DNA from: Melioribacter roseus
GTDB lineage: Bacteria > Bacteroidota > Ignavibacteria > Ignavibacteriales > Melioribacteraceae
Assembly (NCBI GenBank): GCA_020724265.1
Contig: DYHH01000006.1
Coordinates: 62,001-126,000, forward strand
Length of the DNA: 64,000 nt
Direction: 5' to 3'
Below are positions 1 through 64,000 of this stretch, one piece after another (the first letter of the stretch is position 1; every line of letters begins with the position of its first letter). Made by a program: the position numbers and the translations under genes. Below the pieces are notes generated by a model that was given only the letters and a program-made list of their open reading frames with translations, did not search any database and was not told where the DNA came from.

Positions 1-1
1 T

Positions 2-1054
2 GATATTGGTGGTGGACCCGAACACGTTTTTAGATTAATTACTGGTGATTTTGAAAGCGTTAAACACTTTATCGCCGCTCCAAATAATAAACCATATTTT
101 TTGAAATTCAAAAATGCCGTAGGAGAATCAAACTGTTTAGAGATACCTTTCCGAAAGTTTGAGATCAAGGCATTGTTCAAATTGTTTCATTTCGTTAGAA
201 GTAATAATGTTTCGATTATCCACTCACACGGAAAGGGAGCAGGAATTTATGGGAGACTTCTATCTTTATTAACCGGCAGAAAAGCTATTCACACACTTCA
301 CGGATTCCATATTGGTAATTACAATAAAATTCAAAAATATCTTTATATAAGTTTAGAAAGAGTTTTATCAATTTTCACTTATAAAATTATTGCAGTTTCG
401 GTAGGTGAAAAGAATAAAATTGTTCAAGCAGGTTTTTGCCAAGAACAGAAAATAGTTGTAATTCCAAACGGGGTAATTATTCCAAAAGAAAAAGTAATTC
501 AGCTCAACTTTTTACAGAAACCTAAAAAAGTTATTTCGTTCACCCGCTTTAATTATCAAAAAAATACCGAGATGATTGTTGATATATGTAAACTGCTAAA
601 AAACCTTTCGATCGTCGATGATTTTGAATTTCAAATTTACGGAGATGGCGAAGATTTCAGTAAAATTAAAAAGTTAATTTCTGAAGAAAACTTCGACAAA
701 ATAATTAATCTTGCCGGACCCGATCCTGATGCACGAAATAAATTAGTCGATGGCTTTTGTTATATTTCAACTTCAAGATGGGAAGGTCTTCCTATTAGCC
801 TTTTGGAAGCAATGGCAGTTGGATTACCGGTAATTGCAACAAATGTTGTAGGGAACAGAGACATTATTGAAAATTATAAAGATGGATTTTTGTTTGACTC
901 AGATAATCTAAGTGAAGCAGCAAAAATATTATCCGAGCTTGCAGTCAGTAAAGACTTGTGGGAAAAAGTATCATCAGGCGCTATTAAAAAAGTAGAAGAA
1001 AATTTTAGTATAAAAAAAATGATAACTCAAATTGAGGAATTATATCTAAGTTGA
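2..1054 (+). CDS. Glycosyltransferase family 4 (5'-truncated by window edge)
   Basis: Sugar-nucleotide-dependent glycosyltransferase of the GT4/GT-B fold, probably adding a sugar to a surface polysaccharide or O-antigen intermediate at the cytoplasmic membrane. The frame is open to base 2. The residues upstream of the first internal TTG (position 101) read DIGGGPEHVFRL, the glycine-rich acceptor-side loop of GT4 enzymes, so the gene starts before the window and TTG 101 is not its start. The C-terminal half has the donor-site EX7E element (WEGLPISLLEAMA), followed by GLPVIAT. The stop overlaps the start of the next gene by 4 bases (TTGA), which points to translational coupling within a polysaccharide cluster. 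The sugar and acceptor cannot be read from the sequence. Confidence 0.88.
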   Translation, partial: DIGGGPEHVFRLITGDFESVKHFIAAPNNKPYFLKFKNAVGESNCLEIPFRKFEIKALFKLFHFVRSNNVSIIHSHGKGAGIYGRLLSLLTGRKAIHTLHGFHIGNYNKIQKYLYISLERVLSIFTYKIIAVSVGEKNKIVQAGFCQEQKIVVIPNGVIIPKEKVIQLNFLQKPKKVISFTRFNYQKNTEMIVDICKLLKNLSIVDDFEFQIYGDGEDFSKIKKLISEENFDKIINLAGPDPDARNKLVDGFCYISTSRWEGLPISLLEAMAVGLPVIATNVVGNRDIIENYKDGFLFDSDNLSEAAKILSELAVSKDLWEKVSSGAIKKVEENFSIKKMITQIEELYLS

Positions 1055-2172
1055 GAACAGCTATTGTACATGAATGGTTTGTAGATTTTATGGGCTCTGA
1101 AAAATGTGTTGAATCTTTCAATAATATTTATCCTGAAAGTGATGTATTTGCCTTAATTGATTTTTTAGATGAATCGGATAGGCAAAAAATCTTAAAAGGT
1201 AAAAAAGCTAAAACAAGCTTTATACAAAGATTACCGAAATCAAGAACATCTTATAGAACTTACCTGCCGTTATTTCCTTTAGCTATCGAACAACTGGATA
1301 TTTCCAAGTATGATGTTGTTATTTCAAGTTCGCATTCGGTTGCAAAAGGTGTTTTGACAAATAGTAAGCAACTTCATATTTGTTACTGTCATACACCTAT
1401 GCGGTATGCGTGGGATTTGTATCATCAATATATTTATGAAAGCGGTCTTCATAAGGGAATAAAAGGAGCCGTTGCCAAGTATTTTCTTCATAAAATTAGA
1501 ATGTGGGATTACATTTCATCTCAAAGAGTTGATCATTTTATAGCCAACTCAAACTACATAGCGAAGCGAATTAATAAAGTTTACAGTAGAGACGCAGATG
1601 TAATTTATCCCCCGGTTGATGTGGATAAATTTCAACTGAATAAACAAAAGGATGATTATTATTTAATTGTTGCACGGTTTGTTCCATATAAAAAAGTAGA
1701 TGTAGTTGTTGAAGCGTTTACAAAAATGCCGGATAAAAAGCTAATTGTTATCGGAAGCGGTCCGGACGAGGAAAAGATTAAAAAACTTGCAGAGAAGAAT
1801 ATTGAATTATTAGGATTTCAGAGTGATGATGAATTGAAGAAATATATGCAGAATGCTAAAGCATTTATCTATGCTGCCGAAGAAGATTTCGGTATTACAA
1901 TAGTTGAGGCTCAAGCTGCGGGTACTCCGGTTATTGCTTATGGTTTAGGAGGTGCAAATGAGACTGTTATTCAAGGTAAAACCGGAATATTATTTCCTGA
2001 TCAAACGGCAGATTCAATAATTGCCGCATTAAATAAATTCGAAAGAGAAATTGATAATTTTGATCCGGAATATATCCATTCTCACGCACAACAATTTTCA
2101 AGAGATGTTTTTGAAAAACGGATTAAAGAATACGTAACAGAAAAATATAATCAACAAAAATCATTAATATAA
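1051..2172 (+). CDS. Glycosyltransferase family 4 (WbaZ/mannosyltransferase-like)
   Basis: Second GT4 glycosyltransferase, 373 residues, with the start MRTAIVHEW typical of GT4 proteins that read AIVH(D/E)W at the N-terminus. The C-terminal donor domain shows ARFVPYKK, a GSGPDE turn and the EX7E motif in EEDFGITIVEAQAAGTPVIA, a version often seen in mannosyl- or rhamnosyltransferases of O-antigen and capsule clusters. It starts at TTG, sharing 4 bases with the stop of the preceding glycosyltransferase, and ends 1 base before the next gene. Its role is therefore probably in the same oligosaccharide. Donor specificity is a guess from resemblance. Confidence 0.88.
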   Translation: MRTAIVHEWFVDFMGSEKCVESFNNIYPESDVFALIDFLDESDRQKILKGKKAKTSFIQRLPKSRTSYRTYLPLFPLAIEQLDISKYDVVISSSHSVAKGVLTNSKQLHICYCHTPMRYAWDLYHQYIYESGLHKGIKGAVAKYFLHKIRMWDYISSQRVDHFIANSNYIAKRINKVYSRDADVIYPPVDVDKFQLNKQKDDYYLIVARFVPYKKVDVVVEAFTKMPDKKLIVIGSGPDEEKIKKLAEKNIELLGFQSDDELKKYMQNAKAFIYAAEEDFGITIVEAQAAGTPVIAYGLGGANETVIQGKTGILFPDQTADSIIAALNKFEREIDNFDPEYIHSHAQQFSRDVFEKRIKEYVTEKYNQQKSLI

Positions 2173-2173
2173 G

Positions 2174-3565
2174 ATGATTATCGATCAGAAATCGTTGCTT
2201 ACTTTACAGAAAGTATTTGATTTCATCTTTCTGAATGTTTCTTTTATACTCGCGGCAATAATTGCACAGCCCATTGAAGAATTATATTCCAACCAATTGC
2301 TTTTTATTTTGCTTTTATTACAAAACATTTTATGGTTTGTAGTTGCAAACATTGTAAATGCATACCCTGAATTCAGCAACAGATCCTTTTCCGATCAATT
2401 AATGATTCTTGCAAGAATTTTAACCGTGCAAGTACTGTTTACAATAATGTTCTTGTTTTTTGTTAAAGAGAACCTTTTTACAAGAAATTTTGTGCTTTTT
2501 TACGGATTGATTTTATTAACTCTGATTTATCTTAAGGAATATATTCTTTGGAAAATTATTGATAAGCAAAGAAGCCGCGGTAAAAATTTAAGAAACTTGT
2601 TGATTGTTGGATTGAATGATTTATCTAAGGAGTTTAAAGAAGAAATAACATTTCGTCCTGAGTTTGGTTTTAAGTTTATCGGCTTTATAGATGATAGAGA
2701 TTTTTATTCCGATGAATGTCTCGGCTCATTAAATGAATTAGATAAAATACTTACCGAAAGAAATATTAATGATGTACTTTATGCCTCTTCATTAGATGAT
2801 ACCGATTATTTAACCAAAGTTCAGAGGTTATGCGATAAAAATGCTGTTAAATTAACTTTATTACCACAGATTAAAGCATTATCAAATTCCAATCTCGAGA
2901 TTAACTTCCTGGGAAATTTTCCCGTGTTGAATTTTCGGCATAATAGATTAGAACAATTTCAATGGCGGGCTATTAAAAGGTTATTTGACTTAGCTTTCGG
3001 TTTGATTGCTTTGGTAGCAGTTCTTTGGATTGTATATTTATTGATAGCAATTATTATCAAAACTACTTCCAAAGGAAGAATACTATTCAATCAAGAAAGA
3101 ATTGGGAAGAACGGGAAAAGATTTCTTTGTTATAAATTTCGTACAATGAGAGATCTCTATGAAAGTGAAAAAAACAATTTGGTTGATGATAGTATAAGGA
3201 TTACTACAATAGGCAGATTTTTAAGGAAGTTTAGTTTAGATGAATTACCACAATTCATTAATGTAATTAAAGGAGATATGTCAATAGTTGGACCACGCCC
3301 TCATGCTATTGTTTATAATGAAGTTTATAGTGAGATGGTTGAAGAAATTAAATTACGCCATAGAGTTAAACCCGGAATTACGGGTTGGGCGCAAGTTCAC
3401 GGCTTACGCGGGGATGTCTTCGATTTTGAAGAAAATAAAATCCGCACAAAAAAAAGAATTGATTTTGATAACTGGTATATTGAAAACTGGTCGCTAAAAC
3501 TTGATGTTCAGATAATTATTGAAACTGTTTGGCAGATTATTTCAGGTAGAAATTTAGGCACATAG
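2174..3565 (+). CDS. Polyprenyl-phosphate sugar-1-phosphate transferase (WcaJ/EPS type)
   Basis: Initiating transferase that moves a sugar-1-phosphate from a UDP-sugar to undecaprenyl phosphate and so starts a lipid-linked glycan. At 463 residues it matches the WcaJ/EpsE family: about four N-terminal membrane helices (residues 10-120), a Rossmann-like CoA-binding-type middle domain (about 140-230), one membrane helix near 275-300, then the catalytic sugar transferase domain. Signature stretches are FNQERIGKNGKRF, CYKFRTM, SIVGPRPHA (around residue 370) and KPGITGWAQVHGLRG. It lies between glycosyltransferase genes with almost no spacing. Which sugar is used (glucose, galactose or an N-acetyl sugar) is not visible. 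Confidence 0.92.
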   Translation: MIIDQKSLLTLQKVFDFIFLNVSFILAAIIAQPIEELYSNQLLFILLLLQNILWFVVANIVNAYPEFSNRSFSDQLMILARILTVQVLFTIMFLFFVKENLFTRNFVLFYGLILLTLIYLKEYILWKIIDKQRSRGKNLRNLLIVGLNDLSKEFKEEITFRPEFGFKFIGFIDDRDFYSDECLGSLNELDKILTERNINDVLYASSLDDTDYLTKVQRLCDKNAVKLTLLPQIKALSNSNLEINFLGNFPVLNFRHNRLEQFQWRAIKRLFDLAFGLIALVAVLWIVYLLIAIIIKTTSKGRILFNQERIGKNGKRFLCYKFRTMRDLYESEKNNLVDDSIRITTIGRFLRKFSLDELPQFINVIKGDMSIVGPRPHAIVYNEVYSEMVEEIKLRHRVKPGITGWAQVHGLRGDVFDFEENKIRTKKRIDFDNWYIENWSLKLDVQIIIETVWQIISGRNLGT

Positions 3566-4384
3566 ATGAGTAAGATTGAAAAAATATCCTCGATTGTCAT
3601 AGCAAAGAATGAAGAGAAAAACATTGTAAGATGTATTGAAAGTCAACTTAATTGTATTGATGAAATTATTGTACTTGTAGATAAAATGTCTACCGATAAG
3701 ACTTTCGAAGTTGCTTCATCCTACGATAAAGTTATTTGTAAAATTGTTGAATGGAAAGGATTTGCTGAAACTAAAAAAGAAGCACTTGCCCTAACTACTT
3801 TTAACTGGGTGTTTTGGATAGATGCCGATGAAGAGATAACAGACAAACTCTGCAATGAACTGATTGCGTTGAAAGAAACAGAACCAGAATATAATGCTTA
3901 TAAAGTAGCACGCCGAGCCTTCTTCTTAGACAAATGGATTAAGCACAGTGGGTGGTATCCTGATTATGTGACTCGACTTTTCAAAAAAATTTACGGCAGT
4001 TTTGATGAAAGCAAAGTTCACGAAGGGTTAATTATCGATGGTGAAATCGGTACTTTAAATTATGATCTAAATCATTACACCGACCCTACTATTAAGCATT
4101 ACTTTGAAAAATTTAATAATTATACGTCACTTGCCGCAGAGGATATGAAAAGTAAAGGTCGTATTGCCACGATTTTCGACATTCTGATGCGACCGCCATT
4201 TAAATTTATTAAAATGTATTTTTTACAACTTGGTTTTCTCGACGGTTTGCACGGGTTTGTTCTGTCCGTGTTTTCTTCTGCCTATGTTTTTACAAAGTAT
4301 TGTAAATTATGGGAATTAAATAAGGAAGATAAGATATATGTTGATTGGAATTATACCCAACATCGAAAAACCGAACATATTTGA
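3566..4384 (+). CDS. Glycosyltransferase family 2 (WaaE/KdtX-like)
   Basis: GT-A-fold family 2 glycosyltransferase, 272 residues. The N-terminus SSIVIAKNEEKNI is the nucleotide-binding start of the family. WIDADEEIT supplies the metal-binding DxD, and the stretch HSGWYPDYVTRLFKK followed by VHEGL is characteristic of the WaaE/KdtX branch, whose known members add a beta-linked glucose to lipopolysaccharide inner-core heptose. A role in core or surface glycan assembly is therefore likely, but the acceptor is inferred. The ATG directly follows the stop of the sugar transferase. The last 47 bases overlap the start of nadK in another frame. Confidence 0.88.
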   Translation: MSKIEKISSIVIAKNEEKNIVRCIESQLNCIDEIIVLVDKMSTDKTFEVASSYDKVICKIVEWKGFAETKKEALALTTFNWVFWIDADEEITDKLCNELIALKETEPEYNAYKVARRAFFLDKWIKHSGWYPDYVTRLFKKIYGSFDESKVHEGLIIDGEIGTLNYDLNHYTDPTIKHYFEKFNNYTSLAAEDMKSKGRIATIFDILMRPPFKFIKMYFLQLGFLDGLHGFVLSVFSSAYVFTKYCKLWELNKEDKIYVDWNYTQHRKTEHI

Positions 4385-5231
4385 GATAGTTAATTATTTC
4401 CTGCAGTTACTTGAAGAAAACAACATCAATTATATGTTCAGCAGTAATCTAATTAAGCATAAAGATAAACTGCGTTATAAGGGTAGTGCCAACTTTAAAA
4501 GTATAAAAGATTTAGGCGAACTTTCCGATGTGATCGTTTCTTTCGGTGGTGACGGTACAATGCTGCATATCGCATACGAACTTCGCGGTTCTAAGGCTCC
4601 TATCTTAGGATTGAATCTTGGTAAATTGGGATTCTTAGCCGAATATGAAATGAAAGAAATTCCCGAACTGGTTAAAGAGTTAAAAGAGAATAAGTTTGTT
4701 ATTGAAGAGAGAATTGCGCTAAAAGGATTCAATTCTCTAAAGAAAGAAGAAGAATTTTACGCTATAAATGATTTGGTTATTGATAAAGGTAGATGGCAGA
4801 AGATGATTGAGTTGACTGTAAAAGTAGATAATGATTATGTTGCAACTTTTGTTGCCGATGGAATTATTGTTGCAACACCAACCGGTTCAACAGGCTATTC
4901 ACTCTCTACGGGGGGACCGATTGTAAACCCTAAAGCTGATGTTATTACTATATGTCCTATCTCCCCGCACACTTTAACGATGCGTCCATTAGTAATTTCA
5001 AGTGATCAAAAAATTGAGATAGAGGTACACTCCGCCTACGAGAATGTACAAGTTAATTGCGATGGTCAGCGGGTTTATTATTACCAGTCTCCCGCAACAA
5101 TTGAAATATTCAAAAGCGATATACCTGTTCGATTGGTTCATTCAAACAGAATAAGTTATTTCGAAATCTTAAGAAATAAACTTATGTGGGGGTTGGATGT
5201 TAGAAAAAATAATTCAACGAAGAAAAATTAA
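4338..5231 (+). CDS. nadK: NAD kinase
   Basis: Phosphorylates NAD to NADP in the cytoplasm. At 297 residues it is of normal length. The diagnostic GGDGTML motif (residues 70-76) is the phosphate-donor site, with GLNLGKLGFLAE behind it, and the conserved region around ATPTGSTGYSLSTGGP and the TMRPLVI stretch complete the C-terminal NAD-binding beta domain. The ATG at 4338 is chosen because MLIGIIPN is the normal first strand of the fold and a purine-rich AAGGAAGAT lies just upstream. This makes the gene overlap the end of the GT2 gene by 47 bases. Its 3' end overlaps the next gene by 35 bases. Confidence 0.95.
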   Translation: MLIGIIPNIEKPNIFEIVNYFLQLLEENNINYMFSSNLIKHKDKLRYKGSANFKSIKDLGELSDVIVSFGGDGTMLHIAYELRGSKAPILGLNLGKLGFLAEYEMKEIPELVKELKENKFVIEERIALKGFNSLKKEEEFYAINDLVIDKGRWQKMIELTVKVDNDYVATFVADGIIVATPTGSTGYSLSTGGPIVNPKADVITICPISPHTLTMRPLVISSDQKIEIEVHSAYENVQVNCDGQRVYYYQSPATIEIFKSDIPVRLVHSNRISYFEILRNKLMWGLDVRKNNSTKKN

Positions 5232-5730
5232 TCTATCCGGATTATTGTTTCTACTTTTTATATTTGCGTCATCTCTTTTTTCACAAGAAGGCATTATTGT
5301 AATTGACGAAGCGTCCGGTAAATACATGCCGCTTGGTAGATTCGACCGTTCCGTCTTCCTTGATTCAAATTTTGTTGATTGGTTTAATGAGGAATATAAT
5401 TCCTACACAATAAACGAGAATGCCTTACGTGATATAATGATAGAGGTAGAGGATGTATATGTTAAAATTGTTATGGGAACCTGGTGTAGCGATAGCAGAA
5501 GGGAAGTCCCTCGTTTTTATAAAATCTTGGATGCACTAAATTTTGATAAAAACCATGTAGATTTAATTTGTGTAGATAAAGCCAAAGTGGGTTTAGATGA
5601 TGAAGTTGACGGACTTGATGTTTACTTGGTTCCTACTTTTATCTTTTTTAAAGAAGGGAAAGAACTTGGGCGTATTATAGAATCACCTAATGATTCACTT
5701 GAAAAAGATTTTGAAAATATTTTAAAATAA
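5197..5730 (+). CDS. Exported thioredoxin-like protein (single-cysteine WCSDS type)
   Basis: Small (177 residues) thioredoxin-fold protein. A hydrophobic segment (about 13-27, ending ASSLFSQ) after a basic N-terminus looks like a Sec signal peptide, so it probably acts in the periplasm. The active-site position reads GTWCSDSRREVPRF: one Cys followed by Ser-Asp-Ser, not CxxC. The cis-proline region LVPTFIFF and the GRI strand of the fold are present. Proteins with this WCSDSR signature are common in Bacteroidota and are annotated only as thioredoxin family. A single cysteine argues against ordinary disulfide cycling. It overlaps the nadK end by 35 bases and is the last gene of the transcription unit. 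Confidence 0.75.
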   Translation: MLEKIIQRRKINLSGLLFLLFIFASSLFSQEGIIVIDEASGKYMPLGRFDRSVFLDSNFVDWFNEEYNSYTINENALRDIMIEVEDVYVKIVMGTWCSDSRREVPRFYKILDALNFDKNHVDLICVDKAKVGLDDEVDGLDVYLVPTFIFFKEGKELGRIIESPNDSLEKDFENILK

Positions 5731-5762
5731 AAAACCTTCACAAAAAATCACGTGAAGGTTTT
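5731..5762. terminator. Bidirectional intrinsic terminator
   Basis: A perfect 11-bp inverted repeat, AAAACCTTCAC paired with GTGAAGGTTTT, separated by a 10-base loop, begins immediately after the stop of the thioredoxin-like gene. A-runs on the left and T-runs on the right make it usable from both strands. It sits between two convergent units, the polysaccharide/nadK run and the kamA operon. Confidence 0.9.
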
Positions 5763-5778
5763 CTATTTTAATTAAATA

Positions 5779-6957
5779 CTAATTTTTAGAAGCAGTTATC
5801 TCAACAGTTTGCAGCTCTTCAATCTTCTTAAACTTTTTCGGAGCTTTTGTTTTACCATTTCCGTTATTTTTTCCTACTTCTATTTTAATTTCACTGTTCT
5901 TTATTTTCGTTTTGTGTTCCTTAATTTCTCTATAAACATATACTTCATTTTTATAGTTACGAAGTACAATTCGATCTTCATCTTGATGTAGAACATAATT
6001 TGGTATTAAAGGAATCTTACCACCGCCCCCGGGAGCATCAATAACAAAATGAGGAATTGCAAGTCCGCTGGTATACCCGCGTAACTTGTTAATAATATCC
6101 AAACCGGTTTGAATAGAAGTCCGGAAGTGACTTGCCCCTTTAGTCTCATCAGCCATAAAAAGGTAATAAGGTTTAACGCGTATCTTAAGAAGTTTTTGGA
6201 ACAACTCCATAAGAATTTCGGCATTATCATTAACACCTTTCATCAATACAGCCTGGTTTTGAACCGGGCATCCGGCATTAGCGAGCATTGTACAAGCCTG
6301 TGTGCTTTCTTTGGTTATCTCCCAAGGATGATTAAAATGAGTATTTACATATATAGGGTGATACTTCTTTATCATCTCGCATAATTTAGGTGTGATTCTT
6401 TGCGGAAGAACACAGGGCATTTTGGTACCGAGGCGGATTATTTCAACATGAGGAATTGATCTTAAACGCTGTAATATTTTTTCCAGCATTGTATCTGTCA
6501 ACATAAGAGGATCTCCGCCGGAGAGTATTACGTCACGAATTTCCGTGTGCTGCTCTATATAATTAAAAGCTGATTCCAATTCCTTCATAGAAATTTTTCC
6601 GGAGTCGCCAACTTTTCTTTTACGTGTACAAAATCTGCAATACATACCGCATTGACTTGTAACAAGAAAAAGACATCTATCCGGATACCTATGAGTAATA
6701 TTCGGAACCGGGCTCATTGCATCCTCATTCAGAGGGTCTTCGAAGCCGTCCATATCATCAAGTTCAATTCCGTCGGGAACACATTGAAGCCAAATCGGAT
6801 CACCGGGATAACGGATTAAGCTTAGGTAATATGGGTTAATTCTAGCTTGAAAAAATTCATCGAGATCTTCAGCGACTTTTTTATCAATATTAAATTTCTC
6901 GACGAGCTGATCAACGGAATGCACGCTGTCGCGTATCATTTGTTGCCATAGTTCCAT
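5779..6957 (-). CDS. kamA: Lysine 2,3-aminomutase (radical SAM, PLP)
   Basis: Radical SAM enzyme converting L-lysine to beta-lysine with a 4Fe-4S cluster, SAM and PLP. In the 392-residue protein the cluster cysteines are C103, C107 and C110 (CGMYCRFC), SGGDP lies at 146-150, and the PLP lysine is K314 in APGGGGK. D270 and D307 sit at the same spacing (37 and 7 residues) as Asp293, Asp330 and Lys337 of the clostridial lysine enzyme, where the two aspartates hold the substrate ammonium, so lysine is the likely substrate. The last 50 residues are a Lys-rich, low-complexity tail. It is the last gene of a four-gene operon with two ATP-grasp ligases and an acetyltransferase. No beta-lysine fermentation genes (kamD/kamE) or epmA are nearby, so neither lysine degradation nor EF-P modification is supported. 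Confidence 0.9.
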   Translation of the reverse strand: MELWQQMIRDSVHSVDQLVEKFNIDKKVAEDLDEFFQARINPYYLSLIRYPGDPIWLQCVPDGIELDDMDGFEDPLNEDAMSPVPNITHRYPDRCLFLVTSQCGMYCRFCTRKRKVGDSGKISMKELESAFNYIEQHTEIRDVILSGGDPLMLTDTMLEKILQRLRSIPHVEIIRLGTKMPCVLPQRITPKLCEMIKKYHPIYVNTHFNHPWEITKESTQACTMLANAGCPVQNQAVLMKGVNDNAEILMELFQKLLKIRVKPYYLFMADETKGASHFRTSIQTGLDIINKLRGYTSGLAIPHFVIDAPGGGGKIPLIPNYVLHQDEDRIVLRNYKNEVYVYREIKEHKTKIKNSEIKIEVGKNNGNGKTKAPKKFKKIEELQTVEITASKN

Positions 6958-6968
6958 TGATTTTTCCT

Positions 6969-7448
6969 TTATTTTGTTAAGTATTTACCAAATATGATTA
7001 GGTTATCGTTAACCTTGTAAAAATTTTTTATTTCAGCTAGAACTTCGTAATTGTTTTTAAGATAAAATTTTCTTGTTGCTTCATAACTTGGTTGTGATGA
7101 TGTTTCAGCTAAAACCAAGTAACCTTTTTCTTCTTTAATAAATTTTTCAGCATGTTTTAATAATTCTTTCCCGATACCTTTGCCTTGAAACTTTGCATTA
7201 GTGACAATCCAATATAAATCAAATGTACCCTCTGTCATGTATCTTTTGCCAACACAATGATAACCGATGGCTTTGTTGTCAAACTCGTAAATAAAAATGT
7301 TGTAACTATACTCATCTTTTTGTTTATTCTCAAGAGTTTCTTCAATTAATTCTATTGCAGTAACTTTTTCATCAGGTTTAAAAATATCGATGCCGTTGAT
7401 TACTTCTATTAAATCCGATCTGTCTCTTTGTTCAAGTCTTCTTATCAT
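6969..7448 (-). CDS. GNAT-family N-acetyltransferase
   Basis: Acetyl-CoA-dependent N-acetyltransferase of 159 residues. The acetyl-CoA pyrophosphate loop is QGKGIG at residues 88-93, following the LYWIVTNAKF strand, and the C-terminal half keeps the SSQPSYEATRKFYLKNNY region typical of motif B. It abuts the stop of the upstream ATP-grasp gene with no spacer and lies 11 bases ahead of kamA, whose AAAGGA ribosome site is in that gap. The context suggests an amino group on beta-lysine or a beta-lysine product as acceptor. It is much shorter than the known beta-lysine acetyltransferase AblB (about 270 residues), so it is not a plain ablAB osmolyte pair. Confidence 0.8.
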   Translation of the reverse strand: MIRRLEQRDRSDLIEVINGIDIFKPDEKVTAIELIEETLENKQKDEYSYNIFIYEFDNKAIGYHCVGKRYMTEGTFDLYWIVTNAKFQGKGIGKELLKHAEKFIKEEKGYLVLAETSSQPSYEATRKFYLKNNYEVLAEIKNFYKVNDNLIIFGKYLTK

Positions 7449-8483
7449 CTAACTTGCTCTATTTAATGCAAAGTGAATGAGCTTATTAATTAGTTCATTA
7501 TAATCTATACCTGCCGCTGAAGCTGAACGAACAAAACCCGAATCCGGTGAAATGTCAGGATTCGGATTCACTTCAATTACATAAGGATGATTATTTTTTG
7601 CTAAACGAATATCAACACGAGCATAATCTCTACATCCCATGGCACTAAATGCTTCAAGCGCCATACTGCTTACTTTTGCAGAAACTTCTTTGGATAATTT
7701 TGCCGGACAAATAGGAAGAGTATGTTTGTAATATTCACTCTCAGGTGACCATTTAGCTTCATAAGTGATAATTTTGGGTAACTTTCTTGATAACCCTTTA
7801 AAAGTAATTTCGGATATCGGTAAAACATCATTGCCAAGAATTGATACGTTCAGTTCACGACCATTAATAAACTCTTCAAAAATAATATCTTGCTTGAAAT
7901 TTCTGAAAAGGTAATTCATTCTTTCTTCCAGATCATTTCCGTTGTGAACAACAGAATCTTCGGAAATTCCAATACTTGCATCTTCACTTAACAATTTTAC
8001 AATTAATGGAAACTTCAATTCCGAAATATCCAATGGCTCTTTTGATTTGTAATAAGCAACAATAAATTTCGGTGTAGGAATACCTGAACCGATTAAAATA
8101 CGTTTTGTGCGCTGCTTGAATAAACAATTACCTAAAGTCAATCCATTGTTGCCGGTGTATGTTATATTCATCATTTCAAAAATTCCTGCACAGTAACTTT
8201 CAAAATGAGAATTACCTTCAACCGACTCTATTAAGTTAAGTACTGCATCTGGTTTATTTGCTCGCAGTTCTACAAAGAATGATTTAATATTTTTATTAAC
8301 AGGATATCCTCTTACATTCATAAAATTCTCGGAAAGACTTTCGATGATATTATCAATCTGCTCAACAAATCCTTTTTCCGAAAGATCAATTTTTTGGGGG
8401 CTTGCAGATTCTTTCCCCAGATAATTTTCGTAGATAGATTTAGGTTCGTTATAACAGACTAAAATATTTTTATCAAACATCAT
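7449..8483 (-). CDS. Ddl-like ATP-grasp ligase (second of pair)
   Basis: ATP-grasp carboxylate-amine ligase, 344 residues, related to D-alanine-D-alanine ligase. The N-terminal domain is divergent. The ATP-grasp core shows FPLIVKLLSEDASIGI, the lid region FEEFINGRELNVSI and the metal-binding end DYARVDIRL...YVIEVNPNPDIS. The serine-rich loop is DASIGI instead of GSSxGI, so substrate choice probably differs from Ddl. The N-terminal part lacks the HGxxGEDG loop of true Ddl. The gene overlaps the upstream ligase by 4 bases (ATGA) and abuts the GNAT gene. It most likely joins an amino acid (perhaps beta-lysine) to a carboxylate in the same pathway; the product is unknown. Confidence 0.8.
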   Translation of the reverse strand: MMFDKNILVCYNEPKSIYENYLGKESASPQKIDLSEKGFVEQIDNIIESLSENFMNVRGYPVNKNIKSFFVELRANKPDAVLNLIESVEGNSHFESYCAGIFEMMNITYTGNNGLTLGNCLFKQRTKRILIGSGIPTPKFIVAYYKSKEPLDISELKFPLIVKLLSEDASIGISEDSVVHNGNDLEERMNYLFRNFKQDIIFEEFINGRELNVSILGNDVLPISEITFKGLSRKLPKIITYEAKWSPESEYYKHTLPICPAKLSKEVSAKVSSMALEAFSAMGCRDYARVDIRLAKNNHPYVIEVNPNPDISPDSGFVRSASAAGIDYNELINKLIHFALNRAS

Positions 8484-9538
8484 GCGAGTCCGTTTCTTTT
8501 TAATGCCACTTGTAAAACTTCATTTACCATCTGTGTGTAATCCATACCGGCAGCTCTTGCAGCTTTCGGATAGCATGAATTATCATCCGGGTTTGGCAAC
8601 ACACCCGGCAACGGATTTACTTCAATAATATTTGGTTCTCCATTTGCATCTAATCGAACATCAATTCTACTCCAGTCTTTGCAATTTAGAACCGAATAAG
8701 TTTTTAGAACTATTTCATTAATCTTGTTATACAATTCGGTATCAATTTGCGCTGGACAGGAAAAAATATCTAAAGGATTATCTCTTGTATCTAATATCCA
8801 TTTTGCTTCGTATGAATAAATTGGAATCATGTCTTTAGGTAGTTCCGAAAAATTCACTTCAACAATTGGCAAAGTACGAGTTTCATTTCCGTTACCTAAA
8901 ACTGCAACTGTAAATTCTCTTCCCGGTAAATATTCTTCTACAATAAAGGGTTGATTGTATTTTTCAACATTTTCAATTAAAGTTTTTGTAAAAGTTTCAT
9001 AATCGTTTACAAAGGACGAATTAAAAATTCCTTTGCTAGATCCTTCGCCGATCGGCTTTAAAATAAGAGGGAAGTTAAGTTCCTTACCGGCAAAACCGTT
9101 TTCGCCGTGTGAAACAACAAACTTTGAGTTTGGTATTCCGTAGTAGGTTAGTACTTCTTTGGTACGTGATTTATCTAAACATAAACTAAGAGTTAAAGGA
9201 TCAGAACCGGTATAAGGAATTTGAAGCATATCCAGTATTGCCGGGATTTGTGCTTCCCTGCTTATTCCGTGTGCACCTTCGGCAACATTGAACACAATAT
9301 CTGGTCTAAGATTTCTAAACTTTTCATAAGCATCTTCGTTTGCTTCAATCATAATTACGTTATGATGCACAGCTAAAGCATCTCGTATAGCGTAAATCGT
9401 TTCATAAGTATCCCATTCGGCATATTTATCAAGCAAACTTTCGGATTGAAGATAACTTTGGGTTGAGTTGTTAGAAACTTTTGTTGGGACTTCCGGTTTG
9501 ACATTATATGTAAGTGCAACAGTAAACTTTTTTATCAT
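8480..9538 (-). CDS. Ddl-like ATP-grasp ligase (first of pair)
   Basis: First gene of the kamA operon, 352 residues, an ATP-grasp ligase closer to Ddl than its neighbour. FNVAEGAHGISREAQIP occupies the place of the Ddl HGxxGEDGxIQ loop, and IPYTGSDPLTLSLCLDKSRTKEVL matches the following Ddl helix. LILKPIGEGSSKGI is the ATP/serine loop, and SRIDVRLDANGEPNIIEVN carries the Mg-binding residues. The essential wall-synthesis Ddl normally sits with mur genes, which are absent here, so a specialised ligase is more likely than the housekeeping enzyme. The two ATP-grasp genes look like an old duplication that diverged. The gap to recG holds a short hairpin over the ribosome site. Confidence 0.82.
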   Translation of the reverse strand: MIKKFTVALTYNVKPEVPTKVSNNSTQSYLQSESLLDKYAEWDTYETIYAIRDALAVHHNVIMIEANEDAYEKFRNLRPDIVFNVAEGAHGISREAQIPAILDMLQIPYTGSDPLTLSLCLDKSRTKEVLTYYGIPNSKFVVSHGENGFAGKELNFPLILKPIGEGSSKGIFNSSFVNDYETFTKTLIENVEKYNQPFIVEEYLPGREFTVAVLGNGNETRTLPIVEVNFSELPKDMIPIYSYEAKWILDTRDNPLDIFSCPAQIDTELYNKINEIVLKTYSVLNCKDWSRIDVRLDANGEPNIIEVNPLPGVLPNPDDNSCYPKAARAAGMDYTQMVNEVLQVALKRNGLA

Positions 9539-9540
9539 AG

Positions 9541-9560
9541 TAAGGAATAAAAATTCCTTA
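9541..9560 (-). promoter_or_regulatory. Perfect palindromic hairpin over the ribosome-binding site
   Basis: TAAGGAAT and ATTCCTTA form an 8-bp perfect stem around AAAA, 2 bases upstream of the ATG at 9538. The only Shine-Dalgarno-like sequence (AAGGAA on the minus strand) lies inside the stem, so folding of the mRNA would mask it. This may set or regulate translation of the operon. Alternatively it could be a weak end for recG transcripts, but there is no T-run after it in that direction. Confidence 0.5.
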
Positions 9561-9571
9561 AAAAGTTAGTA

Positions 9572-9601
9572 GCAATATAAAAGTTTAACAATCATATGCA
9601 A
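9572..9601 (-). promoter_or_regulatory. Possible weak promoter of the kamA operon
   Basis: On the minus strand TTG is followed after 19 bases by TATATTGC, a partial fit to the Bacteroidota TTG/TAnnTTTG pattern. It is about 34 bases upstream of the first ATP-grasp gene, and the transcript leader would consist mostly of the hairpin at 9541-9560. The surrounding 123-base gap after recG is otherwise very A/T-rich without a convincing terminator, so read-through from recG is also possible. Confidence 0.3.
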
Positions 9602-9661
9602 CAACATAATGAAAATTTTTTTTGTGAAAAACTTTTTTAAAAAATAATTTTTTAGAAAAAT

Positions 9662-11839
9662 TTATGCGATGTGAGAAAACTTTAAGGAAGTATAGTAATT
9701 TTTTTTGAGTTGACGTTTTATAATTTGGTTTTCACTTGAAGAAAGATTGGGATCATTAAGTATTATATTGAAGGCATCATTCTTTGCAGCAATAAGAATA
9801 TCCGTATCATTTATTATGTCTGCATGTTTTAGTTGTGGAAAACCGCTTTGTTCTATTCCGAAAATATTTCCAGGACCACGAAGTTTAAAATCTATCTCCG
9901 ATAATTTAAAACCATCATTATGTTCTACCATTGCATTTAGTCTAATCTGAGATTTATATCTTTCTATTTCTGCGGGTGAAAGATATTCCAAGGAAAAATT
10001 TTTACGTTTCGTTTTTCGAATTAATTCGTCTCGAGTAACCAAAATACAGAATGATTGCTTGTCGCTTCTTCCAACTCTGCCTCTCAGCTGATGTAACTGA
10101 GAAAGACCAAATCGAAATGCTTCATTAATTACTATTATAGTTGCATTCGGTATATCGATTCCAACTTCAATTACTGTGGTAGAAAATAAAACATCAAATT
10201 TATTTTTGGAAAAATCTTCCATAATAGTTTCTTTTTCCTGCCAGTTCATTCTTCCATGAATTAAATTTACTCGAGTATCGTCAAGGTATGTGTTTTTTAT
10301 AATTTCAAATTCACTAGTAACATCCTTTAGATCAATTTTTTCAGATTCTTCAACTAACGGGTATACTATAAAAGCTTGTTCACCATTTTTAACTCTTTCT
10401 TTTATGAAAGAAAATATTTCGGGAAGATTATTTTCGCTTCTTATAACGGTCGTAATCTTTTTCCGGTTCTTAGGCATTTCATTAATTACCGATACATCAA
10501 GATCACCATAAACCGTCATTGAAACAGTCCGGGGAATTGGAGTTGCAGTCATTATCAAAACATCAGGAGATATTACTTTCTCAATCAATTTAGAGCGTTG
10601 AGCGACACCGAATCGATGTTGTTCATCAATTACTACAAATCCCATATGCGGAATTTCTACATTCTCTTCAAGTAACGCATGCGTTCCGACAATTATATTG
10701 ATTTTATTTTCTGCTATACCATTTAATATTGTTTTACGTGTTTTGTTAGTTTGTCCCCCTAACAGTAAAGCAATTTTAAAATCAGTACTTTCCAAAAGTG
10801 AATGAATATTTTTAAAATGCTGATCTGCTAAAATTTCAGTTGGCGCCATTAAAACTGCTTGATATCCATTACTTACTGCAATTAACATAGCAATTAAAGC
10901 AACTATGGTTTTACCGCTTCCAACATCACCTTGCAGCAATCTATTCATTGGTTCGTTGCTTTCCATATCTTTTCTAATTTCGGATAAGACTTTTAATTGG
11001 GCTTGTGTTAATTGGAAAGGAAGATTTTTTATAAAACTTTTTATCGGTTCAGGATGAATGTTAAATTTTATCCCGTCCTTTTTAATTTTCATTCTTACTT
11101 TTTTCAATGCGATAAGGCATTCTAAAAAAAACAACTCCTCATATTTAAATCTTTGTTTTGCTTTTTCGAGAGAATTATTATCAACAGGGAAATGATAATC
11201 TTTTATAGCAGTATTCTTTGGAATCAGATTATTTTTAACGATAATGTCTTGCGGAAGAGTTTCAGAAATTAAATCGGCGTATTCTTCCACAACAGTTGTA
11301 ATAATTTTTCTTAAACTAATATCACCCAGATTAGTTGATTTAAGTTCTTTGGAAATTCTATAGAAAGGTATGATCTTCCCGGTATTTAAAAATTCTTCGG
11401 ATTCAATTGCTGATATTTTATCAAAATCGGGATGAATAAGTTGAAGGTTACCATATCTAGTCATTACCGGCTTAGCCGATACGGCATAAATATCATTAGT
11501 ACTGAAAATATCTTTAAAAAATTTAATTCCCTGAAACCATACACATTCAAAAAAACCGGCGTTGTCTTTCATTTTGACTTTAAATATCTTCTTCTTGCCG
11601 TAACGTATTAATTCACTTTCAACAACTTTGCCTATTATTGTAACTTCACCTTCATATCCATTCATAACGTGTTGAGCAACTTTTGCCGAGTTTAGAATCG
11701 TAGTTCTATCTAAATGTTTAGTGGGGAAATAATGCAATAGATCTTCAACGTTGATAATTCCAATTTTGCTGAATGCTTGTGCACGTTTAGGACCAACAGA
11801 CTTGATATACTGAACCGATGTTGAAAGATCTCTTTTCAT
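9662..11839 (-). CDS. recG: ATP-dependent DNA helicase RecG
   Basis: Branch-migration helicase that regresses stalled replication forks and processes recombination intermediates. At 725 residues it is full length. The N-terminal wedge/OB region starts with YIKSVGPKRAQAFSKIGI. The helicase core has Walker A LLQGDVGSGKTIVALIA, the DEQHRFG box (about residue 404), MTATPIPRT, TTVIEVGIDIPNA and the C-terminal QLRGRVGRS. It is separated by 63 bases from gpsA upstream and by a 123-base A/T-rich gap from the kamA operon downstream. Nothing unusual was noted. Confidence 0.97.
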   Translation of the reverse strand: MKRDLSTSVQYIKSVGPKRAQAFSKIGIINVEDLLHYFPTKHLDRTTILNSAKVAQHVMNGYEGEVTIIGKVVESELIRYGKKKIFKVKMKDNAGFFECVWFQGIKFFKDIFSTNDIYAVSAKPVMTRYGNLQLIHPDFDKISAIESEEFLNTGKIIPFYRISKELKSTNLGDISLRKIITTVVEEYADLISETLPQDIIVKNNLIPKNTAIKDYHFPVDNNSLEKAKQRFKYEELFFLECLIALKKVRMKIKKDGIKFNIHPEPIKSFIKNLPFQLTQAQLKVLSEIRKDMESNEPMNRLLQGDVGSGKTIVALIAMLIAVSNGYQAVLMAPTEILADQHFKNIHSLLESTDFKIALLLGGQTNKTRKTILNGIAENKINIIVGTHALLEENVEIPHMGFVVIDEQHRFGVAQRSKLIEKVISPDVLIMTATPIPRTVSMTVYGDLDVSVINEMPKNRKKITTVIRSENNLPEIFSFIKERVKNGEQAFIVYPLVEESEKIDLKDVTSEFEIIKNTYLDDTRVNLIHGRMNWQEKETIMEDFSKNKFDVLFSTTVIEVGIDIPNATIIVINEAFRFGLSQLHQLRGRVGRSDKQSFCILVTRDELIRKTKRKNFSLEYLSPAEIERYKSQIRLNAMVEHNDGFKLSEIDFKLRGPGNIFGIEQSGFPQLKHADIINDTDILIAAKNDAFNIILNDPNLSSSENQIIKRQLKKNYYTSLKFSHIA

Positions 11840-11902
11840 GTATAGATTTGTTATAAAGGTAACTAAAATATAATTGATTTGATAAAGATATGGAAGGAGA
11901 GA

Positions 11903-12901
11903 TCAATGTTCGGATTTCATATCGCGAGTCATCAACTCATAAGTCATTTTCTGAGGATCTCGATTTTCATGCAAAGTTTTATAGACAGCTTCTATAATCG
12001 GAGTATCTACTTTTGCTTGAATGGCTAAATCACGAGCGGATTTTGCAGTAACTACCCCTTCGGCAACCATGTTCATCGATTTTAGAATGTCTTTGAGTTT
12101 TTTCCCTTTACCGATTTGTTCGCCGACATATCGATTTCGGCTGTGTCGGCTCATACAAGTTACAATCACATCACCAATACCCGAAAGCCCGGAGAAAGTT
12201 TCCGGTCTTGCACCAAGTTCAATACCAAGTCTTGAAATTTCCGCAACGCCTCTTGTCATAATAGCTGCTTTGGTGTTGTCACCAAACTTAGCTCCATCAA
12301 CTATACCGGCACCGATAGCTATTACATTTTTTAAAGCGCCGCCTAATTCAACGCCAATAATATCAGTTGATGAATATACTCTAAAATAAGAAGTCATGAA
12401 AGCTGCTTGGATTTGTTCCGCTGTATTAATACTCTTTGATGCAGCGACTACCGCAGTAGGGATTTTTTTAGCAACTTCCTCGGCATGGCTGGGTCCGGAA
12501 AGTACTCCTATATTTTCATCGCGAATATTTTTTAATACATCTTTGATAATTAATGAAACAGTTAGAAGTGTTTCTGTTTCAATACCTTTTGCTACACTCA
12601 CGAGAATTGTATCGGTGAAATCTACCTTTTTCATTTTTTGCAAAACACTTCTTACAAATTGAGAAGGTACAGCCAATATAATCATATGCATATTTTCAAC
12701 TGCGTCTTCTAATGAGTGAGTAACTTCTATTTCTTTGGGGATTTTAATTCCGGGTAGGTAAATTTTATTGAACCGGGTTTTACTTAAACTTTTTGCATAA
12801 GCCTTTTTGTATTCCCAAAGGGTTACATCATGACCATTGTTGTGTAACACAATTGATAGGGCAGTACCCCATCCGCCTGCACCTAATACCGATATTCGCA
12901 T
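11903..12901 (-). CDS. gpsA: Glycerol-3-phosphate dehydrogenase [NAD(P)+]
   Basis: Makes sn-glycerol-3-phosphate from dihydroxyacetone phosphate for phospholipid synthesis. It has 332 residues with the N-terminal Rossmann motif VLGAGGWGTALSIVL, VSVAKGIE, GPSHAEEVA, the catalytic-lysine region GGALKNVIAIGAGIVDG and the C-terminal SGIGDVIVTCMSRHSRN block. Its ATG shares one base with the stop of plsY directly upstream. The two enzymes perform consecutive steps (glycerol-3-phosphate formation, then acylation), so coupled expression is expected. Confidence 0.97.
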   Translation of the reverse strand: MRISVLGAGGWGTALSIVLHNNGHDVTLWEYKKAYAKSLSKTRFNKIYLPGIKIPKEIEVTHSLEDAVENMHMIILAVPSQFVRSVLQKMKKVDFTDTILVSVAKGIETETLLTVSLIIKDVLKNIRDENIGVLSGPSHAEEVAKKIPTAVVAASKSINTAEQIQAAFMTSYFRVYSSTDIIGVELGGALKNVIAIGAGIVDGAKFGDNTKAAIMTRGVAEISRLGIELGARPETFSGLSGIGDVIVTCMSRHSRNRYVGEQIGKGKKLKDILKSMNMVAEGVVTAKSARDLAIQAKVDTPIIEAVYKTLHENRDPQKMTYELMTRDMKSEH

Positions 12902-13572
12902 TACTTAGATTTTTTCTTATTGAAAAGAGTAATTCTGCTTTCACTCCCGTTTAATAATCTACCAACATTTGCACGATGAGTATAGATTACTAATAATGCT
13001 AATAATATTGCGAAAGGAAGTATAGTGTGATATCCTGAAATTTCTACGTGAAATATATTTTCACGAATTATTAAAATAAGAGGAACAGAGATAGCAGCTA
13101 AAATTGAGCCGAGCGAAACATATCGTGATACGGTGACTACAAGAAAGAATACCCCCAAAGCAATAAACATATCTACTGTAATAATTGCTATTAAAAAACC
13201 AAGTGATGTTGCAATTCCTTTACCGCCTTTGAAACCGGCAAAGATGGTCCAAATATGACCAACAACAGCAACTAAACCTGCAATAATCTGAACAAGAGTA
13301 AAATCATCAAAAGGAGTTGCATTCGGGAAAGGGAAGTTCCCAAGATAAAGACGTGCGATGAGAATAACCGCAACAGCACCTTTCAATGCATCTAAAATTA
13401 TTGTAAGAACACCATATTTCCATCCAAGCACACGGAAAACATTTGTGCCTCCTGCATTTCCGCTACCATGTTGACGTATATCAATTCCTTTTACACCACG
13501 AGCAATTAATATGCTTGTAGGTATTGAACCGACAAGGTAAGCTAAAATTACTATTATAATTAGATTTAACAT
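12901..13572 (-). CDS. plsY: Acyl-phosphate:glycerol-3-phosphate acyltransferase PlsY
   Basis: Integral membrane acyltransferase adding the first acyl chain to glycerol-3-phosphate from acyl-phosphate. The 223-residue protein has about five hydrophobic helices and the three family motifs: GSIPTSILIARGVKGIDIRQHGSGNAGGTNVFR, in parts, near residues 15-50, GHIWTIFAGFKGGKGIATSLG around 105-125, and the C-terminal THRANVGRLLNGSE. It overlaps gpsA by one base and lies 55 bases after ispD. Length and motifs are normal. Confidence 0.96.
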   Translation of the reverse strand: MLNLIIIVILAYLVGSIPTSILIARGVKGIDIRQHGSGNAGGTNVFRVLGWKYGVLTIILDALKGAVAVILIARLYLGNFPFPNATPFDDFTLVQIIAGLVAVVGHIWTIFAGFKGGKGIATSLGFLIAIITVDMFIALGVFFLVVTVSRYVSLGSILAAISVPLILIIRENIFHVEISGYHTILPFAILLALLVIYTHRANVGRLLNGSESRITLFNKKKSK

Positions 13573-13627
13573 CTCAATATCCCAGATATAAAGACAAAGT
13601 TATATAAATGAATTTGATTTTGCAATC

Positions 13628-14320
13628 TCAAAACTTATACTCACTTTCCAATATATGATGCAGTAACTCAACATCAGATTCGGTAGTAACTTTAAAGTTT
13701 AAGCTTGATCCTTCGACCAAATTAACCTTTTCTCCAATACGAGTAACAATCATTGATTCATCAGTTCCTACAAAAAGTACATCATCAGCTTTCTGCATTG
13801 CAGTTAATAATGTTTTATATGAAAAAATCTGCGGAGTCTGCACATAACTAATATTTTCCCGGCTAATATAATTAATAATCGTTTCTAAACCCTTTACAAG
13901 AGTATCTTTAGCTTTTATTGCAACAACGGCATTTCCTTTCTCCTTTGCCGTCATAATAACATTATCGAGAATAATTTGAGGAAGTAAAGGGCGAGCCGCA
14001 TCATGTACTAATATTAAATCATCTTCATCTGCTTCCGCCGCTGTGAGGGCATTGTAGACGGAATATTGTCTTTCTTTGCCCCCTTCAACTATTCTTTTAA
14101 TTTTTTTGTAATTGTATTTCGATTTTATTCTTTGAAGTAATTCATAATAATTTGGTTGAGCCGAGATAATTATTTCATCAACATTTTTATTTCTTTCAAA
14201 AATATCAAGAGTATATGCAATTAATTCCTTTCCGCGAAAGACCATATATTGTTTAGGAATTTCACCGCCGATTCTTAAGCCGGCACCACCGGCAGGTATT
14301 ATAGCAATTACTTTACTCAT
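13628..14320 (-). CDS. ispD: 2-C-methyl-D-erythritol 4-phosphate cytidylyltransferase
   Basis: Third step of the MEP isoprenoid pathway: CTP plus MEP to CDP-ME. The 230-residue protein opens with the CTP-binding signature AIIPAGGAGLRIG followed by PKQY, and has the conserved ILVHDAARPLL, the substrate region YVQTPQIF and the TDESM segment. The ATG shares one base with the stop of queA. Its presence means isoprenoids come from the MEP route in this organism. No other MEP gene lies in the window. Confidence 0.95.
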   Translation of the reverse strand: MSKVIAIIPAGGAGLRIGGEIPKQYMVFRGKELIAYTLDIFERNKNVDEIIISAQPNYYELLQRIKSKYNYKKIKRIVEGGKERQYSVYNALTAAEADEDDLILVHDAARPLLPQIILDNVIMTAKEKGNAVVAIKAKDTLVKGLETIINYISRENISYVQTPQIFSYKTLLTAMQKADDVLFVGTDESMIVTRIGEKVNLVEGSSLNFKVTTESDVELLHHILESEYKF

Positions 14321-15357
14321 TATATTATCAACATTGCATCCCCATAACTGAGGAATCTATATCCATCTTTAAGTGCTTTTTTATAGCTTTTCATAATAAA
14401 ATCGTAACCGGCAAAAGCCGCTGAAAGCATCAATAAAGTAGATTCAGGTTGATGAAAGTTGGTTATTAACTTCTTGGTAATCTTAAAATCATAAGGCGGG
14501 AAGATAAATTTATCAGTCCAACCGAAATTCGGTTTGCAGAAACCTTCTGCAGTAACACTGCTTTCAACAGCACGTGCTGTACTAGTACCTACTACGAAAA
14601 TATTTTTTTTGCTTTCCAGTACTTTATTAATTTCTTCTGCAGTTTCTTCGGGAATTTCAAAATATTCGGAATCCATTCTATGTTTTGTCAAATCTTCTAC
14701 TTCTACCGGTCTAAATGTTCCAAGCCCGATATGAAGAATTACAGTTACTACTTTAATCCCTTTTTTCTTGATCTTTTTAATTAGTTCCGGAGTAAAGTGT
14801 AACCCTGCAGTAGGAGCAGCAACGGAACCATCTTCCTTAGCAAATATTGTTTGATAATTCTCTCGATCTGCCGGTTCAACATCTCTCTTGATGTATGGTG
14901 GAAGGGGAGTTTGACCGATTTTTTCAATTGCTTTATAGATATCACCGGCATCATCATTAAACCTAACTGTTCTACCGCGTGAAGTTGTATTATCAATAAC
15001 TTCGCACCAAAGATTATCGTTGAAATAAATTCTATTGCCGATTCTTACTTTTCTTGCAGGGTCAACAATAACATCCCAAATATTTTCTTCTCTATTCAAT
15101 TCACGTAAAACGAATACTTCAATTTTCGCATTCGTACGTTCCTTTTTTCCGTAGAGGCGAGCCTGCATTACTTTAGTTTCATTGACAACAAGAACATCAC
15201 CTTTGGACATATAGTCAACAACATCTTTGAAAGATTTGTGCTCAATCTCTTGAGTCTTTCTATTAAGAACCATCAGTTTTGCCTTATCCCTTTTCTTTTC
15301 GGGATGCTTTGCAATAGCAGTTTTTGGCATGTTGTACTTAAAATCTGATAGCTTCAT
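14320..15357 (-). CDS. queA: S-adenosylmethionine:tRNA ribosyltransferase-isomerase QueA
   Basis: Transfers and isomerises the ribosyl group of SAM onto preQ1 at tRNA position 34, giving epoxyqueuosine. The 345-residue protein starts MKLSDFKYNMPKTAIAKHP, typical of the family, and carries DVLVVNETKVMQARLYG, APTAGLHFTPELI, HIGLGTFRPV and TNFHQPESTLLML. It overlaps ispD by one base and follows ppdK after a gap that contains a stable terminator hairpin, so it may have its own start of transcription or rely on read-through. Confidence 0.96.
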   Translation of the reverse strand: MKLSDFKYNMPKTAIAKHPEKKRDKAKLMVLNRKTQEIEHKSFKDVVDYMSKGDVLVVNETKVMQARLYGKKERTNAKIEVFVLRELNREENIWDVIVDPARKVRIGNRIYFNDNLWCEVIDNTTSRGRTVRFNDDAGDIYKAIEKIGQTPLPPYIKRDVEPADRENYQTIFAKEDGSVAAPTAGLHFTPELIKKIKKKGIKVVTVILHIGLGTFRPVEVEDLTKHRMDSEYFEIPEETAEEINKVLESKKNIFVVGTSTARAVESSVTAEGFCKPNFGWTDKFIFPPYDFKITKKLITNFHQPESTLLMLSAAFAGYDFIMKSYKKALKDGYRFLSYGDAMLII

Positions 15358-15398
15358 TTATTCTCCTCTATATAACTAAATAAATACTGTTAAACTAA

Positions 15399-15418
15399 GG
15401 GAGAGGCGAACCCCTCCC
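15399..15418 (-). terminator. Terminator hairpin with TTCG tetraloop after ppdK
   Basis: On the minus strand GGGAGGGG and CCTCTCCC close an 8-bp stem (one G-U pair) over a TTCG tetraloop, 10 bases after the ppdK stop, followed by TTAGTTT. UUCG loops are unusually stable. The following T-run is short, so termination may be partial, allowing some read-through into queA. Confidence 0.65.
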
Positions 15419-15427
15419 CAGTATTGT

Positions 15428-18199
15428 TTATTTCTTCTTACTTGTTTTTTTACTGATTTTTTTTGTTTTACTTTTATCTCTTAAAGCGGCTCTTGCAGCA
15501 GCTAAACGAGCTATTGGAACACGGAATGGTGAACAACTTACATAATTCATTCCAACTCTGTGACAAAATTCAACAGAATCAGGGTCACCACCATGTTCAC
15601 CGCAAATACCTACTTTAAGATTTTTATTGGTACTTCTTCCTTTATCGGTACCCATTTTCACTAAAGCACCTACACCGTCAAAGTCTATGCTTTCAAACGG
15701 GTCTTTAGGAAGAATGTCCTGCTCAACATATTTTGGTAAGAATTTACCGGAGTCATCTCGAGATAAGCCAAAAGTTGTTTGAGTCAAATCATTAGTTCCG
15801 AAACTAAAGAACTCGGCAACTTCGGCAATTTGATCAGCGGTAACAGACGCTCTTGGTAATTCAATCATTGTTCCAACTAAGTAATTTACTTTTTTACCTT
15901 TTTCTGCAAAGACTTCTTTAGCAACGCTTCTTACAATTTGTTCCTGAAGTTTCAACTCATTAACATGACTAACTAATGGAATCATAATTTCAGGATTAAC
16001 TTTGATACCTTCTTTAGCCACATTAACTGCTGCTTCGAAAATTGCTCTTGCTTGCATTTCGGTAATTTCCGGGTAGCTGATTCCTAAACGGCAGCCTCTA
16101 AATCCAAGCATCGGATTGAATTCATGCAATGTTTCAATTTTCTCTTTTACTTTTTGTGGTGAAACACCAAGTGCGTTCGCAGTTTCAGCAACTTCTTTTT
16201 CCGCATGAGGTAAGAATTCATGTAGAGGCGGATCTAATGTTCTAACGGTTACCGGTCTGCCTTTCATTACCCTGAATATACCCTCAAAATCTTCTCTTTG
16301 GTAAGGAAGGAGTTTATTTATTGCTTTGCGTCTTCCTTCCTCGGTATCGGATAGAATCATTTCACGAACTGCTAAGATTCTGTTTTCACCAAAGAACATG
16401 TGTTCTGTTCTGCAAAGACCAATACCTTCGGCACCGAAAGCAATAGCATTTGCTGATTGATCGGGTTGGTCAGCATTTGTTCTTACATTCATAGTTCTAA
16501 CTTGATCAGCCCATTTCATTAAATCAGCATATGTTCTGTAAACATCTGAATTTTTTGCATCCATTTCTTTTGTAATAAGAACTTGAATTACTTCCGAAGG
16601 TTTAGTGGTTAATTCACCTTCAATAACTTCACCGGTTGTTCCGTCGATTGAAATATAATCACCTTCTTTGAGAATATGATTGGTTCCTTCAACTTTCATT
16701 ATACCGGCTTTGTAATCGATATTAAGGGTACCGCAGCCGGCAACACAGACCTTACCCATTTGACGAGCAACTAAAGCTGCGTGCGAAGTCATACCGCCGC
16801 GTGCAGTTAAAATACCATCAGAAGCATCCATTCCTTTAATATCTTCAGGTGAGGTTTCAACTCTAACAAGAATTACTTTATCGCCTTTTGCAGCCATGAT
16901 TTCTGCATCGTGAGCTGAGAATGCAATTTTACCGGAAGCAGCACCCGGACCGGCGTTTAACCCTTTAGCCAGTAATCTACCGTTATCAATTGCAATTTGT
17001 TTTTCTTTCAGATCGAAGATTGGGCGAAGTAATTGATTTAATTGACTTGGATCAATTCTCATTAATGCATCTTCTTTGCTAATAAGTTTTTGGCGAACCA
17101 TGTCAACGGCAATTTTAATTGCGGCAAAACCGGTTCTCTTACCAACACGACATTGCAGCATCCAGAGTTTACCTTGTTGAATTGTAAACTCAATATCGAG
17201 CATTTCTTTGTAATGCTTTTCTAATTTTAGTCTGAAGTTATCCAATTGTTTATAAACTCTCGGATCATCTTTCTTTAGATTTTCAATTGGTTCGGGAGTT
17301 CTAACACCGGAAACCACATCTTCGCCCTGAGCATTAAATAAATATTCACCGTAGAATTTATTTTCACCTGATGCGGGGTCACGAGTAAAAGCTACACCTG
17401 TACCCGAGTCTTCACCCATATTTCCAAATACCATTGATTGAACGTTTACCGCAGTTCCCCAATCGGCAGGAATATTATTAAGTCTTCTGTAAACAATTGC
17501 TCTTTCATTTTGCCATGATGCAAACACAGCGCCTATAGCGCCCCACAATTGCTCCATAGGGTCGGAAGGGAAGTCAAATCCTTTTTTCTCTTTGATTGCA
17601 GCTTTATATTCTGCAACCAATTCTTTCAGTTGTTCGGTTGAAAGTTCGTTATCTTTTTCAACTCCGGCTTGCTTTTTCTTTCTATCTAAGATTACTTCAA
17701 AAGGATCATGATCGTGCTTATCTTCAGGTCTTAATCCTAGTACAACATCGCCGTACATTTGAACGAATCTTCTGTATGAATCATAAGCAAAGCGAGGATT
17801 GTTGGTTTTCTTACTTAATGCTTCAACAGTAACATCGTTGAGACCAAGATTAAGAATAGTGTCCATCATTCCGGGCATTGAAGCACGCGAACCTGAACGA
17901 ACAGAAACTAATAACGGGTTTTCTTTGTCACCGAATTTAGCCCCCATTTCTTTTTCAACTTTTACAAGAGATTTTAGAACCTGGTCTTTTAACTCTTTTG
18001 GATACTTCTTTTTGTTGTTATAATAATAAGTACAAACTTCGGTTGTAATTGTAAAACCGGCAGGAACCGGTAAACCAATATTAACCATTTCTGCAAGGTT
18101 GGCACCTTTACCACCAAGCAAGTTTTTCATATCAGCTTTACCTTCAGCACGCTTACCTCCGAAAAAGTAGACATACTTAGGAGTTCGTTTTGCAGCCAT
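15428..18199 (-). CDS. ppdK: Pyruvate, phosphate dikinase
   Basis: Interconverts pyruvate + ATP + Pi and PEP + AMP + PPi in glycolysis or gluconeogenesis. The 923-residue protein has the full three-domain layout: N-terminal ATP-grasp ([30 protein letters not shown]), the swivelling phosphohistidine domain ([12 protein letters not shown], His near 473) and the PEP/pyruvate TIM barrel ending with the catalytic Cys region [10 protein letters not shown] (near 866). A Lys-rich tail of about 20 residues follows the usual end. The ATG shares one base with the lpxK stop. The PPi made or used links this enzyme functionally to the membrane pyrophosphatase also found in the window; that link is inference. 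Confidence 0.97.
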
Positions 18200-19281
18200 T
18201 AATAATCCTCCTTACTTTTAATAGATTTTTTCTTTTCGAATGTATTATTTAGCATTTCGCTAATTTCTTTTTCTTCCTCAATTACCAATTCAATTTTGAG
18301 GTAGTAAATATCAATATCGTCAAACTCGTTACTAAATGTATTTAGTTTAACCGCATCTTTTTGAGTTGTAATAACAGAATATGAATTAGTATCGTAAAAA
18401 GCTTTTCTTATAGATTGAATCTCTTTCAAATCATAGGATTTATGATCAATGAAATTCATTCTGTTTGTAACGTCAATGCCATTTTTTTTAAGAACATTAT
18501 AAAATGAAAACGGTCTGGCAATTCCGCAAACGACCAAACTTTTTTGACCTTTGAATTCATCAATTTCATAGAACTTGTGATCTTTTACATCGTAAAAACC
18601 GGTTGCTTTATAATACGCATGAAAGATTTTCTTTCCTTCAAAATGTTTAAGAATTTTTGAAGGGATTTCTTCTTTTGCAGAAAATTTACGGTTAACAATT
18701 ATAGCATCTGCTCTTTGCGATGCAGAAAAAGGTTCTCGCATACTACCAACCGGGAGCAGTTTCTGTTCCATTCTACCGGCAACAATTAAAAATTTCTGTT
18801 CAAAAATCAGAATGTTCAAATCACGCTTAATCCATCTATGTTGGAATGCATCATCAAGAACTAAACAATCGAGATCAAATTTGTTAATTAACCGCTGAGC
18901 TCCTTCAACTCGTTTTTCTGAAACAGCAGCAGGAACGCCGCATTCATCTGCAGCAAAATAAATTTCATCGCCACTTTCATTAACTGATTTCAAGAAATTC
19001 TTTCCATCATAAATAAGTTGGTAGCCTTTTGTATTTCTTTTATAACCACGGCTTAGAATTCCAACTTTTTTATTCATTTCTTTAAGTTTGTTGGTAATAT
19101 AAATTACGGTCGGTGTTTTACCCGCACCACCCATTACAAGGTTACCAACTGAAATTACTTTTGCATTTACTTCGTGCGATTTTAACCAGCCTTTATCAAA
19201 GAACAAATTTCTCGTTTTTATTGCAAACGAATAAACAACTACAAAGGGTGAAATCAATATTTTAATTGTTGTTCCTAACAA
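18199..19281 (-). CDS. lpxK: Tetraacyldisaccharide 4'-kinase LpxK
   Basis: Inner-membrane kinase phosphorylating the 4' position of the lipid A precursor. It has 360 residues with one N-terminal hydrophobic segment and the P-loop [40 protein letters not shown] and [10 protein letters not shown], all diagnostic. The start is a TTG overlapping the upstream acyltransferase by 20 bases; no ATG occurs before the P-loop methionine, so a non-ATG start is needed. It lies in a lipid A and membrane gene run with lpxB. Confidence 0.94.
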
Positions 19282-19933
19282 ACTTTTCTGCTTCTTTCTG
19301 AAGTCCTGTTAATTTAATTTCGCATTCTTCAATTAATTTGTTTATTTCTTCCCGCGAAGAATCTTCTCTTACATAAATCGGTTCCGAGTATACAACCGAA
19401 ACTTTACTAAAAGGTTTCGGAACTTGAAATTTATCCCAGCTATTAAAAACAAAATTTCTATTTGATGCAGTTCCCAGAAGTAATAACGGAATCGATTTTC
19501 GATGGGCTAACACAACTGCACCGGCTTTCATTTTGTACGGTGGTCCGGTTGGTCCATCGGGTGTAATTGCAAAAGAGTAACCTTCATCAATTGTTTTTTC
19601 CATAATATTCAGAGCTTCTTTGCCTCCGATATGACTCGAACCGCGAACAACGTTATAGTTCCAATTTTTCAATAACCTGGTTAAAATTTCACCATCCTTG
19701 CTTTTACTGACCAATGCGGCAATTTTATATTTTCTATTTACATACCAAGGGATTAACATTCTGCCATGCCAGAAAGCCGAAATAAAATTTTCACCGCTTT
19801 TGTCTAATTTATTTACCTCATCATCATTGTATATTTTGATGCGGTAAGTTTTTATAACCAGGTTTACAATAAATGTAAGAACAGTGAGTCCGAGAAAATT
19901 TAAAATACTTTTTTTGATTTCTTTAAATTCCAT
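19262..19933 (-). CDS. Lysophospholipid acyltransferase family protein (DUF374-like)
   Basis: Membrane-associated acyltransferase-like protein, 223 residues from the ATG at 19933. A TTG four codons earlier is in frame but inside lpxB, and MEFKE is the more natural start. After one N-terminal hydrophobic helix come AFWHGRML (the HxxxxD-like block region), VVRGSSHIGGKEAL and TPDGPTGPPYKMKAGAVVLA, the hallmark of the DUF374 branch of the LPLAT superfamily. Sandwiched between lpxB and lpxK with overlaps on both sides, it probably acylates a lipid A intermediate or another envelope lipid; the substrate is unproven. Confidence 0.85.
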   Translation of the reverse strand: MEFKEIKKSILNFLGLTVLTFIVNLVIKTYRIKIYNDDEVNKLDKSGENFISAFWHGRMLIPWYVNRKYKIAALVSKSKDGEILTRLLKNWNYNVVRGSSHIGGKEALNIMEKTIDEGYSFAITPDGPTGPPYKMKAGAVVLAHRKSIPLLLLGTASNRNFVFNSWDKFQVPKPFSKVSVVYSEPIYVREDSSREEINKLIEECEIKLTGLQKEAEKFVRNNN

Positions 19934-21059
19934 TATAACCGGCAACTATTATTTCTGCTGCTCTTTTTGATGCACCGGGACTACCGAGTTTTTCTTTTAT
20001 TAACGATAGTTTTCCCTTTATCTTAATATAAAGACTTTCATCGCTCAAAATTTTGTCCGCTTCAGCGAAAATTTTTTCTTTATTTACATCGGATTGGATT
20101 AATTCCGGGAATACCGTCTCACCTATTATAATATTTGCCATAGCAATATTATTAATTTTCGCCAATGCCTTTCCAATTCTGTAAGTAAGACCGGCAGTTT
20201 TATAAACAACAATGCTTGGTAGTTTCATCAATCCGCTTTCCAGAGTTGACGTTCCCGATTTTATTATTCCAAATTTTGCATGGTTTATTAAATCATAATT
20301 GTTGCCGTGACTAATTGTAAATTCCATATTCCCGGCTATATCTTTCAGTAATGATTCATTTATATTTTCGGAACAAGCAACTACAATATTCATTTTGTAT
20401 TTATCGGCAATTAGTTTTGCTGCTTTAATAACTTCAGGAAAAATTCTTTTAACTTCTTGATCCCTGCTTCCGGGCATTACCAATAAAATTTCTTTTGATT
20501 GCTTCAGATTAAGTTTTTTTAAGAGTTCTTCCTTTGTTAAGAAATTATATTCTTGAATCCTTTCGATTAAAGGGTGACCCACATATTCTACTTCTACATT
20601 AAATTTTTCATAAAATTCTTTTTCAAAAGGGAAAAGAACAATCATCTTGTCGATGTACTTTTTAATTTTTTTTACACGTCCTTGTCCCCAAGCCCAAATT
20701 TGAGGTGAAATGTAGTAATAAACTTTTACACCCATTTTTTTGATTTTAGGGGCAATATTTAAGTTAAAGCCGGGGTAATCAATTAAAACAACTTCTTTTA
20801 TATTTTCATTTTTAATTCGTTTCAATAGATCTTTCTGAACTCGTTTAATGAAAGGGAGGTGTTTAATTATTTCAACAAAACCAAGAAACGCCATATCCTT
20901 TATATGATAAATCAACGTCATGCCGGCTGACTGCATGAGATTACCGCCAATACCGCAGATATTAGCGTTTGGTTCCAATTCTTTTATTGATTTTATAAGA
21001 GCCGAACCGTGCATATCACCCGATACTTCTCCCGCTATAATCATAATTTTTTTATTCAA
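19923..21059 (-). CDS. lpxB: Lipid-A-disaccharide synthase
   Basis: GT19 glycosyltransferase joining UDP-diacylglucosamine to lipid X to form the lipid A disaccharide on the inner membrane. The 378-residue protein begins with MIIAGEVSGDMHGSALI and has IDYPGFNLNIAPKIK, YYISPQIWAWGQGRVK and the GHPL and PGSRDQEVKRIFP donor-site blocks, all typical. Translation starts either at TTG 21059, which forms a 4-base TTGA overlap with the upstream gene, or at an internal ATG five codons later. The terminal bases overlap the next acyltransferase gene. Confidence 0.96.
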   Translation of the reverse strand: MNKKIMIIAGEVSGDMHGSALIKSIKELEPNANICGIGGNLMQSAGMTLIYHIKDMAFLGFVEIIKHLPFIKRVQKDLLKRIKNENIKEVVLIDYPGFNLNIAPKIKKMGVKVYYYISPQIWAWGQGRVKKIKKYIDKMIVLFPFEKEFYEKFNVEVEYVGHPLIERIQEYNFLTKEELLKKLNLKQSKEILLVMPGSRDQEVKRIFPEVIKAAKLIADKYKMNIVVACSENINESLLKDIAGNMEFTISHGNNYDLINHAKFGIIKSGTSTLESGLMKLPSIVVYKTAGLTYRIGKALAKINNIAMANIIIGETVFPELIQSDVNKEKIFAEADKILSDESLYIKIKGKLSLIKEKLGSPGASKRAAEIIVAGYNGI

Positions 21060-21643
21060 TTTGTTTCCAGAAAAAATAAAACAACTAATATTACGGTAAC
21101 TAATACGAATGCCTGTAGACTACGAGTTTCGGAAATTAAACCTTTCTTAATATTGTATTCGGGTTGTTCAACACCCGGATTTTTATAAGCTGTAAATCTC
21201 GGTATTAATCGCGGTACATTTTTTTTATAATCATCATATTGTGAGCCGAAAGTTTTAACCAAGTACTCTTCTTCTTGTGCTATAATTATTCTATATTGAA
21301 AATAAAAGAATGCTAAAGCCACAATTTGCAAATAGGGGAATAATGCCATTGACATAATTCCAATTCCCAAATAGAGTAAAATATTTCCTAAGTAAAGAGG
21401 ATTACGTACATAAGCAAAAGCACCGGTTACAACAAGAAATGTTCCGCCTACCGCTCCGGTCGTCCTTGTTTCGCTGCCCGCAACGCTAACTCCCCAAAGT
21501 CTGAATGCTTCTCCAATTAATGAGACAACAAAACCAATAATAAGACTTTCCAATGTTGCTTCTTGATAGATCAACATCACAACCAGAAAAGGTATTGGTG
21601 TATAACTTCTATAAGTAAAAATCTTTTTAGAAAACCGACTCAT
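21056..21643 (-). CDS. Isoprenylcysteine carboxylmethyltransferase-family membrane protein
   Basis: Polytopic membrane protein of 195 residues (about five helices) of the ICMT/PEMT-like methyltransferase superfamily. The SAM-site signature AYVRNPLYLGNILLYLGIG is present, and the C-terminal EEEYLVKTFGSQYDDYKKNVPRL region matches the family's second conserved block. Bacterial members are assumed to methylate lipids or small molecules; the substrate here is unknown. It overlaps lpxB by 4 bases and follows the HAD phosphatase gene by 3 bases, so it belongs to the envelope-lipid run. Confidence 0.8.
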   Translation of the reverse strand: MSRFSKKIFTYRSYTPIPFLVVMLIYQEATLESLIIGFVVSLIGEAFRLWGVSVAGSETRTTGAVGGTFLVVTGAFAYVRNPLYLGNILLYLGIGIMSMALFPYLQIVALAFFYFQYRIIIAQEEEYLVKTFGSQYDDYKKNVPRLIPRFTAYKNPGVEQPEYNIKKGLISETRSLQAFVLVTVILVVLFFLETN

Positions 21644-21646
21644 TAA

Positions 21647-22366
21647 TTATCCTTGTAAATAAACTTCTCTTCTTTTTAATTCCGCCTGGTGGCGATGTTT
21701 TAATCTTTTTCTTGATTTAAGTACATCCAACTTTTTTATTACATCATCAAAATTTTCAAACGGTGAAAATGAAATTCTATTTGATTCACAAAATTTCAAC
21801 AGTGATTTTTTTGCAAATATAAAATCACAGTATTGTACCGGACAAGCATCAGAATAACCATCACCGATGTACACCGTGTAATCATCATCGGAACTGTTGT
21901 TAATAACATGATTACGTTTACAGTTTGCGCATTGCTTACATTCTTCATCTGTATAAGGGAATTGAGGAATAAGACTATTACCTTCAAAAGTTAGTTTGTT
22001 AGTGTAGGATTTTATATGCAGTAATCCTTCACGTTCAAGCACTTTGTTAATGTAATAATCAAGTCCGTCACTTAATATCAGCATCTCAAAATTGTTTGAC
22101 TTACAGTAATCAACAAATTTTATGAAAGTCGGATCGATTTTGATTTCGTTTAAGAAAAGATCAAATTCTTTTTCATCGAAATTTTTTACGGTAGCACAAA
22201 GTAATTGCCAAGTATCAACCGATGTGATTTCGTTATTGATCCATCTTTCAATAATCCGAACCGCTTCTACGGCATCACCAAATTTTAAGAACATTTCTTC
22301 GCCGATATCTTTTTGCGTGATAGTCCCATCAAAATCGACGAATATTTTAAATACTTTTTCCTTCAC
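21647..22366 (-). CDS. HAD-IB phosphatase (MtnX/PSP-like)
   Basis: Haloacid dehalogenase-type phosphatase of 239 residues. Motif I is FVDFDGTIT (nucleophile Asp), motif II ILSDG, and motif IV YIGDGYSDACP. The insert ECKQCANCKR carries three cysteines, a feature seen in the MtnX-like group that dephosphorylates an intermediate of methionine salvage. No other salvage gene is nearby, so the physiological substrate is uncertain. The C-terminus is strongly basic. It is located 5 bases after smc and 3 before the ICMT-like gene. Confidence 0.78.
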   Translation of the reverse strand: MKEKVFKIFVDFDGTITQKDIGEEMFLKFGDAVEAVRIIERWINNEITSVDTWQLLCATVKNFDEKEFDLFLNEIKIDPTFIKFVDYCKSNNFEMLILSDGLDYYINKVLEREGLLHIKSYTNKLTFEGNSLIPQFPYTDEECKQCANCKRNHVINNSSDDDYTVYIGDGYSDACPVQYCDFIFAKKSLLKFCESNRISFSPFENFDDVIKKLDVLKSRKRLKHRHQAELKRREVYLQG

Positions 22367-22371
22367 AAATT

Positions 22372-25300
22372 TTAATTAACCGGTAAATCTTCCTGAAATT
22401 GTACACCAACTAATTTTGAAATTCCTTCTTCCTGCATAGTAACACCGTACATATTTTCGGCTGATTCCATGGTACGTTTGTTATGGGTTACTATAATAAA
22501 TTGAGTATTATTACTGAATTCTTTTATCAATCTTGTAAATCTGTCGATGTTTGCGTCATCAAGCGGAGCATCAACTTCATCAAGGACACAGAACGGTGAA
22601 GGTTTAACAAGATAAATAGCAAACAATAATGCAGTCGCAGTTAAAGTTTTCTCACCGCCGGAAAGTAGTTCGATTGAAGTTGGACGCTTACCTTTTGGTT
22701 TTGCTATGATTTCAATTTTTGCTTCAAGAGGATCGGAATCCTGTTCTAAAATAAGGTCAGCTTCATCACCTGGATCAAAAAGCGTTCTAAATATTTTTTG
22801 AAATGATGCACGAATTTGCTCAAAAGTAGTAATAAAAAGGTCTTGAGCAGTTTGATTAATTTCTTTAATTGAACTTATCAGATCCTTTTCCGAATCAACT
22901 AAATCATCCCGTTGTTTTAAAAGAAATTCCAACCGTTCGTTTTCTTCTTCAAATTCCGAATAGGCAAGAAGATTAATTGGTCCAAGTCCTTTTTTTCTAT
23001 CTTTAAGTTCGTGAACTTCTGAACGTCGTTCTTTGAAATCGAACGAGTCAAGATCATCAAATTCTTTCAATTCTATATCCATCGCATAATCTTCTTGTAT
23101 ATCTTGAAGAAGATTTTCCATGCGTAGTTTTATCTCGCTAACTTGCAGATCCGATTCATGAATTGAATCCGAAATATTTTCTCTTTCTTTTCGCAATTCT
23201 GAAAGTCCGCTTTCCAATTCTATTGATTCCGACTTAACTGTTTGGAGTTCGGATTCGATCCCTCTTTCTTCTGTGATTAAACTTTCCCGGACTTTTTCAA
23301 TTTCCGCGAGCTCTTCATTTTTAGCAGAAATGTTTTCTTTTATGATTTCAATTTCTTCAGATGTGTTGGAAATATCATTTTCACGTTTCGAAATATTTGT
23401 TTCTGCGTTAGTTTTGTTTTCTTCCGATCTGTTTAATGAATTTTGGGTATTATCTTTCTGACCGAGTAGTCTTTCCAGCTCAACTTTGTGTGAATTCTGC
23501 ATATCTAATGCGGAACGATATTCATGATCTAAAGTTGCAACTTCCGCCTCCAAATCTTTTAGATGAAGATCTTCTTTTTTCTTTTCTTCACGTTTTTCAT
23601 TTAATTGCTGATTCAAGTCATTAATTTCATTATCTAACCTATTCGATTTACCAACGAGTTCTTGAATTTCATCTTGAGATTTATCTATTTCTTCCGAAGC
23701 TTTTTTATTTTCAAATTCAAGTTGTGCAATTTGTTTTTCTATATTGGAAATATCATTCAGTAAAAACTTTCCACGTTCCGAAAATGATTTAAGATTGATT
23801 GCAGAAATTTCATTTTCCTTTTGTGTAATTTGCTTGTGAACATTCTGCAGTTCTGTTTCTAATTTTGGAAATTCTTTTTTAAGCTCTTCCAGCATTTGTT
23901 TACGACCAAAAATAGAATCGTCAATCTTTGGCAGTGAACCGGCATAAATAATTCCGTCAAGTTGAACTTGATCACCGTCTAATGTTGTAAAACTGAAATG
24001 ATTGTATTTCTTACTTAATCTTACTGCAGATTCCAAATCTTTTACAATTACGGAATCAGCTAATACTTTATTAAAATATGGTTTCCATTTATCGTCTGTT
24101 TTAACCTGGTTGGCTGCCCAGTCAACAAATCCCACTTCTCTTGAGAGCTGTTTTCTTTTTCTCTTTAGAGAAAAGTTTTTAAGCTGCCCTATCAAACCAT
24201 TTTGTTGAGTTCTAATATTTTCGAGAACGAAAAACGATGCTTTGCCAAGATCATTTTTCTTTAAATATTCTACGGCACTTTGCAGTTCTGCTGTACTTTC
24301 AAGAAGTAAATTGTTCAACACAGGTTTCAGTGCTGCTTCAAGTGCATATTTGAAATTTTCTTCTGTTGTTCCAACATCGGCAAAAATTTGTTTTTCTCTT
24401 TCCGTCCATCCCTCGCTTTCCAAAAGGACTTTTGATCCTTGCGAGATTCCTTCGAGGTTAGTGATGAGTGTGTTTATAAAATCAATTTTATCGCGAAGAA
24501 TATGAATCGCCGATTTTATCTCAGCCTCATTCGAGCGGAGATCATTCAATTCTTTTTCGAGTTTTTCTTTTTGGGTTTGTTTTTCCGAGTACTCTTTTTC
24601 AGAAGCTTTTAATTTATTCTCTGCAACGTCTTTTTCATTTTGAAGCTCTTCTAAAAATCCAACTGTCTTAGCAATGTTATTTGTTATCGATTGAATTTTT
24701 TCATTCAACTTCTGAATTGAGCGATCAATATTTGAACGCGCTTCATTAAAATTAGCCAGTTGATTTTCTTTAGCCGTTAGATCCCGGAATTTATTTAGAA
24801 CTTCATCTCTTTTGTCACTTAGTACATTTCTCCGAGATTCGAGTCGTTCTCTTTTTAATTCAATTTCAGATGCAAATTTTTGCAGTTCTTCTTTTTTCTT
24901 TTCTATTTCAACATCTAGTTCACTTAATTTAGTTCGGCTTGATTCAATTTGTGACTCTGCAGTATGAAACTGCTCTTTGTAGTCTTCTAATTCTTCATGG
25001 TAACGAAGAAGATTACTTTCATGAGAGTTTAATCTTTCTTCAGCAACGGAAATTATTTTTTGTGATTCGTGAATCTTATCATTTTGCTGCCTGATTTGAT
25101 AACGTTTATCGCGTAATCTTTTTTCAATTTCTTCAATTTGTGATCTGAATTTTAGAAGTTCGTTTTCAATTCTTCTTATTTCGGAATCAACTACTCCTTT
25201 ACGTTCATTCAGTGTAGATATTTTTTCGAGAGCGTTGTTTTTATTTCTAGTATACAAAGCCCACTCCCGTTCCGCCAAATCAACTTCTTTCTCACGCAGT

Positions 25301-25962
25301 ACGGATTGAATTTGATTATACTTATCAGCTCTTTTAGCTTGCCGTTCCAAAGAACGTACTGTTTTTTCAACCTCGGAAACAATATCATTCACACGGGTGA
25401 GATCGGATTTCACTTCGTCTAATTTTTTGAGAGCAAGTCTTCTTCGTAATTTATATTTGTTAACACCGGCGGCTTCTTCAAACATTCTTCTGCGTTCTTC
25501 GGCTTTGTTGCTAAGAATTGTTTCAACCATTTTTAATTCAATAACTGAATAGGCGTTTGTGCCCATCCCGGTATCCATAAACAGATTTGTGATATCTTTA
25601 AGCCGGCATATATTTTTGTTTAGAAGATATTCGCTTTCTCCTGAACGAAATATTCTTCTTGTGATTGTAACTTCGGAATATTCGGTTGGTAAAATTCCTT
25701 TATCGTTAATAAGAGTAAGTGATACTTCAGCCATACCCATCGGTTTTTTATTTCGTGTTCCGTTGAATATAACGTTCTCCATTTTATCACTTCGAAGAGT
25801 ACTCGATTTTTGTTCACCAAGACACCATCTCAAGGCATCAACTATATTGGTTTTCCCGCATCCGTTTGGTCCAACTATTCCGGTAATTCCCTTTGTTAAG
25901 TGAATTGGAGTTTTATTAGCAAACGACTTGAAACCGAATAATTCTAGTTTAGATAAATACAA
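22372..25962 (-). CDS. smc: Chromosome segregation protein SMC
   Basis: Large coiled-coil ATPase that condenses and segregates the chromosome together with ScpA/ScpB. The 1196 residues follow the full SMC plan: N-terminal Walker A GPNGCGKTN (31-39), a long coiled coil (about 170-500), a globular hinge (about 510-670), the returning coiled coil, then LSGGEKTLTA (near 1100) and Walker B FCVLDEVDAPLDD. The start is a TTG preceded by AGAGGG, the start consistent with the family's MYLSKLELFGFKSF opening. It lies 9 bases after the GH2-like gene and 5 before the HAD phosphatase. scpA/scpB are not in the window. Confidence 0.96.
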   Translation of the reverse strand: MYLSKLELFGFKSFANKTPIHLTKGITGIVGPNGCGKTNIVDALRWCLGEQKSSTLRSDKMENVIFNGTRNKKPMGMAEVSLTLINDKGILPTEYSEVTITRRIFRSGESEYLLNKNICRLKDITNLFMDTGMGTNAYSVIELKMVETILSNKAEERRRMFEEAAGVNKYKLRRRLALKKLDEVKSDLTRVNDIVSEVEKTVRSLERQAKRADKYNQIQSVLREKEVDLAEREWALYTRNKNNALEKISTLNERKGVVDSEIRRIENELLKFRSQIEEIEKRLRDKRYQIRQQNDKIHESQKIISVAEERLNSHESNLLRYHEELEDYKEQFHTAESQIESSRTKLSELDVEIEKKKEELQKFASEIELKRERLESRRNVLSDKRDEVLNKFRDLTAKENQLANFNEARSNIDRSIQKLNEKIQSITNNIAKTVGFLEELQNEKDVAENKLKASEKEYSEKQTQKEKLEKELNDLRSNEAEIKSAIHILRDKIDFINTLITNLEGISQGSKVLLESEGWTEREKQIFADVGTTEENFKYALEAALKPVLNNLLLESTAELQSAVEYLKKNDLGKASFFVLENIRTQQNGLIGQLKNFSLKRKRKQLSREVGFVDWAANQVKTDDKWKPYFNKVLADSVIVKDLESAVRLSKKYNHFSFTTLDGDQVQLDGIIYAGSLPKIDDSIFGRKQMLEELKKEFPKLETELQNVHKQITQKENEISAINLKSFSERGKFLLNDISNIEKQIAQLEFENKKASEEIDKSQDEIQELVGKSNRLDNEINDLNQQLNEKREEKKKEDLHLKDLEAEVATLDHEYRSALDMQNSHKVELERLLGQKDNTQNSLNRSEENKTNAETNISKRENDISNTSEEIEIIKENISAKNEELAEIEKVRESLITEERGIESELQTVKSESIELESGLSELRKERENISDSIHESDLQVSEIKLRMENLLQDIQEDYAMDIELKEFDDLDSFDFKERRSEVHELKDRKKGLGPINLLAYSEFEEENERLEFLLKQRDDLVDSEKDLISSIKEINQTAQDLFITTFEQIRASFQKIFRTLFDPGDEADLILEQDSDPLEAKIEIIAKPKGKRPTSIELLSGGEKTLTATALLFAIYLVKPSPFCVLDEVDAPLDDANIDRFTRLIKEFSNNTQFIIVTHNKRTMESAENMYGVTMQEEGISKLVGVQFQEDLPVN

Positions 25963-25971
25963 AATACCCTC

Positions 25972-28545
25972 TTAAAGAAATTTATATTCCGTTACTGCTC
26001 TTATAATATGATAAATTGTAGAATTGGCAATTTGAAAATAAAGCAAAATGCCTCCGAGTGAAAATAATAAAACTACCCAACCATAAAAGTGTACAGTGAA
26101 GGGACGAACATCAAAAATTACATGAATACCTTTTAATAATCGTTGACCTAACCATAATAAATATAACACAACGAAAATGTATAGGTACAGGTTTATCAAG
26201 TCTGCACTGAGTACTCTGTAAAGAACTAATTCCAATGGAAGTAAAAGAGATGCCGGCAATAATGCCCAAATTACCGAGTAATAAATACTGGAGAAGTAAA
26301 CTTTATTCTTTAGTAAAAATGAAAATAATTTGATGACAAATGTGAGAATAAAAATTGATACAACTGAAATTCCGAAAAGAATTAAGAAACCATTAAGCGG
26401 ATGCCATGATAAATAAATAATCCAATTTATTAAGCTTTCTGAACCGAATGAAAGTAAAATTTTCTCTAAAAGAATATTTGTTCGTAAGTAGTAAAGAATA
26501 TTTATTACAAGTAGTGCTAATGAACCGGCAAGTATGAACATCAATAAATTTGTTTGTATCCCGGAGAGAAGTCTGTGATCTCTTATATCAGCAAAAAAAT
26601 TATATGGTCTGATCAATGCACGTGTTGCATCTTCTCTGAATTTTCTTTTTGAATTAATCAACAAAGCCATAAACACAGAGAGAACCAATCCAATTATTAC
26701 AAAAAGAATCGGTGAATCATCTGAAGCCGTGCCTATTGGAATTGTAATTTTATCTGCGTTCGTCAATTTTGATTTAACAACTTTATACGATATTCTATCT
26801 GTAGTTTCGTTATCGGGTAATAAACCGATTACATATTTATTCTCTTCATTGTAACCTGTGTAAAAAGATTTAAAAGGACCTTTGAAATCAAAAAATGAGT
26901 TTATTACAAATCCGATTAATTTATTCTTTTCACTAAAATCAATTATATCGCTGAAGTATTTTGCCGCAGCTTCATAAGAATTGTTGTTGAGATAACCGTT
27001 TGAATTTCCTCTAAAAGAAGGATACGATGATTCGGAAATGAAAACAGCACCTTCAAAATTTTGTAATGTATTACTTAATTGTGTTAAACGTAATTCGGTT
27101 GCACTGAATAACTCGATGCCGTATAAATCAATCGCTTCATTTTTTTTAGGGGGAAGATTTAAAAAAGATGCATAAACAATTCGATTTGTTTTTCCATCAA
27201 GTAATTTAGCTTGCCTCTCAAGAAACTCATTTTGTTTTGGGCTTTCACCAATATAACCGCCGCCTAATCCGAATCCAATAACCGAAGAATAACTAGAAAA
27301 TTGATCAACTATTAAATTGAGGTAATCTGTTACGCGCAAAGAAAAATCTTCGTTTGCCAAGATTTGATCAGGGATTGAGTTAAGCGGTATTTCAACCAAA
27401 GCAAACAGTCCCAACTCTTCACAAATATTTAATGCATAGGCGGGAGGCAGTACTTTTGCAAATCTTACCGTATTAAATCCTGTTTCTTTTATTAATCTTA
27501 AATCTTTCTTAAGCTTATTGAAGCTGATCAAACCACCGGATTCATTTTCAGAAAAAAAGTAAGTAGTGCCTTTTATAACAAATTCATTGTCGTTAATTGC
27601 AATTCTATTATCGTCTAATTCGGTTTTATAAAGCGAAACAATTTTTGACGTTCTGTCAATCAAAGAATCATTTTTCATTAATTCAATATCGAGCTGGTAT
27701 GAACGCGGATTTTCGGGAGTCCAAAGTAGCGGAGCAGAAATTATTATTTCATCAATTGATTCCGTTACCTCGTTATTTTCAACTTTGGTCAAATCTTTGG
27801 ATATAACTTGAGTACCGGTTGGGCTTATCAACTTGTAAATAATTTTATAAGTTGATTGAATTATATTTTTATTCTGAATAGGTTTTTTCTTATTGTTTTG
27901 GATGTAACTTCTAATAGATAAAGTTGCGGATGAAAGTCCGGGTGTAATAACCGATTGAATTCTTAAATCACTTATAAAAATTTTATTTGTTTCGGTAATG
28001 AAAACATCTCCGGTAATACCACCGGTTGAATTAGGGAATAAAAATCTCTGTAAAACCGGTATTGTGTTAAAATCATCAAATGCAAACTGAACATTAACCG
28101 TTAATTTATTATCGGTGTTTGGTAATAAGATGTCATCCGGCAGGTTAATTTTAAATGGTTGAGTACCCCCCGGATGTTTGTAAATTACTAAATCGTTCAG
28201 CAAAATATCGGCTGTGTTATTTATACCAAGAAAATTTAAAGTCAGACTTTTGCTATTAATTTTCTCTGCAGATAAAAAAATCATCCTTTCATAAGTCAAT
28301 CTTTCTTCACCTGTGAACGTAGATGGAACCGAAACTTTTACTTTTTTATCAGGAGCATCGGGAGAAAATAAAACCCAGTCATTTTTTAGACTTAGCAGAG
28401 TTCTTGTTTCGTTAGTATCAAAAAAAAGAGGGTCGAGCTGGGTCAAATCATAAGAAGGAAGTTCCTTGATTTTTATTTGAGCCTGAATATTTGATACTAC
28501 CAAAAGGAATGTAATTAACGTAAAAAAACGTTGAAATTTTACCAT
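25972..28545 (-). CDS. Exported GH2-like beta-sandwich/TIM-barrel protein fused to a polytopic membrane domain
   Basis: Unusual two-part protein, 857 residues from the ATG at 28545, chosen because MVKFQRFFTLITFLLV...IQAQ is a clean signal peptide; an upstream in-frame ATG at 28611 would bury it. Residues about 40-290 look like the sugar-binding and Ig-like sandwiches of glycoside hydrolase family 2. About 300-590 resemble its TIM barrel (FNKLKKDLRLIKETGFNTVRFA is typical). The acid/base position, normally a NE pair, reads GFGLGGGYIGES near 425; the nucleophile-like Glu in VFISESSYPS (near 501) is kept. From about 611 on there are six to seven membrane helices with an RPYNFFADIRD start resembling Yip1-type domains. 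I do not know its function; a cell-envelope-anchored, possibly non-catalytic carbohydrate-binding role is a guess. Confidence 0.65.
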   Translation of the reverse strand: MVKFQRFFTLITFLLVVSNIQAQIKIKELPSYDLTQLDPLFFDTNETRTLLSLKNDWVLFSPDAPDKKVKVSVPSTFTGEERLTYERMIFLSAEKINSKSLTLNFLGINNTADILLNDLVIYKHPGGTQPFKINLPDDILLPNTDNKLTVNVQFAFDDFNTIPVLQRFLFPNSTGGITGDVFITETNKIFISDLRIQSVITPGLSSATLSIRSYIQNNKKKPIQNKNIIQSTYKIIYKLISPTGTQVISKDLTKVENNEVTESIDEIIISAPLLWTPENPRSYQLDIELMKNDSLIDRTSKIVSLYKTELDDNRIAINDNEFVIKGTTYFFSENESGGLISFNKLKKDLRLIKETGFNTVRFAKVLPPAYALNICEELGLFALVEIPLNSIPDQILANEDFSLRVTDYLNLIVDQFSSYSSVIGFGLGGGYIGESPKQNEFLERQAKLLDGKTNRIVYASFLNLPPKKNEAIDLYGIELFSATELRLTQLSNTLQNFEGAVFISESSYPSFRGNSNGYLNNNSYEAAAKYFSDIIDFSEKNKLIGFVINSFFDFKGPFKSFYTGYNEENKYVIGLLPDNETTDRISYKVVKSKLTNADKITIPIGTASDDSPILFVIIGLVLSVFMALLINSKRKFREDATRALIRPYNFFADIRDHRLLSGIQTNLLMFILAGSLALLVINILYYLRTNILLEKILLSFGSESLINWIIYLSWHPLNGFLILFGISVVSIFILTFVIKLFSFLLKNKVYFSSIYYSVIWALLPASLLLPLELVLYRVLSADLINLYLYIFVVLYLLWLGQRLLKGIHVIFDVRPFTVHFYGWVVLLFSLGGILLYFQIANSTIYHIIRAVTEYKFL

Positions 28546-28637
28546 TTGCAAATTGACTAGGAATAAGTTAATAAAGACACTAAATATACTAAAAAAAGGA
28601 GGGGTTAGCAATCAAATATATTTTAGGAGAATTGACG

Positions 28638-28671
28638 AAAAATGCGTTTATCTTTCAATAAACGCATTTTT
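28638..28671 (-). terminator. Intrinsic terminator after tpiA
   Basis: A perfect 14-bp inverted repeat, AAAAATGCGTTTAT with ATAAACGCATTTTT around a 6-base loop, begins immediately after the tpiA stop codon on the minus strand. The A/T ends give a T-run in either direction. It separates the mrp-nfu-tpiA unit from the GH2-like/smc unit, which must therefore start from a promoter in the short remaining gap. Confidence 0.9.
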
Positions 28672-29424
28672 TTATGAATTTACTATCGAAACAAATGAAT
28701 CGGTTTTTAGTGAAGCTCCGCCTATTAAACCCCCGTCAATATCGGGTTGTGAAAAAAGCTCTACAGCATTATCAGGTTTAACACTGCCACCGTACTGAAT
28801 CACGAGATTTTCGGATAAATTATCAGAATAGAGCTTAGAAATAAGGTTTCTTATGAATTTATGAACTTCTTGAGCTTGTTCCGGGCTTGCAGTTTTTCCC
28901 GTTCCAATTGCCCAAACCGGTTCGTATGCTATTATGAGATCAGATAATTCATGTTCCGAAATACCGGATAATCCATTCTTCACTTGGCTTTCTACTACTT
29001 TTTCTGTTAGGTTGCTTTCTCTTTCTTCAAGTGTTTCACCCACACAAAAAATCGGTTTCAATCCTGAACTTAGAGCTTTTTTTACTTTCATATTTATTAT
29101 ATCATCGGTTTCCCCAAAAATTGTTCTTCTTTCAGAATGACCGAGAATAACATATTCACAACCGACACTTTTTAACATATCTGCAGAAATTTCACCGGTA
29201 AATGCTCCGTCACTCTCGTAATGCATATTTTGGGCACCAACTTTAATTGAAGTACCTTTTAGAACAGTAACGGCTGTCTCAAGTGATGTGAATGGGGGGC
29301 AGACAATAACTTCTGTTTTACTATCTGATTTGTTTAATTCATTCTTGATTGCGGATATAAGTTCAATTGTTCCTGAAAGATTCATGTTCATCTTCCAGTT
29401 TCCTGCAACGACTTTTCTTCTCAT
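28672..29424 (-). CDS. tpiA: Triosephosphate isomerase
   Basis: Glycolytic isomerase of dihydroxyacetone phosphate and glyceraldehyde-3-phosphate. The 250-residue protein has the catalytic residues in context: K11 in NWKMN, H96 in LGHSERR and E168 in AYEPVWAIGTGK, plus the phosphate-gripping QYGGSVKPDN and DGGLIGGASL. Gene order mrp-nfu-tpiA with short gaps suggests a transcription unit ended by the hairpin directly after the stop. Confidence 0.97.
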   Translation of the reverse strand: MRRKVVAGNWKMNMNLSGTIELISAIKNELNKSDSKTEVIVCPPFTSLETAVTVLKGTSIKVGAQNMHYESDGAFTGEISADMLKSVGCEYVILGHSERRTIFGETDDIINMKVKKALSSGLKPIFCVGETLEERESNLTEKVVESQVKNGLSGISEHELSDLIIAYEPVWAIGTGKTASPEQAQEVHKFIRNLISKLYSDNLSENLVIQYGGSVKPDNAVELFSQPDIDGGLIGGASLKTDSFVSIVNS

Positions 29425-29440
29425 AAATGTCCTCTATTAA

Positions 29441-29680
29441 TTAACTAACGGCTTCAACACGTCTTATTCCGGGTACTTCTCTAATCAAAGCTCGTTCAAC
29501 ACCGGCACGCAATGTCATTGAAGACATTGGACAATTTGTGCAAGCCCCGGTTAATTTAACTTCAACAATACCCTCGTCCGTAATTTGCACAAGTTCAACA
29601 TCACCGCCGTCAGCTTTAAGATAAGGACGGATTGTCTCAAGCGCATTCTGAACTCTATTATGCAGAGTCTTATCCATCAT
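29441..29680 (-). CDS. NifU-like (Nfu) iron-sulfur scaffold domain protein
   Basis: Stand-alone Nfu domain of 79 residues, the size of the C-terminal domain of NifU, which binds and delivers an Fe-S cluster through a CxxC pair bridging a dimer. C47 and C50 (ACTNCPMSSMT) are present, with IRPYLKADGGDVELV before them as in the family. It lies 16 bases upstream of tpiA and 20 downstream of the Mrp ATPase, another Fe-S carrier family, so the two likely work together in cluster delivery. Confidence 0.92.
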   Translation of the reverse strand: MMDKTLHNRVQNALETIRPYLKADGGDVELVQITDEGIVEVKLTGACTNCPMSSMTLRAGVERALIREVPGIRRVEAVS

Positions 29681-29700
29681 GAACTCCTTTAATTGACCTT

Positions 29701-30795
29701 TTACAACGAGATTTCTATTTTCGGCTTTCCGCCGGAACCTAGTTTCTCAGCCTCTTTAACTAAATTTTCTGCAATTGCTAAAATTGATTTTGAATGTTCG
29801 GAATCGGGTAAATCAAAAACAATTGGCACGCCTTTATCTCCGCCCTCTCTAATTCTTGGATCAATTGGAATACCGCCAAGAAAATTTACATCCGATTCAT
29901 TTGCTAATTTTTCACCCCCGCCGTATCCAAATATATCATATTTTTTACCGGTATCAGGTGCAATAAAATAGCTCATATTTTCTACTATTCCAAACACCGG
30001 AACATTCACTCTTTCAAACATTTTTACACCTTTACGAGCGTCAATAAGAGAAACTTCCTGCGGTGTTGTAACTATAACCGAGCCTGAAAGAGGAATAGTT
30101 TGAACTAATGTTAATTGTATATCTCCCGTACCGGGAGGTAAATCAAAAATTAGGAAATCTAATTCATCCCATTTAACATCAGTCATAAATTGTTTGACTG
30201 CACCGCTTGCCATAGGTCCACGCCAAATTACTGGAGCGTTATCATCAAGCAAAAATCCTATTGACATAACTTTAATTCCGTAATTTTCCAACGGAAGCAT
30301 TTTGGCTGATTTTGTATCCTGGTAGATTTTCGGCTTTTCATTTATACCAAGCATCAACGGAATACTTGGTCCGTAAATATCGGCATCAAGCAACCCTACT
30401 TTATAGCCTAATTTACCAAGAGCAACGGCAAGATTAACAGCGACAGTACTTTTACCAACACCACCTTTACCGCTGGCAACAGCGATTGTGTATTTTACTT
30501 TATCCAAAATCTGTTCTTTTTGTTGAGTTGTTCCAATTGGTGTTACCATCGGTTGAAAATTAACGGTTATACTACCAACCTCACTCAACTCTTTTTTTAA
30601 TGTTTCGCTGATAGATGATTCTATTTTACTTTTTATGTGGTGTGCCGGCGAGGAAACATTCAAAATTATTTGAATATCATTATTGCTAATAACTATATCT
30701 TTTATTTTACCTGAACTAACCAAATCTTTTTTGTCTTCAGGATGTATTACTTTACTAAGTGCATCTAACACATCACCCTTCATTAAATCAGACAT
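29701..30795 (-). CDS. Mrp/ApbC-family iron-sulfur cluster carrier ATPase
   Basis: P-loop ATPase that carries Fe-S clusters to apoproteins. The start at 30795 is preferred: AAAGGAG precedes it at good spacing, and MSDLMKGDVLDALSKV begins the MIP18-like N-terminal domain (about 1-85). The longer frame to 30852 has no ribosome site. The deviant Walker A GKGGVGKST is at 109-117, followed by LLDADIYGPSIPLMLG and DFLIFDLPPGTGD. The usual C-terminal CxxC after ENMSYF is missing: the sequence reads ENMSYFIAPDTGKKYDIFG, with Ala and Thr in the two cysteine places. Lack of these cysteines also occurs in Bacteroidota relatives as far as I recall. It is followed by the Nfu gene. Confidence 0.9.
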   Translation of the reverse strand: MSDLMKGDVLDALSKVIHPEDKKDLVSSGKIKDIVISNNDIQIILNVSSPAHHIKSKIESSISETLKKELSEVGSITVNFQPMVTPIGTTQQKEQILDKVKYTIAVASGKGGVGKSTVAVNLAVALGKLGYKVGLLDADIYGPSIPLMLGINEKPKIYQDTKSAKMLPLENYGIKVMSIGFLLDDNAPVIWRGPMASGAVKQFMTDVKWDELDFLIFDLPPGTGDIQLTLVQTIPLSGSVIVTTPQEVSLIDARKGVKMFERVNVPVFGIVENMSYFIAPDTGKKYDIFGYGGGEKLANESDVNFLGGIPIDPRIREGGDKGVPIVFDLPDSEHSKSILAIAENLVKEAEKLGSGGKPKIEISL

Positions 30796-30827
30796 CAAAA
30801 AACTCCTTTCGTGAAAAATTTTAATTA

Positions 30828-30835
30828 CAAACTTA
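30828..30835 (-). promoter_or_regulatory. Possible -7 element for mrp-nfu-tpiA
   Basis: TAAGTTTG on the minus strand matches TAnnTTTG and lies 32 bases upstream of the chosen mrp start. No TTG is found at the expected distance, so support rests on the -7 box and position only. Confidence 0.3.
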
Positions 30836-30926
30836 AGAAAATAAGAATACATTTTCTAAGACATTACAGTCTGGTCTGATGAATTTAAATCTCTCCAAGC
30901 AATCTATAAAAAAATATTTTATTTAC

Positions 30927-30957
30927 TTGAAAAAAAGTTTAGGTATACCTAAATTTG
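30927..30957 (+). promoter_or_regulatory. Promoter of the iron operon (TTG-N20-TAAATTTG)
   Basis: TTG at 30927-30929 and TAAATTTG at 30950-30957, separated by 20 bases, fit the -33/-7 promoter of Bacteroidota-type sigma factors exactly. The start of the first DtxR gene is 22 bases downstream, with an A-rich leader instead of a Shine-Dalgarno sequence. A perfect palindrome lies between and across the -7 box. Confidence 0.7.
30938..30953. promoter_or_regulatory. Perfect 16-bp palindrome, probable DtxR-family operator
   Basis: TTTAGGTATACCTAAA is a perfect palindrome occupying the spacer and the first bases of the -7 element. Its TTAGG/CCTAA arms resemble the boxes recognised by DtxR/IdeR/MntR-type repressors, and it directly precedes a gene for such a regulator. 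Metal-loaded repressor bound here would block RNA polymerase, giving autoregulation and control of the whole Feo operon. Binding itself is inferred. Confidence 0.7.
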
Positions 30958-30979
30958 ACTCAAACAAATAAATAAAAAT

Positions 30980-31642
30980 ATGCCTACAATATCAAAAGAA
31001 AATTATCTAAAAGCAGTTTACAGTCGTGTAAATGAAGTTGGTTCGGGAGCTACCACCTCTGCTTTAGCCGAAAAACTGGATATTTCCAATGCTGCAATTA
31101 GTGAGATGGCTAAAAAGCTCTCGGAAGATGGATTGATTACATATGCTAAATATAAGGGTATGGAATTGACAGGCGAAGGTAAAAAAATTGCATTAAGAGT
31201 TATCCGCAGACATAGGTTGTGGGAATTGTTTTTGATGAAAGTCCTTGATCTTTCATGGAGCGAAGTGCATGATGAAGCTGAAAATTTGGAGCATTCTACT
31301 TCCGATTACCTTATTGATAAAATTGATCATTATTTAGGATACCCGAAATTCGATCCGCATGGTTATCCGATTCCCCAGAAAAACGGATCAATTCCCAAAA
31401 CTCCGGATTTAATTGAGTTGAAGAATACAATTACCGGAATAAAGTACAAAGTAAGTAGAGTTAACGATGCAAATAATGAAATGATGATTTACTTAACAAA
31501 GATCGGAATGTCCTTGTCCAAAGAAATTGAAGTTATTGAAAAACTTGCGTTCGATAATTCGGTAATAATAAAAGTTGATTCTGAAAAGCATTCATTAAGT
31601 GAAATGGTTGCTTCGAATATTTTTGTTGAGAGGATTAATTAG
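30980..31642 (+). CDS. DtxR-family metal-dependent transcriptional repressor
   Basis: Cytoplasmic metal-sensing regulator, 220 residues. A winged helix occupies about 5-62 (ISNAAISEMAKKLSEDGLI is the recognition region), the dimerisation/metal domain about 63-135, and a C-terminal SH3/FeoA-like domain about 145-218. Metal ligands line up with the family: His in IRRHRLW, Glu in WELF, His in EVHDEAENLEHS plus its Glu and His. The position of DtxR Cys102 is Glu, as in MntR, while the N-terminal ligands of MntR (D8, E11) are Asn and Lys here, so metal preference is not obvious. Context (FeoB genes) favours iron. It probably binds the palindrome just upstream of its own start. Confidence 0.88.
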   Translation: MPTISKENYLKAVYSRVNEVGSGATTSALAEKLDISNAAISEMAKKLSEDGLITYAKYKGMELTGEGKKIALRVIRRHRLWELFLMKVLDLSWSEVHDEAENLEHSTSDYLIDKIDHYLGYPKFDPHGYPIPQKNGSIPKTPDLIELKNTITGIKYKVSRVNDANNEMMIYLTKIGMSLSKEIEVIEKLAFDNSVIIKVDSEKHSLSEMVASNIFVERIN

Positions 31643-32671
31643 ATGGAACCTTTAAGTTTGTTAATAATAGGTGTTGTAATAGTTCTTTTTGTTTTACTTT
31701 TATTACACCCACGAAAAGGTTTATTAAATTTTTTTAAAAAAAGTAAGCGCGATTCAACAAGAGTCCTGATTGAAGATTCACTTAAACATATTTACGATTG
31801 CGAGTATAATAAATCGGCAAGTGATATTAACAGCATTGCAGGTAATCTGAATATTTCAACCGATAAAGCAGCTAAAGTTATTTCAAAGCTGGAAGACATG
31901 GGATTAGTTGATGTTAAGAGTAATAAAGTTTCTCTTTCTGAAAGCGGCAGATCTTACGCCCTTCGTATTATAAGAATACATCGGTTGTGGGAAAGATATT
32001 TGGCTGACCGTACAAGCGTCGGTGAAACAGAATGGCATAGCAGTGCCGAAGAAGCTGAACATATTTTAACAGATGATCAAGCAAATGAACTTGCGGCACA
32101 AATTGGTAATCCCGTAATTGATCCTCATGGTGATCCTATACCGACTTCTAAAGGAGAAATAAAAGAGAAAAGAGGCATTCCTCTTTCAAAATTATCTGTT
32201 GGTGAACTTGGCAGAATAGTTCATATAGAAGATGAACCGCAGTCGGTCTATTCACAAATTGTTGCAAGCGGTATTCATTCAGGTATGCAAGTAAGAATGA
32301 CAGAAGTTTCAAAGAATAAAATAAAATTTATTACTGAAGGAGAAGAAATAATTCTTTCTCCTTTGATCGCATCAAACTTGACTGTGTTGCCTGAACAGAA
32401 AAGTGATGAGATAAGTGAGAATACACCTACGTTAATATTCTTAAAACCTGGTGAAGAAGCGGTAGTTGTTGGAATATCGAAAGCGTGCAGAGGTCAGCAG
32501 CGAAGAAGGTTGATGGATTTAGGAATTGTAAAAGGAACAAAAATAAAATATGTGATGGAAAGTGCAGGAAAAGATCCGGTTGCTTATGAAGTAAGAGGAG
32601 CTATTGTCGCACTGCGAAAAGCTCAAGCAGCTCAAATTTTTATATCGGGGAAAGGATTAAGTAATGTCTAA
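31643..32671 (+). CDS. Membrane-tethered DtxR-like protein fused to FeoA-like domains
   Basis: 342-residue fusion. Residues 6-24 form a single hydrophobic helix followed by [13 protein letters not shown], so the bulk should face the cytoplasm. A winged helix (about 40-95) and a DtxR dimerisation domain (about 100-160) follow, with the metal ligands kept ([18 protein letters not shown]). Then come two SH3-like domains, about 178-250 and 266-339; the second ([18 protein letters not shown]...[11 protein letters not shown]) is a clear FeoA. There is no separate FeoA gene in the operon, so this protein may supply the FeoA function at the membrane beside FeoB while sensing metal. Whether the tethered winged helix still binds DNA is open. 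It starts directly after the stop of the first DtxR gene and overlaps feoB by 8 bases. Confidence 0.82.
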
Positions 32672-33464
32672 TATACAAAATTGTGAAACGTGCCCAATTC
32701 ATAATGTTGATAACCTTACAAAGCTTGGTATCAACATGGAAGGTATAGATTACGTTATTGCATTGACAGGAAATCCAAATACAGGTAAGAGTACGGTTTT
32801 TAATAATCTTACCGGGTTAAGACAACACACAGGGAATTGGCCCGGTAAAACCGTAACAAGAGCAGAAGGTGCTTACCGATATAATAACACAAAATACAAA
32901 GTAGTTGATTTACCGGGGACTTATTCACTTTTATCAACAAGTACGGACGAAGAAATTGCACGTGATTTTATTCTTTTCGGTAAACCTGATGTTACGGTAA
33001 TTGTTGTCGATGCAACAAGACTCGAAAGAAATTTAAATCTTGTTCTGCAGGTTTTGGAAATTACCGAGCGCGCAGTTCTTTGTCTTAATTTAATTGACGA
33101 AGCCGAGCGTCATAATATTGAAATTGATCACCGTACACTTTCACGCGAACTTGGAATACCGGTTGTTCCAGCTGCCGCAAGACAAAAACAGGGAATGGAC
33201 GAATTATTAAAAATGATTCACGAAGTAGCTTCTGGCAAATATGTATGCAAACCATACCGTATGAAAACAATTTCAAAAAAGGTTTCAAAAGCTGTTGAAA
33301 ATGTTATGCAAAAAATACTATCGGAATATCCGTCTCTTCCGAATGCGAGATGGGTTGCAATGAGATTACTTGAAGGTGACCAATCAATAATTGATGCAGT
33401 AAAAACCGGAGAGCTCGGTAAAATATATAGTGTTAGTAAAACTCAACCTCAGCATGTTGCATGA
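32664..33464 (+). CDS. feoB: FeoB N-terminal GTPase domain as a separate protein
   Basis: Cytosolic G-protein and helical GDI region of the ferrous iron transporter, encoded apart from the membrane part. The 266 residues include G1 GNPNTGKST (36-44), G3 DLPG (82-85), G4 NLID (142-145), and AARQKQG as G5. A short N-terminal extension before G1 carries NCETCPIH (C7, C10, H13), a possible metal site. The stop is followed, after a 4-base overlap of reading frames, by a gene with its own ribosome site, so the split appears real and not a sequencing frameshift. It is expected to pair with the permease encoded next. Confidence 0.9.
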
Positions 33465-33478
33465 AAGGAAATGCAATT

Positions 33479-34894
33479 ATGAGTAACAAAGAATACATAA
33501 TAAAAGATGCAGATGATTTGAGATGGGAACTAGGGGAAAATTTTCATGATCATATTATTGAATCGGTTTATAATGAAGCAGGTGCAATTGCTGCAAAAGT
33601 AATCATTCAAAAAGAAGAGAGTAAGAAATTCCATTTTGATCAGTGGCTTGATAGATTAGTTACAAGTCGCCTAACAGGATTTCCAATAATGTTTTTACTT
33701 CTGGCTATTGTATTTTGGATAACAATAGAAGGATCAAATATACCTTCAGGGTTACTTGCATCATTACTTGTTGATACCATTCATCCCGAACTAAAATTAT
33801 TAGCACAAAATATTGGTATGCCGGTATGGATAAATGGATTATTAATAGATGGTGCTTACCTTGCTATGGCTTGGGTTATTGCAGTAATGCTTCCGCCAAT
33901 GGCAATCTTCTTTCCATTATTTACATTACTTGAAGACTTCGGATATCTTCCGCGTGTCGCATTCAATATGGATAATCTTTACCGAAGAGTCGGTGCACAT
34001 GGTAAACAAGCATTAACAATGAGTATGGGTTTTGGTTGTAATGCTGCAGGTGTTATTGCAACAAGAATAATTGACAGTCCGCGCGAACGATTAATAGCAA
34101 TTATTACGAATAATTTTTCACTTTGCAACGGTAGGTGGCCCACTCAAATATTAATTGCAACAATTTTTATCGGTGGTGCGGTTCCTGCGCATTTAGCCGG
34201 GGTTGTATCTGCCGGTGCAGTTGTTGGTATTGCTCTGCTCGGCGTTTTGTTTAGCTTAGTTGTTTCTTGGGGTTTATCGAATACAGTATTGAAAGGAGAA
34301 GCTTCTGCTTTTAGCCTAGAGTTACCTCCTTATAGACCACCGAGAATTTTGCAAACATTGTATACTTCATTAATTGACAGAACAATTTTTGTTTTATGGC
34401 GTGCAATTATTTTTGCAATACCTGCCGGATTAGTTATTTGGTTAGTTTCTAATGTTGATATAGGGGAATATAGTATTGCCGAACATTTTATTAATTGGTC
34501 TAACCCATTTGCACTTTTATTTGGTCTGAACGGAATTATACTGTTGGCATACATAATAGCAATTCCGGCGAATGAAATTGTAATTCCCACGATCTTAATG
34601 CTTACTGTAACGACAGTAAATATTGTTGGAGTTGGTTCAGGCGCAGGTGTTATGTTTGAACTTGATTCAACAGCAGATACTGCAGAAATTCTTTTCAGCG
34701 GGGGGTGGAGTGCTTTAACAGGCATTTCGTTAATGTTATTTAGTCTGCTGCATAACCCATGTTCTACAACTCTATACACTATATATAAAGAAACACATAG
34801 TTGGAAGTGGACTGTTGTTTCTGCCTTCCTACCAATTGCAATAGGGCTGGTTGTCTGCTTTTTTGTTACACAAATCTGGTTACTTGTGGCTTAA
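33479..34894 (+). CDS. feoB: FeoB C-terminal ferrous iron permease
   Basis: Integral membrane half of FeoB, 471 residues from the ATG at 33479, which has AAGGAA 8 bases upstream. An in-frame ATG at 33461 overlaps the G-domain gene by 4 bases and is the alternative. The first 45 residues resemble the linker that follows the G-domain in intact FeoB, with [17 protein letters not shown] leading into the first helix. Gate-domain hallmarks are [13 protein letters not shown], the [19 protein letters not shown] region and the C-terminal [11 protein letters not shown]. About nine membrane helices follow. It is 40 bases ahead of the TonB receptor gene. Confidence 0.92.
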
Positions 34895-34934
34895 AAATAT
34901 TTTATAGAATAGTTTATGAAAGGAATAACTTTAA

Positions 34935-37265
34935 ATGATAATAAGACTTATGCTCCCATTATATTTCGTTTGTTTGCTCAATGTGTTATTTGCTCAAACA
35001 CTTTCTTCACCTGCATCAGAAGTAAGTAACGAAACTGGTGTAATAAGTGGAAGAATTATTAATGGAGAGAATATTGCTCTTACAGGAGCAAATGTATATT
35101 TAGAAAATACTCTATTTGGTTCGGCATCGGATGAAAAAGGAAATTTTGAAATCACCAATATTACAATTGGTTCATATTTGCTGATAGTATCTATGGTTGG
35201 TTATGAAACACAGCGGCAAAAGATTGAGATAAAAGAAAACCAGAATTTATATGTTGAAATACAATTGAGAGAAACATTTTATGAGACCGGCTCAATTGTA
35301 GTTACAGGTACAACAACTCAGTACTTATACGAAGATTCACCGGTTAAAATTGAAGTTGTACCGCGGAAGTTAATTGAACAGTCAAAATCAATGAATCTTG
35401 CCGAAGCAATAGGTTTACAAACGGGTGTACGACTCGAAAATAACTGCCAGAACTGCAACTTCACCCAAGTAAGAATATTAGGGTTTGACGGAAAATATTC
35501 TCAAATATTAATTGATGGTGATCCAGTTGTAAGTTCTCTTGCCGGAGTTTATGCACTTGAACAATATCCACAGGAAATGATTGCTCAACTCGAAATTGTA
35601 AAAGGAGGAGGATCTGCACTGTACGGAGGTGGAGCGGTTGCCGGGACAATCAATATAATTACGCAAAGACCACAGCTTAATCAAGCTAGACTCAATTATT
35701 ACGGACAAAACTTGGGGGGAAGTTTTGATAATCAAATAAGTCTGCTTGCCGAATTAATTTCGAATGATGGAAAAACCGGTGCTTTTGTCTTCGGCTCCGC
35801 AAGAGTTAGAGAACCTTATGATAGAAATAATGACGGCTTCAGTGAGCTGGGAAAATTAAGTAATGAGACTATAGGTTTTAATTGGTTCTTCAAACCTTCA
35901 ATAAGAAATCACATTAACTTTTCCCTTTATCGAATTCATGAAGAGAGAAGAGGCGGCAATAATTTTCATTTACCCCAGCATGAAGCAGATATCACAGAAT
36001 GGCTCAACCATCTTAAATGGGGAGGAAAAGTAAAATGGCAGCACAATCTTACTAATAAAATAGAGTACAATTTATTTTATTCTTTTAGTTCTCTCACTCG
36101 CGATTCATATTATGGCGGTCTTACTGATTTGGATGGTGATGGTGTTATATCTCAGAGTGAAAAAATAGCAGCAGCTGAACAATACGGTAATGCCGAGGAT
36201 TTTACACAAAATTTCGGCGGTAGAGTTAATTTTTTATTGGGGAATCATAAAATCACCGGGGGAGCAGACTATACTTCTAACAAATTAATCGATCGATCAA
36301 TCAAGATTGAAGAGTTTCATATTGATAAGTTATATACTAATACCGGAATTTATTTACAAAATGATATGTCGCTTTTCAATAACCACTTGAATATTGTTTT
36401 AGGAGCAAGAATCGATAAGCATTCGGAAGTTTTTGATCCTATAATAAGTCCTCGTCTAAATCTAAAGTATGAGTTGAGTGAAGGCTTAAATTTACGATCA
36501 TCGTATACGGCAGGTTTTAAACCACCACAGACATTTGACGAAGATCTACACATCGAATCGCTATCCGGGACTCAAAGGGTGATCAGAAACTCCGAAAATT
36601 TGACCCATGAAAATAGCCGATCTGTAACTCTTGGTTTTGAATATAAAGGTTTCATAATCAATGATATTGCTTTGCTGATTGGTGTTACCGGATTCTTTAC
36701 CAATCTGAATAATGCATTTGCTCTCGTTCCTTCGGGTGATGAAAATGAGGATTTAATTGTTTGGGAAAGAATTAATTCCGGGAGTGCTCAAGTTAAAGGA
36801 ATAGAAATAGATTTTGGATTTAAACCGATCGCCAAAATAGAAATAAGGGGAGGCTTTACATATAAAGAGGGTAAATATGATTCACAACAAGAGATATTTG
36901 AAGGTCAATTTTCAGATAAATTTTTAAGGACTCCAAATTCATTTGGTTATTTCAGGTTATCATATGATCCTTCAAATAGAGTGAATCTCTTTAGCGCTAT
37001 AAAGTTTACCGGAAGTATGTTTGTACCAAATGAAGCAAAGGAAGTTATTGTTGAAACAAAAGAAACTTTTTGGGAACTCGATCTTGGTGTAAGTTACAAG
37101 ATTCCATTATTTGATTATTTTGGTGGTAAACTTAATCTTGGTGTGAAAAATTTGTTTGATTCTTATCAAAATGACATTGGTACGGGCTCCGGGCGTGATC
37201 CTGCATATGTGTATGGTCCACAGTTACCACAAAGATTTTACGCGGGTATAGAGATATCATTTTAA
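34935..37265 (+). CDS. TonB-dependent outer-membrane receptor
   Basis: Outer-membrane transporter of 776 residues. A signal peptide ends near VLFAQ (about 21). A carboxypeptidase-regulatory-like domain (GVISGRIINGENIALTGANVY, about 28-110) is followed by the plug (about 115-240, with NNCQNCNFTQVRI and the GGSALYGGGAVAGTINI end) and the beta-barrel, which closes with an aromatic residue (EISF). Location as the last gene of the Feo operon suggests iron or an iron chelate as cargo; this is inference. Residues 398-409 (DLDGDGVISQSE) match the EF-hand calcium loop, probably in an extracellular loop. The next gene is convergent, with no clear terminator between. Confidence 0.92.
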   Translation: MIIRLMLPLYFVCLLNVLFAQTLSSPASEVSNETGVISGRIINGENIALTGANVYLENTLFGSASDEKGNFEITNITIGSYLLIVSMVGYETQRQKIEIKENQNLYVEIQLRETFYETGSIVVTGTTTQYLYEDSPVKIEVVPRKLIEQSKSMNLAEAIGLQTGVRLENNCQNCNFTQVRILGFDGKYSQILIDGDPVVSSLAGVYALEQYPQEMIAQLEIVKGGGSALYGGGAVAGTINIITQRPQLNQARLNYYGQNLGGSFDNQISLLAELISNDGKTGAFVFGSARVREPYDRNNDGFSELGKLSNETIGFNWFFKPSIRNHINFSLYRIHEERRGGNNFHLPQHEADITEWLNHLKWGGKVKWQHNLTNKIEYNLFYSFSSLTRDSYYGGLTDLDGDGVISQSEKIAAAEQYGNAEDFTQNFGGRVNFLLGNHKITGGADYTSNKLIDRSIKIEEFHIDKLYTNTGIYLQNDMSLFNNHLNIVLGARIDKHSEVFDPIISPRLNLKYELSEGLNLRSSYTAGFKPPQTFDEDLHIESLSGTQRVIRNSENLTHENSRSVTLGFEYKGFIINDIALLIGVTGFFTNLNNAFALVPSGDENEDLIVWERINSGSAQVKGIEIDFGFKPIAKIEIRGGFTYKEGKYDSQQEIFEGQFSDKFLRTPNSFGYFRLSYDPSNRVNLFSAIKFTGSMFVPNEAKEVIVETKETFWELDLGVSYKIPLFDYFGGKLNLGVKNLFDSYQNDIGTGSGRDPAYVYGPQLPQRFYAGIEISF

Positions 37266-37346
37266 CAAATTTTACAATCAATTTGATGGATGATATCACA
37301 GTAGTTAATTATAAGACGAAGTTGAAAGACTTGATTGATGGTAGGG

Positions 37347-39485
37347 TTATTTTACCTTTTCTCGTCTAACTATTTTGTGAATTTTGCCGCTTGCATTATT
37401 CATTAAAAATTCTTGCAGATTTATTTTCTCTTCAATTAAAACAGGTCTATTAAATACATATTTACCATTTGGAAGCATTACTCTTGCTTTTTGGTTGTCT
37501 TTTATCCCAGCATAAAGAAGTTTCTCAATAATTTCTTTCTTAATCTTTTCATCATAAACCGGGAAAGTAACTTCGACTCTTCTGTCAAGATTTCGAGGCA
37601 TTAAATCTGCACTACTAAGATAAATTTCTTCTTTTCCATTGTTAAAGAAATAGAATGCCCGACTATGTTCTAAGAATCTTCCTACAATGCTTGTAACTCT
37701 AATATTGTCGCTTAAACCCGGAACTTGTGGAATTAAACAGCAGATGCCTCTCAATATTAAATCAATTTTTACTCCTCGTTTCGAAGCTTCGTACAATGAG
37801 GCAATCAACATTGGATCGACAAGTGAGTTCATTTTGAAAATTAATCTGCCTTCATTTCCGCTTGCAACGTTATCAATTTCTCTTTCAATCAATTTAAGAA
37901 AACTTTGTCGTGTGTTAATCGGAGATACAAAAAGATGCCTATATTTTCTTTGTTCGGAATAACCGGTGAGAAAATTAAATACTTCGGATACATCGGCACA
38001 AATTTCGGGATCGGTTGTAAAGAGCCCGATATCGGTATATAATTTTGCAGTTGAGGGATTGTAGTTGCCGGTTCCTAAATGAACATAACGTTTTACGCCT
38101 TCAAGTTCTTTGCGCACAACCATTGTCATTTTACAATGAGTTTTAAGTCCAACTAAACCATAAACAACATGTACCCCGGCTTTTTCAAGTTCACGTGCCC
38201 AGAATATGTTATTTTCTTCATCAAACCTTGCTTTCAATTCGACTAAAACTGCCACTTGTTTTCCTCTTTCTGCAGCTTCAATTAAATATTTTACAATGGG
38301 TGAGTTAGCTCCTACACGGTACAAGGTCTGTTTAATTGCAAGAACATCCGGATCTTTTGATGCTTGCTTAACAAAATCAACAACTGGTGTAAAGGAATCA
38401 TATGGGTGATGAAGATAAGTATCTCCCTTAGAAAGAATTGTGAAAATATTCTCATCCTTTTCTTCAAACTTAGCCGGAATTGCAGGATGAAACGGTTTTT
38501 CTTTAAGATGATGCAGTGGCAAGTCATATAACATCATAACTTTGCTTAAACCAAGAGGACCGTCGATTATATGAAGGTCATCGTTAGTAATTTCCAAATT
38601 TTCAATTAACGTTTGCAACATAAACTCAGGCATGTCTTTTTCTACTTCCAATCTTACTACAGAACCGAATCTTCTTTGTCTTATATTTTCTTCAATTACT
38701 TCAAGTAAATCATCAGCTTCATCTTCTTGAATTTCCATATCGGTATCGCGTGTAATTCTAAATCGTTGAACTTCAAGAATTTCCAAACCGGGGAATAATG
38801 TTTGAATATTCTTTTTTATCAGATCATCAAGCCAAACATACTTTATGCTGAATTGCCCGTTGGTACCTTTCTTAACTGGTTTAATTATATCGTCAATTTT
38901 TATTAGTCGTGGTAAAATTCCCGGCACTTTTACTCTGGCAAAATGTTTAACACCGTTACTCATCCTTATTAATACGGCAAAGCTTAAGCTTAAGTTTGAT
39001 ATATAAGGGAAAGGTCGACCCGGATCGAAAGCAAGGGGTGTTAATACCGGATAGATTTCTTTATTAAAATATTCTGATAAATATTTTTGTTCTTCTTTGC
39101 TTAGCTTGTCAATGCTCATTATATGAACATTATTTTCTTTTAACTCCGGTACAATCTGATTTTTCCAAAGTTCATATATTGTATTGATCATTGGACGGAC
39201 TTCTTTTTCAATATATTTTATCTCTTCAACCGGGGTTAACCCATCAATGGTTGGTTCACTAATTTTTGCAACAATTTGATCTTTAATTCCGGCAACGCGA
39301 ATCATGTAAAATTCGTCGAGGTTTGAAAAGAAGATCGATATAAATTTTATCTTATCTAAAAGAGGCAAATCCGGATTGAGAGCTTCTTCTAATACACGAC
39401 GGTTAAATTCTACCCAGCTTAAATCTCTGTTGATAAAATTTTCGTGGCGATAATATTTTTTAAGATTTTCTTTTGTTAATCGCAT
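37347..39485 (-). CDS. ppk1: Polyphosphate kinase 1
   Basis: Makes inorganic polyphosphate from ATP, reversibly. The 712-residue protein has the N and head domains (FINRDLSWVEFNRRVLEEA at the start; NLDEFYMIRVAG) and two phospholipase-D-like C-terminal domains. The autophosphorylated His is in HLGTGNYNP (near 470) and the second active-site His is in LEHSRAFYF (near 605). Length is normal. It is monocistronic by position, convergent with the TonB receptor gene on the left. Confidence 0.97.
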   Translation of the reverse strand: MRLTKENLKKYYRHENFINRDLSWVEFNRRVLEEALNPDLPLLDKIKFISIFFSNLDEFYMIRVAGIKDQIVAKISEPTIDGLTPVEEIKYIEKEVRPMINTIYELWKNQIVPELKENNVHIMSIDKLSKEEQKYLSEYFNKEIYPVLTPLAFDPGRPFPYISNLSLSFAVLIRMSNGVKHFARVKVPGILPRLIKIDDIIKPVKKGTNGQFSIKYVWLDDLIKKNIQTLFPGLEILEVQRFRITRDTDMEIQEDEADDLLEVIEENIRQRRFGSVVRLEVEKDMPEFMLQTLIENLEITNDDLHIIDGPLGLSKVMMLYDLPLHHLKEKPFHPAIPAKFEEKDENIFTILSKGDTYLHHPYDSFTPVVDFVKQASKDPDVLAIKQTLYRVGANSPIVKYLIEAAERGKQVAVLVELKARFDEENNIFWARELEKAGVHVVYGLVGLKTHCKMTMVVRKELEGVKRYVHLGTGNYNPSTAKLYTDIGLFTTDPEICADVSEVFNFLTGYSEQRKYRHLFVSPINTRQSFLKLIEREIDNVASGNEGRLIFKMNSLVDPMLIASLYEASKRGVKIDLILRGICCLIPQVPGLSDNIRVTSIVGRFLEHSRAFYFFNNGKEEIYLSSADLMPRNLDRRVEVTFPVYDEKIKKEIIEKLLYAGIKDNQKARVMLPNGKYVFNRPVLIEEKINLQEFLMNNASGKIHKIVRREKVK

Positions 39486-39507
39486 TGGAGTAAATTTCTA
39501 AATTATT

Positions 39508-39515
39508 CAAATATA
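39508..39515 (-). promoter_or_regulatory. Possible -7 element for ppk1
   Basis: TATATTTG on the minus strand fits TAnnTTTG and lies 22 bases upstream of the ppk1 start. No TTG lies about 20 bases further upstream (the nearest is at 14), so the assignment is tentative. Confidence 0.35.
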
Positions 39516-39550
39516 ATGTTTTAGGCTCTCAATTTCTTATAAATCGAATT

Positions 39551-40045
39551 CTATCTTTTTTTGCTTTTCTTTGCCGATGAAAAAGATTTCAAGTCGTAAT
39601 CAATTTCAGAATCGGGCATTTTTATTCTTCTTAATTTCACCTTTCCCATTCTAAAAAATTCTTCTGCTTGTGTATCGTGATAATCAGAGAATATCACAAC
39701 CTCTTTAACACCGGCACCGATTAGTGCTTTGGCACAGTTTGTACAAGGCATATTTGTTACATAAGCAATTGAACCTTTTGTCGACACACCATGAACAGAA
39801 CATTGAAGTAATGCGTTCATTTCTGCATGAATTGTTCTGATACAATGATTATCAACTATCCAACAGCCAACATCTTCGCAGTGTTTTCCACCTGGAATTG
39901 AACCGTTATAACCGGTTGCCAAAATTCTTTTATCACGAACTAAAACACAACCGCAATGCATTCGCGGACATGTTGCTCGTTCCGAAACTAACATTGCGAC
40001 TTTCAAAAAATATTGGTCCCACGAAGGTCTTTTCTTTTTTGCCAT
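39551..40045 (-). CDS. dCMP deaminase family protein (ComEB-like)
   Basis: Zinc-dependent deaminase of 164 residues that would convert dCMP to dUMP for thymidylate synthesis. The zinc site is complete: HAEMNALLQ (His and catalytic Glu) and PCTNCAKAL (two Cys). WDQYFLKVAMLVSERATCPR and the CVLVRDKRILATGYNG block at the N-terminus are typical of dCMP deaminases. The basic C-terminal tail (SSAKKSKKR) is an extra. It is divergently oriented from the amidohydrolase gene, with 122 bases between. Confidence 0.92.
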   Translation of the reverse strand: MAKKKRPSWDQYFLKVAMLVSERATCPRMHCGCVLVRDKRILATGYNGSIPGGKHCEDVGCWIVDNHCIRTIHAEMNALLQCSVHGVSTKGSIAYVTNMPCTNCAKALIGAGVKEVVIFSDYHDTQAEEFFRMGKVKLRRIKMPDSEIDYDLKSFSSAKKSKKR

Positions 40046-40122
40046 TTAATCTCCATAATTCGATTGAACATGCAATTTTATGAAAAAAGGATGAATATTT
40101 CTCGAAGTAACTATTTATTTAC

Positions 40123-40130
40123 TAAATTTG
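40123..40130 (+). promoter_or_regulatory. Possible -7 element for the amidohydrolase gene
   Basis: TAAATTTG fits TAnnTTTG and is identical to the -7 box of the iron-operon promoter. It lies 37 bases upstream of the ATG, with AGGATAA as a ribosome site in between. No TTG is found at the right distance upstream. Confidence 0.4.
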
Positions 40131-40167
40131 TTCATAATAGGTATCAATTTAATAGGATAACAATTCT

Positions 40168-41748
40168 ATGAAGAAACTCTGGTTAAACGGTAAAATCTAC
40201 ACGCAATGTGAAAATCAAAAAATTACTGAAGCTATTGTAACCGAAAATGATAAGATAATTTTTGTAGGGTCTAATAAAGACGCTTTAGATTTTGCCGGAA
40301 ATAATTGTGCAAAATATGATTTTGAAAACAAGCTGGTTCTTCCCGGGTTTATTGATACCCATGTTCATTTTATGGTTGGCGGGATAAGCTTAACACAATT
40401 GGATTTAGGTGAAGTTAAATATAAATCTAAGTTCCGGGAAATGGTTAAGAATTATTCCCAAAAGAATAATACAAAATGGATTTTAGGCGGTAATTGGAAT
40501 CATCTTCAATTTGATGAAAAAACTTTGCCAACTAAGGAATGGCTGGATGATATAGTGCCAGATAAACCGGTTTTCTTGACTCGAGTTGATATTCATACTG
40601 CTTTAGTTAATTCTGAAGCTTTAAAAATAGCAGGAATTACAAAGGACACACCTGACCCGGATGGCGGAAAAATTGTAAAAGATAAGAACGGAAATCCAAC
40701 CGGTATTTTAAAAGATACAGCTATGGATATTGTAACTAAACATATTCCAAAGCCAACTGATAAACAATACTTTGAAGCGTTGAAAGCCGCACAGAATGAA
40801 GCTTTAAAAAATGGTATAACTTCTATACATGATATTACAGAAGAAAAATTCTTTAATATGTATTTAGAAGCTTATAAGATTAAGGAACTAAAAACAAGAA
40901 TTAATGCAGTATTTTTAATTACACAATTAGAAGAATTACTTAGCAAAGATTTTTTCAATAAGACGAATAATAATTGGCTGAAAGCCGGAAGCATAAAAGC
41001 GTTTGCCGATGGTACTTTAGGTTCAAACACTGCTTGGTTTTTTGAACCTTATGAAGATGAACCAGATAATTATGGATTACCGACAGATTATTTGATAAAC
41101 GGAAAATTCAAAGAGTGGGCTTTGCTCGCAGATAAAAATAAACTGCAACTTGTCGTCCATGCAATTGGTGATAGAGCAATTTCGGAAGTACTTGATGTCT
41201 TTGAGGAAATTGTAAAAATTAATTTGGGATGGGATAGAAGGTTCAGAATTGAACATGTTCAGCATATCAAAGAAAAAGATATTCAAAGAATGAAAAAACT
41301 AAACGTAATTGCTTCTATGCAACCCTCGCAATTATACGATGACGGAGTATGGACCGAAAATAAAATTGGCAATGAAAGATTGAAAGGAACTCACGCTTTA
41401 AAAACTTTACTCAATAATGGTATTAGAGTTTGTCTCGGAAGTGATTGGACTGTTACTCCACTTAACGTAATCCACGGAATTGATATTGCTGTTAATAGAA
41501 CTACTAAAGACGGAGCAAATCCAAATGGATGGATACCAAATGAAAAAATTTCCGTTGAAGAAGCAATAAAAGCATATACAATTGATGCTGCCTATGCATC
41601 GTTTGAAGAAGATATAAAGGGTTCAATTGAAATTGGAAAACTTGCCGACTTTATTGTACTTAGCGAAAATATTTATGAAATCCCGACCGATCGAATCAAA
41701 GAAGTGAAGGTCGAAAAAACAATTTTAGCCGGCAATGTTATAGATTAA
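40168..41748 (+). CDS. Amidohydrolase family protein (YtcJ-like)
   Basis: Metal-dependent amidohydrolase of 526 residues. The N-terminal composite domain ends in LPGFIDTHVHFM (the first two metal-binding His). The barrel includes KAFADGTLGSNTAWFFEPY, HAIGDRA and IEHVQHI with further His ligands, and GSDWTVTPLN provides the late Asp; LADFIVL closes the fold. This matches the YtcJ/amidohydrolase-3 group, whose natural substrates are mostly unknown. No signal peptide is seen, so it should be cytoplasmic. It is convergent with the reductase gene 19 bases away. Confidence 0.88.
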   Translation: MKKLWLNGKIYTQCENQKITEAIVTENDKIIFVGSNKDALDFAGNNCAKYDFENKLVLPGFIDTHVHFMVGGISLTQLDLGEVKYKSKFREMVKNYSQKNNTKWILGGNWNHLQFDEKTLPTKEWLDDIVPDKPVFLTRVDIHTALVNSEALKIAGITKDTPDPDGGKIVKDKNGNPTGILKDTAMDIVTKHIPKPTDKQYFEALKAAQNEALKNGITSIHDITEEKFFNMYLEAYKIKELKTRINAVFLITQLEELLSKDFFNKTNNNWLKAGSIKAFADGTLGSNTAWFFEPYEDEPDNYGLPTDYLINGKFKEWALLADKNKLQLVVHAIGDRAISEVLDVFEEIVKINLGWDRRFRIEHVQHIKEKDIQRMKKLNVIASMQPSQLYDDGVWTENKIGNERLKGTHALKTLLNNGIRVCLGSDWTVTPLNVIHGIDIAVNRTTKDGANPNGWIPNEKISVEEAIKAYTIDAAYASFEEDIKGSIEIGKLADFIVLSENIYEIPTDRIKEVKVEKTILAGNVID

Positions 41749-41767
41749 TATATTCTAAAAATACTTT

Positions 41768-42823
41768 TTAAAACAAATCTTCATACAAGATAACAACATT
41801 ATCGCTTGCCGGGTAACCCACACAAGTAAGACAAAACCCTTGTTTAATATCTTCTTCCGTTAGCGCAGTTTGCTCAACAAGTTTCAACTTACCGGATAGA
41901 AGTTTTGCTTTACAAGTACTACAGTTTCCAAACTGACAGGAATTTGGAATCTCCAATCCTTGTGCCAGTGCTTTTTCAAGAATTGTCTCACCGGGCATTA
42001 CTAAAACTTTATGGCGTTCACCATTCAATATGATTGTAACTTCTCTTTCTTTTTCTTCAATCTCATCTGTTTCATCCAGAACTTTGGTAGTATAGATCTC
42101 TCTATGAATATTTTTTCGATCAACATTTTTTACTTTAAGAACATTCATAACTGTCTGCATCATTTCTTCTGGACCGCAGAGATAATATTCAACTTGCCCG
42201 ATAAATTGAGTTTTATATTTCTCAAGTAACTCTATTGTTTTGTTCCGATCAATTCTTCCGCGCAAACCTTTCCAATCATTCTTTGGTTTACTTAAAGAAT
42301 GTTCTATAAAAAATCTATCCGAATATTCTTTTTGAAGTGAGTTTAACTTATCATAAAATATGATCGAATCTTCATCGTGATTACCGTAAAATAGTATCAC
42401 CTTTGATTCCGGTTCATATTTGAGTATTGTTTGAAGATGCGACATAAGCGGAGTAATACCACTACCGGCTCCGAACATTACAAATGTTCTTTCATTTTTT
42501 ATTTCCGGAGCAACTGTAAAATTACCGAGCGGCGGAAGTGATGTAATACTGTCTCCAACTTTTAGATTATTAAGCAGATACTTTGCAGTTACGCCGTCCT
42601 TAAATTTTTTTATTGCAACACCTACCTGAGGAAGTTCATCCGGTGTTGTCCAAATCGAATAACCTCGACGGGTTTCAATTCCGTCTGCATCGAAAATAAA
42701 AGTTAGAAATTGCCCGGGTTGAAATGATAAATCTCTGTTATCTTTTTCATGAAGTAAGATACTAATAGCATCGTGAGTTTCATTTATAATTTGGTCAACA
42801 ATAAGTGTAAGGGTATTGTTCAT
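41768..42823 (-). CDS. Flavin-dependent ferredoxin reductase with C-terminal 2Fe-2S domain (PaaE/HCP-reductase-like)
   Basis: Electron-transfer protein of 351 residues with three domains: FAD-binding (FQPGQFLTF, TRRGYSIW), NAD(P)-binding (FGAGSGITPLMS, YYLCGPEEMM) and a C-terminal plant-type 2Fe-2S ferredoxin (CQFGNCSTC...CLTC). This layout is that of phenylacetyl-CoA epoxidase reductase PaaE and of NADH:HCP reductases. No partner oxygenase or hybrid-cluster protein gene is nearby, so the electron acceptor is unknown. Upstream on the other strand lies the hairpin and small ORF at 42.9-43.05 kb. Confidence 0.88.
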   Translation of the reverse strand: MNNTLTLIVDQIINETHDAISILLHEKDNRDLSFQPGQFLTFIFDADGIETRRGYSIWTTPDELPQVGVAIKKFKDGVTAKYLLNNLKVGDSITSLPPLGNFTVAPEIKNERTFVMFGAGSGITPLMSHLQTILKYEPESKVILFYGNHDEDSIIFYDKLNSLQKEYSDRFFIEHSLSKPKNDWKGLRGRIDRNKTIELLEKYKTQFIGQVEYYLCGPEEMMQTVMNVLKVKNVDRKNIHREIYTTKVLDETDEIEEKEREVTIILNGERHKVLVMPGETILEKALAQGLEIPNSCQFGNCSTCKAKLLSGKLKLVEQTALTEEDIKQGFCLTCVGYPASDNVVILYEDLF

Positions 42824-42906
42824 TGGATTCCTTATCTTTTTTACAATAATAACAATTGGTTTTACGAAATCGTTTCAAAATTTAGGTCAAAACTTAATGG
42901 TATTGT

Positions 42907-42952
42907 AGCTTAGAGGCAAGCTGCTGTGGTCGAGGGCGCAACCACAGCAGCT
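42907..42952 (+). promoter_or_regulatory. Strong structured leader: alternative hairpins upstream of a small ORF
   Basis: AGCTGCTGTGGT (42919-42930) and ACCACAGCAGCT (42941-42952) form a perfect 12-bp GC-rich stem with a 10-base loop, striking in this A/T-rich sequence. A competing small stem, AGCTT (42907-42911) with AAGCT (42918-42922), shares bases with it, so the two are mutually exclusive. A strong ribosome site and a 21-codon ORF follow 12 bases downstream. No U-run follows the stem directly, so it is not a simple terminator. It looks like an RNA control element or part of a small RNA. Confidence 0.6.
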
Positions 42953-42979
42953 GAATTGATCATTAAAGGAGGGTACAAC

Positions 42980-43045
42980 ATGATTTCTTTTATAAACACA
43001 ATTAACATACCAAAAGTAAAAATGCGTTTAAGAGGATATAAGTAG
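42980..43045 (+). CDS. Small ORF, 21 residues, unknown function
   Basis: A short reading frame, MISFINTINI...RLRGYK, with ATG at 42980 and TAG at 43043-43045. It has one of the best ribosome-binding sites in the window, AAAGGAGGG at 42965-42973, 7 bases from the ATG measured from GGAGG. The peptide is basic at its C-terminus (KVKMRLRGYK) and mildly hydrophobic at its N-terminus. It stands alone on the plus strand between two minus-strand genes, so it is not the leader of a downstream gene. It could be a small protein, a toxin-like or signalling peptide, or the coding part of a dual-function RNA. I do not recognise it. Confidence 0.55.
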   Translation: MISFINTINIPKVKMRLRGYK

Positions 43046-43079
43046 CTTTTTTCTTTTTTTATTGCGGAATTGAGACAAG

Positions 43080-43101
43080 GTTTTCTTAATGGTAAGAAAA
43101 C
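43080..43101. terminator. Possible terminator between the small ORF and the sensor kinase gene
   Basis: GTTTTCTTA and TAAGAAAAC form a perfect 9-bp stem with an ATGG loop, 14 bases beyond the sensor kinase stop codon and 34 bases beyond the small ORF. A T-rich tract (43047-43060) also follows the small ORF. The stem is A/T-rich and the trailing U-run is poor, so its strength is uncertain. It could serve either direction. Confidence 0.4.
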
Positions 43102-43114
43102 AATTTCTTGTAAA

Positions 43115-44323
43115 TTATTTTTGTAATAAAATCTTAAATGTTGTTCCTTTACCAATCACGGATTCTTTTACGAAAATTTTTCCGTGATGGTAGTTTTCTA
43201 TAATGCGTTTAGTAAGGCTTAAGCCTAAACCCCAGCCCCGCCGTTTTGTGCTGTAACCAGGTCTAAAAATATCTTTACGGCGTTTATATTCGATTCCCTT
43301 TCCATTATCGCTTACTTCTAAATGAACAAAATTACCTTCTATATAATAACGGAAAATTATTTCTCCTTGTTTATGTTCAATTGCGTCTAATGCGTTTTTA
43401 ACTAAATTTTCAATTACCCATTCAAAAAGCTCAGAATTAATTTTAACTGATAAATCCTCAGGACCATTAATAATCATTTTTAAGTTTTGTGAGGAAGAGG
43501 GGAGTCTTCTGTTAAAATAATTTATTATTCTTGTAAGAAGTTCAAAAAGGTTTTCCTCTTTCAATTCCGGTTTAGAACCAATTTTTGAAAATCTTTGAGT
43601 TACTTTGTTAAGTCTGGATAAATCATTTTCAATTTCGTCTGCTGTGTCAATTACTTTGTCGGGATTATTGTGGTAAAGTTTTAACATTTCAGCCCACCCC
43701 ATCAAGCTTGAAATCGGTGTCCCGAGTTGATGAGCGGTTTCCTTCGCCATTCCAACCCAAATATTGCTTTGCTCGGTTTTCTTCATGTAACTGAAGCTAA
43801 AGTATGCAATAAGAATAAAAAATATTGCAAAGGAAATTTGTAGGTAAGGAAATAGAATAAGACTTCTTACTAATTCGGAATCTCCGTAATAGATTTTTCT
43901 CCAAACAGAAGTGCCATCGAATGTAACTTCAATAGGAGCGTGTTGTTTTTTCAATTCTTCAACTTTTTCTTGCAAAAATTCTTGAAGTTCGTCTTCGGTT
44001 AATGATGTGTCAATCTCTAAATTTCGTACACCAACATCAAAACCTTGAAAAATAACATTATCGTCAGCATCGGTTAGTATTAACGGAAAGTCAATTCTTT
44101 TGACAATGTTTTCAAAAATGAAAGTTATATCGAAGCTGTTAACGTTTGGGTCAGCAATATATTCAAGACTTTTCGCATAAAGTTCTGCAATTTGTCTTTC
44201 CCTTTCTTGAAGTCTCTGTACTAAATCATGTGTAAAGAAAAGAGTGCCCCCGGCTATGGCAATTCCAAGGATAAGGAGAATGATTTTAATATTGAAAGAT
44301 GCCGGTCCGCCGGACATTTTCAT
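43115..44323 (-). CDS. Membrane sensor histidine kinase (orphan)
   Basis: Sensor kinase of 402 residues with two membrane helices (about 12-30 and 152-179) enclosing a sensor region of about 120 residues outside the membrane. The HisKA box is AKETAHQLGTPISSL with phospho-His H198. The ATPase domain has the N box VIENLVKNALDAIEH, G1 VSDNGKGIE and GWGLGLSLTKRIIENYHHG. No response regulator gene is adjacent, so its partner is elsewhere. It lies 30 bases downstream of purA in the same direction, which may just be co-transcription without functional relation. Confidence 0.92.
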   Translation of the reverse strand: MKMSGGPASFNIKIILLILGIAIAGGTLFFTHDLVQRLQERERQIAELYAKSLEYIADPNVNSFDITFIFENIVKRIDFPLILTDADDNVIFQGFDVGVRNLEIDTSLTEDELQEFLQEKVEELKKQHAPIEVTFDGTSVWRKIYYGDSELVRSLILFPYLQISFAIFFILIAYFSFSYMKKTEQSNIWVGMAKETAHQLGTPISSLMGWAEMLKLYHNNPDKVIDTADEIENDLSRLNKVTQRFSKIGSKPELKEENLFELLTRIINYFNRRLPSSSQNLKMIINGPEDLSVKINSELFEWVIENLVKNALDAIEHKQGEIIFRYYIEGNFVHLEVSDNGKGIEYKRRKDIFRPGYSTKRRGWGLGLSLTKRIIENYHHGKIFVKESVIGKGTTFKILLQK

Positions 44324-44353
44324 TTTGGTAACCCGAAACTAAGTGTGTGAATA

Positions 44354-45634
<1,281 letters not shown>

Positions 45635-45642
45635 TTAGTGTA

Positions 45643-45674
45643 CAAAAAAAACTCCGAATGTAGTATTCGGAGTT
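45643..45674 (-). terminator. Intrinsic terminator after the STAS gene
   Basis: On the minus strand AACTCCGAAT and ATTCGGAGTT form a 10-bp perfect stem with a 5-base loop, followed by eight consecutive T. It is a textbook terminator 22 bases after the STAS stop codon. It sits between the STAS gene and purA, so purA expression needs read-through or a promoter overlapping this hairpin. Confidence 0.9.
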
Positions 45675-45696
45675 AAATAATTTTTTTATTGGAAGA

Positions 45697-46032
45697 TTAG
45701 AAACTTTTTACAGCTTCGTCAACAGAATCGAAATTCTCAAAAATCGTGATAAGTTTTGTTATAACAAGTAAACTGTTGATCTTTTCCGTTGCATTAGCAA
45801 GTTTAAGAGCACCTCCACCGTTTTTAATAGTAGTAAACCCGCTAATCAACATACCAAGACCGGAACTGTTCATAAATTTAACCCCGGCAAGGTCAATAAC
45901 AACATTTTTCTTACCTTCATCGAGAAACTTGTGCAGCATGTCGCTGAATTCTTGGGCTTCTGGTCCACCCATTACGTTGCCTTTTAATTCAACAACTACG
46001 GCTCCATATTTTTCGGAAACTTTAATTTTCAT
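45697..46032 (-). CDS. STAS-domain anti-anti-sigma factor (SpoIIAA/RsbV-like)
   Basis: Single STAS domain of 111 residues. In partner-switching systems such a protein binds an anti-sigma kinase when unphosphorylated and is released when phosphorylated on one Ser. The site is present as MNSSGLGML, with S56 matching the phosphorylated Ser of SpoIIAA. It is transcribed away from the sigma factor gene from a shared 215-base divergent region and ends at its own terminator. The kinase and phosphatases encoded 4-9 kb away are plausible partners. Confidence 0.92.
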   Translation of the reverse strand: MKIKVSEKYGAVVVELKGNVMGGPEAQEFSDMLHKFLDEGKKNVVIDLAGVKFMNSSGLGMLISGFTTIKNGGGALKLANATEKINSLLVITKLITIFENFDSVDEAVKSF

Positions 46033-46247
46033 AGGTTCTCCTGATTGTTAAATTCTTTTAAAACATGGGAAATAATATAATAATTTTGAAATTTATACCT
46101 AAATTTATTCTTCATAAATATTTATATTAACAGCTAAGTTATTCATTCTGCTTATAAAAAGAAAGATTATTTTCTTATAAATAAACAGAATTCTTTGGAA
46201 AGACAATTAAGCTTTGTCGGAACATAAAAGGGTAACCATCGTCTAAA

Positions 46248-46838
46248 ATGTCAGATTTGAATCACGAAAATGCCAATCAATTTAACGATGATCAAAATGA
46301 AGATTTTCAGTTGATCAAAGATTTTATTGATGGTAATGAAGATGCTTTTACCAAGTTAGTTTTAAGACACAAAGAAAAAGTTAGGAACCTTGTTTTTCTG
46401 ACTCTTGGTGATGCTGATAATGTGGATGATATTTCTCAAGATGTATTCATAAACGTTTTCCATAAAATTGGTGATTTTAGGTTTGAATCCAAATTTACAA
46501 CTTGGCTTTATAGAATTACGGTTAATAAGTGTCGTGACTATCTTAGAAAAAAACGTGTTCGCAGTATTTTTGTTCCAATAAAAGATAGTACATACGAACC
46601 CGGTATAAAAGGGCATTCTGATAACCCGGATTTGCCCGGACTTATTCGAAAGGGAATTGAAAAATTACCTGAAAAATTGAGAATCCCGTTAATCTTAAGA
46701 GATATGGACGGCTTAAGCTATAAAGAAATAGCAGATCAACTTGAATGCGAAGTAGGTACTGTAAAATCAAGAATTTTTAGAGCCAGAGAAAGTTTAAAAT
46801 TTATTTTAGAACCTTACCAGGATGAATTGATTTCTTGA
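46248..46838 (+). CDS. ECF-type RNA polymerase sigma factor
   Basis: Alternative sigma factor of 196 residues with regions sigma2 (VDDISQDVFINVFHKIGDFR, about 60-80, and FTTWLYRITVNKCRDYLRKKR) and sigma4 (LSYKEIADQLECEVGTVKSRIFRARESL, about 158-185) only, the ECF layout. It starts the plus-strand signalling run; the next gene is 13 bases on. The usual ECF neighbour, an anti-sigma factor with a cytoplasmic N-terminal domain, is not obvious. The upstream divergent region of 215 bases has a TAATTTTG box at 46081-46088 but no TTG partner. Confidence 0.93.
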   Translation: MSDLNHENANQFNDDQNEDFQLIKDFIDGNEDAFTKLVLRHKEKVRNLVFLTLGDADNVDDISQDVFINVFHKIGDFRFESKFTTWLYRITVNKCRDYLRKKRVRSIFVPIKDSTYEPGIKGHSDNPDLPGLIRKGIEKLPEKLRIPLILRDMDGLSYKEIADQLECEVGTVKSRIFRARESLKFILEPYQDELIS

Positions 46839-46851
46839 GGCGGGGGGCTGC

Positions 46852-48117
46852 ATGGCTTCACCTTTATTAACACGACAAAATATAAAAAAATATTTACCCG
46901 GTATTTTTTTAGCGGTACTTACTATAACACTGATGTTTTACTTTAAAGACAATCGGGGTGCTTTTGGTGAAATTGTTACTAAAAGCAAAGACGATTTATT
47001 TGCTCTCTATACAAAGAATCTCAAACCTTTGCTCTTCGGTACCGAAATTACAAACGAAGATGTATTTAACTTTGCACTTTATCAGACTCTTCCAATCGAT
47101 AAAAAAGAGAATAAGCTTCTAAAAATTTCCGAAGTTGATCAGGAAACATATTATGAAGTAATACCGTCTTCTTATAAAGCCGGTACGGAAAACTATGAAA
47201 ATTTCGTTAAGTTCATGATGCTTGATGCGAATCAAAAAAACAAACTTGATTCTATTCTGAATTCATACCGCGGAGAATTATCAGAAGCAATATTTACTGA
47301 CGGGGCAAATACTTTAGCAATAAATTCCCGTATTACCGATTTGCAGAAAGCCGTATTGACAGATATTGCAGCTTTTGCTAAAGATGCTAACAAACCGCAA
47401 TTAAGTTCTCTGCTCGGAGGTGATTTAGTTTTTTTGGATTCTCATAGCTCTTATGATCTAGTCGAGGAAATCAGGAAAGATACTTCAAGACAATTTGTAA
47501 TCATTGCTCCCGATACTGCATTTACTTCGTATTTGGAATTTGATTTAGCGGTTTTGAGGAGACTCGATTCCCTTGATGATGAATGGATAAAAAATGATAA
47601 AAGATTTCCCGAAATAAATATCACAATGAAAGAGAGAGTTCCGGATAGTAAATTACCACCGCCTCCACCAATTGTTACGAGAAAAGAATTTGAAAACCAG
47701 TTTGGTTATTCTTTTAAACTTCCTTCGCAGGAATTTGATAACATTAATTTTAATAGAGCGGCGATGGATTCGCTTAGAAATTCTTTAAGTGCAATTAGGG
47801 CAGAATTAAGCAAAATATCATTTAGTTTTGATATCGATTCCTTAAGAGATTCATTTAATTTTCAGCTTAGGGCATCGGGTAAAGAATTGAATGAAGAGTT
47901 ATTCTTCGAATTTAATTTTGATAATATTAATGACATTGTTACTAAATCTTTAGAATCCGCGTTGCAATTTGAGGGAAGTGAACAAGATTGGGAAAATTTC
48001 GCTGTTGAAATTGATTCTTTGGTTAATGAAATGGTAAATAAAAAAGCCGATTCAAAAAAATTAAATAAAGAAAGAATAAAAAAGTTAGAGGAATTGAAGA
48101 AAAGGAAAAATCAATAA
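46852..48117 (+). CDS. Membrane-anchored protein of unknown function downstream of ECF sigma factor
   Basis: I do not recognise this 421-residue protein. A basic N-terminus (about 15 residues), then one hydrophobic helix (about 16-33), predicts most of the chain outside the inner membrane. The body is rich in Asp, Ser, Leu and Phe, with a PPPPP stretch around residue 273, helical repeats of the type DSLRNSLSAIRAELSKISFSF in the second half, and a Lys-rich coiled-coil C-terminus. Its position right after the sigma gene is that of an anti-sigma factor, but there is no room for a cytoplasmic sigma-binding domain before the membrane helix. It could be a cell-envelope sensor of the module. Confidence 0.6.
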   Translation: MASPLLTRQNIKKYLPGIFLAVLTITLMFYFKDNRGAFGEIVTKSKDDLFALYTKNLKPLLFGTEITNEDVFNFALYQTLPIDKKENKLLKISEVDQETYYEVIPSSYKAGTENYENFVKFMMLDANQKNKLDSILNSYRGELSEAIFTDGANTLAINSRITDLQKAVLTDIAAFAKDANKPQLSSLLGGDLVFLDSHSSYDLVEEIRKDTSRQFVIIAPDTAFTSYLEFDLAVLRRLDSLDDEWIKNDKRFPEINITMKERVPDSKLPPPPPIVTRKEFENQFGYSFKLPSQEFDNINFNRAAMDSLRNSLSAIRAELSKISFSFDIDSLRDSFNFQLRASGKELNEELFFEFNFDNINDIVTKSLESALQFEGSEQDWENFAVEIDSLVNEMVNKKADSKKLNKERIKKLEELKKRKNQ

Positions 48118-48124
48118 TTAACTT

Positions 48125-50194
48125 ATGAATTTGTTCTCTCCAAATATTGCAAAATCTCGAAAGTTGGAATATTCAATTGGTTTTTCAATTCTACTTTTTA
48201 TCTTCAAGATACTTTTTAGTTCATCTGATTCTTTTTTATATCATTTTGCAAATGAATTTATTGTTTTCTTTACTTTGTATTTTTGGCTGCTTTACCTGAT
48301 TGATTTTGTTCATACAAAACTGAGCTCACCGTTACAATTAGTGTTGAATGTAGGAATTCTTGCAGCATTGTTCTTTTTCTTTGTTGCAATGTCAACAATA
48401 ATATTTGACCTAAAAACTTTTACTCCACATCAAAATTTTATTACGTCGATCTTTTCTTTAATTATTTCTTTTATATGTTTTATTGCAGCAGCTTATATAT
48501 TCTCGTCTTTTAGAGAACTGTTTTTTCTCAGGCAGAAAAGAGATCCCAAAACATACTTCAATACGATGATCGTATTTTTTGTGTTTCTTTTTTTCTCAAA
48601 CCTTTTAATAAAGATTGACCAGGAATTCGATTACCCCAAAAACGCATTTTATATTGTCGCATTGATTTTAATATCAATTAATTCGCTTAGAGTTGCCTGG
48701 ATTGCATTTCTAACAAAGCGGCAGAAAATTTATTTGCTGATTTTAAGTGTTGTTCTAGGAATTCTCTTCGGATTTAATTTTAGTTTTTCATTAGACGAAA
48801 ATATACTTACTAAAATTTTGGTTGATTTATCACCCGGATTTCATTCAGTGTTAAGTTTAATGATGATCTACGGTACAATTTACTTTGGAGTTATTTTCTT
48901 TACAACATTATTTCATCTTCCGACAGCCGAAGCATTTGACCGTAAAGCCGAAGAAGTAACCTCGTTTCGTGATCTTACTAAACTTGTAACACAAGTATTG
49001 GATTTCAAGGAACTTGCAAATACAATTACGCAAGTAACAACAAAGGTTTGTAATTCGGATTCAGCTTGGCTTGTTGTTATTGATAAAGAAGAATATGATT
49101 TAGTTTCCATCAATAATATCGGATATGTGGAAGCGGATGAACTTAGTCTAAAAATATTGGAAAGTCTAAATGACGAGACAGAATCGCTAATAACATTGAA
49201 CCGGGATATGACAGAGGTTTCTCTGAAAAATGATCTGCGAAAATTTAATTTCAGTTGGATAGTTATTGCTCCGTTAAAGATTCATGAAAAACAAAAAGGA
49301 TTTTTATTTGCCGCACGACAAAAAGATTTTCCGTTTGACGATGATGATAAAAAAGCCATTGAAGCATTCTCCGATTATGCCTCTGTTGCAATGGAAAATG
49401 CGATGTTAATTGAAGAATCTATTGAAAAAGAAAGATTGGAAAAAGAATTGGATGTTGCTCGTGAAGTTCAATATAAAATTCTTCCTTCAGAAACTCCTAA
49501 GTATAAAAATGTTGATATTTCAGCAATGTTTATTCCGGCATTTGAAGTAGGAGGTGATTATTACGATTTCTTCGAACTTGATGATGATCAACTAGGTGTA
49601 GTAATGGCTGATGTTTCGGGTAAAGGAATTTCTGCAGCATTTATTATGGCAGAAGTTAAAGGAGTTTTCAAATCGTTATCAAGTGTTATCTTTGATCCTC
49701 ATGATCTATTAGTAAAAGTAAATGCAATCTTAAGTGAGAGTCTGGATTCTAAAAATTTTGTTACCGCAATTTACGGAGTACTAAATCTAAAAAGCGGTAA
49801 ATTCAATTTTGTAAGATGCGGTCATACTCCGTTAATTTTAATTTCCGAAGGCAGGGCAGAGAGATTTACACCAATGGGTATGGGATTAGGTTTAGACAAT
49901 TCGGAAAAGTTTTCTGATACATTAAAACAAATGGAAATTCAACTAAAGAATAACGATATTTTAACTCTTTATACAGACGGTATTCCTGAAAGTCAAAATG
50001 CGCATTTGGAAGATTTTGGCTATGAGCGTTTTGAAAATATATTAATAGAAAATTCTTATTTATCAACGGACGAAATTTCTAATAAAGTTATGGCAAATCT
50101 TACAACATTTTCAAAAGATAATATGCAAAACGACGATATCACACTTTTAATTATGAAATGGATTTCTAACAATAAAATAGTCGGGGAGAATTAA
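48125..50194 (+). CDS. Membrane SpoIIE-type protein phosphatase with GAF domain
   Basis: PP2C-like phosphatase of 689 residues that would dephosphorylate a STAS-domain protein. About eight membrane helices (residues 15-270) are followed by a GAF-like domain (about 285-420), a coiled-coil linker (EKERLEKELDVAREVQ) and the SpoIIE catalytic domain. The metal-binding aspartates are all present: GGDYYDF (near 477), MADVSGKGISAA, TDGIPESQN and QNDDITLL. Its ATG is 7 bases after the preceding gene, and its stop overlaps the following STAS gene by one base, a strong sign that the STAS protein is its substrate. The signal detected by the membrane part is unknown. Confidence 0.9.
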   Translation: MNLFSPNIAKSRKLEYSIGFSILLFIFKILFSSSDSFLYHFANEFIVFFTLYFWLLYLIDFVHTKLSSPLQLVLNVGILAALFFFFVAMSTIIFDLKTFTPHQNFITSIFSLIISFICFIAAAYIFSSFRELFFLRQKRDPKTYFNTMIVFFVFLFFSNLLIKIDQEFDYPKNAFYIVALILISINSLRVAWIAFLTKRQKIYLLILSVVLGILFGFNFSFSLDENILTKILVDLSPGFHSVLSLMMIYGTIYFGVIFFTTLFHLPTAEAFDRKAEEVTSFRDLTKLVTQVLDFKELANTITQVTTKVCNSDSAWLVVIDKEEYDLVSINNIGYVEADELSLKILESLNDETESLITLNRDMTEVSLKNDLRKFNFSWIVIAPLKIHEKQKGFLFAARQKDFPFDDDDKKAIEAFSDYASVAMENAMLIEESIEKERLEKELDVAREVQYKILPSETPKYKNVDISAMFIPAFEVGGDYYDFFELDDDQLGVVMADVSGKGISAAFIMAEVKGVFKSLSSVIFDPHDLLVKVNAILSESLDSKNFVTAIYGVLNLKSGKFNFVRCGHTPLILISEGRAERFTPMGMGLGLDNSEKFSDTLKQMEIQLKNNDILTLYTDGIPESQNAHLEDFGYERFENILIENSYLSTDEISNKVMANLTTFSKDNMQNDDITLLIMKWISNNKIVGEN

Positions 50195-50553
50195 TGGCAG
50201 ATTTCAACGTCAATGTCAGAGGGGTTGGGTCTGTAAGCGTTATTGATGTTAAAGGGTATCTTGATGCACACACAGCCCCCCAACTCGAAAACGCTTTCAA
50301 TCAGTTGATTGATGGTAGTAAGTATAAGGTTGTTGTCAATTTTAATGATCTTTCTTACATCAGCAGTGCCGGACTCGGTGTCTTTATGGCTTATGTCGAA
50401 ACTATGAGGGAAAATAAAGGCGACATAAAGTTTTCAAATATGCAGGATGGAGTTTACAATATTTTTGACCTGCTCGGTTTTCCGATGCTTTATGAATTTT
50501 ATAAAAATGAAAATGAAGCGATAGAAAAATTTAAAGAATCTATTTCAAAGTGA
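50194..50553 (+). CDS. STAS-domain anti-sigma factor antagonist (RsbV-like)
   Basis: STAS protein of 119 residues. The phosphorylation segment reads YISSAGLGVFMAY; S58 aligns with the phosphorylated Ser of RsbV/SpoIIAA. The first base overlaps the stop of the SpoIIE phosphatase and its end overlaps the kinase gene by 4 bases (GTGA), so phosphatase, substrate and kinase are translationally coupled. This is the core of a partner switch: the kinase phosphorylates it and the phosphatases restore it. Confidence 0.93.
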   Translation: MADFNVNVRGVGSVSVIDVKGYLDAHTAPQLENAFNQLIDGSKYKVVVNFNDLSYISSAGLGVFMAYVETMRENKGDIKFSNMQDGVYNIFDLLGFPMLYEFYKNENEAIEKFKESISK

Positions 50554-50984
50554 CATCCAAAACAAATAATATTAACAAAGAACTTACCGTAAAAAGTACT
50601 ACGAATAATCTTGCAATTATTAGAGAATTTGTTGAAAATATTGCAAGAGAAAGTGGTTTCTCTAAAGAAATTGTAAGTAAAATTTCACTTGCTGTGGATG
50701 AAGCTTGTACCAATGTAATCAAACATGCTTATAAATTTTCTCCCGACAGAGAAATAAAAATACTTACCCAGTTTAATGATTCTAAACTTACTATAAGAAT
50801 TACAGACAGCGGTGATAAGTTTGATCCGAATTTAATTCCTGAACCAAATTTAAAAGAATACCATAAACAAAAGAAAGTTGGTGGTTTGGGAATGTTCTTA
50901 ATGAAAAAATTAATGGATGAAGTGCAATACCTTACTCTTTCCGGTAATCAGAATCAAGTTGTTTTAGTTAAATATCTCGCATAA
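50550..50984 (+). CDS. Anti-sigma regulatory serine kinase (RsbW/SpoIIAB-like)
   Basis: GHKL-fold ATPase of 144 residues related to RsbW. The N box is AVDEACTNVIKHAY (E51, N55), the G1 box DSGDKFDP (86-93) and the G2 box GGLGMFLMKKLMDEV (from 111). Such kinases phosphorylate a STAS antagonist on Ser and bind a sigma factor or another output protein. It starts at GTG, overlapping the STAS gene by 4 bases. No sigma-B/sigma-F-type gene is adjacent, so its output partner is unknown; the ECF factor upstream is one candidate, but kinase-ECF pairing would be unusual. Confidence 0.92.
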   Translation: MTSKTNNINKELTVKSTTNNLAIIREFVENIARESGFSKEIVSKISLAVDEACTNVIKHAYKFSPDREIKILTQFNDSKLTIRITDSGDKFDPNLIPEPNLKEYHKQKKVGGLGMFLMKKLMDEVQYLTLSGNQNQVVLVKYLA

Positions 50985-50988
50985 ATAA

Positions 50989-52668
50989 ATGCAAACCAAA
51001 GATCAAAATTCAGCCTTAAGAAATCTCTCGGCGTTAGTTGATTTCAGCAATGTAATCAATTCCAGTCTCGATATACAATTTGCTTTTAATAATCTGTTAT
51101 TAACATGTCTTGGTAAATTTCACGCTACACGCGGTTGTATTTTAATAAGAGGTGTAGATAATTTATTAAATGTAAGTTCTTCGAAAGGACTTACGCAAGA
51201 ATCACTAAATTCATTCCCGGTTGTTAAGTTCTCGGATTACGGAAGTAATAAAGAATTTCAGGCTTTTCTTAAAAAGAACAGGTTGGCTTTAACTCAAAAA
51301 ATCATTTCATCTGATGGAGAAATCGGTTTACTTATCCTTGGCGAAAGAATTGACGGTTCGAATTATTCTGATGATGATATAAATTTTCTCAAAACGATTT
51401 TAAATATTGCAGCTACCGCAATTGAAAATGCAAGATCCGTTGAAAAGCTAAAACTTCTTAACCGGGAACTCGACGGAAAAGTTAATCAACTACGATCTCT
51501 TTTTGATTTAAGTAAAGAGTTCAGCGGAATTTTAGAAAAAGATATGATCGGAAAACTTTTAGTCTTTTCAATAATCGGGCAGCTAATGGTCTCTAAATAT
51601 GCTGTTGTTATTTGTGATGATGTTAAGTTAGAATTTCTTGAAAATAAATTCCAACATGAGAAACTTGAACCTGCATTAAAAGATTGTATGCCTGCCGAAT
51701 TAAAACAGGTTCTGCAAACTGATCAAATCATAAATAAATATTCTAAACTCTTCGAGCTTGGCGTGTCATTAATAATACCGATGCAGATAAAAGGGTCAAC
51801 AAAAGGGTTAATTTTGCTTGGTGAGAGGAGAAGCGGATTAAAATATTCTGAAACCGATATTGAATTCATTTCCTCGGTTGGCAGTTTAGCAATTATTTCT
51901 ATAGAAAACGCAAATCTCTTTCAAGAAGCAATAGAAAAACAAAAGTTGGAAAAAGATCTAGAATTGGCCAGAAATATTCAGCAGAATCTTCTACCGAACA
52001 AAATTCCGCAAATGAAAAATTTTGAAATCGCTAATATCAATAAATCGGCAAAGCAAGTCGGCGGAGATTATTATGACCTTATTAAGCTGGATGAAAACAG
52101 ATTACTTTTTGCAATTGCTGATGTTTCCGGTAAAGGCGTTCAAGCTGCACTTCTTATGGCTAATTTACAAGCTTTCTTGCAAGCAGTTGTTAAACAGAAC
52201 TTTCCTTTAGCCGAAGCGACTAATCTGATAAATGATTTGGTCTCCGGCAATACTACAATGGGAAGTTTTATTACTTTCTTTTGGGGTATTATTGATGATT
52301 CGAATAACGTATTGACTTTTGTAAATGCAGGGCATAATCCTCCTTTACTTATTAGAAAAGGTGAAATAACAAAACTTAAAAAAGGTGGAATGATACTGGG
52401 TGTTATGGAAACAGTAATTCCTTATGAATCGGAAACTGTTAAACTCCAAAAAGATGATTTGCTGATTTTGTTTACAGATGGTATTACAGAAGCTATGAAC
52501 AAAAATCTAGAAGAATATACAGATGAACGTCTTGAAGAATTAGTAAAAAATTTAGAACCAATTTCTGCTCAGAACACACTCGATGAAATTATCGATGATG
52601 TCAATAATTTTACCGGGGGTGCAGAGCAGTCGGATGATATTACTTGTTTAGTTATAAAAAATTGTTAG
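50989..52668 (+). CDS. Cytoplasmic SpoIIE-type phosphatase with two GAF domains
   Basis: 559-residue soluble phosphatase. Two GAF-like sensor domains (about 10-155 and 165-310; each ends in an AIxSIENAxxx or AATAIENARS type helix) feed through a coiled coil (EKQKLEKDLELARNIQQNLLP) into the SpoIIE PP2C domain: GGDYYDL (near 357), IADVSGKGVQAA, NAGHNPPLL, FTDGITEAMN and QSDDITCL, all metal-site residues kept. It begins 4 bases after the kinase gene. GAF domains suggest a small cytosolic ligand or redox cue. It probably feeds the same STAS protein as the membrane phosphatase two genes upstream. Confidence 0.9.
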   Translation: MQTKDQNSALRNLSALVDFSNVINSSLDIQFAFNNLLLTCLGKFHATRGCILIRGVDNLLNVSSSKGLTQESLNSFPVVKFSDYGSNKEFQAFLKKNRLALTQKIISSDGEIGLLILGERIDGSNYSDDDINFLKTILNIAATAIENARSVEKLKLLNRELDGKVNQLRSLFDLSKEFSGILEKDMIGKLLVFSIIGQLMVSKYAVVICDDVKLEFLENKFQHEKLEPALKDCMPAELKQVLQTDQIINKYSKLFELGVSLIIPMQIKGSTKGLILLGERRSGLKYSETDIEFISSVGSLAIISIENANLFQEAIEKQKLEKDLELARNIQQNLLPNKIPQMKNFEIANINKSAKQVGGDYYDLIKLDENRLLFAIADVSGKGVQAALLMANLQAFLQAVVKQNFPLAEATNLINDLVSGNTTMGSFITFFWGIIDDSNNVLTFVNAGHNPPLLIRKGEITKLKKGGMILGVMETVIPYESETVKLQKDDLLILFTDGITEAMNKNLEEYTDERLEELVKNLEPISAQNTLDEIIDDVNNFTGGAEQSDDITCLVIKNC

Positions 52669-52669
52669 G

Positions 52670-55231
52670 TTGAACATAAGCACATTCTTTGCAAAATATC
52701 GAACGAAGTTGAGAACACCATTCTTTTATGCTTTGCTTATTCTTGGCATTTTCAACCTTTATTTTACACTCGAGATTATTCCGCAATCTAACGATGAATG
52801 TTTATGGATACAGAAAAGAATTGATAAAGATAATGTCGGGGTATTTTTTGAGTTAGTTAAGAAAGACGGTGTTACGTGGGAAGCGGGGATTCGCGATGGC
52901 GACAGACTATTAGCAATTAATGGAGTTGAGATCAAGAACACAGGTTCAGCTCAATATCTTTTAAATCAAATTGCTGCGGGTGACTCCGCCTATTATCTCT
53001 ATGAAAGAGATGGAGTTGAATTTGAAGAATATGTTCAAATTAAAAAATTAATCAACTTTGGTTCGCTGTCCTATATTCTAACTTCAATTATTTGGTTAAT
53101 TGTTGGTTTCATTGCTATTCAATCTAACCCGGAAGGCAAGCTACAATCATTATTTTATAAGATCGGAATCTTTCTAACATTTTTTGCAACATCGAGTTTG
53201 TTGAGCGACAACTTCAACTCCAACCCTCTTTATGAATTTGACTGGTTGATTAATATTATTACATTAGTTGTGATTTATGCCGCTTCTTTTTTGCCTTTTT
53301 ATATCATATCGTTCTTTTGGATGTTTCCTAAACCGCTTCCGGTACTTAATAAGAATTTTGTGAAAAAAAGTTTGCATTGGCTACCGAGAATTATTTTCTC
53401 TTTAGTGATTATAATATCCATTCTCAATTTATTCGGAATTTTAGGTAGTCATATGTTTTTTATCCGCCGTTATGTTGATATGACTCTAGGTAGTCTATTT
53501 ATCATCTCGGTAATGACAGGATTGGTTTCACTTATTTATTCTTACACAAAACTAAAAGGTAAAAAAGAGAAGAGACCAATATTTGTAATCGTGGTTTCCT
53601 ATTCATTAGCAGTTTTAGCAATAATATATACAAGCACTTTGGCAAATGAATTAGCCGAGACGATCTTCAACAACCCGGAGTTTTTCCTGCCTATATTATT
53701 TGTTGCCGTACTTCCGCTTTCTTTCGGTTATTCTATCTTTAAGTATTCGTTGATGGAAGTTAGCGATGTTATTAAGAATGCAATCTTTTATGGCTTCTTA
53801 ACGGTATCGCTTGCGGCTTCTTATTTCTTAGTAATTTATATACTCGGGCTTGGAATCAGCACTGCCATTTCAACCGAATATCAAGGAATTATTGCAGGAA
53901 TTATTTTTGTAATCTTTGCTCTGTTATTTCAGAGTACCAAAGACAAATTCCAAGAATATATAACACGTAAATTCTACCCGGAACAATTTGCCGCACAAAA
54001 GATTTTAATTCAATTCAGCAGTGAAATACCTATGGTGGTTGGAATGGAAAATATTCTGAACTACACACAGGAAATTTTTATTGACTCATTAAAAGTTAGG
54101 AAGTATGCTTTCTATCTTAGTTCAAACGGGAATAATAAATTTTCACTTGTAAGAAGTTACGGTATTTATGCATTACCGGTGGAATTCATTAGTAACAATT
54201 CTTTGTTGAATGAATCAATTAGTTCAAAAGAAAGTTTGAATAAAACTAATATTATTGAGCATGAGGAGTTTAAAACATTATTACCCGCTATTGCGGAAGA
54301 ATTGACTAAAGAATCAATTTATACGATTGTTCCATTAATAGTGAAATCAAGAATAATTGGTTTAATGCTGTTTGGTTTGAAATATTCCGGTGCAAGATTT
54401 GCGGGAAAAGATTTAGAATTGCTTAACGCTGCTGCAAATCAAGTTTCCGTTGCTTTGGAAAATGCAAGGCTATATGAGTCCGAAGTAGAAAAAATGAAAT
54501 TAGAACATGATTTGGAGAATGCGAGAAAAATTCAAGAAAGTCTACTGCCTAAAACTATTCCAAAAATAAAATCATTACAAATTGCGGGCTGTATGATTCC
54601 AGCAATGCACGTTGGTGGTGATTACTATGATTTTATCAAAGTATCTGAAAGTAAACTCTATGTAATTATCGGTGATGTTTCGGGTAAAGGTTTGGCGGCT
54701 TCGTTCTATATGTCGAAACTTCAGACTATGATTCGCTTATATTGTAACGATAACACCTCACCGAAAGAAGTTCTATCTAAAATAAATAAATCTATTTATG
54801 AAAGTATTGAGAGAAACTCTTTTATTACGGTTGCTGTTGGGCTTTTTGATTTGGAGAAAAAAAAGCTTTACTATTGCCGGGCAGGTCATACACCTTTGAT
54901 TGAAATGAATATTAATAGTTTTACTTATCATCAATCGAAAGGGATTGGTGTAGGATTGGAAAAAGGTGATATCTTCGATTCTTCTTTAGTCGAAATTGCA
55001 ATAGACTTAAAACACGAGCACAATTATATTTTCTTTTCCGATGGTATCACCGAAGCGATGAATGAACATGACGAGATGTATGGTGATTTACGATTAGAAA
55101 AGTTACTTATTGAAAACTCAAGCAAATCTTCCGAAGCAATTCTTAATTCAACTATTCAATCAGTTGAGAAATTCCGAACAAAGAGTCCTCAGAATGACGA
55201 CATCACTTTAGTTGTTGTAAAATACAATTGA
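52670..55231 (+). CDS. Polytopic PDZ-GAF-SpoIIE phosphatase
   Basis: 853-residue phosphatase with an elaborate front end. One membrane helix (about 14-32) leads to a PDZ domain (about 50-115; WEAGIRDGDRLLAINGVEI is the carboxylate-binding core) placed outside the membrane. Then come about eight or nine further helices (135-420), a GAF-like domain (about 440-600), a linker (EKMKLEHDLENARKIQ) and the SpoIIE domain with GGDYYDF (near 648), IGDVSGKGLAAS, RAGHTPLI, FSDGITEAMN and QNDDITLVV. The start is TTG, one base after the previous stop. PDZ domains outside the membrane usually read exposed protein C-termini, so a cell-envelope stress cue is plausible. Confidence 0.88.
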   Translation: MNISTFFAKYRTKLRTPFFYALLILGIFNLYFTLEIIPQSNDECLWIQKRIDKDNVGVFFELVKKDGVTWEAGIRDGDRLLAINGVEIKNTGSAQYLLNQIAAGDSAYYLYERDGVEFEEYVQIKKLINFGSLSYILTSIIWLIVGFIAIQSNPEGKLQSLFYKIGIFLTFFATSSLLSDNFNSNPLYEFDWLINIITLVVIYAASFLPFYIISFFWMFPKPLPVLNKNFVKKSLHWLPRIIFSLVIIISILNLFGILGSHMFFIRRYVDMTLGSLFIISVMTGLVSLIYSYTKLKGKKEKRPIFVIVVSYSLAVLAIIYTSTLANELAETIFNNPEFFLPILFVAVLPLSFGYSIFKYSLMEVSDVIKNAIFYGFLTVSLAASYFLVIYILGLGISTAISTEYQGIIAGIIFVIFALLFQSTKDKFQEYITRKFYPEQFAAQKILIQFSSEIPMVVGMENILNYTQEIFIDSLKVRKYAFYLSSNGNNKFSLVRSYGIYALPVEFISNNSLLNESISSKESLNKTNIIEHEEFKTLLPAIAEELTKESIYTIVPLIVKSRIIGLMLFGLKYSGARFAGKDLELLNAAANQVSVALENARLYESEVEKMKLEHDLENARKIQESLLPKTIPKIKSLQIAGCMIPAMHVGGDYYDFIKVSESKLYVIIGDVSGKGLAASFYMSKLQTMIRLYCNDNTSPKEVLSKINKSIYESIERNSFITVAVGLFDLEKKKLYYCRAGHTPLIEMNINSFTYHQSKGIGVGLEKGDIFDSSLVEIAIDLKHEHNYIFFSDGITEAMNEHDEMYGDLRLEKLLIENSSKSSEAILNSTIQSVEKFRTKSPQNDDITLVVVKYN

Positions 55232-55281
55232 TACAGCGTACATTACAATACAACTTCCCTTCATAATATCTCATTTATTTT

Positions 55282-55289
55282 TATCTTTG
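55282..55289 (+). promoter_or_regulatory. Possible -7 element for mscS-like gene
   Basis: TATCTTTG fits TAnnTTTG and lies 36 bases upstream of the start codon, with AAAGGAG as ribosome site in between. There is no TTG 19-21 bases further upstream, so this is a position-supported guess. Confidence 0.4.
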
Positions 55290-55325
55290 CAAGACTAACA
55301 TTCTAACAAAAAAGGAGATGCAAAT

Positions 55326-56141
55326 TTGGATAATATTATTAATACCGCAACAAGATGGGCTGAAGCATATACCTTAAGTATCGTTGCCGCGATAGCAATA
55401 TTAATAATCGGTAAATATGCAGCTAAATTTATGAGAAACCTTTTACAGAAGTTATTGAGAAAAAGTAACCTTGATGCCGCAATAGTTAGTTTTCTCGGAA
55501 ATCTTTTCTATGGATTACTTCTAACTCTTGTAGTGCTAATGGCATTAGGTGAACTTGGAGTTCAAACAACATCATTTATTGCAGTGGTTGGTGCCGCCGG
55601 TCTTGCAATTGGTTTTGCTCTTAAAGACTCTCTATCTAACTTTGCTTCAGGAGTTATGATATTGATTAATAAGCCATTTGGTATTGGAGATTATATAGAA
55701 GCCGGTGGGACTGCAGGCACTGTTAATGAGATTAAACTTTTTGCGACTAAGTTGAAATCCCCCGATAACAAAGTTATTTTTGTTCCTAACTCGAGTATTA
55801 TTGGAGGGATAATCACAAATTACTCTGCAGAAGAAACAAGAAGAGTCGATATGGAATTTGGTATAGGATACAATGATGATATTGACAAAGCAAAAGAAGT
55901 AATATTGAAATTATTAAGCAAAGACGACAGAGTATTGAAAGATCCCACCCCGCAGATTGTTGTCGGGTCACTTGGAGACAGCAGTGTTAATATTAGAGTT
56001 AGACCATGGGTTAGAAAAGAGAATTATTGGGGATTCTTTTTTGACATGACTGAAAATGTTAAAAAGGCGTTTGATGCTGAAGGAATTTCGATTCCGTTTC
56101 CTCAAAGAGATGTTCATCTCTTTCAACAATCATCAAATTAA
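55326..56141 (+). CDS. Small-conductance mechanosensitive channel (MscS family)
   Basis: Osmotic safety-valve channel of the inner membrane, 271 residues. Three helices occupy about 18-40, 60-82 and 88-110; the third, pore-lining one carries the Gly/Ala pattern GAAGLAIGFALKDSLSNFASGVMILI. The beta domain follows with FGIGDYIEAGGTAGTVNEI and VFVPNSSIIGGIITNYS, then the alpha/beta C-terminal part. Start is TTG with AAAGGAG at proper spacing. It stands alone after the phosphatase cluster and ends before a bidirectional terminator. Confidence 0.93.
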   Translation: MDNIINTATRWAEAYTLSIVAAIAILIIGKYAAKFMRNLLQKLLRKSNLDAAIVSFLGNLFYGLLLTLVVLMALGELGVQTTSFIAVVGAAGLAIGFALKDSLSNFASGVMILINKPFGIGDYIEAGGTAGTVNEIKLFATKLKSPDNKVIFVPNSSIIGGIITNYSAEETRRVDMEFGIGYNDDIDKAKEVILKLLSKDDRVLKDPTPQIVVGSLGDSSVNIRVRPWVRKENYWGFFFDMTENVKKAFDAEGISIPFPQRDVHLFQQSSN

Positions 56142-56166
56142 TTTTTCTTAGATCACTTTAAAACAA

Positions 56167-56198
56167 AAAACCCGAACTCTTTTTTAAGTTCGGGTTTT
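56167..56198. terminator. Bidirectional intrinsic terminator
   Basis: AAAACCCGAACT and AGTTCGGGTTTT form a perfect 12-bp stem around an 8-base loop, flanked by A-rich sequence on the left and T-rich on the right. It lies between the convergent mscS-like and secF genes and should stop both. Confidence 0.92.
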
Positions 56199-56225
56199 AT
56201 TTTAAATCTTTTACCAACAATCAAA

Positions 56226-57365
56226 CTAAAACTGAATCCCTTTCTTAATTCTCTTCGCATACTCTAATACAAACGGGCTAGCAACAAAGACAGAAGAATA
56301 AGTTCCTATGAGTATACCAAAGAATAAAGTAAAGGCAAACGCACGAAGTACCTCGCCTCCGAAAAACAATAAAACGGTAACAACTACTAATGTTGTTAAA
56401 CTTGTAATAACTGTACGAGGAATAGTTTTATTAATAGCTTTGTTTATATTGTCTTCTAACGGGGCAGTTTTGTGTATTTTGATGTTTTCACGAATTCTAT
56501 CAAATACAATCACTGTATCATTAATTGAATATCCGACTAAAGTCAAAAAGGCTGCAACAACACTAATAGAAATTTCGAGGTTAAGTCCAGGGATAACATT
56601 ATATAGAATAGAGAAAACACCTAGTGTAATTAAGACGTCGTGGAATAATGCAGCAACAGCACCGAGAGCAAAAACAAATTTAAAGCGGAATCCAAGATAA
56701 ACAAGAATGACTACCAATGCGAGTAATACAGCAACTACTGCATCGCGTTTTAATTCTTTACCGATTTTTGGTCCTACATTATCTTCTTTTAAAACCTGAA
56801 ATTTATTATCGGGCATATTTGCAAGAAGATTTTCCTGAATCCAGTCTGAAATTCCGACTCTAACAATAAATTTATCATTATCTTCTTCTTGGCTGAACTT
56901 TGTAGCTTGAAATCCGTTTTGGAACAAAGTTCTAATTATTGATTCCAACTTATCTTTATCATTAATTTGATAAGTAACCGAAGCTCTTGTAGAATCAACT
57001 AAATTGAAATTAATGTCAGGGAAATTTTTATTAATTATTTGCTCAAGTGTTTCTATAACTTTTGGAAAAAGTTCATTCGGAATTTCTTGTAATTCAGAAC
57101 GAACAAGTATACCGGTTTCGCCTCCAAAAGTTTTTACTTCAACGTTGCCAAGACCCAAATCACTCAAATAATCTCTAATCTCACTAATTTGAATTGGTTT
57201 TTCAAATTCAAGTGCTATTTCTGATCCGCCTTTGAAATCAATACCGAATTCAATACCTCTAAAAAGTAGGCTCAATAAACCAATTGATAAAAACAAACCA
57301 GAGAAAATGTAAGCAATCTTTCTTTTACCAAGAAAATCAAAATTTGTGTTTTGAAAAATTCGCAT
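56226..57365 (-). CDS. secF: Protein translocase subunit SecF
   Basis: Inner-membrane RND-type subunit that uses the proton or sodium gradient to pull exported proteins across. It has 379 residues, six membrane helices, the N-terminal GIDFKGGSEIALEF block and the conserved helix-4 segment GYSINDTVIVFDRIREN. The periplasmic domain between helices 1 and 2 is longer than in E. coli SecF. It follows secD by 28 bases, so the two are encoded as separate, co-transcribed genes and not as a SecDF fusion. Confidence 0.96.
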   Translation of the reverse strand: MRIFQNTNFDFLGKRKIAYIFSGLFLSIGLLSLLFRGIEFGIDFKGGSEIALEFEKPIQISEIRDYLSDLGLGNVEVKTFGGETGILVRSELQEIPNELFPKVIETLEQIINKNFPDINFNLVDSTRASVTYQINDKDKLESIIRTLFQNGFQATKFSQEEDNDKFIVRVGISDWIQENLLANMPDNKFQVLKEDNVGPKIGKELKRDAVVAVLLALVVILVYLGFRFKFVFALGAVAALFHDVLITLGVFSILYNVIPGLNLEISISVVAAFLTLVGYSINDTVIVFDRIRENIKIHKTAPLEDNINKAINKTIPRTVITSLTTLVVVTVLLFFGGEVLRAFAFTLFFGILIGTYSSVFVASPFVLEYAKRIKKGIQF

Positions 57366-57393
57366 GTATTAAAATTCTCCTAAATAAAAACTT

Positions 57394-59283
57394 TTAACCA
57401 ATATTAACTTTCATACCTTTAGCCGCCATCATATCTAAAACAACTCTTGTAACAACAAGTGCGGCAAATAAAGAACAAGCTATACCTATCATAAGAGTTA
57501 AAGCAAAACCTTGTACCGGTCCGCTTCCAAATTGATATAAGATAACTCCGGTAAAAAATGTTGTTATATTTGAATCGAATATTGCAGAATACGAATTAGA
57601 ATAACCGCTTTGAATTGCGGCACGGATAGTTTTTCCGGTTGATAATTCTTCTCTAATTCTTTCATAAATAATTACGTTAGCATCAACCGCCATACCAATT
57701 GTCAATATGATACCGGCAATACCGGGAAGTGTTAATGTAGCACTAAATCCGGCAAGTATTCCCATTATGAACAAAACAGTAAAGAATAATGCTATATCAG
57801 CTATTACTCCTGTCTTTGAGTAATAAAATATCATGAAGATTGCTACTAAAAAAAGTCCGATTAATGTCGAATTGAAACCTTGGTTAATGGAATCCTGTCC
57901 TAGTGAAGGACCGACGGTTCTTTCTTCAATTATATCTACCGGTGCTGGAAGTGCGCCTGCTTTTAGAACAATTTCTAAAAGTTTAGCTTCTGTTAAATCG
58001 CCGATACCTTCTATTACCGAATTTCCGCTTGGTATTTTGTTCCTAATAGTAGGAGCAGAATAAACAACACCATCTAAGATAATAGCGCATCTTTTATCAA
58101 TATTTGCCCCGGTAATTCTTGCCCATTCTCTTGCGCCTTCAGAGTTCATTTGCATATTTACAATCGGTGCTGAAGTCTGCGGGTCAATATTTGATTGTGC
58201 ATCAACAATAACTCCACCGGTCAACTCTGCTTTTTTATTAACTAATATCATCCTGTAAATTTCTTCGCCATCTTGTGTAGCTTCTGGTTTAGCCCAGAAG
58301 ACAAACTGCACATTATCAGGAATTACATTTTGAATTTCTGGTCTAACTAAATATGATTCCAATTTCGGCCTGTCACTTTGACGAACAAATGCATCGGCAA
58401 ATGGGCTTTGAGGATTAATCATAGCGATGGAGAAGAAAGGATGCTCGCGGGCGAATTGTTCTTCCGTCATATCTTCTACAGCAGTAGTATCACCTACATT
58501 GACTGTATCGGAAGGAGATTTCAATAATTCTGCCAATTTATTGTCAACTGCATTCATCACTTGTATTGTGAAATCAGCGTCTCTGACAATTTTGAATTCG
58601 AGCAAAGCACTTCCTTGTAATAATCTTTTAGCATCCTCTTCCTTAGAAATACCGGGAAGTTCGACAATAATTCTTCTTGCACCTTGTCTTTGTATACTTG
58701 GTTCGGAAACACCATACTGATCAACACGATTTCTAATAATTTCTATCGCTCTTGTTACAGCATCAGACTCTTGATCTTCGAGTGAACTTATTATTTCCGA
58801 GTCATCTTGACGGATTGAACCAAAGTACCTGCTAAGGCGAATGTTATTCTGTTGAAGTTTTTGTGCAAGTATCGAAACAACATTTACTTCTTCAATTTTT
58901 GCTTGCTGTTCAGCTTCATTTAAGATTTCAAGAAACTTTTGATCCGGATCTTTCGCAAGTTTTTCTAAAAGCTTAGCGGTATTAACTTCCATTACTAGAT
59001 ACATGCCGCCTTGCAAGTCCAAACCAAGCTTAATCCTTTTTTCGCGTGCATCTCTAAAATCAGGATTGCTGGCAAAAATTTCATCTTCTCTCATGCTGAC
59101 CAAACGTTCAAAACGGTCTTCAGAAAGTTCCGGGTTTGTAGTTCTTAAACTGTCTCTAAATTGTTCTAATTTAGAATTAATGAGTTTGGTATTCTGAGAA
59201 TCGGCGTAAGTTGGATAAAGCAGATAGAGACTTAAAGCTACAGCACCTAATATGAGAATAATTCTGAATCTAAATTCTTTCAT
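57394..59283 (-). CDS. secD: Protein translocase subunit SecD
   Basis: Partner of SecF, 629 residues. One N-terminal helix is followed by the D1 motif LGLDLQGGMYLVMEVN, a large periplasmic region with IRNRVDQYGVSEPSIQRQG, SNIDPQTSAPIVNMQMN (in the second subdomain), EERTVGPSLGQDSI, and the C-terminal five helices with GMAVDANVIIYERIREEL. Length is on the long side of normal because of an inserted charged stretch around residues 95-165. Located upstream of secF on the same strand. Confidence 0.96.
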   Translation of the reverse strand: MKEFRFRIILILGAVALSLYLLYPTYADSQNTKLINSKLEQFRDSLRTTNPELSEDRFERLVSMREDEIFASNPDFRDAREKRIKLGLDLQGGMYLVMEVNTAKLLEKLAKDPDQKFLEILNEAEQQAKIEEVNVVSILAQKLQQNNIRLSRYFGSIRQDDSEIISSLEDQESDAVTRAIEIIRNRVDQYGVSEPSIQRQGARRIIVELPGISKEEDAKRLLQGSALLEFKIVRDADFTIQVMNAVDNKLAELLKSPSDTVNVGDTTAVEDMTEEQFAREHPFFSIAMINPQSPFADAFVRQSDRPKLESYLVRPEIQNVIPDNVQFVFWAKPEATQDGEEIYRMILVNKKAELTGGVIVDAQSNIDPQTSAPIVNMQMNSEGAREWARITGANIDKRCAIILDGVVYSAPTIRNKIPSGNSVIEGIGDLTEAKLLEIVLKAGALPAPVDIIEERTVGPSLGQDSINQGFNSTLIGLFLVAIFMIFYYSKTGVIADIALFFTVLFIMGILAGFSATLTLPGIAGIILTIGMAVDANVIIYERIREELSTGKTIRAAIQSGYSNSYSAIFDSNITTFFTGVILYQFGSGPVQGFALTLMIGIACSLFAALVVTRVVLDMMAAKGMKVNIG

Positions 59284-59413
59284 CCTATCAATAAACCTTT
59301 AATTTAAGTGAATAATCTGATTTAAATTAAGACAACCAATATAGACAGTTAACCCCTAAAAATCAATTTAAATTGACAAATGGAATTTCTCTAAATGATT
59401 GTTTTATAAATAA

Positions 59414-59437
59414 TTAACCCGGCAGAAGCCGGGTTAA
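59414..59437 (-). terminator. Intrinsic terminator after rplI
   Basis: TTAACCCGGC and GCCGGGTTAA form a perfect 10-bp stem with a 4-base loop (TTCT on the minus strand), 16 bases beyond the rplI stop. It ends the rpsF-ssb-rpsR-rplI operon. The T-run after it on the minus strand is interrupted, but the stem is GC-rich and stable. Confidence 0.8.
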
Positions 59438-59453
59438 AAATTGTTACTAATAT

Positions 59454-59897
59454 TTACTCTCTAACAACCCAGGTTTTAACAGTAGAATTAACCTTCGGGT
59501 GGAGTTTTACATTAACGCTGTAAATCCCCAGAGCTTTAATAGGTTCCGTGATTTCAATTTTTCTTTTATCTATTTGAAATCCTTTTTCGTTTAAAGAATC
59601 CGCAATCATTTGAGTTGTAACAGAACCGAAAATTTTATCTTCTTCTCCAACTTTTACCGGTATGGAAATAGAAATGTTTTCAAGTTCAGATGCAATCTTT
59701 TGAGCTTCTTCTAATTCTTTGGATTCTTTCTTAAGAATTAATTTTTTTTCTTCTTCAAAGGCTTTGATATTGCCGGGTGTTGCAATATAAGCAATTTGTC
59801 TTGGGATCAAGAAGTTGCGCGCAAAGCCGTTTTTTACTTCAACCAAGTCACCAATTTCACCCAACTTTTCGTAATTCTTTCTTAAAATTACTTTCAT
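59454..59897 (-). CDS. rplI: 50S ribosomal protein L9
   Basis: Two-lobed large-subunit protein, 147 residues, with the highly conserved N-terminal VILRKNYEKLGEIGDLVEVKNGFARNFLIP region (partial quote: GDLVEVKNGFARNFLIP), the long connecting helix rich in Lys and Glu, and the C-terminal KIFGSVTTQMIADSL domain. It lies 14 bases downstream of rpsR, the standard order, and is the last gene of its operon. Confidence 0.97.
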   Translation of the reverse strand: MKVILRKNYEKLGEIGDLVEVKNGFARNFLIPRQIAYIATPGNIKAFEEEKKLILKKESKELEEAQKIASELENISISIPVKVGEEDKIFGSVTTQMIADSLNEKGFQIDKRKIEITEPIKALGIYSVNVKLHPKVNSTVKTWVVRE

Positions 59898-59911
59898 TAG
59901 ATTCTCCTCAA

Positions 59912-60121
59912 TTACTTAACAGCTTCAGAAACGTAAGGCAATATAGCAACTTGACGAGCTCTTTTAATAGCCCGTACTAATTCACGATGTTGTTTTGCAC
60001 TTAAACCAGTTATTCTGCGAGGAATAATTTTCCCCTGATCAGTAATAAATTTCTGAAGTTGTTTTGAGTCTTTGTAATCAATGTAATCATCGATTACGCG
60101 TTTTACTTTTTTTACTTTCAT
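59912..60121 (-). CDS. rpsR: 30S ribosomal protein S18
   Basis: Small-subunit protein, 69 residues, that forms a heterodimer with S6 on the platform. [43 protein letters not shown] is the family core ([17 protein letters not shown]). No Cys residues are present, so it is the zinc-independent form. It is encoded between ssb and rplI in the usual order. Confidence 0.97.
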
Positions 60122-60142
60122 TTAACTTTTCCTTCAATGAAT

Positions 60143-60619
60143 TTAATTTTTGTCGCTGTCATTCATCAAATCAGATTCTTCATCAGTCAAAAACTTATCA
60201 AAAGAATTGTCCTCATAGTTAGAATCTTCATCATCGGAAGTGGAGCTATAATCTTCATCACCATTTTGTTTGTTGAATTTATTCAAAAATTGAATTCGTT
60301 TTGCTTTTATTTCAACTATTGTTCTGTTTTTACCTTCATCAGTTTTGAAGGTTCTACTTTGAAGTTCACCGTCAACTAAAACGGCACTTCCTTTAAATAG
60401 TCTTTCACGACAGCTATCTGCTAATTTATTCCAAGCAACAACCCCAACATAGCAAACATCTTCTTGCCATTGGTTTGTGCTGTCTTTGTATCTTCTGTTA
60501 ACAGCAATGTGAAAATTTACAACCGGTGTACCATTTGTCGTTTCTCTAAAAACCGGGTCTTTTGTTAAGTTTCCAGCTACAACCACACTGTTTAATTCAG
60601 GCATTTTCAAATCAGCCAT
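60143..60619 (-). CDS. ssb: Single-stranded DNA-binding protein
   Basis: OB-fold protein of 158 residues that coats single-stranded DNA. The N-terminal OB domain is typical (LNSVVVAGNLTKDPVFRETTNGTPV, AVNRRYKD, VGVVAWNKLADSCRERLFKGSAVLVDGELQSR, in parts, about 6-105). The C-terminal tail is acidic (DDEDSNYEDNSFDKFLTDEE) but ends NDSDKN and lacks the conserved DDDIPF-type tip through which SSB recruits repair and replication proteins. It is encoded between rpsF and rpsR as in many bacteria. Confidence 0.93.
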   Translation of the reverse strand: MADLKMPELNSVVVAGNLTKDPVFRETTNGTPVVNFHIAVNRRYKDSTNQWQEDVCYVGVVAWNKLADSCRERLFKGSAVLVDGELQSRTFKTDEGKNRTIVEIKAKRIQFLNKFNKQNGDEDYSSTSDDEDSNYEDNSFDKFLTDEESDLMNDSDKN

Positions 60620-60632
60620 TACTTACCTCCAA

Positions 60633-61025
60633 CTAGTCTGATGTTTGTTTATCTTCACTAACTGCGTTATCTACTTGTTCAGCTTCCTGTTGAGAAGCAC
60701 GTTCTTTCATTTGAGCGATGTATTTGAGATCTTCTTTGCCCAACATAATTGTAAGGTATCTTACAATAGTTTCATCAAGACGATAAATTCTTTCTAACTC
60801 TTTTATTGTTTCTGTTGGAGATTCAAAACGGAAAATTGCATAATACCCGCTTTTCGATTTTTGAATTGGATAAGCTAAACGTTTTCTTCCCCAACGTTCG
60901 ATGTCTGAAATTTCAGCACCATTTGTTTTGAGAGTTTCTTGAATTCTTGTGAGAGTTGTTTCGATTTGCTCATCTTCTAATGCGGCATTTAGAATTACAA
61001 CACTTTCATAATGTCGTTTTGTCAT
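60633..61025 (-). CDS. rpsF: 30S ribosomal protein S6
   Basis: Small-subunit platform protein, 130 residues, that pairs with S18. The fold core is visible in YESVVILNAALEDEQIE, IERWGRKRLAYPIQK, YAIFRFES and ETIVRYLTIML. The C-terminal 30 residues are a Glu/Gln-rich tail of variable length in the family. The ribosome site AGGGAGGTG is very strong. It is the first gene of rpsF-ssb-rpsR-rplI, with a promoter inside the hppA 3' end and a structured leader. Confidence 0.97.
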   Translation of the reverse strand: MTKRHYESVVILNAALEDEQIETTLTRIQETLKTNGAEISDIERWGRKRLAYPIQKSKSGYYAIFRFESPTETIKELERIYRLDETIVRYLTIMLGKEDLKYIAQMKERASQQEAEQVDNAVSEDKQTSD

Positions 61026-61030
61026 CTATT

Positions 61031-61070
61031 CACCTCCCTATGGACTTTTGGTCCTCCATAATTAATGGAG
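61031..61070 (-). promoter_or_regulatory. rpsF: rpsF leader with two competing hairpins next to the ribosome site
   Basis: On the minus strand CTCCAT (61070-61065) can pair with ATGGAG (61059-61054), while part of the same ATGGA (61059-61055) can instead pair with TCCAT (61044-61040) just before the AGGGAGGTG ribosome site (61039-61031); an inner GGAC/GTCC pair supports the second fold. S6-S18 binding to the rpsF leader is a known autoregulation in many bacteria. This is a candidate for that element, but I could not match the published consensus. Confidence 0.5.
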
Positions 61071-61095
61071 AACAGGGTTATAAAAAATATGTCGG

Positions 61096-61126
61096 CAAAT
61101 ATAGTATTATTTTATTAACGGTGCAA
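61096..61126 (-). promoter_or_regulatory. Promoter of the rpsF operon (TTG-N20-TATATTTG)
   Basis: On the minus strand TTG (61126-61124) is followed after exactly 20 bases by TATATTTG (61103-61096), the same spacing as in the iron-operon promoter. Most of it lies within the last codons of hppA. Transcription would begin around 61090, giving a leader of about 65 bases that contains the competing hairpins. Confidence 0.65.
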
Positions 61127-63173
61127 TAACTAGTGAAACCACCGACATTAGTTTAATTAATATATTCAAAGAAGGACCGGATGTATCTTTGAAAGGATCA
61201 CCAACTGTATCGCCCACAACTGCAGCTTTATGAGCATCCGAACCTTTAGTATACTTAAAACCGTCTATTTCAATTCCGCTTTCAATTAACTTTTTGGCAT
61301 TATCCCAAGCACCACCTGCATTTGATTGAAATATCGCCATTAATACTCCACTGGCAGTTACACCGGCTAATAAACCTGCTAACATTTCTTTACTAAAGAA
61401 ACCGACAATAACAGGAACGCTTACTGCCATCAAGCCCGGTAAGATCATTTCACGTATTGCGGCTTTTGTAGAAATTTCAACACAGCGAGAATATTCGGCT
61501 TTTGCAGTACCTTCACGCAAGCCTTTTATTTCTCGAAATTGTCGTCCAACTTCAATAATCATTTCTTTTGCTGCACGTCCAACAGCATCCATCGCCATTG
61601 CCGAAAATAAAAACGGAAGCATTGCCCCAATCAATAAGCCACCCATAATTACAGGTTTTGAAATATCAATAATCAAGATTTCCGCCTGCTGCATATATGC
61701 TGAGAAAAGTGCTAAGGCTGTTAATGCCGCCGAACCAATTGCAAATCCTTTACCGATTGCAGCAGTAGTGTTACCGACTGCATCAAGTTTATCTGTTCTT
61801 TCACGAACTTCTTTTGGTAATTCTGCCATTTCAGCAATTCCACCCGCATTATCGGAAATTGGTCCGTAAGCATCTACTGCGAGTTGTATTCCGGTTACCG
61901 ATAACATACCTAATGCAGCTATAGCAATTCCATATAGATTTGCTAATTCGAATGAGATAACAATTCCAGCAGCAATTATAATAATTGGTAATGCTGTGGA
62001 TCTCATCCCAACACCAATACCTGAAATTATATTTGTTGCAGAACCGGTAATTGATTGATTGGCAATTCGTTTGACAGGATTTTTATCGGTTCCTGTATAA
62101 TATTCAGTTATCAACCCTATTGAAGTTCCGGCAAACAAACCAATTAATGTAGCAAAGAAAATTCCATTACTAGTATATGTAAATCCTCCGAATTCCCAAG
62201 AAGAGGGAAGAAGGGCATTAATAATAAAATATGAAGCAATTACCATCAAACCTGATGCACCAAACTCACCAATATTTAATGCCTTTTGAGGATTACCACC
62301 TTCTTTTACTTTTACGAAGAAAGTACCTACAATAGAAAGTACAATACCTGCTCCTGCTAAAAAGAGGGGAAGCAGCACGGCTTCTAATCCAAGTTCCGGA
62401 ACTTCCGGTGATGCAAATAATGCACCGAGAACCATTGTTCCTATTATTGCACCAACGTATGACTCGAAAAGGTCGGCACCCATTCCTGCAACATCGCCAA
62501 CATTATCGCCAACATTATCGGCAATAGTAGCAGGATTGCGAGGATCATCTTCTGGAATACCTTCATAAACTTTTCCTGCTAAGTCAGCACCAACATCTGC
62601 GGCTTTTGTATAAATACCACCACCAACCCTTGCAAAAAGTGCAATAGAAGATGCTCCTAATGAAAACCCGGAGAGAACGTTTATTACTTTACCTAAATCC
62701 CAATCAAGATTACTATAAATAATAAAAAGAACACTTAAACCAAGTACGCCCAAACCAACTACATTCATTCCCATAATAGAACCGCCTGAGAAAGCAATGT
62801 TTAGTGCTGGACCTAAACCAGTTCTAGCAGCATTTGTTGTTCTAACATTTGCTTTGGTTGCGGCAATCATTCCGAGAAATCCAGCAAGAGCTGAAGAAAG
62901 AGCTCCAACTATAAATGATAAGGAAATTAACCAGGACGAGTCATCACGTCCGAAATTTGCATAGCCTAATAATATGGCAACATAAACAACAAAGATTGCA
63001 AGGATTTTATATTCTGTTCTTAAAAATGCAATTGCACCTTCTTTGATGTAATTGGAAATTTCAACCATCTTCTCGGTGCCAACAGGCTGCTTATTTATCC
63101 ATGAATTTTTTGTATATGAGTAGAGAAGTGCTAATAGTCCAAGGACAGGAATTACGTAAATTAACGAGTCCAT
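61107..63173 (-). CDS. hppA: Membrane-bound ion-pumping pyrophosphatase (K+-dependent type)
   Basis: Hydrolyses PPi and pumps H+ or Na+ across the membrane. The 688-residue protein has about 16 helices and the two PPi-binding signatures: [35 protein letters not shown] (quoted core [19 protein letters not shown], about 190-220) and DNAGGIAEM near 430, then [17 protein letters not shown] near the end. At the K+-site the sequence reads [10 protein letters not shown]; Ala in this place marks the K+-dependent family, while Lys marks the K+-independent one. Which ion is pumped cannot be decided by eye. It is followed by the rpsF operon, whose promoter overlaps its end. Confidence 0.96.
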
Positions 63174-63182
63174 ATTTTTCTC

Positions 63183-63794
63183 CTAGTTTTCCTCTCTTTC
63201 GTGTGGGGGATTTTCTTTATTAAAATTTATCGAATATTTACTAAAGTGATCCGTCATACTTTTTAGACCACCGCTAATAAAATTTTCAATTAACTCTACA
63301 GCAAAGTCAAAATTTAATTTTAAGTTATTAAGTTCATCAAATGAAAATTTACTTAACACATAGTCAGCTTGGTAACCTTTATCAAAATCAGCACCAATAC
63401 CAAACCTCAATCTTGGAAATTCATCAGATAGAAGATGATAAACAATAGATTCAAGACCATTATGACCGCCGGTGCCGCCGCTTTTACGAATTCTCAATTT
63501 TCCTAGTTCCAGATTTATATCGTCAACTACAACCAAAAATTGATTTAAAGGTATTTCAAGTTTTTCAAGAACATCTAATGCTGCAAGACCGGAATTATTA
63601 ACATAAGTAGTCGGTCTTATAATAATGAAATCATTCTTGTTAAGATTGCCCTCAGCAAAGTGGTAATCACTTTGTGATGCTTTATAGACAAGTTTATGTT
63701 TTTCAACAAACCTGTCTATAATGATAAACCCGGCGTTATGTTTCGTATTAACATATTTAGCGCCGGGATTTCCAATGCCTAATACAACATGCAA
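63183..63794 (-). CDS. pth: Peptidyl-tRNA hydrolase
   Basis: Recycles tRNA by cleaving stalled peptidyl-tRNA. The 203 residues begin VLGIGNPGAKYVNTKHNAGF (substrate Asn and the catalytic His in KHNAGF) and include RPTTYVNNSG, VVDDINLELGKLRIRKSGG and GGHNGLESI. Length is normal. It is encoded directly after the L25 gene, the common ctc-pth order, and 9 bases before hppA. Confidence 0.97.
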   Translation of the reverse strand: MHVVLGIGNPGAKYVNTKHNAGFIIIDRFVEKHKLVYKASQSDYHFAEGNLNKNDFIIIRPTTYVNNSGLAALDVLEKLEIPLNQFLVVVDDINLELGKLRIRKSGGTGGHNGLESIVYHLLSDEFPRLRFGIGADFDKGYQADYVLSKFSFDELNNLKLNFDFAVELIENFISGGLKSMTDHFSKYSINFNKENPPHEREEN

Positions 63795-63801
63795 TAAACT
63801 T

Positions 63802-64000
63802 TACTCGTTGGTTTCTTCTTCAGCTTTACCTTTTTTGATTACTTCCGGTTCAGCAGGTTCATCACTTTCAACTTCCTCTTCAACATGTTCTTCTTCAAGA
63901 ATCTTAGGTGCAACAATTGAAAGCACTACAGATTTTTCCGGGTTCAATATTTTTATATCCTCAAAACTGAGATCTGCAACTGTTATTGTTTGTCCGAATT
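63802..64000 (-). CDS. rplY: 50S ribosomal protein L25/Ctc, C-terminal part (cut by window edge)
   Basis: The minus-strand frame open to the window end gives 65 residues: FGQTITVADLSFED, ILNPEKSVVLSIVAPKI, then a tail of Glu, Val and Lys ending EEETNE. The first part matches the C-terminal TL5/Ctc beta domain of long L25 proteins (P-E-K-S-V-V-x-x-x-x-P pattern), which bind 5S rRNA. Acidic extensions after this domain are common in Bacteroidota. Its place 7 bases upstream of pth supports the call. The N-terminal 5S-binding domain lies outside the window. Confidence 0.85.

What the first reader, a model, noticed from the sequence alone, without database searches (positions are those of the whole stretch)
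5779..9538. Uncharacterised four-gene operon: two Ddl-like ATP-grasp ligases, GNAT acetyltransferase and lysine 2,3-aminomutase
The four genes are translationally coupled (ATGA overlap, zero spacing, 11-base gap). KamA keeps both lysine-binding aspartates (D270, D307), so beta-lysine is the probable product. Known fates of beta-lysine are fermentation (kamDE), EF-P modification (epmA), the osmolyte N-acetyl-beta-lysine (ablB), or antibiotics made by NRPS; none of these partner genes is here. Two different ATP-grasp ligases plus an acetyltransferase suggest ribosome-independent assembly of an acetylated beta-lysine-containing di- or tripeptide, perhaps an osmolyte, a wall cross-bridge or a signal. 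The product is inference.
Basis: partly seen in the sequence, partly recalled or inferred. Interest (0 to 1): 0.75.

Follow-up and report, generated by a model that had tools for sequence, protein, structure and literature searches.

The report
Conserved beta-lysine peptide-making operon (predicted)
A group of little-studied bacteria keeps four genes together that look like an assembly line which turns lysine into beta-lysine, acetylates it and links it to other amino acids without the ribosome; the product has not been identified, so the operon offers a clear target for finding a new bacterial metabolite.

Summary
Four intact genes (LigA 8480-9538, LigB 7449-8483, GNAT 6969-7448, KamA 5779-6957, all minus strand) are coupled as described. 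The same order occurs in 30 of 32 class-level loci, window included; the other two are cut by contig ends. Among 148 sampled genomes of the phylum, LigA and GNAT share 26, each appears without the other once, and KamA is in the same 26. In five genomes outside the class all four are present but unlinked, so the link is more than frozen gene order. Neither ligase is the housekeeping Ddl, which lies elsewhere, passes Ddl cut-offs that both fail, and differs at two active-site positions. KamA keeps both lysine-specificity aspartates. No EpmA over its cut-off and no AblB were found. Best reading: ribosome-independent assembly of an acetylated beta-lysine peptide. Its structure and role, osmolyte or otherwise, are inference. 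A second pair, LigC plus a C39-like peptidase gene, is found only in genomes with LigA.

The parts
8480..9538 (-). LigA: Ddl-like ATP-grasp ligase, 352 aa, first gene of the operon
7449..8483 (-). LigB: second Ddl-like ATP-grasp ligase, 344 aa, start overlaps the stop of LigA by 4 bases
6969..7448 (-). GNAT N-acetyltransferase, 159 aa; nearest solved structure by sequence 2r7h
5779..6957 (-). KamA: predicted lysine 2,3-aminomutase, 392 aa; CxxxCxxC from 103, PLP lysine K314, specificity residues D270 and D307
5723..5770 (-). terminator-like hairpin directly after KamA (consensus match only; 1 found against 2.4 expected in shuffles)

Best explanation
The operon encodes a small, ribosome- and NRPS-independent pathway. 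KamA isomerises L-lysine to beta-lysine. Two specialised Ddl-family ATP-grasp ligases each activate a carboxylate as acyl phosphate and form one amide bond. GNAT blocks one amine (probably the side-chain amine) with acetyl. The product would be an acetylated beta-lysine-containing di- or tripeptide, probably kept in the cell, since none of the four genes is an exporter, carrier protein or NRPS. Shown: the gene set, its conservation, intact catalytic residues, and that the ligases are not the housekeeping Ddl. Inferred: substrates, order of steps, product and role.
For: Order kept in 30 of 32 class-level loci, with differing downstream neighbours. Co-occurrence of all four in 26 of 148 genomes, including 5 in which they are unlinked; joint absence in 14 of 36 class genomes, two of them in the window's own family. 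KamA residues CCC/D/D/K identical in 30 of 30 class KamAs read, window included, and in the 4 KamAs read from the unlinked genomes. E and W at two Ddl active-site positions in 72 of 72 LigA-, LigB- and LigC-type ligases, H and Y in 16 of 16 Ddls; LigA keeps the acceptor-side serine in 33 of 33, LigB in only 12 of 28, so the two probably take different acceptors (the roles of these positions are recalled). Own Ddl passes three Ddl cut-offs that LigA and LigB fail. Ddl fold for LigA (best Z 31.6). A separate ligase clade, LigR, co-occurs with KamA in 13 of 13 genomes. KamA lies near an ATP-grasp gene in 3 of 6 plasmid KamA regions displayed.
Against: No product, substrate or expression data. KamA scores below the curated AblA cut-off (458.6 of 525.4), though above that of the general KamA family. 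Co-occurrence is confounded by common descent. G087 has the GNAT without LigA or KamA. G005 has a ligase scoring in the LigR range but no KamA over the cut-off; the tree put that ligase outside LigR. Fourteen genomes have KamA without LigA or LigR. The ligases might act on a scaffold (wall, lipid, protein) rather than make a free peptide.
Confidence: 0.5

Rival explanations
1. It is a variant of the N-epsilon-acetyl-beta-lysine osmolyte pathway: KamA plus this GNAT make the known compatible solute, and the ligases extend it or act on something else.
For: Same first two reaction types as AblA/AblB; no AblB found in the genome, so this GNAT could replace it. Acetyl-beta-lysine osmolytes are known in archaea and bacteria, and a beta-lysine gene can sit under a Na+ riboswitch (PMC9337991, passages read; its reference 43 names green sulfur bacteria).
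Against: GNAT gave no AblB-family match at E 0.001 in NCBIfam. No Rfam match near the operon at E 0.1. The ligases co-occur as tightly as the GNAT. The isolate names of 3 of the 10 records suggest hot-spring, deep-mine or borehole origin rather than saline habitats (my recall of the names).
Confidence: 0.17
2. The ligases attach beta-lysine or a derivative to the cell wall, a lipid or another envelope polymer.
For: Ddl-family enzymes serve wall synthesis; other ATP-grasp ligases make wall cross-links (PMC2922099, passages read).
Against: None of the four genes is a wall, lipid or flippase gene, and the downstream genes differ between families (neighbours judged by eye, most not run against family libraries). 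The genome keeps its own Ddl.
Confidence: 0.12
3. The product is a secreted signal, siderophore or antibiotic.
For: ATP-grasp ligases and aminomutases occur in such clusters (recalled); a Thioflavicoccus plasmid has diaminopropionate-type genes beside a Ddl-like ligase and KamA; an Azospirillum plasmid has an aminomutase beside NRPS and polyketide genes.
Against: No exporter, receptor or regulator was recognised by eye as conserved beside the four genes (not a systematic search); the mostly vertical, class-wide pattern fits a core metabolite better.
Confidence: 0.12
4. KamA serves EF-P beta-lysylation, with one ligase replacing EpmA.
For: EF-P is present with a lysine in the GKG loop; no EpmA over its cut-off.
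Against: KamA is below the EpmB cut-off (252.3 of 369.3). That lysine is probably also present in many EF-Ps that carry no beta-lysine (recalled). Two ligases and a GNAT are not explained.
Confidence: 0.05
5. LigA or LigB is an ordinary D-Ala-D-Ala ligase and the grouping is incidental.
For: Both match the Ddl C-terminal Pfam domain; LigA's model has the Ddl fold.
Against: Both are below the cut-off of every Ddl model shown, while the own Ddl elsewhere in the genome passes three; separate from the Ddl branch with 100/100 support; H and Y active-site positions changed.
Confidence: 0.03

Closest known systems
AblA/AblB N-epsilon-acetyl-beta-lysine pathway
   Same: KamA-family aminomutase with both lysine-specificity aspartates, paired with a GNAT
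   Different: No AblB found in the genome; two ATP-grasp ligases added; KamA below the AblA cut-off
N-acetylglutaminylglutamine amide (NAGGN) osmolyte synthesis (recalled, no call)
   Same: An acetyltransferase and an ATP-grasp ligase make an acetylated dipeptide without ribosome or NRPS
   Different: NAGGN genes start from glutamine and use an asparagine-synthase-like partner; here the start is lysine and there are two Ddl-like ligases
D-alanine-D-alanine ligase (Ddl)
   Same: Fold (LigA) and catalytic core residues K, R, D, E, N
   Different: Separate clade; H63-equivalent is E and Y216-equivalent is W (E. coli DdlB numbering recalled); below Ddl cut-offs
EpmA/EpmB EF-P beta-lysylation
   Same: Aminomutase family and beta-lysine as likely product
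   Different: No EpmA over its cut-off; ligases and GNAT instead
KamA plus ATP-grasp pairs on rhizobial and Thioflavicoccus plasmids
   Same: Aminomutase gene beside an ATP-grasp gene
   Different: Rhizobial KamAs have C at one specificity position and a longer ATP-grasp; no GNAT annotated in the displayed regions (PLSDB gene tables are incomplete)

Membership tests
Lysine 2,3-aminomutase (AblA, TIGR03820) | Score above the curated cut-off | tested here: not met
   458.6 bits against 525.4
Lysine 2,3-aminomutase (AblA, TIGR03820) | CxxxCxxC cluster, PLP lysine and the two lysine-binding aspartates | tested here: met
   C103, C107, C110, K314, D270, D307; all conserved in 30 of 30 class KamAs read, window included
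KamA family (TIGR00238) | Score above the curated cut-off | tested here: met
   312.1 bits against 199.2
Acetyl-beta-lysine pathway (AblB, TIGR03827) | AblB acetyltransferase in the genome | tested here: not met
   0 matches at E 0.001 in the own genome; over the cut-off in 3 of 14 control genomes
EF-P beta-lysylation | EpmA lysine aminoacylase | tested here: not met
   Best hit 255.3 bits, below 286.9, in a 529-codon frame, taken to be LysRS by its length
EF-P beta-lysylation | EpmB equivalog score | tested here: not met
   252.3 bits against 369.3
EF-P beta-lysylation | EF-P with lysine in the GKG loop | tested here: met
   PGKGGAF in the own EF-P
D-alanine-D-alanine ligase | Curated score of Ddl models | tested here: not met
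   NF002378: LigA 195.3 and LigB 159.6 bits against 243; control, the own Ddl: 334.5, and over the cut-off of two more models
D-alanine-D-alanine ligase | Conserved active-site His and Tyr (DdlB H63, Y216, recalled) | tested here: not met
   E and W in all 28 LigA and all 28 LigB compared; H and Y in 16 of 16 Ddls
D-alanine-D-alanine ligase | D-Ala-D-Ala synthesis | not testable with these tools
   needs an enzyme assay
Lysine fermentation via lysine 5,6-aminomutase (KamDE) | PF09043 subunit in the genome | tested here: inconclusive
   0 matches, but the control genomes gave none either
NAGGN osmolyte synthesis | asnO and ngg genes | not tested
   named as an analogy only, from recall

The most novel reading that the evidence does not exclude
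A new class of beta-amino-acid peptide metabolite made by paired Ddl-derived ligases. It would be a core trait of 22 of the 36 class genomes sampled and of some relatives, extended in many of them by a third ligase and a C39-like peptidase, with a sister version in other families of the phylum that uses a different beta-amino acid.
Probability: 0.38. Interest if true: 0.72.

Novelty: new variant of a known kind. Interest (0 to 1): 0.57.

Why it matters
Beta-lysine has few known fates. A conserved pathway that seems to build beta-lysine into a peptide with ATP-grasp ligases would add a new one, would give four to six uncharacterised gene families a shared function, and can be tested by expressing four small genes.

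Tried and rejected
Ordinary Ddl: rejected. EF-P modification via EpmA: disfavoured, as no EpmA passes the cut-off. Classical AblB pathway: AblB not found. Lysine 5,6-aminomutase search: uninformative, its control stayed silent. Rfam elements in window 5200-13600: none at E 0.1. Promoter scan: 16 sites against 18.8 expected by shuffling, so no information; terminator scan: 1 against 2.4.

Plasmid neighbourhoods, told in full: of 3 LigA-like plasmid regions displayed, 1 has KamA (L011; not L009, L010). Of 6 KamA regions displayed, 3 have an ATP-grasp gene near (L011, L093, L095; not L092, L094, L096). Of 4 GNAT regions displayed, 3 show no ligase or KamA and 1 has no annotation. In a quick tree the ligase of L011 falls on the LigB/LigC side (support 0.83) with E and W at the two positions; those of L009 and L010 are poorly placed and have E and Y.

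The GNAT structure model is useless (mean pLDDT 45.9 from 3 sequences). The LigA model (mean pLDDT 77.0) is poor at residues 16-41, 89-93, 166-173 and 236-254, so no pocket comparison was made. The fold look listed only Ddl and Van-type ligases among its 50 rows; that excludes no other family.

Paper searches: in nine searches I recognised no description of this operon in the listings (titles and starts of abstracts, at most 20 shown): searches gave 0 papers, 25 gave 1, 33 gave 2, 63 gave 117, 64 gave 21, 87 gave 41, 91 gave 13, 92 gave 436. A tenth, covered acetyl-beta-lysine osmolytes (56 papers). Passages were seen in four papers; the Melioribacter roseus genome paper (PMC3534657) holds neither 'lysine' nor 'aminomutase' in its main text. 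Only open-licence papers are held. The 2009 amidoligase survey by Iyer and colleagues (recalled) was not held and may mention such a neighbourhood.

Rows left out: L042, L043, L046 and L050 were left out of the ligase tree, so 28 of the 32 class-level loci are in it. LigR was taken as 13 genomes, 12 of them placed by the tree and G008 by its score (its region was not fetched); G005, with a score in the same range, was left out because the tree set it apart. LigR rests on a long branch with odd composition, so its sister place to LigA is unsure.

Outside the class, only plasmids and one phylum could be searched.
Full report
Observation. The window lies in a genome of 3.77 Mb in 56 contigs, at G000:C39:62001-126000. 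Its nearest named relatives are records titled Ignavibacteria, Ignavibacteriales and Melioribacter. Four minus-strand genes read, in order of transcription, LigA (352 aa), LigB (344 aa), GNAT (159 aa) and KamA (392 aa). LigA and LigB overlap by 4 bases, LigB and GNAT abut, GNAT and KamA are 11 bases apart, and recG ends 123 bases upstream of LigA. A terminator-like hairpin follows KamA (one found against 2.4 expected in shuffles, so the scan alone is weak evidence).

Is it a unit? One search read 37 loci. In 32 class-level loci (the window, 10, 20 and the first region) the four genes occur in the same order and strand in 30. The two misses, L042 and L054, are cut by contig ends inside GNAT and LigB. 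The other 5 loci, from genomes outside the class, hold LigA alone. Some loci are near-duplicates (for example L043 and L052), so 30 is not 30 independent cases. recG precedes the unit in 27 of 32. The genes after KamA differ between families: DnaG-like, amylase-like and others, judged by eye from the protein starts. The conserved unit is therefore just these four genes.

Co-occurrence. The same 148 genomes of the phylum were searched with LigA, with the KamA family model and with GNAT. A LigA at E 5.7e-97 or better is found in 27 genomes, GNAT (E 1e-8) in 27, and KamA over the family cut-off in 53. LigA and GNAT share 26. The LigA genome without GNAT and KamA is G043, whose contig ends within LigB; the GNAT genome without LigA and KamA is G087. 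KamA is in the same 26, and in 27 genomes without LigA, 13 of them with LigR (Fisher 1e-26 for LigA-GNAT, 3e-13 for LigA-KamA; these ignore common descent). The stronger evidence is twofold. First, in five genomes outside the class (four of family f30, plus G086) all four kinds of gene are present, including a LigB/LigC-type ligase, but in scattered places, on different contigs or about 29 kb or more apart. Second, 14 of 36 class genomes lack LigA, GNAT and any KamA over the cut-off together, and each shows only one ligase match at E 1e-20; for 6 of the 14 that match was placed in the tree, and all 6 are Ddls. Two of the 14, G009 and G062, belong to the window's own family. Four KamA or GNAT hits in class genomes were reported with a stop inside the match (G014, G035, G051, G089). 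By position in the fetched loci these stops lie before the start codon or at the gene's own end.

The ligases. A maximum-likelihood tree of 101 ligases puts 16 housekeeping Ddls, the own genome's included, on one branch (100/100). On the other side are LigA (28 rows, one side of a branch, 100/96), its relatives in f30 and G086, LigB with LigC (LigC lies within LigB), the LigB/LigC relatives of f30 and G086, one odd row (G005), and LigR. LigR is the ligase of other families outside the class and sits as sister to LigA with moderate support (99/79) on a long branch. The E. coli DdlB positions H63 and Y216 (numbering and roles recalled) are H and Y in 16 of 16 Ddls, but E and W in all 72 LigA, LigA30, LigB, LigC and LigS30 sequences; LigR has E in 12 of 12 but G (11) or D (1) at the second. 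The catalytic-core lysines, arginine, aspartate, glutamate and asparagine remain in the window's two ligases. LigA-type rows keep the acceptor-side serine in 33 of 33; LigB has S in 12, T in 4, A in 11 and a gap in 1 of 28. The own Ddl passes three curated Ddl models (for example 334.5 against 243), while LigA (195.3) and LigB (159.6) do not. This suggests substrates other than D-alanine, and different acceptors for LigA and LigB. An acidic residue in place of H63 would suit a donor with an extra amine such as beta-lysine; that step is inference. The LigA model has the Ddl fold (best match 8evv, Z 31.6, rmsd 2.4 over 298 residues).

KamA. The window protein aligns with 2a5h over residues 4-344. 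The cluster cysteines, PLP lysine and both specificity aspartates are conserved in 30 of 30 class KamAs read, window included, and in the 4 KamAs read from the unlinked genomes (L117-L120; the fifth, G133, was not read). By contrast, all 12 KamAs read from 11 of the 13 LigR genomes and from G096 (L084, L105-L109, L111, L113, L114, L116, L121, L124) have Q in place of the first aspartate. The one of them scanned scores best as an arginine 2,3-aminomutase, below its cut-off (463.3 of 600). So LigR plus KamA looks like a sister system with a different beta-amino acid. LigR occurs in 13 genomes, all with KamA; of the other 108 non-LigA genomes 14 have KamA. In the three f14 loci read, the LigR-KamA pair is followed by an unassigned membrane protein (no Pfam match) and TrkH- and TrkA-like genes (named by eye; positions). 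A relative of the membrane protein follows KamA in L105 and L108, but no Trk-like hit was seen in L105-L108. This is a possible osmotic hint for one family of the sister system, not for the window's.

GNAT. Its nearest solved relative by sequence is 2r7h, deposited as a putative D-alanine N-acetyltransferase (E 7e-20). None of the NCBIfam families it matches reaches its cut-off.

What the genome lacks. The best hit to the EpmA model is below the cut-off and of LysRS size. EF-P has its loop lysine. No AblB match. The lysine 5,6-aminomutase search cannot be read, because its controls were silent.

A linked second locus. The own genome has a third ligase of this family, LigC (G000:C26), divergent from a 278-aa gene that weakly matches peptidase C39 (19.5 bits, below the cut-off of 22; its relative in G004 matched nothing). 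Relatives of that peptidase-like gene occur in 18 of 148 genomes. In 17 of these 18 it lies beside a LigC-like hit; in G136 the two are on different contigs. All 18 are LigA genomes; 9 of the 27 LigA genomes lack it. LigC was placed in the tree for 6 of the 18; the rest are judged by position. The peptidase-like partner may trim or turn over the product; that is a guess.

Mechanism. Lysine to beta-lysine (KamA, well supported), two amide ligations (LigA, LigB; chemistry well supported, substrates unknown), and one acetylation (GNAT; target unknown) give a small acetylated beta-lysine peptide. As none of the four genes is an exporter, carrier protein or regulator, an intracellular metabolite seems likeliest. 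An osmolyte or thermolyte is the first role to test, by analogy with acetyl-beta-lysine (PMC9337991, passages read) and NAGGN (recalled). Against a salt role: the isolate names of 3 of 10 records suggest hot-spring, deep-mine or borehole origins (recall), and no riboswitch or other Rfam match was found beside the operon.

Novelty. I recognised no description of this operon in the listings of nine paper searches, open-licence texts only and at most 20 titles each. The 2009 amidoligase survey (recalled) could not be read. The enzyme kinds are known and their combination appears new: a new variant of NRPS-independent ATP-grasp peptide synthesis.

Noticed in passing
L083:6291-8277 (G000:C26:56290-58276): Third ligase of the family (LigC) divergent from a C39-like peptidase gene; the peptidase-like gene is in 18 of 148 genomes, beside a LigC-like gene in 17 of them, all genomes that also carry LigA.
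   Followed up: partly
L084:212-5998, L109:7058-12856, L124:1983-7775: In family f14 a LigR-KamA pair is followed by an unassigned membrane protein and TrkH- and TrkA-like potassium-uptake genes (named by eye); this KamA has Q at a lysine-specificity position.
   Followed up: partly
L011:2557-8038 (Thioflavicoccus mobilis plasmid): Diaminobutyrate transaminase, SbnA-like and ornithine cyclodeaminase-like genes in a row with a Ddl-like ligase, and KamA convergent beside it: possibly a diaminopropionate peptide cluster.
   Followed up: partly
L093:5488-8092 and L095:5950-8409 (rhizobial plasmids): KamA next to an ATP-grasp gene; these KamAs have C at one specificity position, so perhaps another substrate.
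   Followed up: partly
L110:3509-5781, L112:4977-7267, L123:6117-8408: In family f19 the LigR ligase sits directly beside a threonine dehydratase-type gene (Pfam run for L110, the others alike by eye), while KamA was found on other contigs.
   Followed up: no
G000:C14:26068-27156 and G000:C35:39348-40388: Two further KamA-like radical SAM proteins below the family cut-off (frames of 765 and 470 codons), with similar hits in several relatives; function not examined.
   Followed up: no
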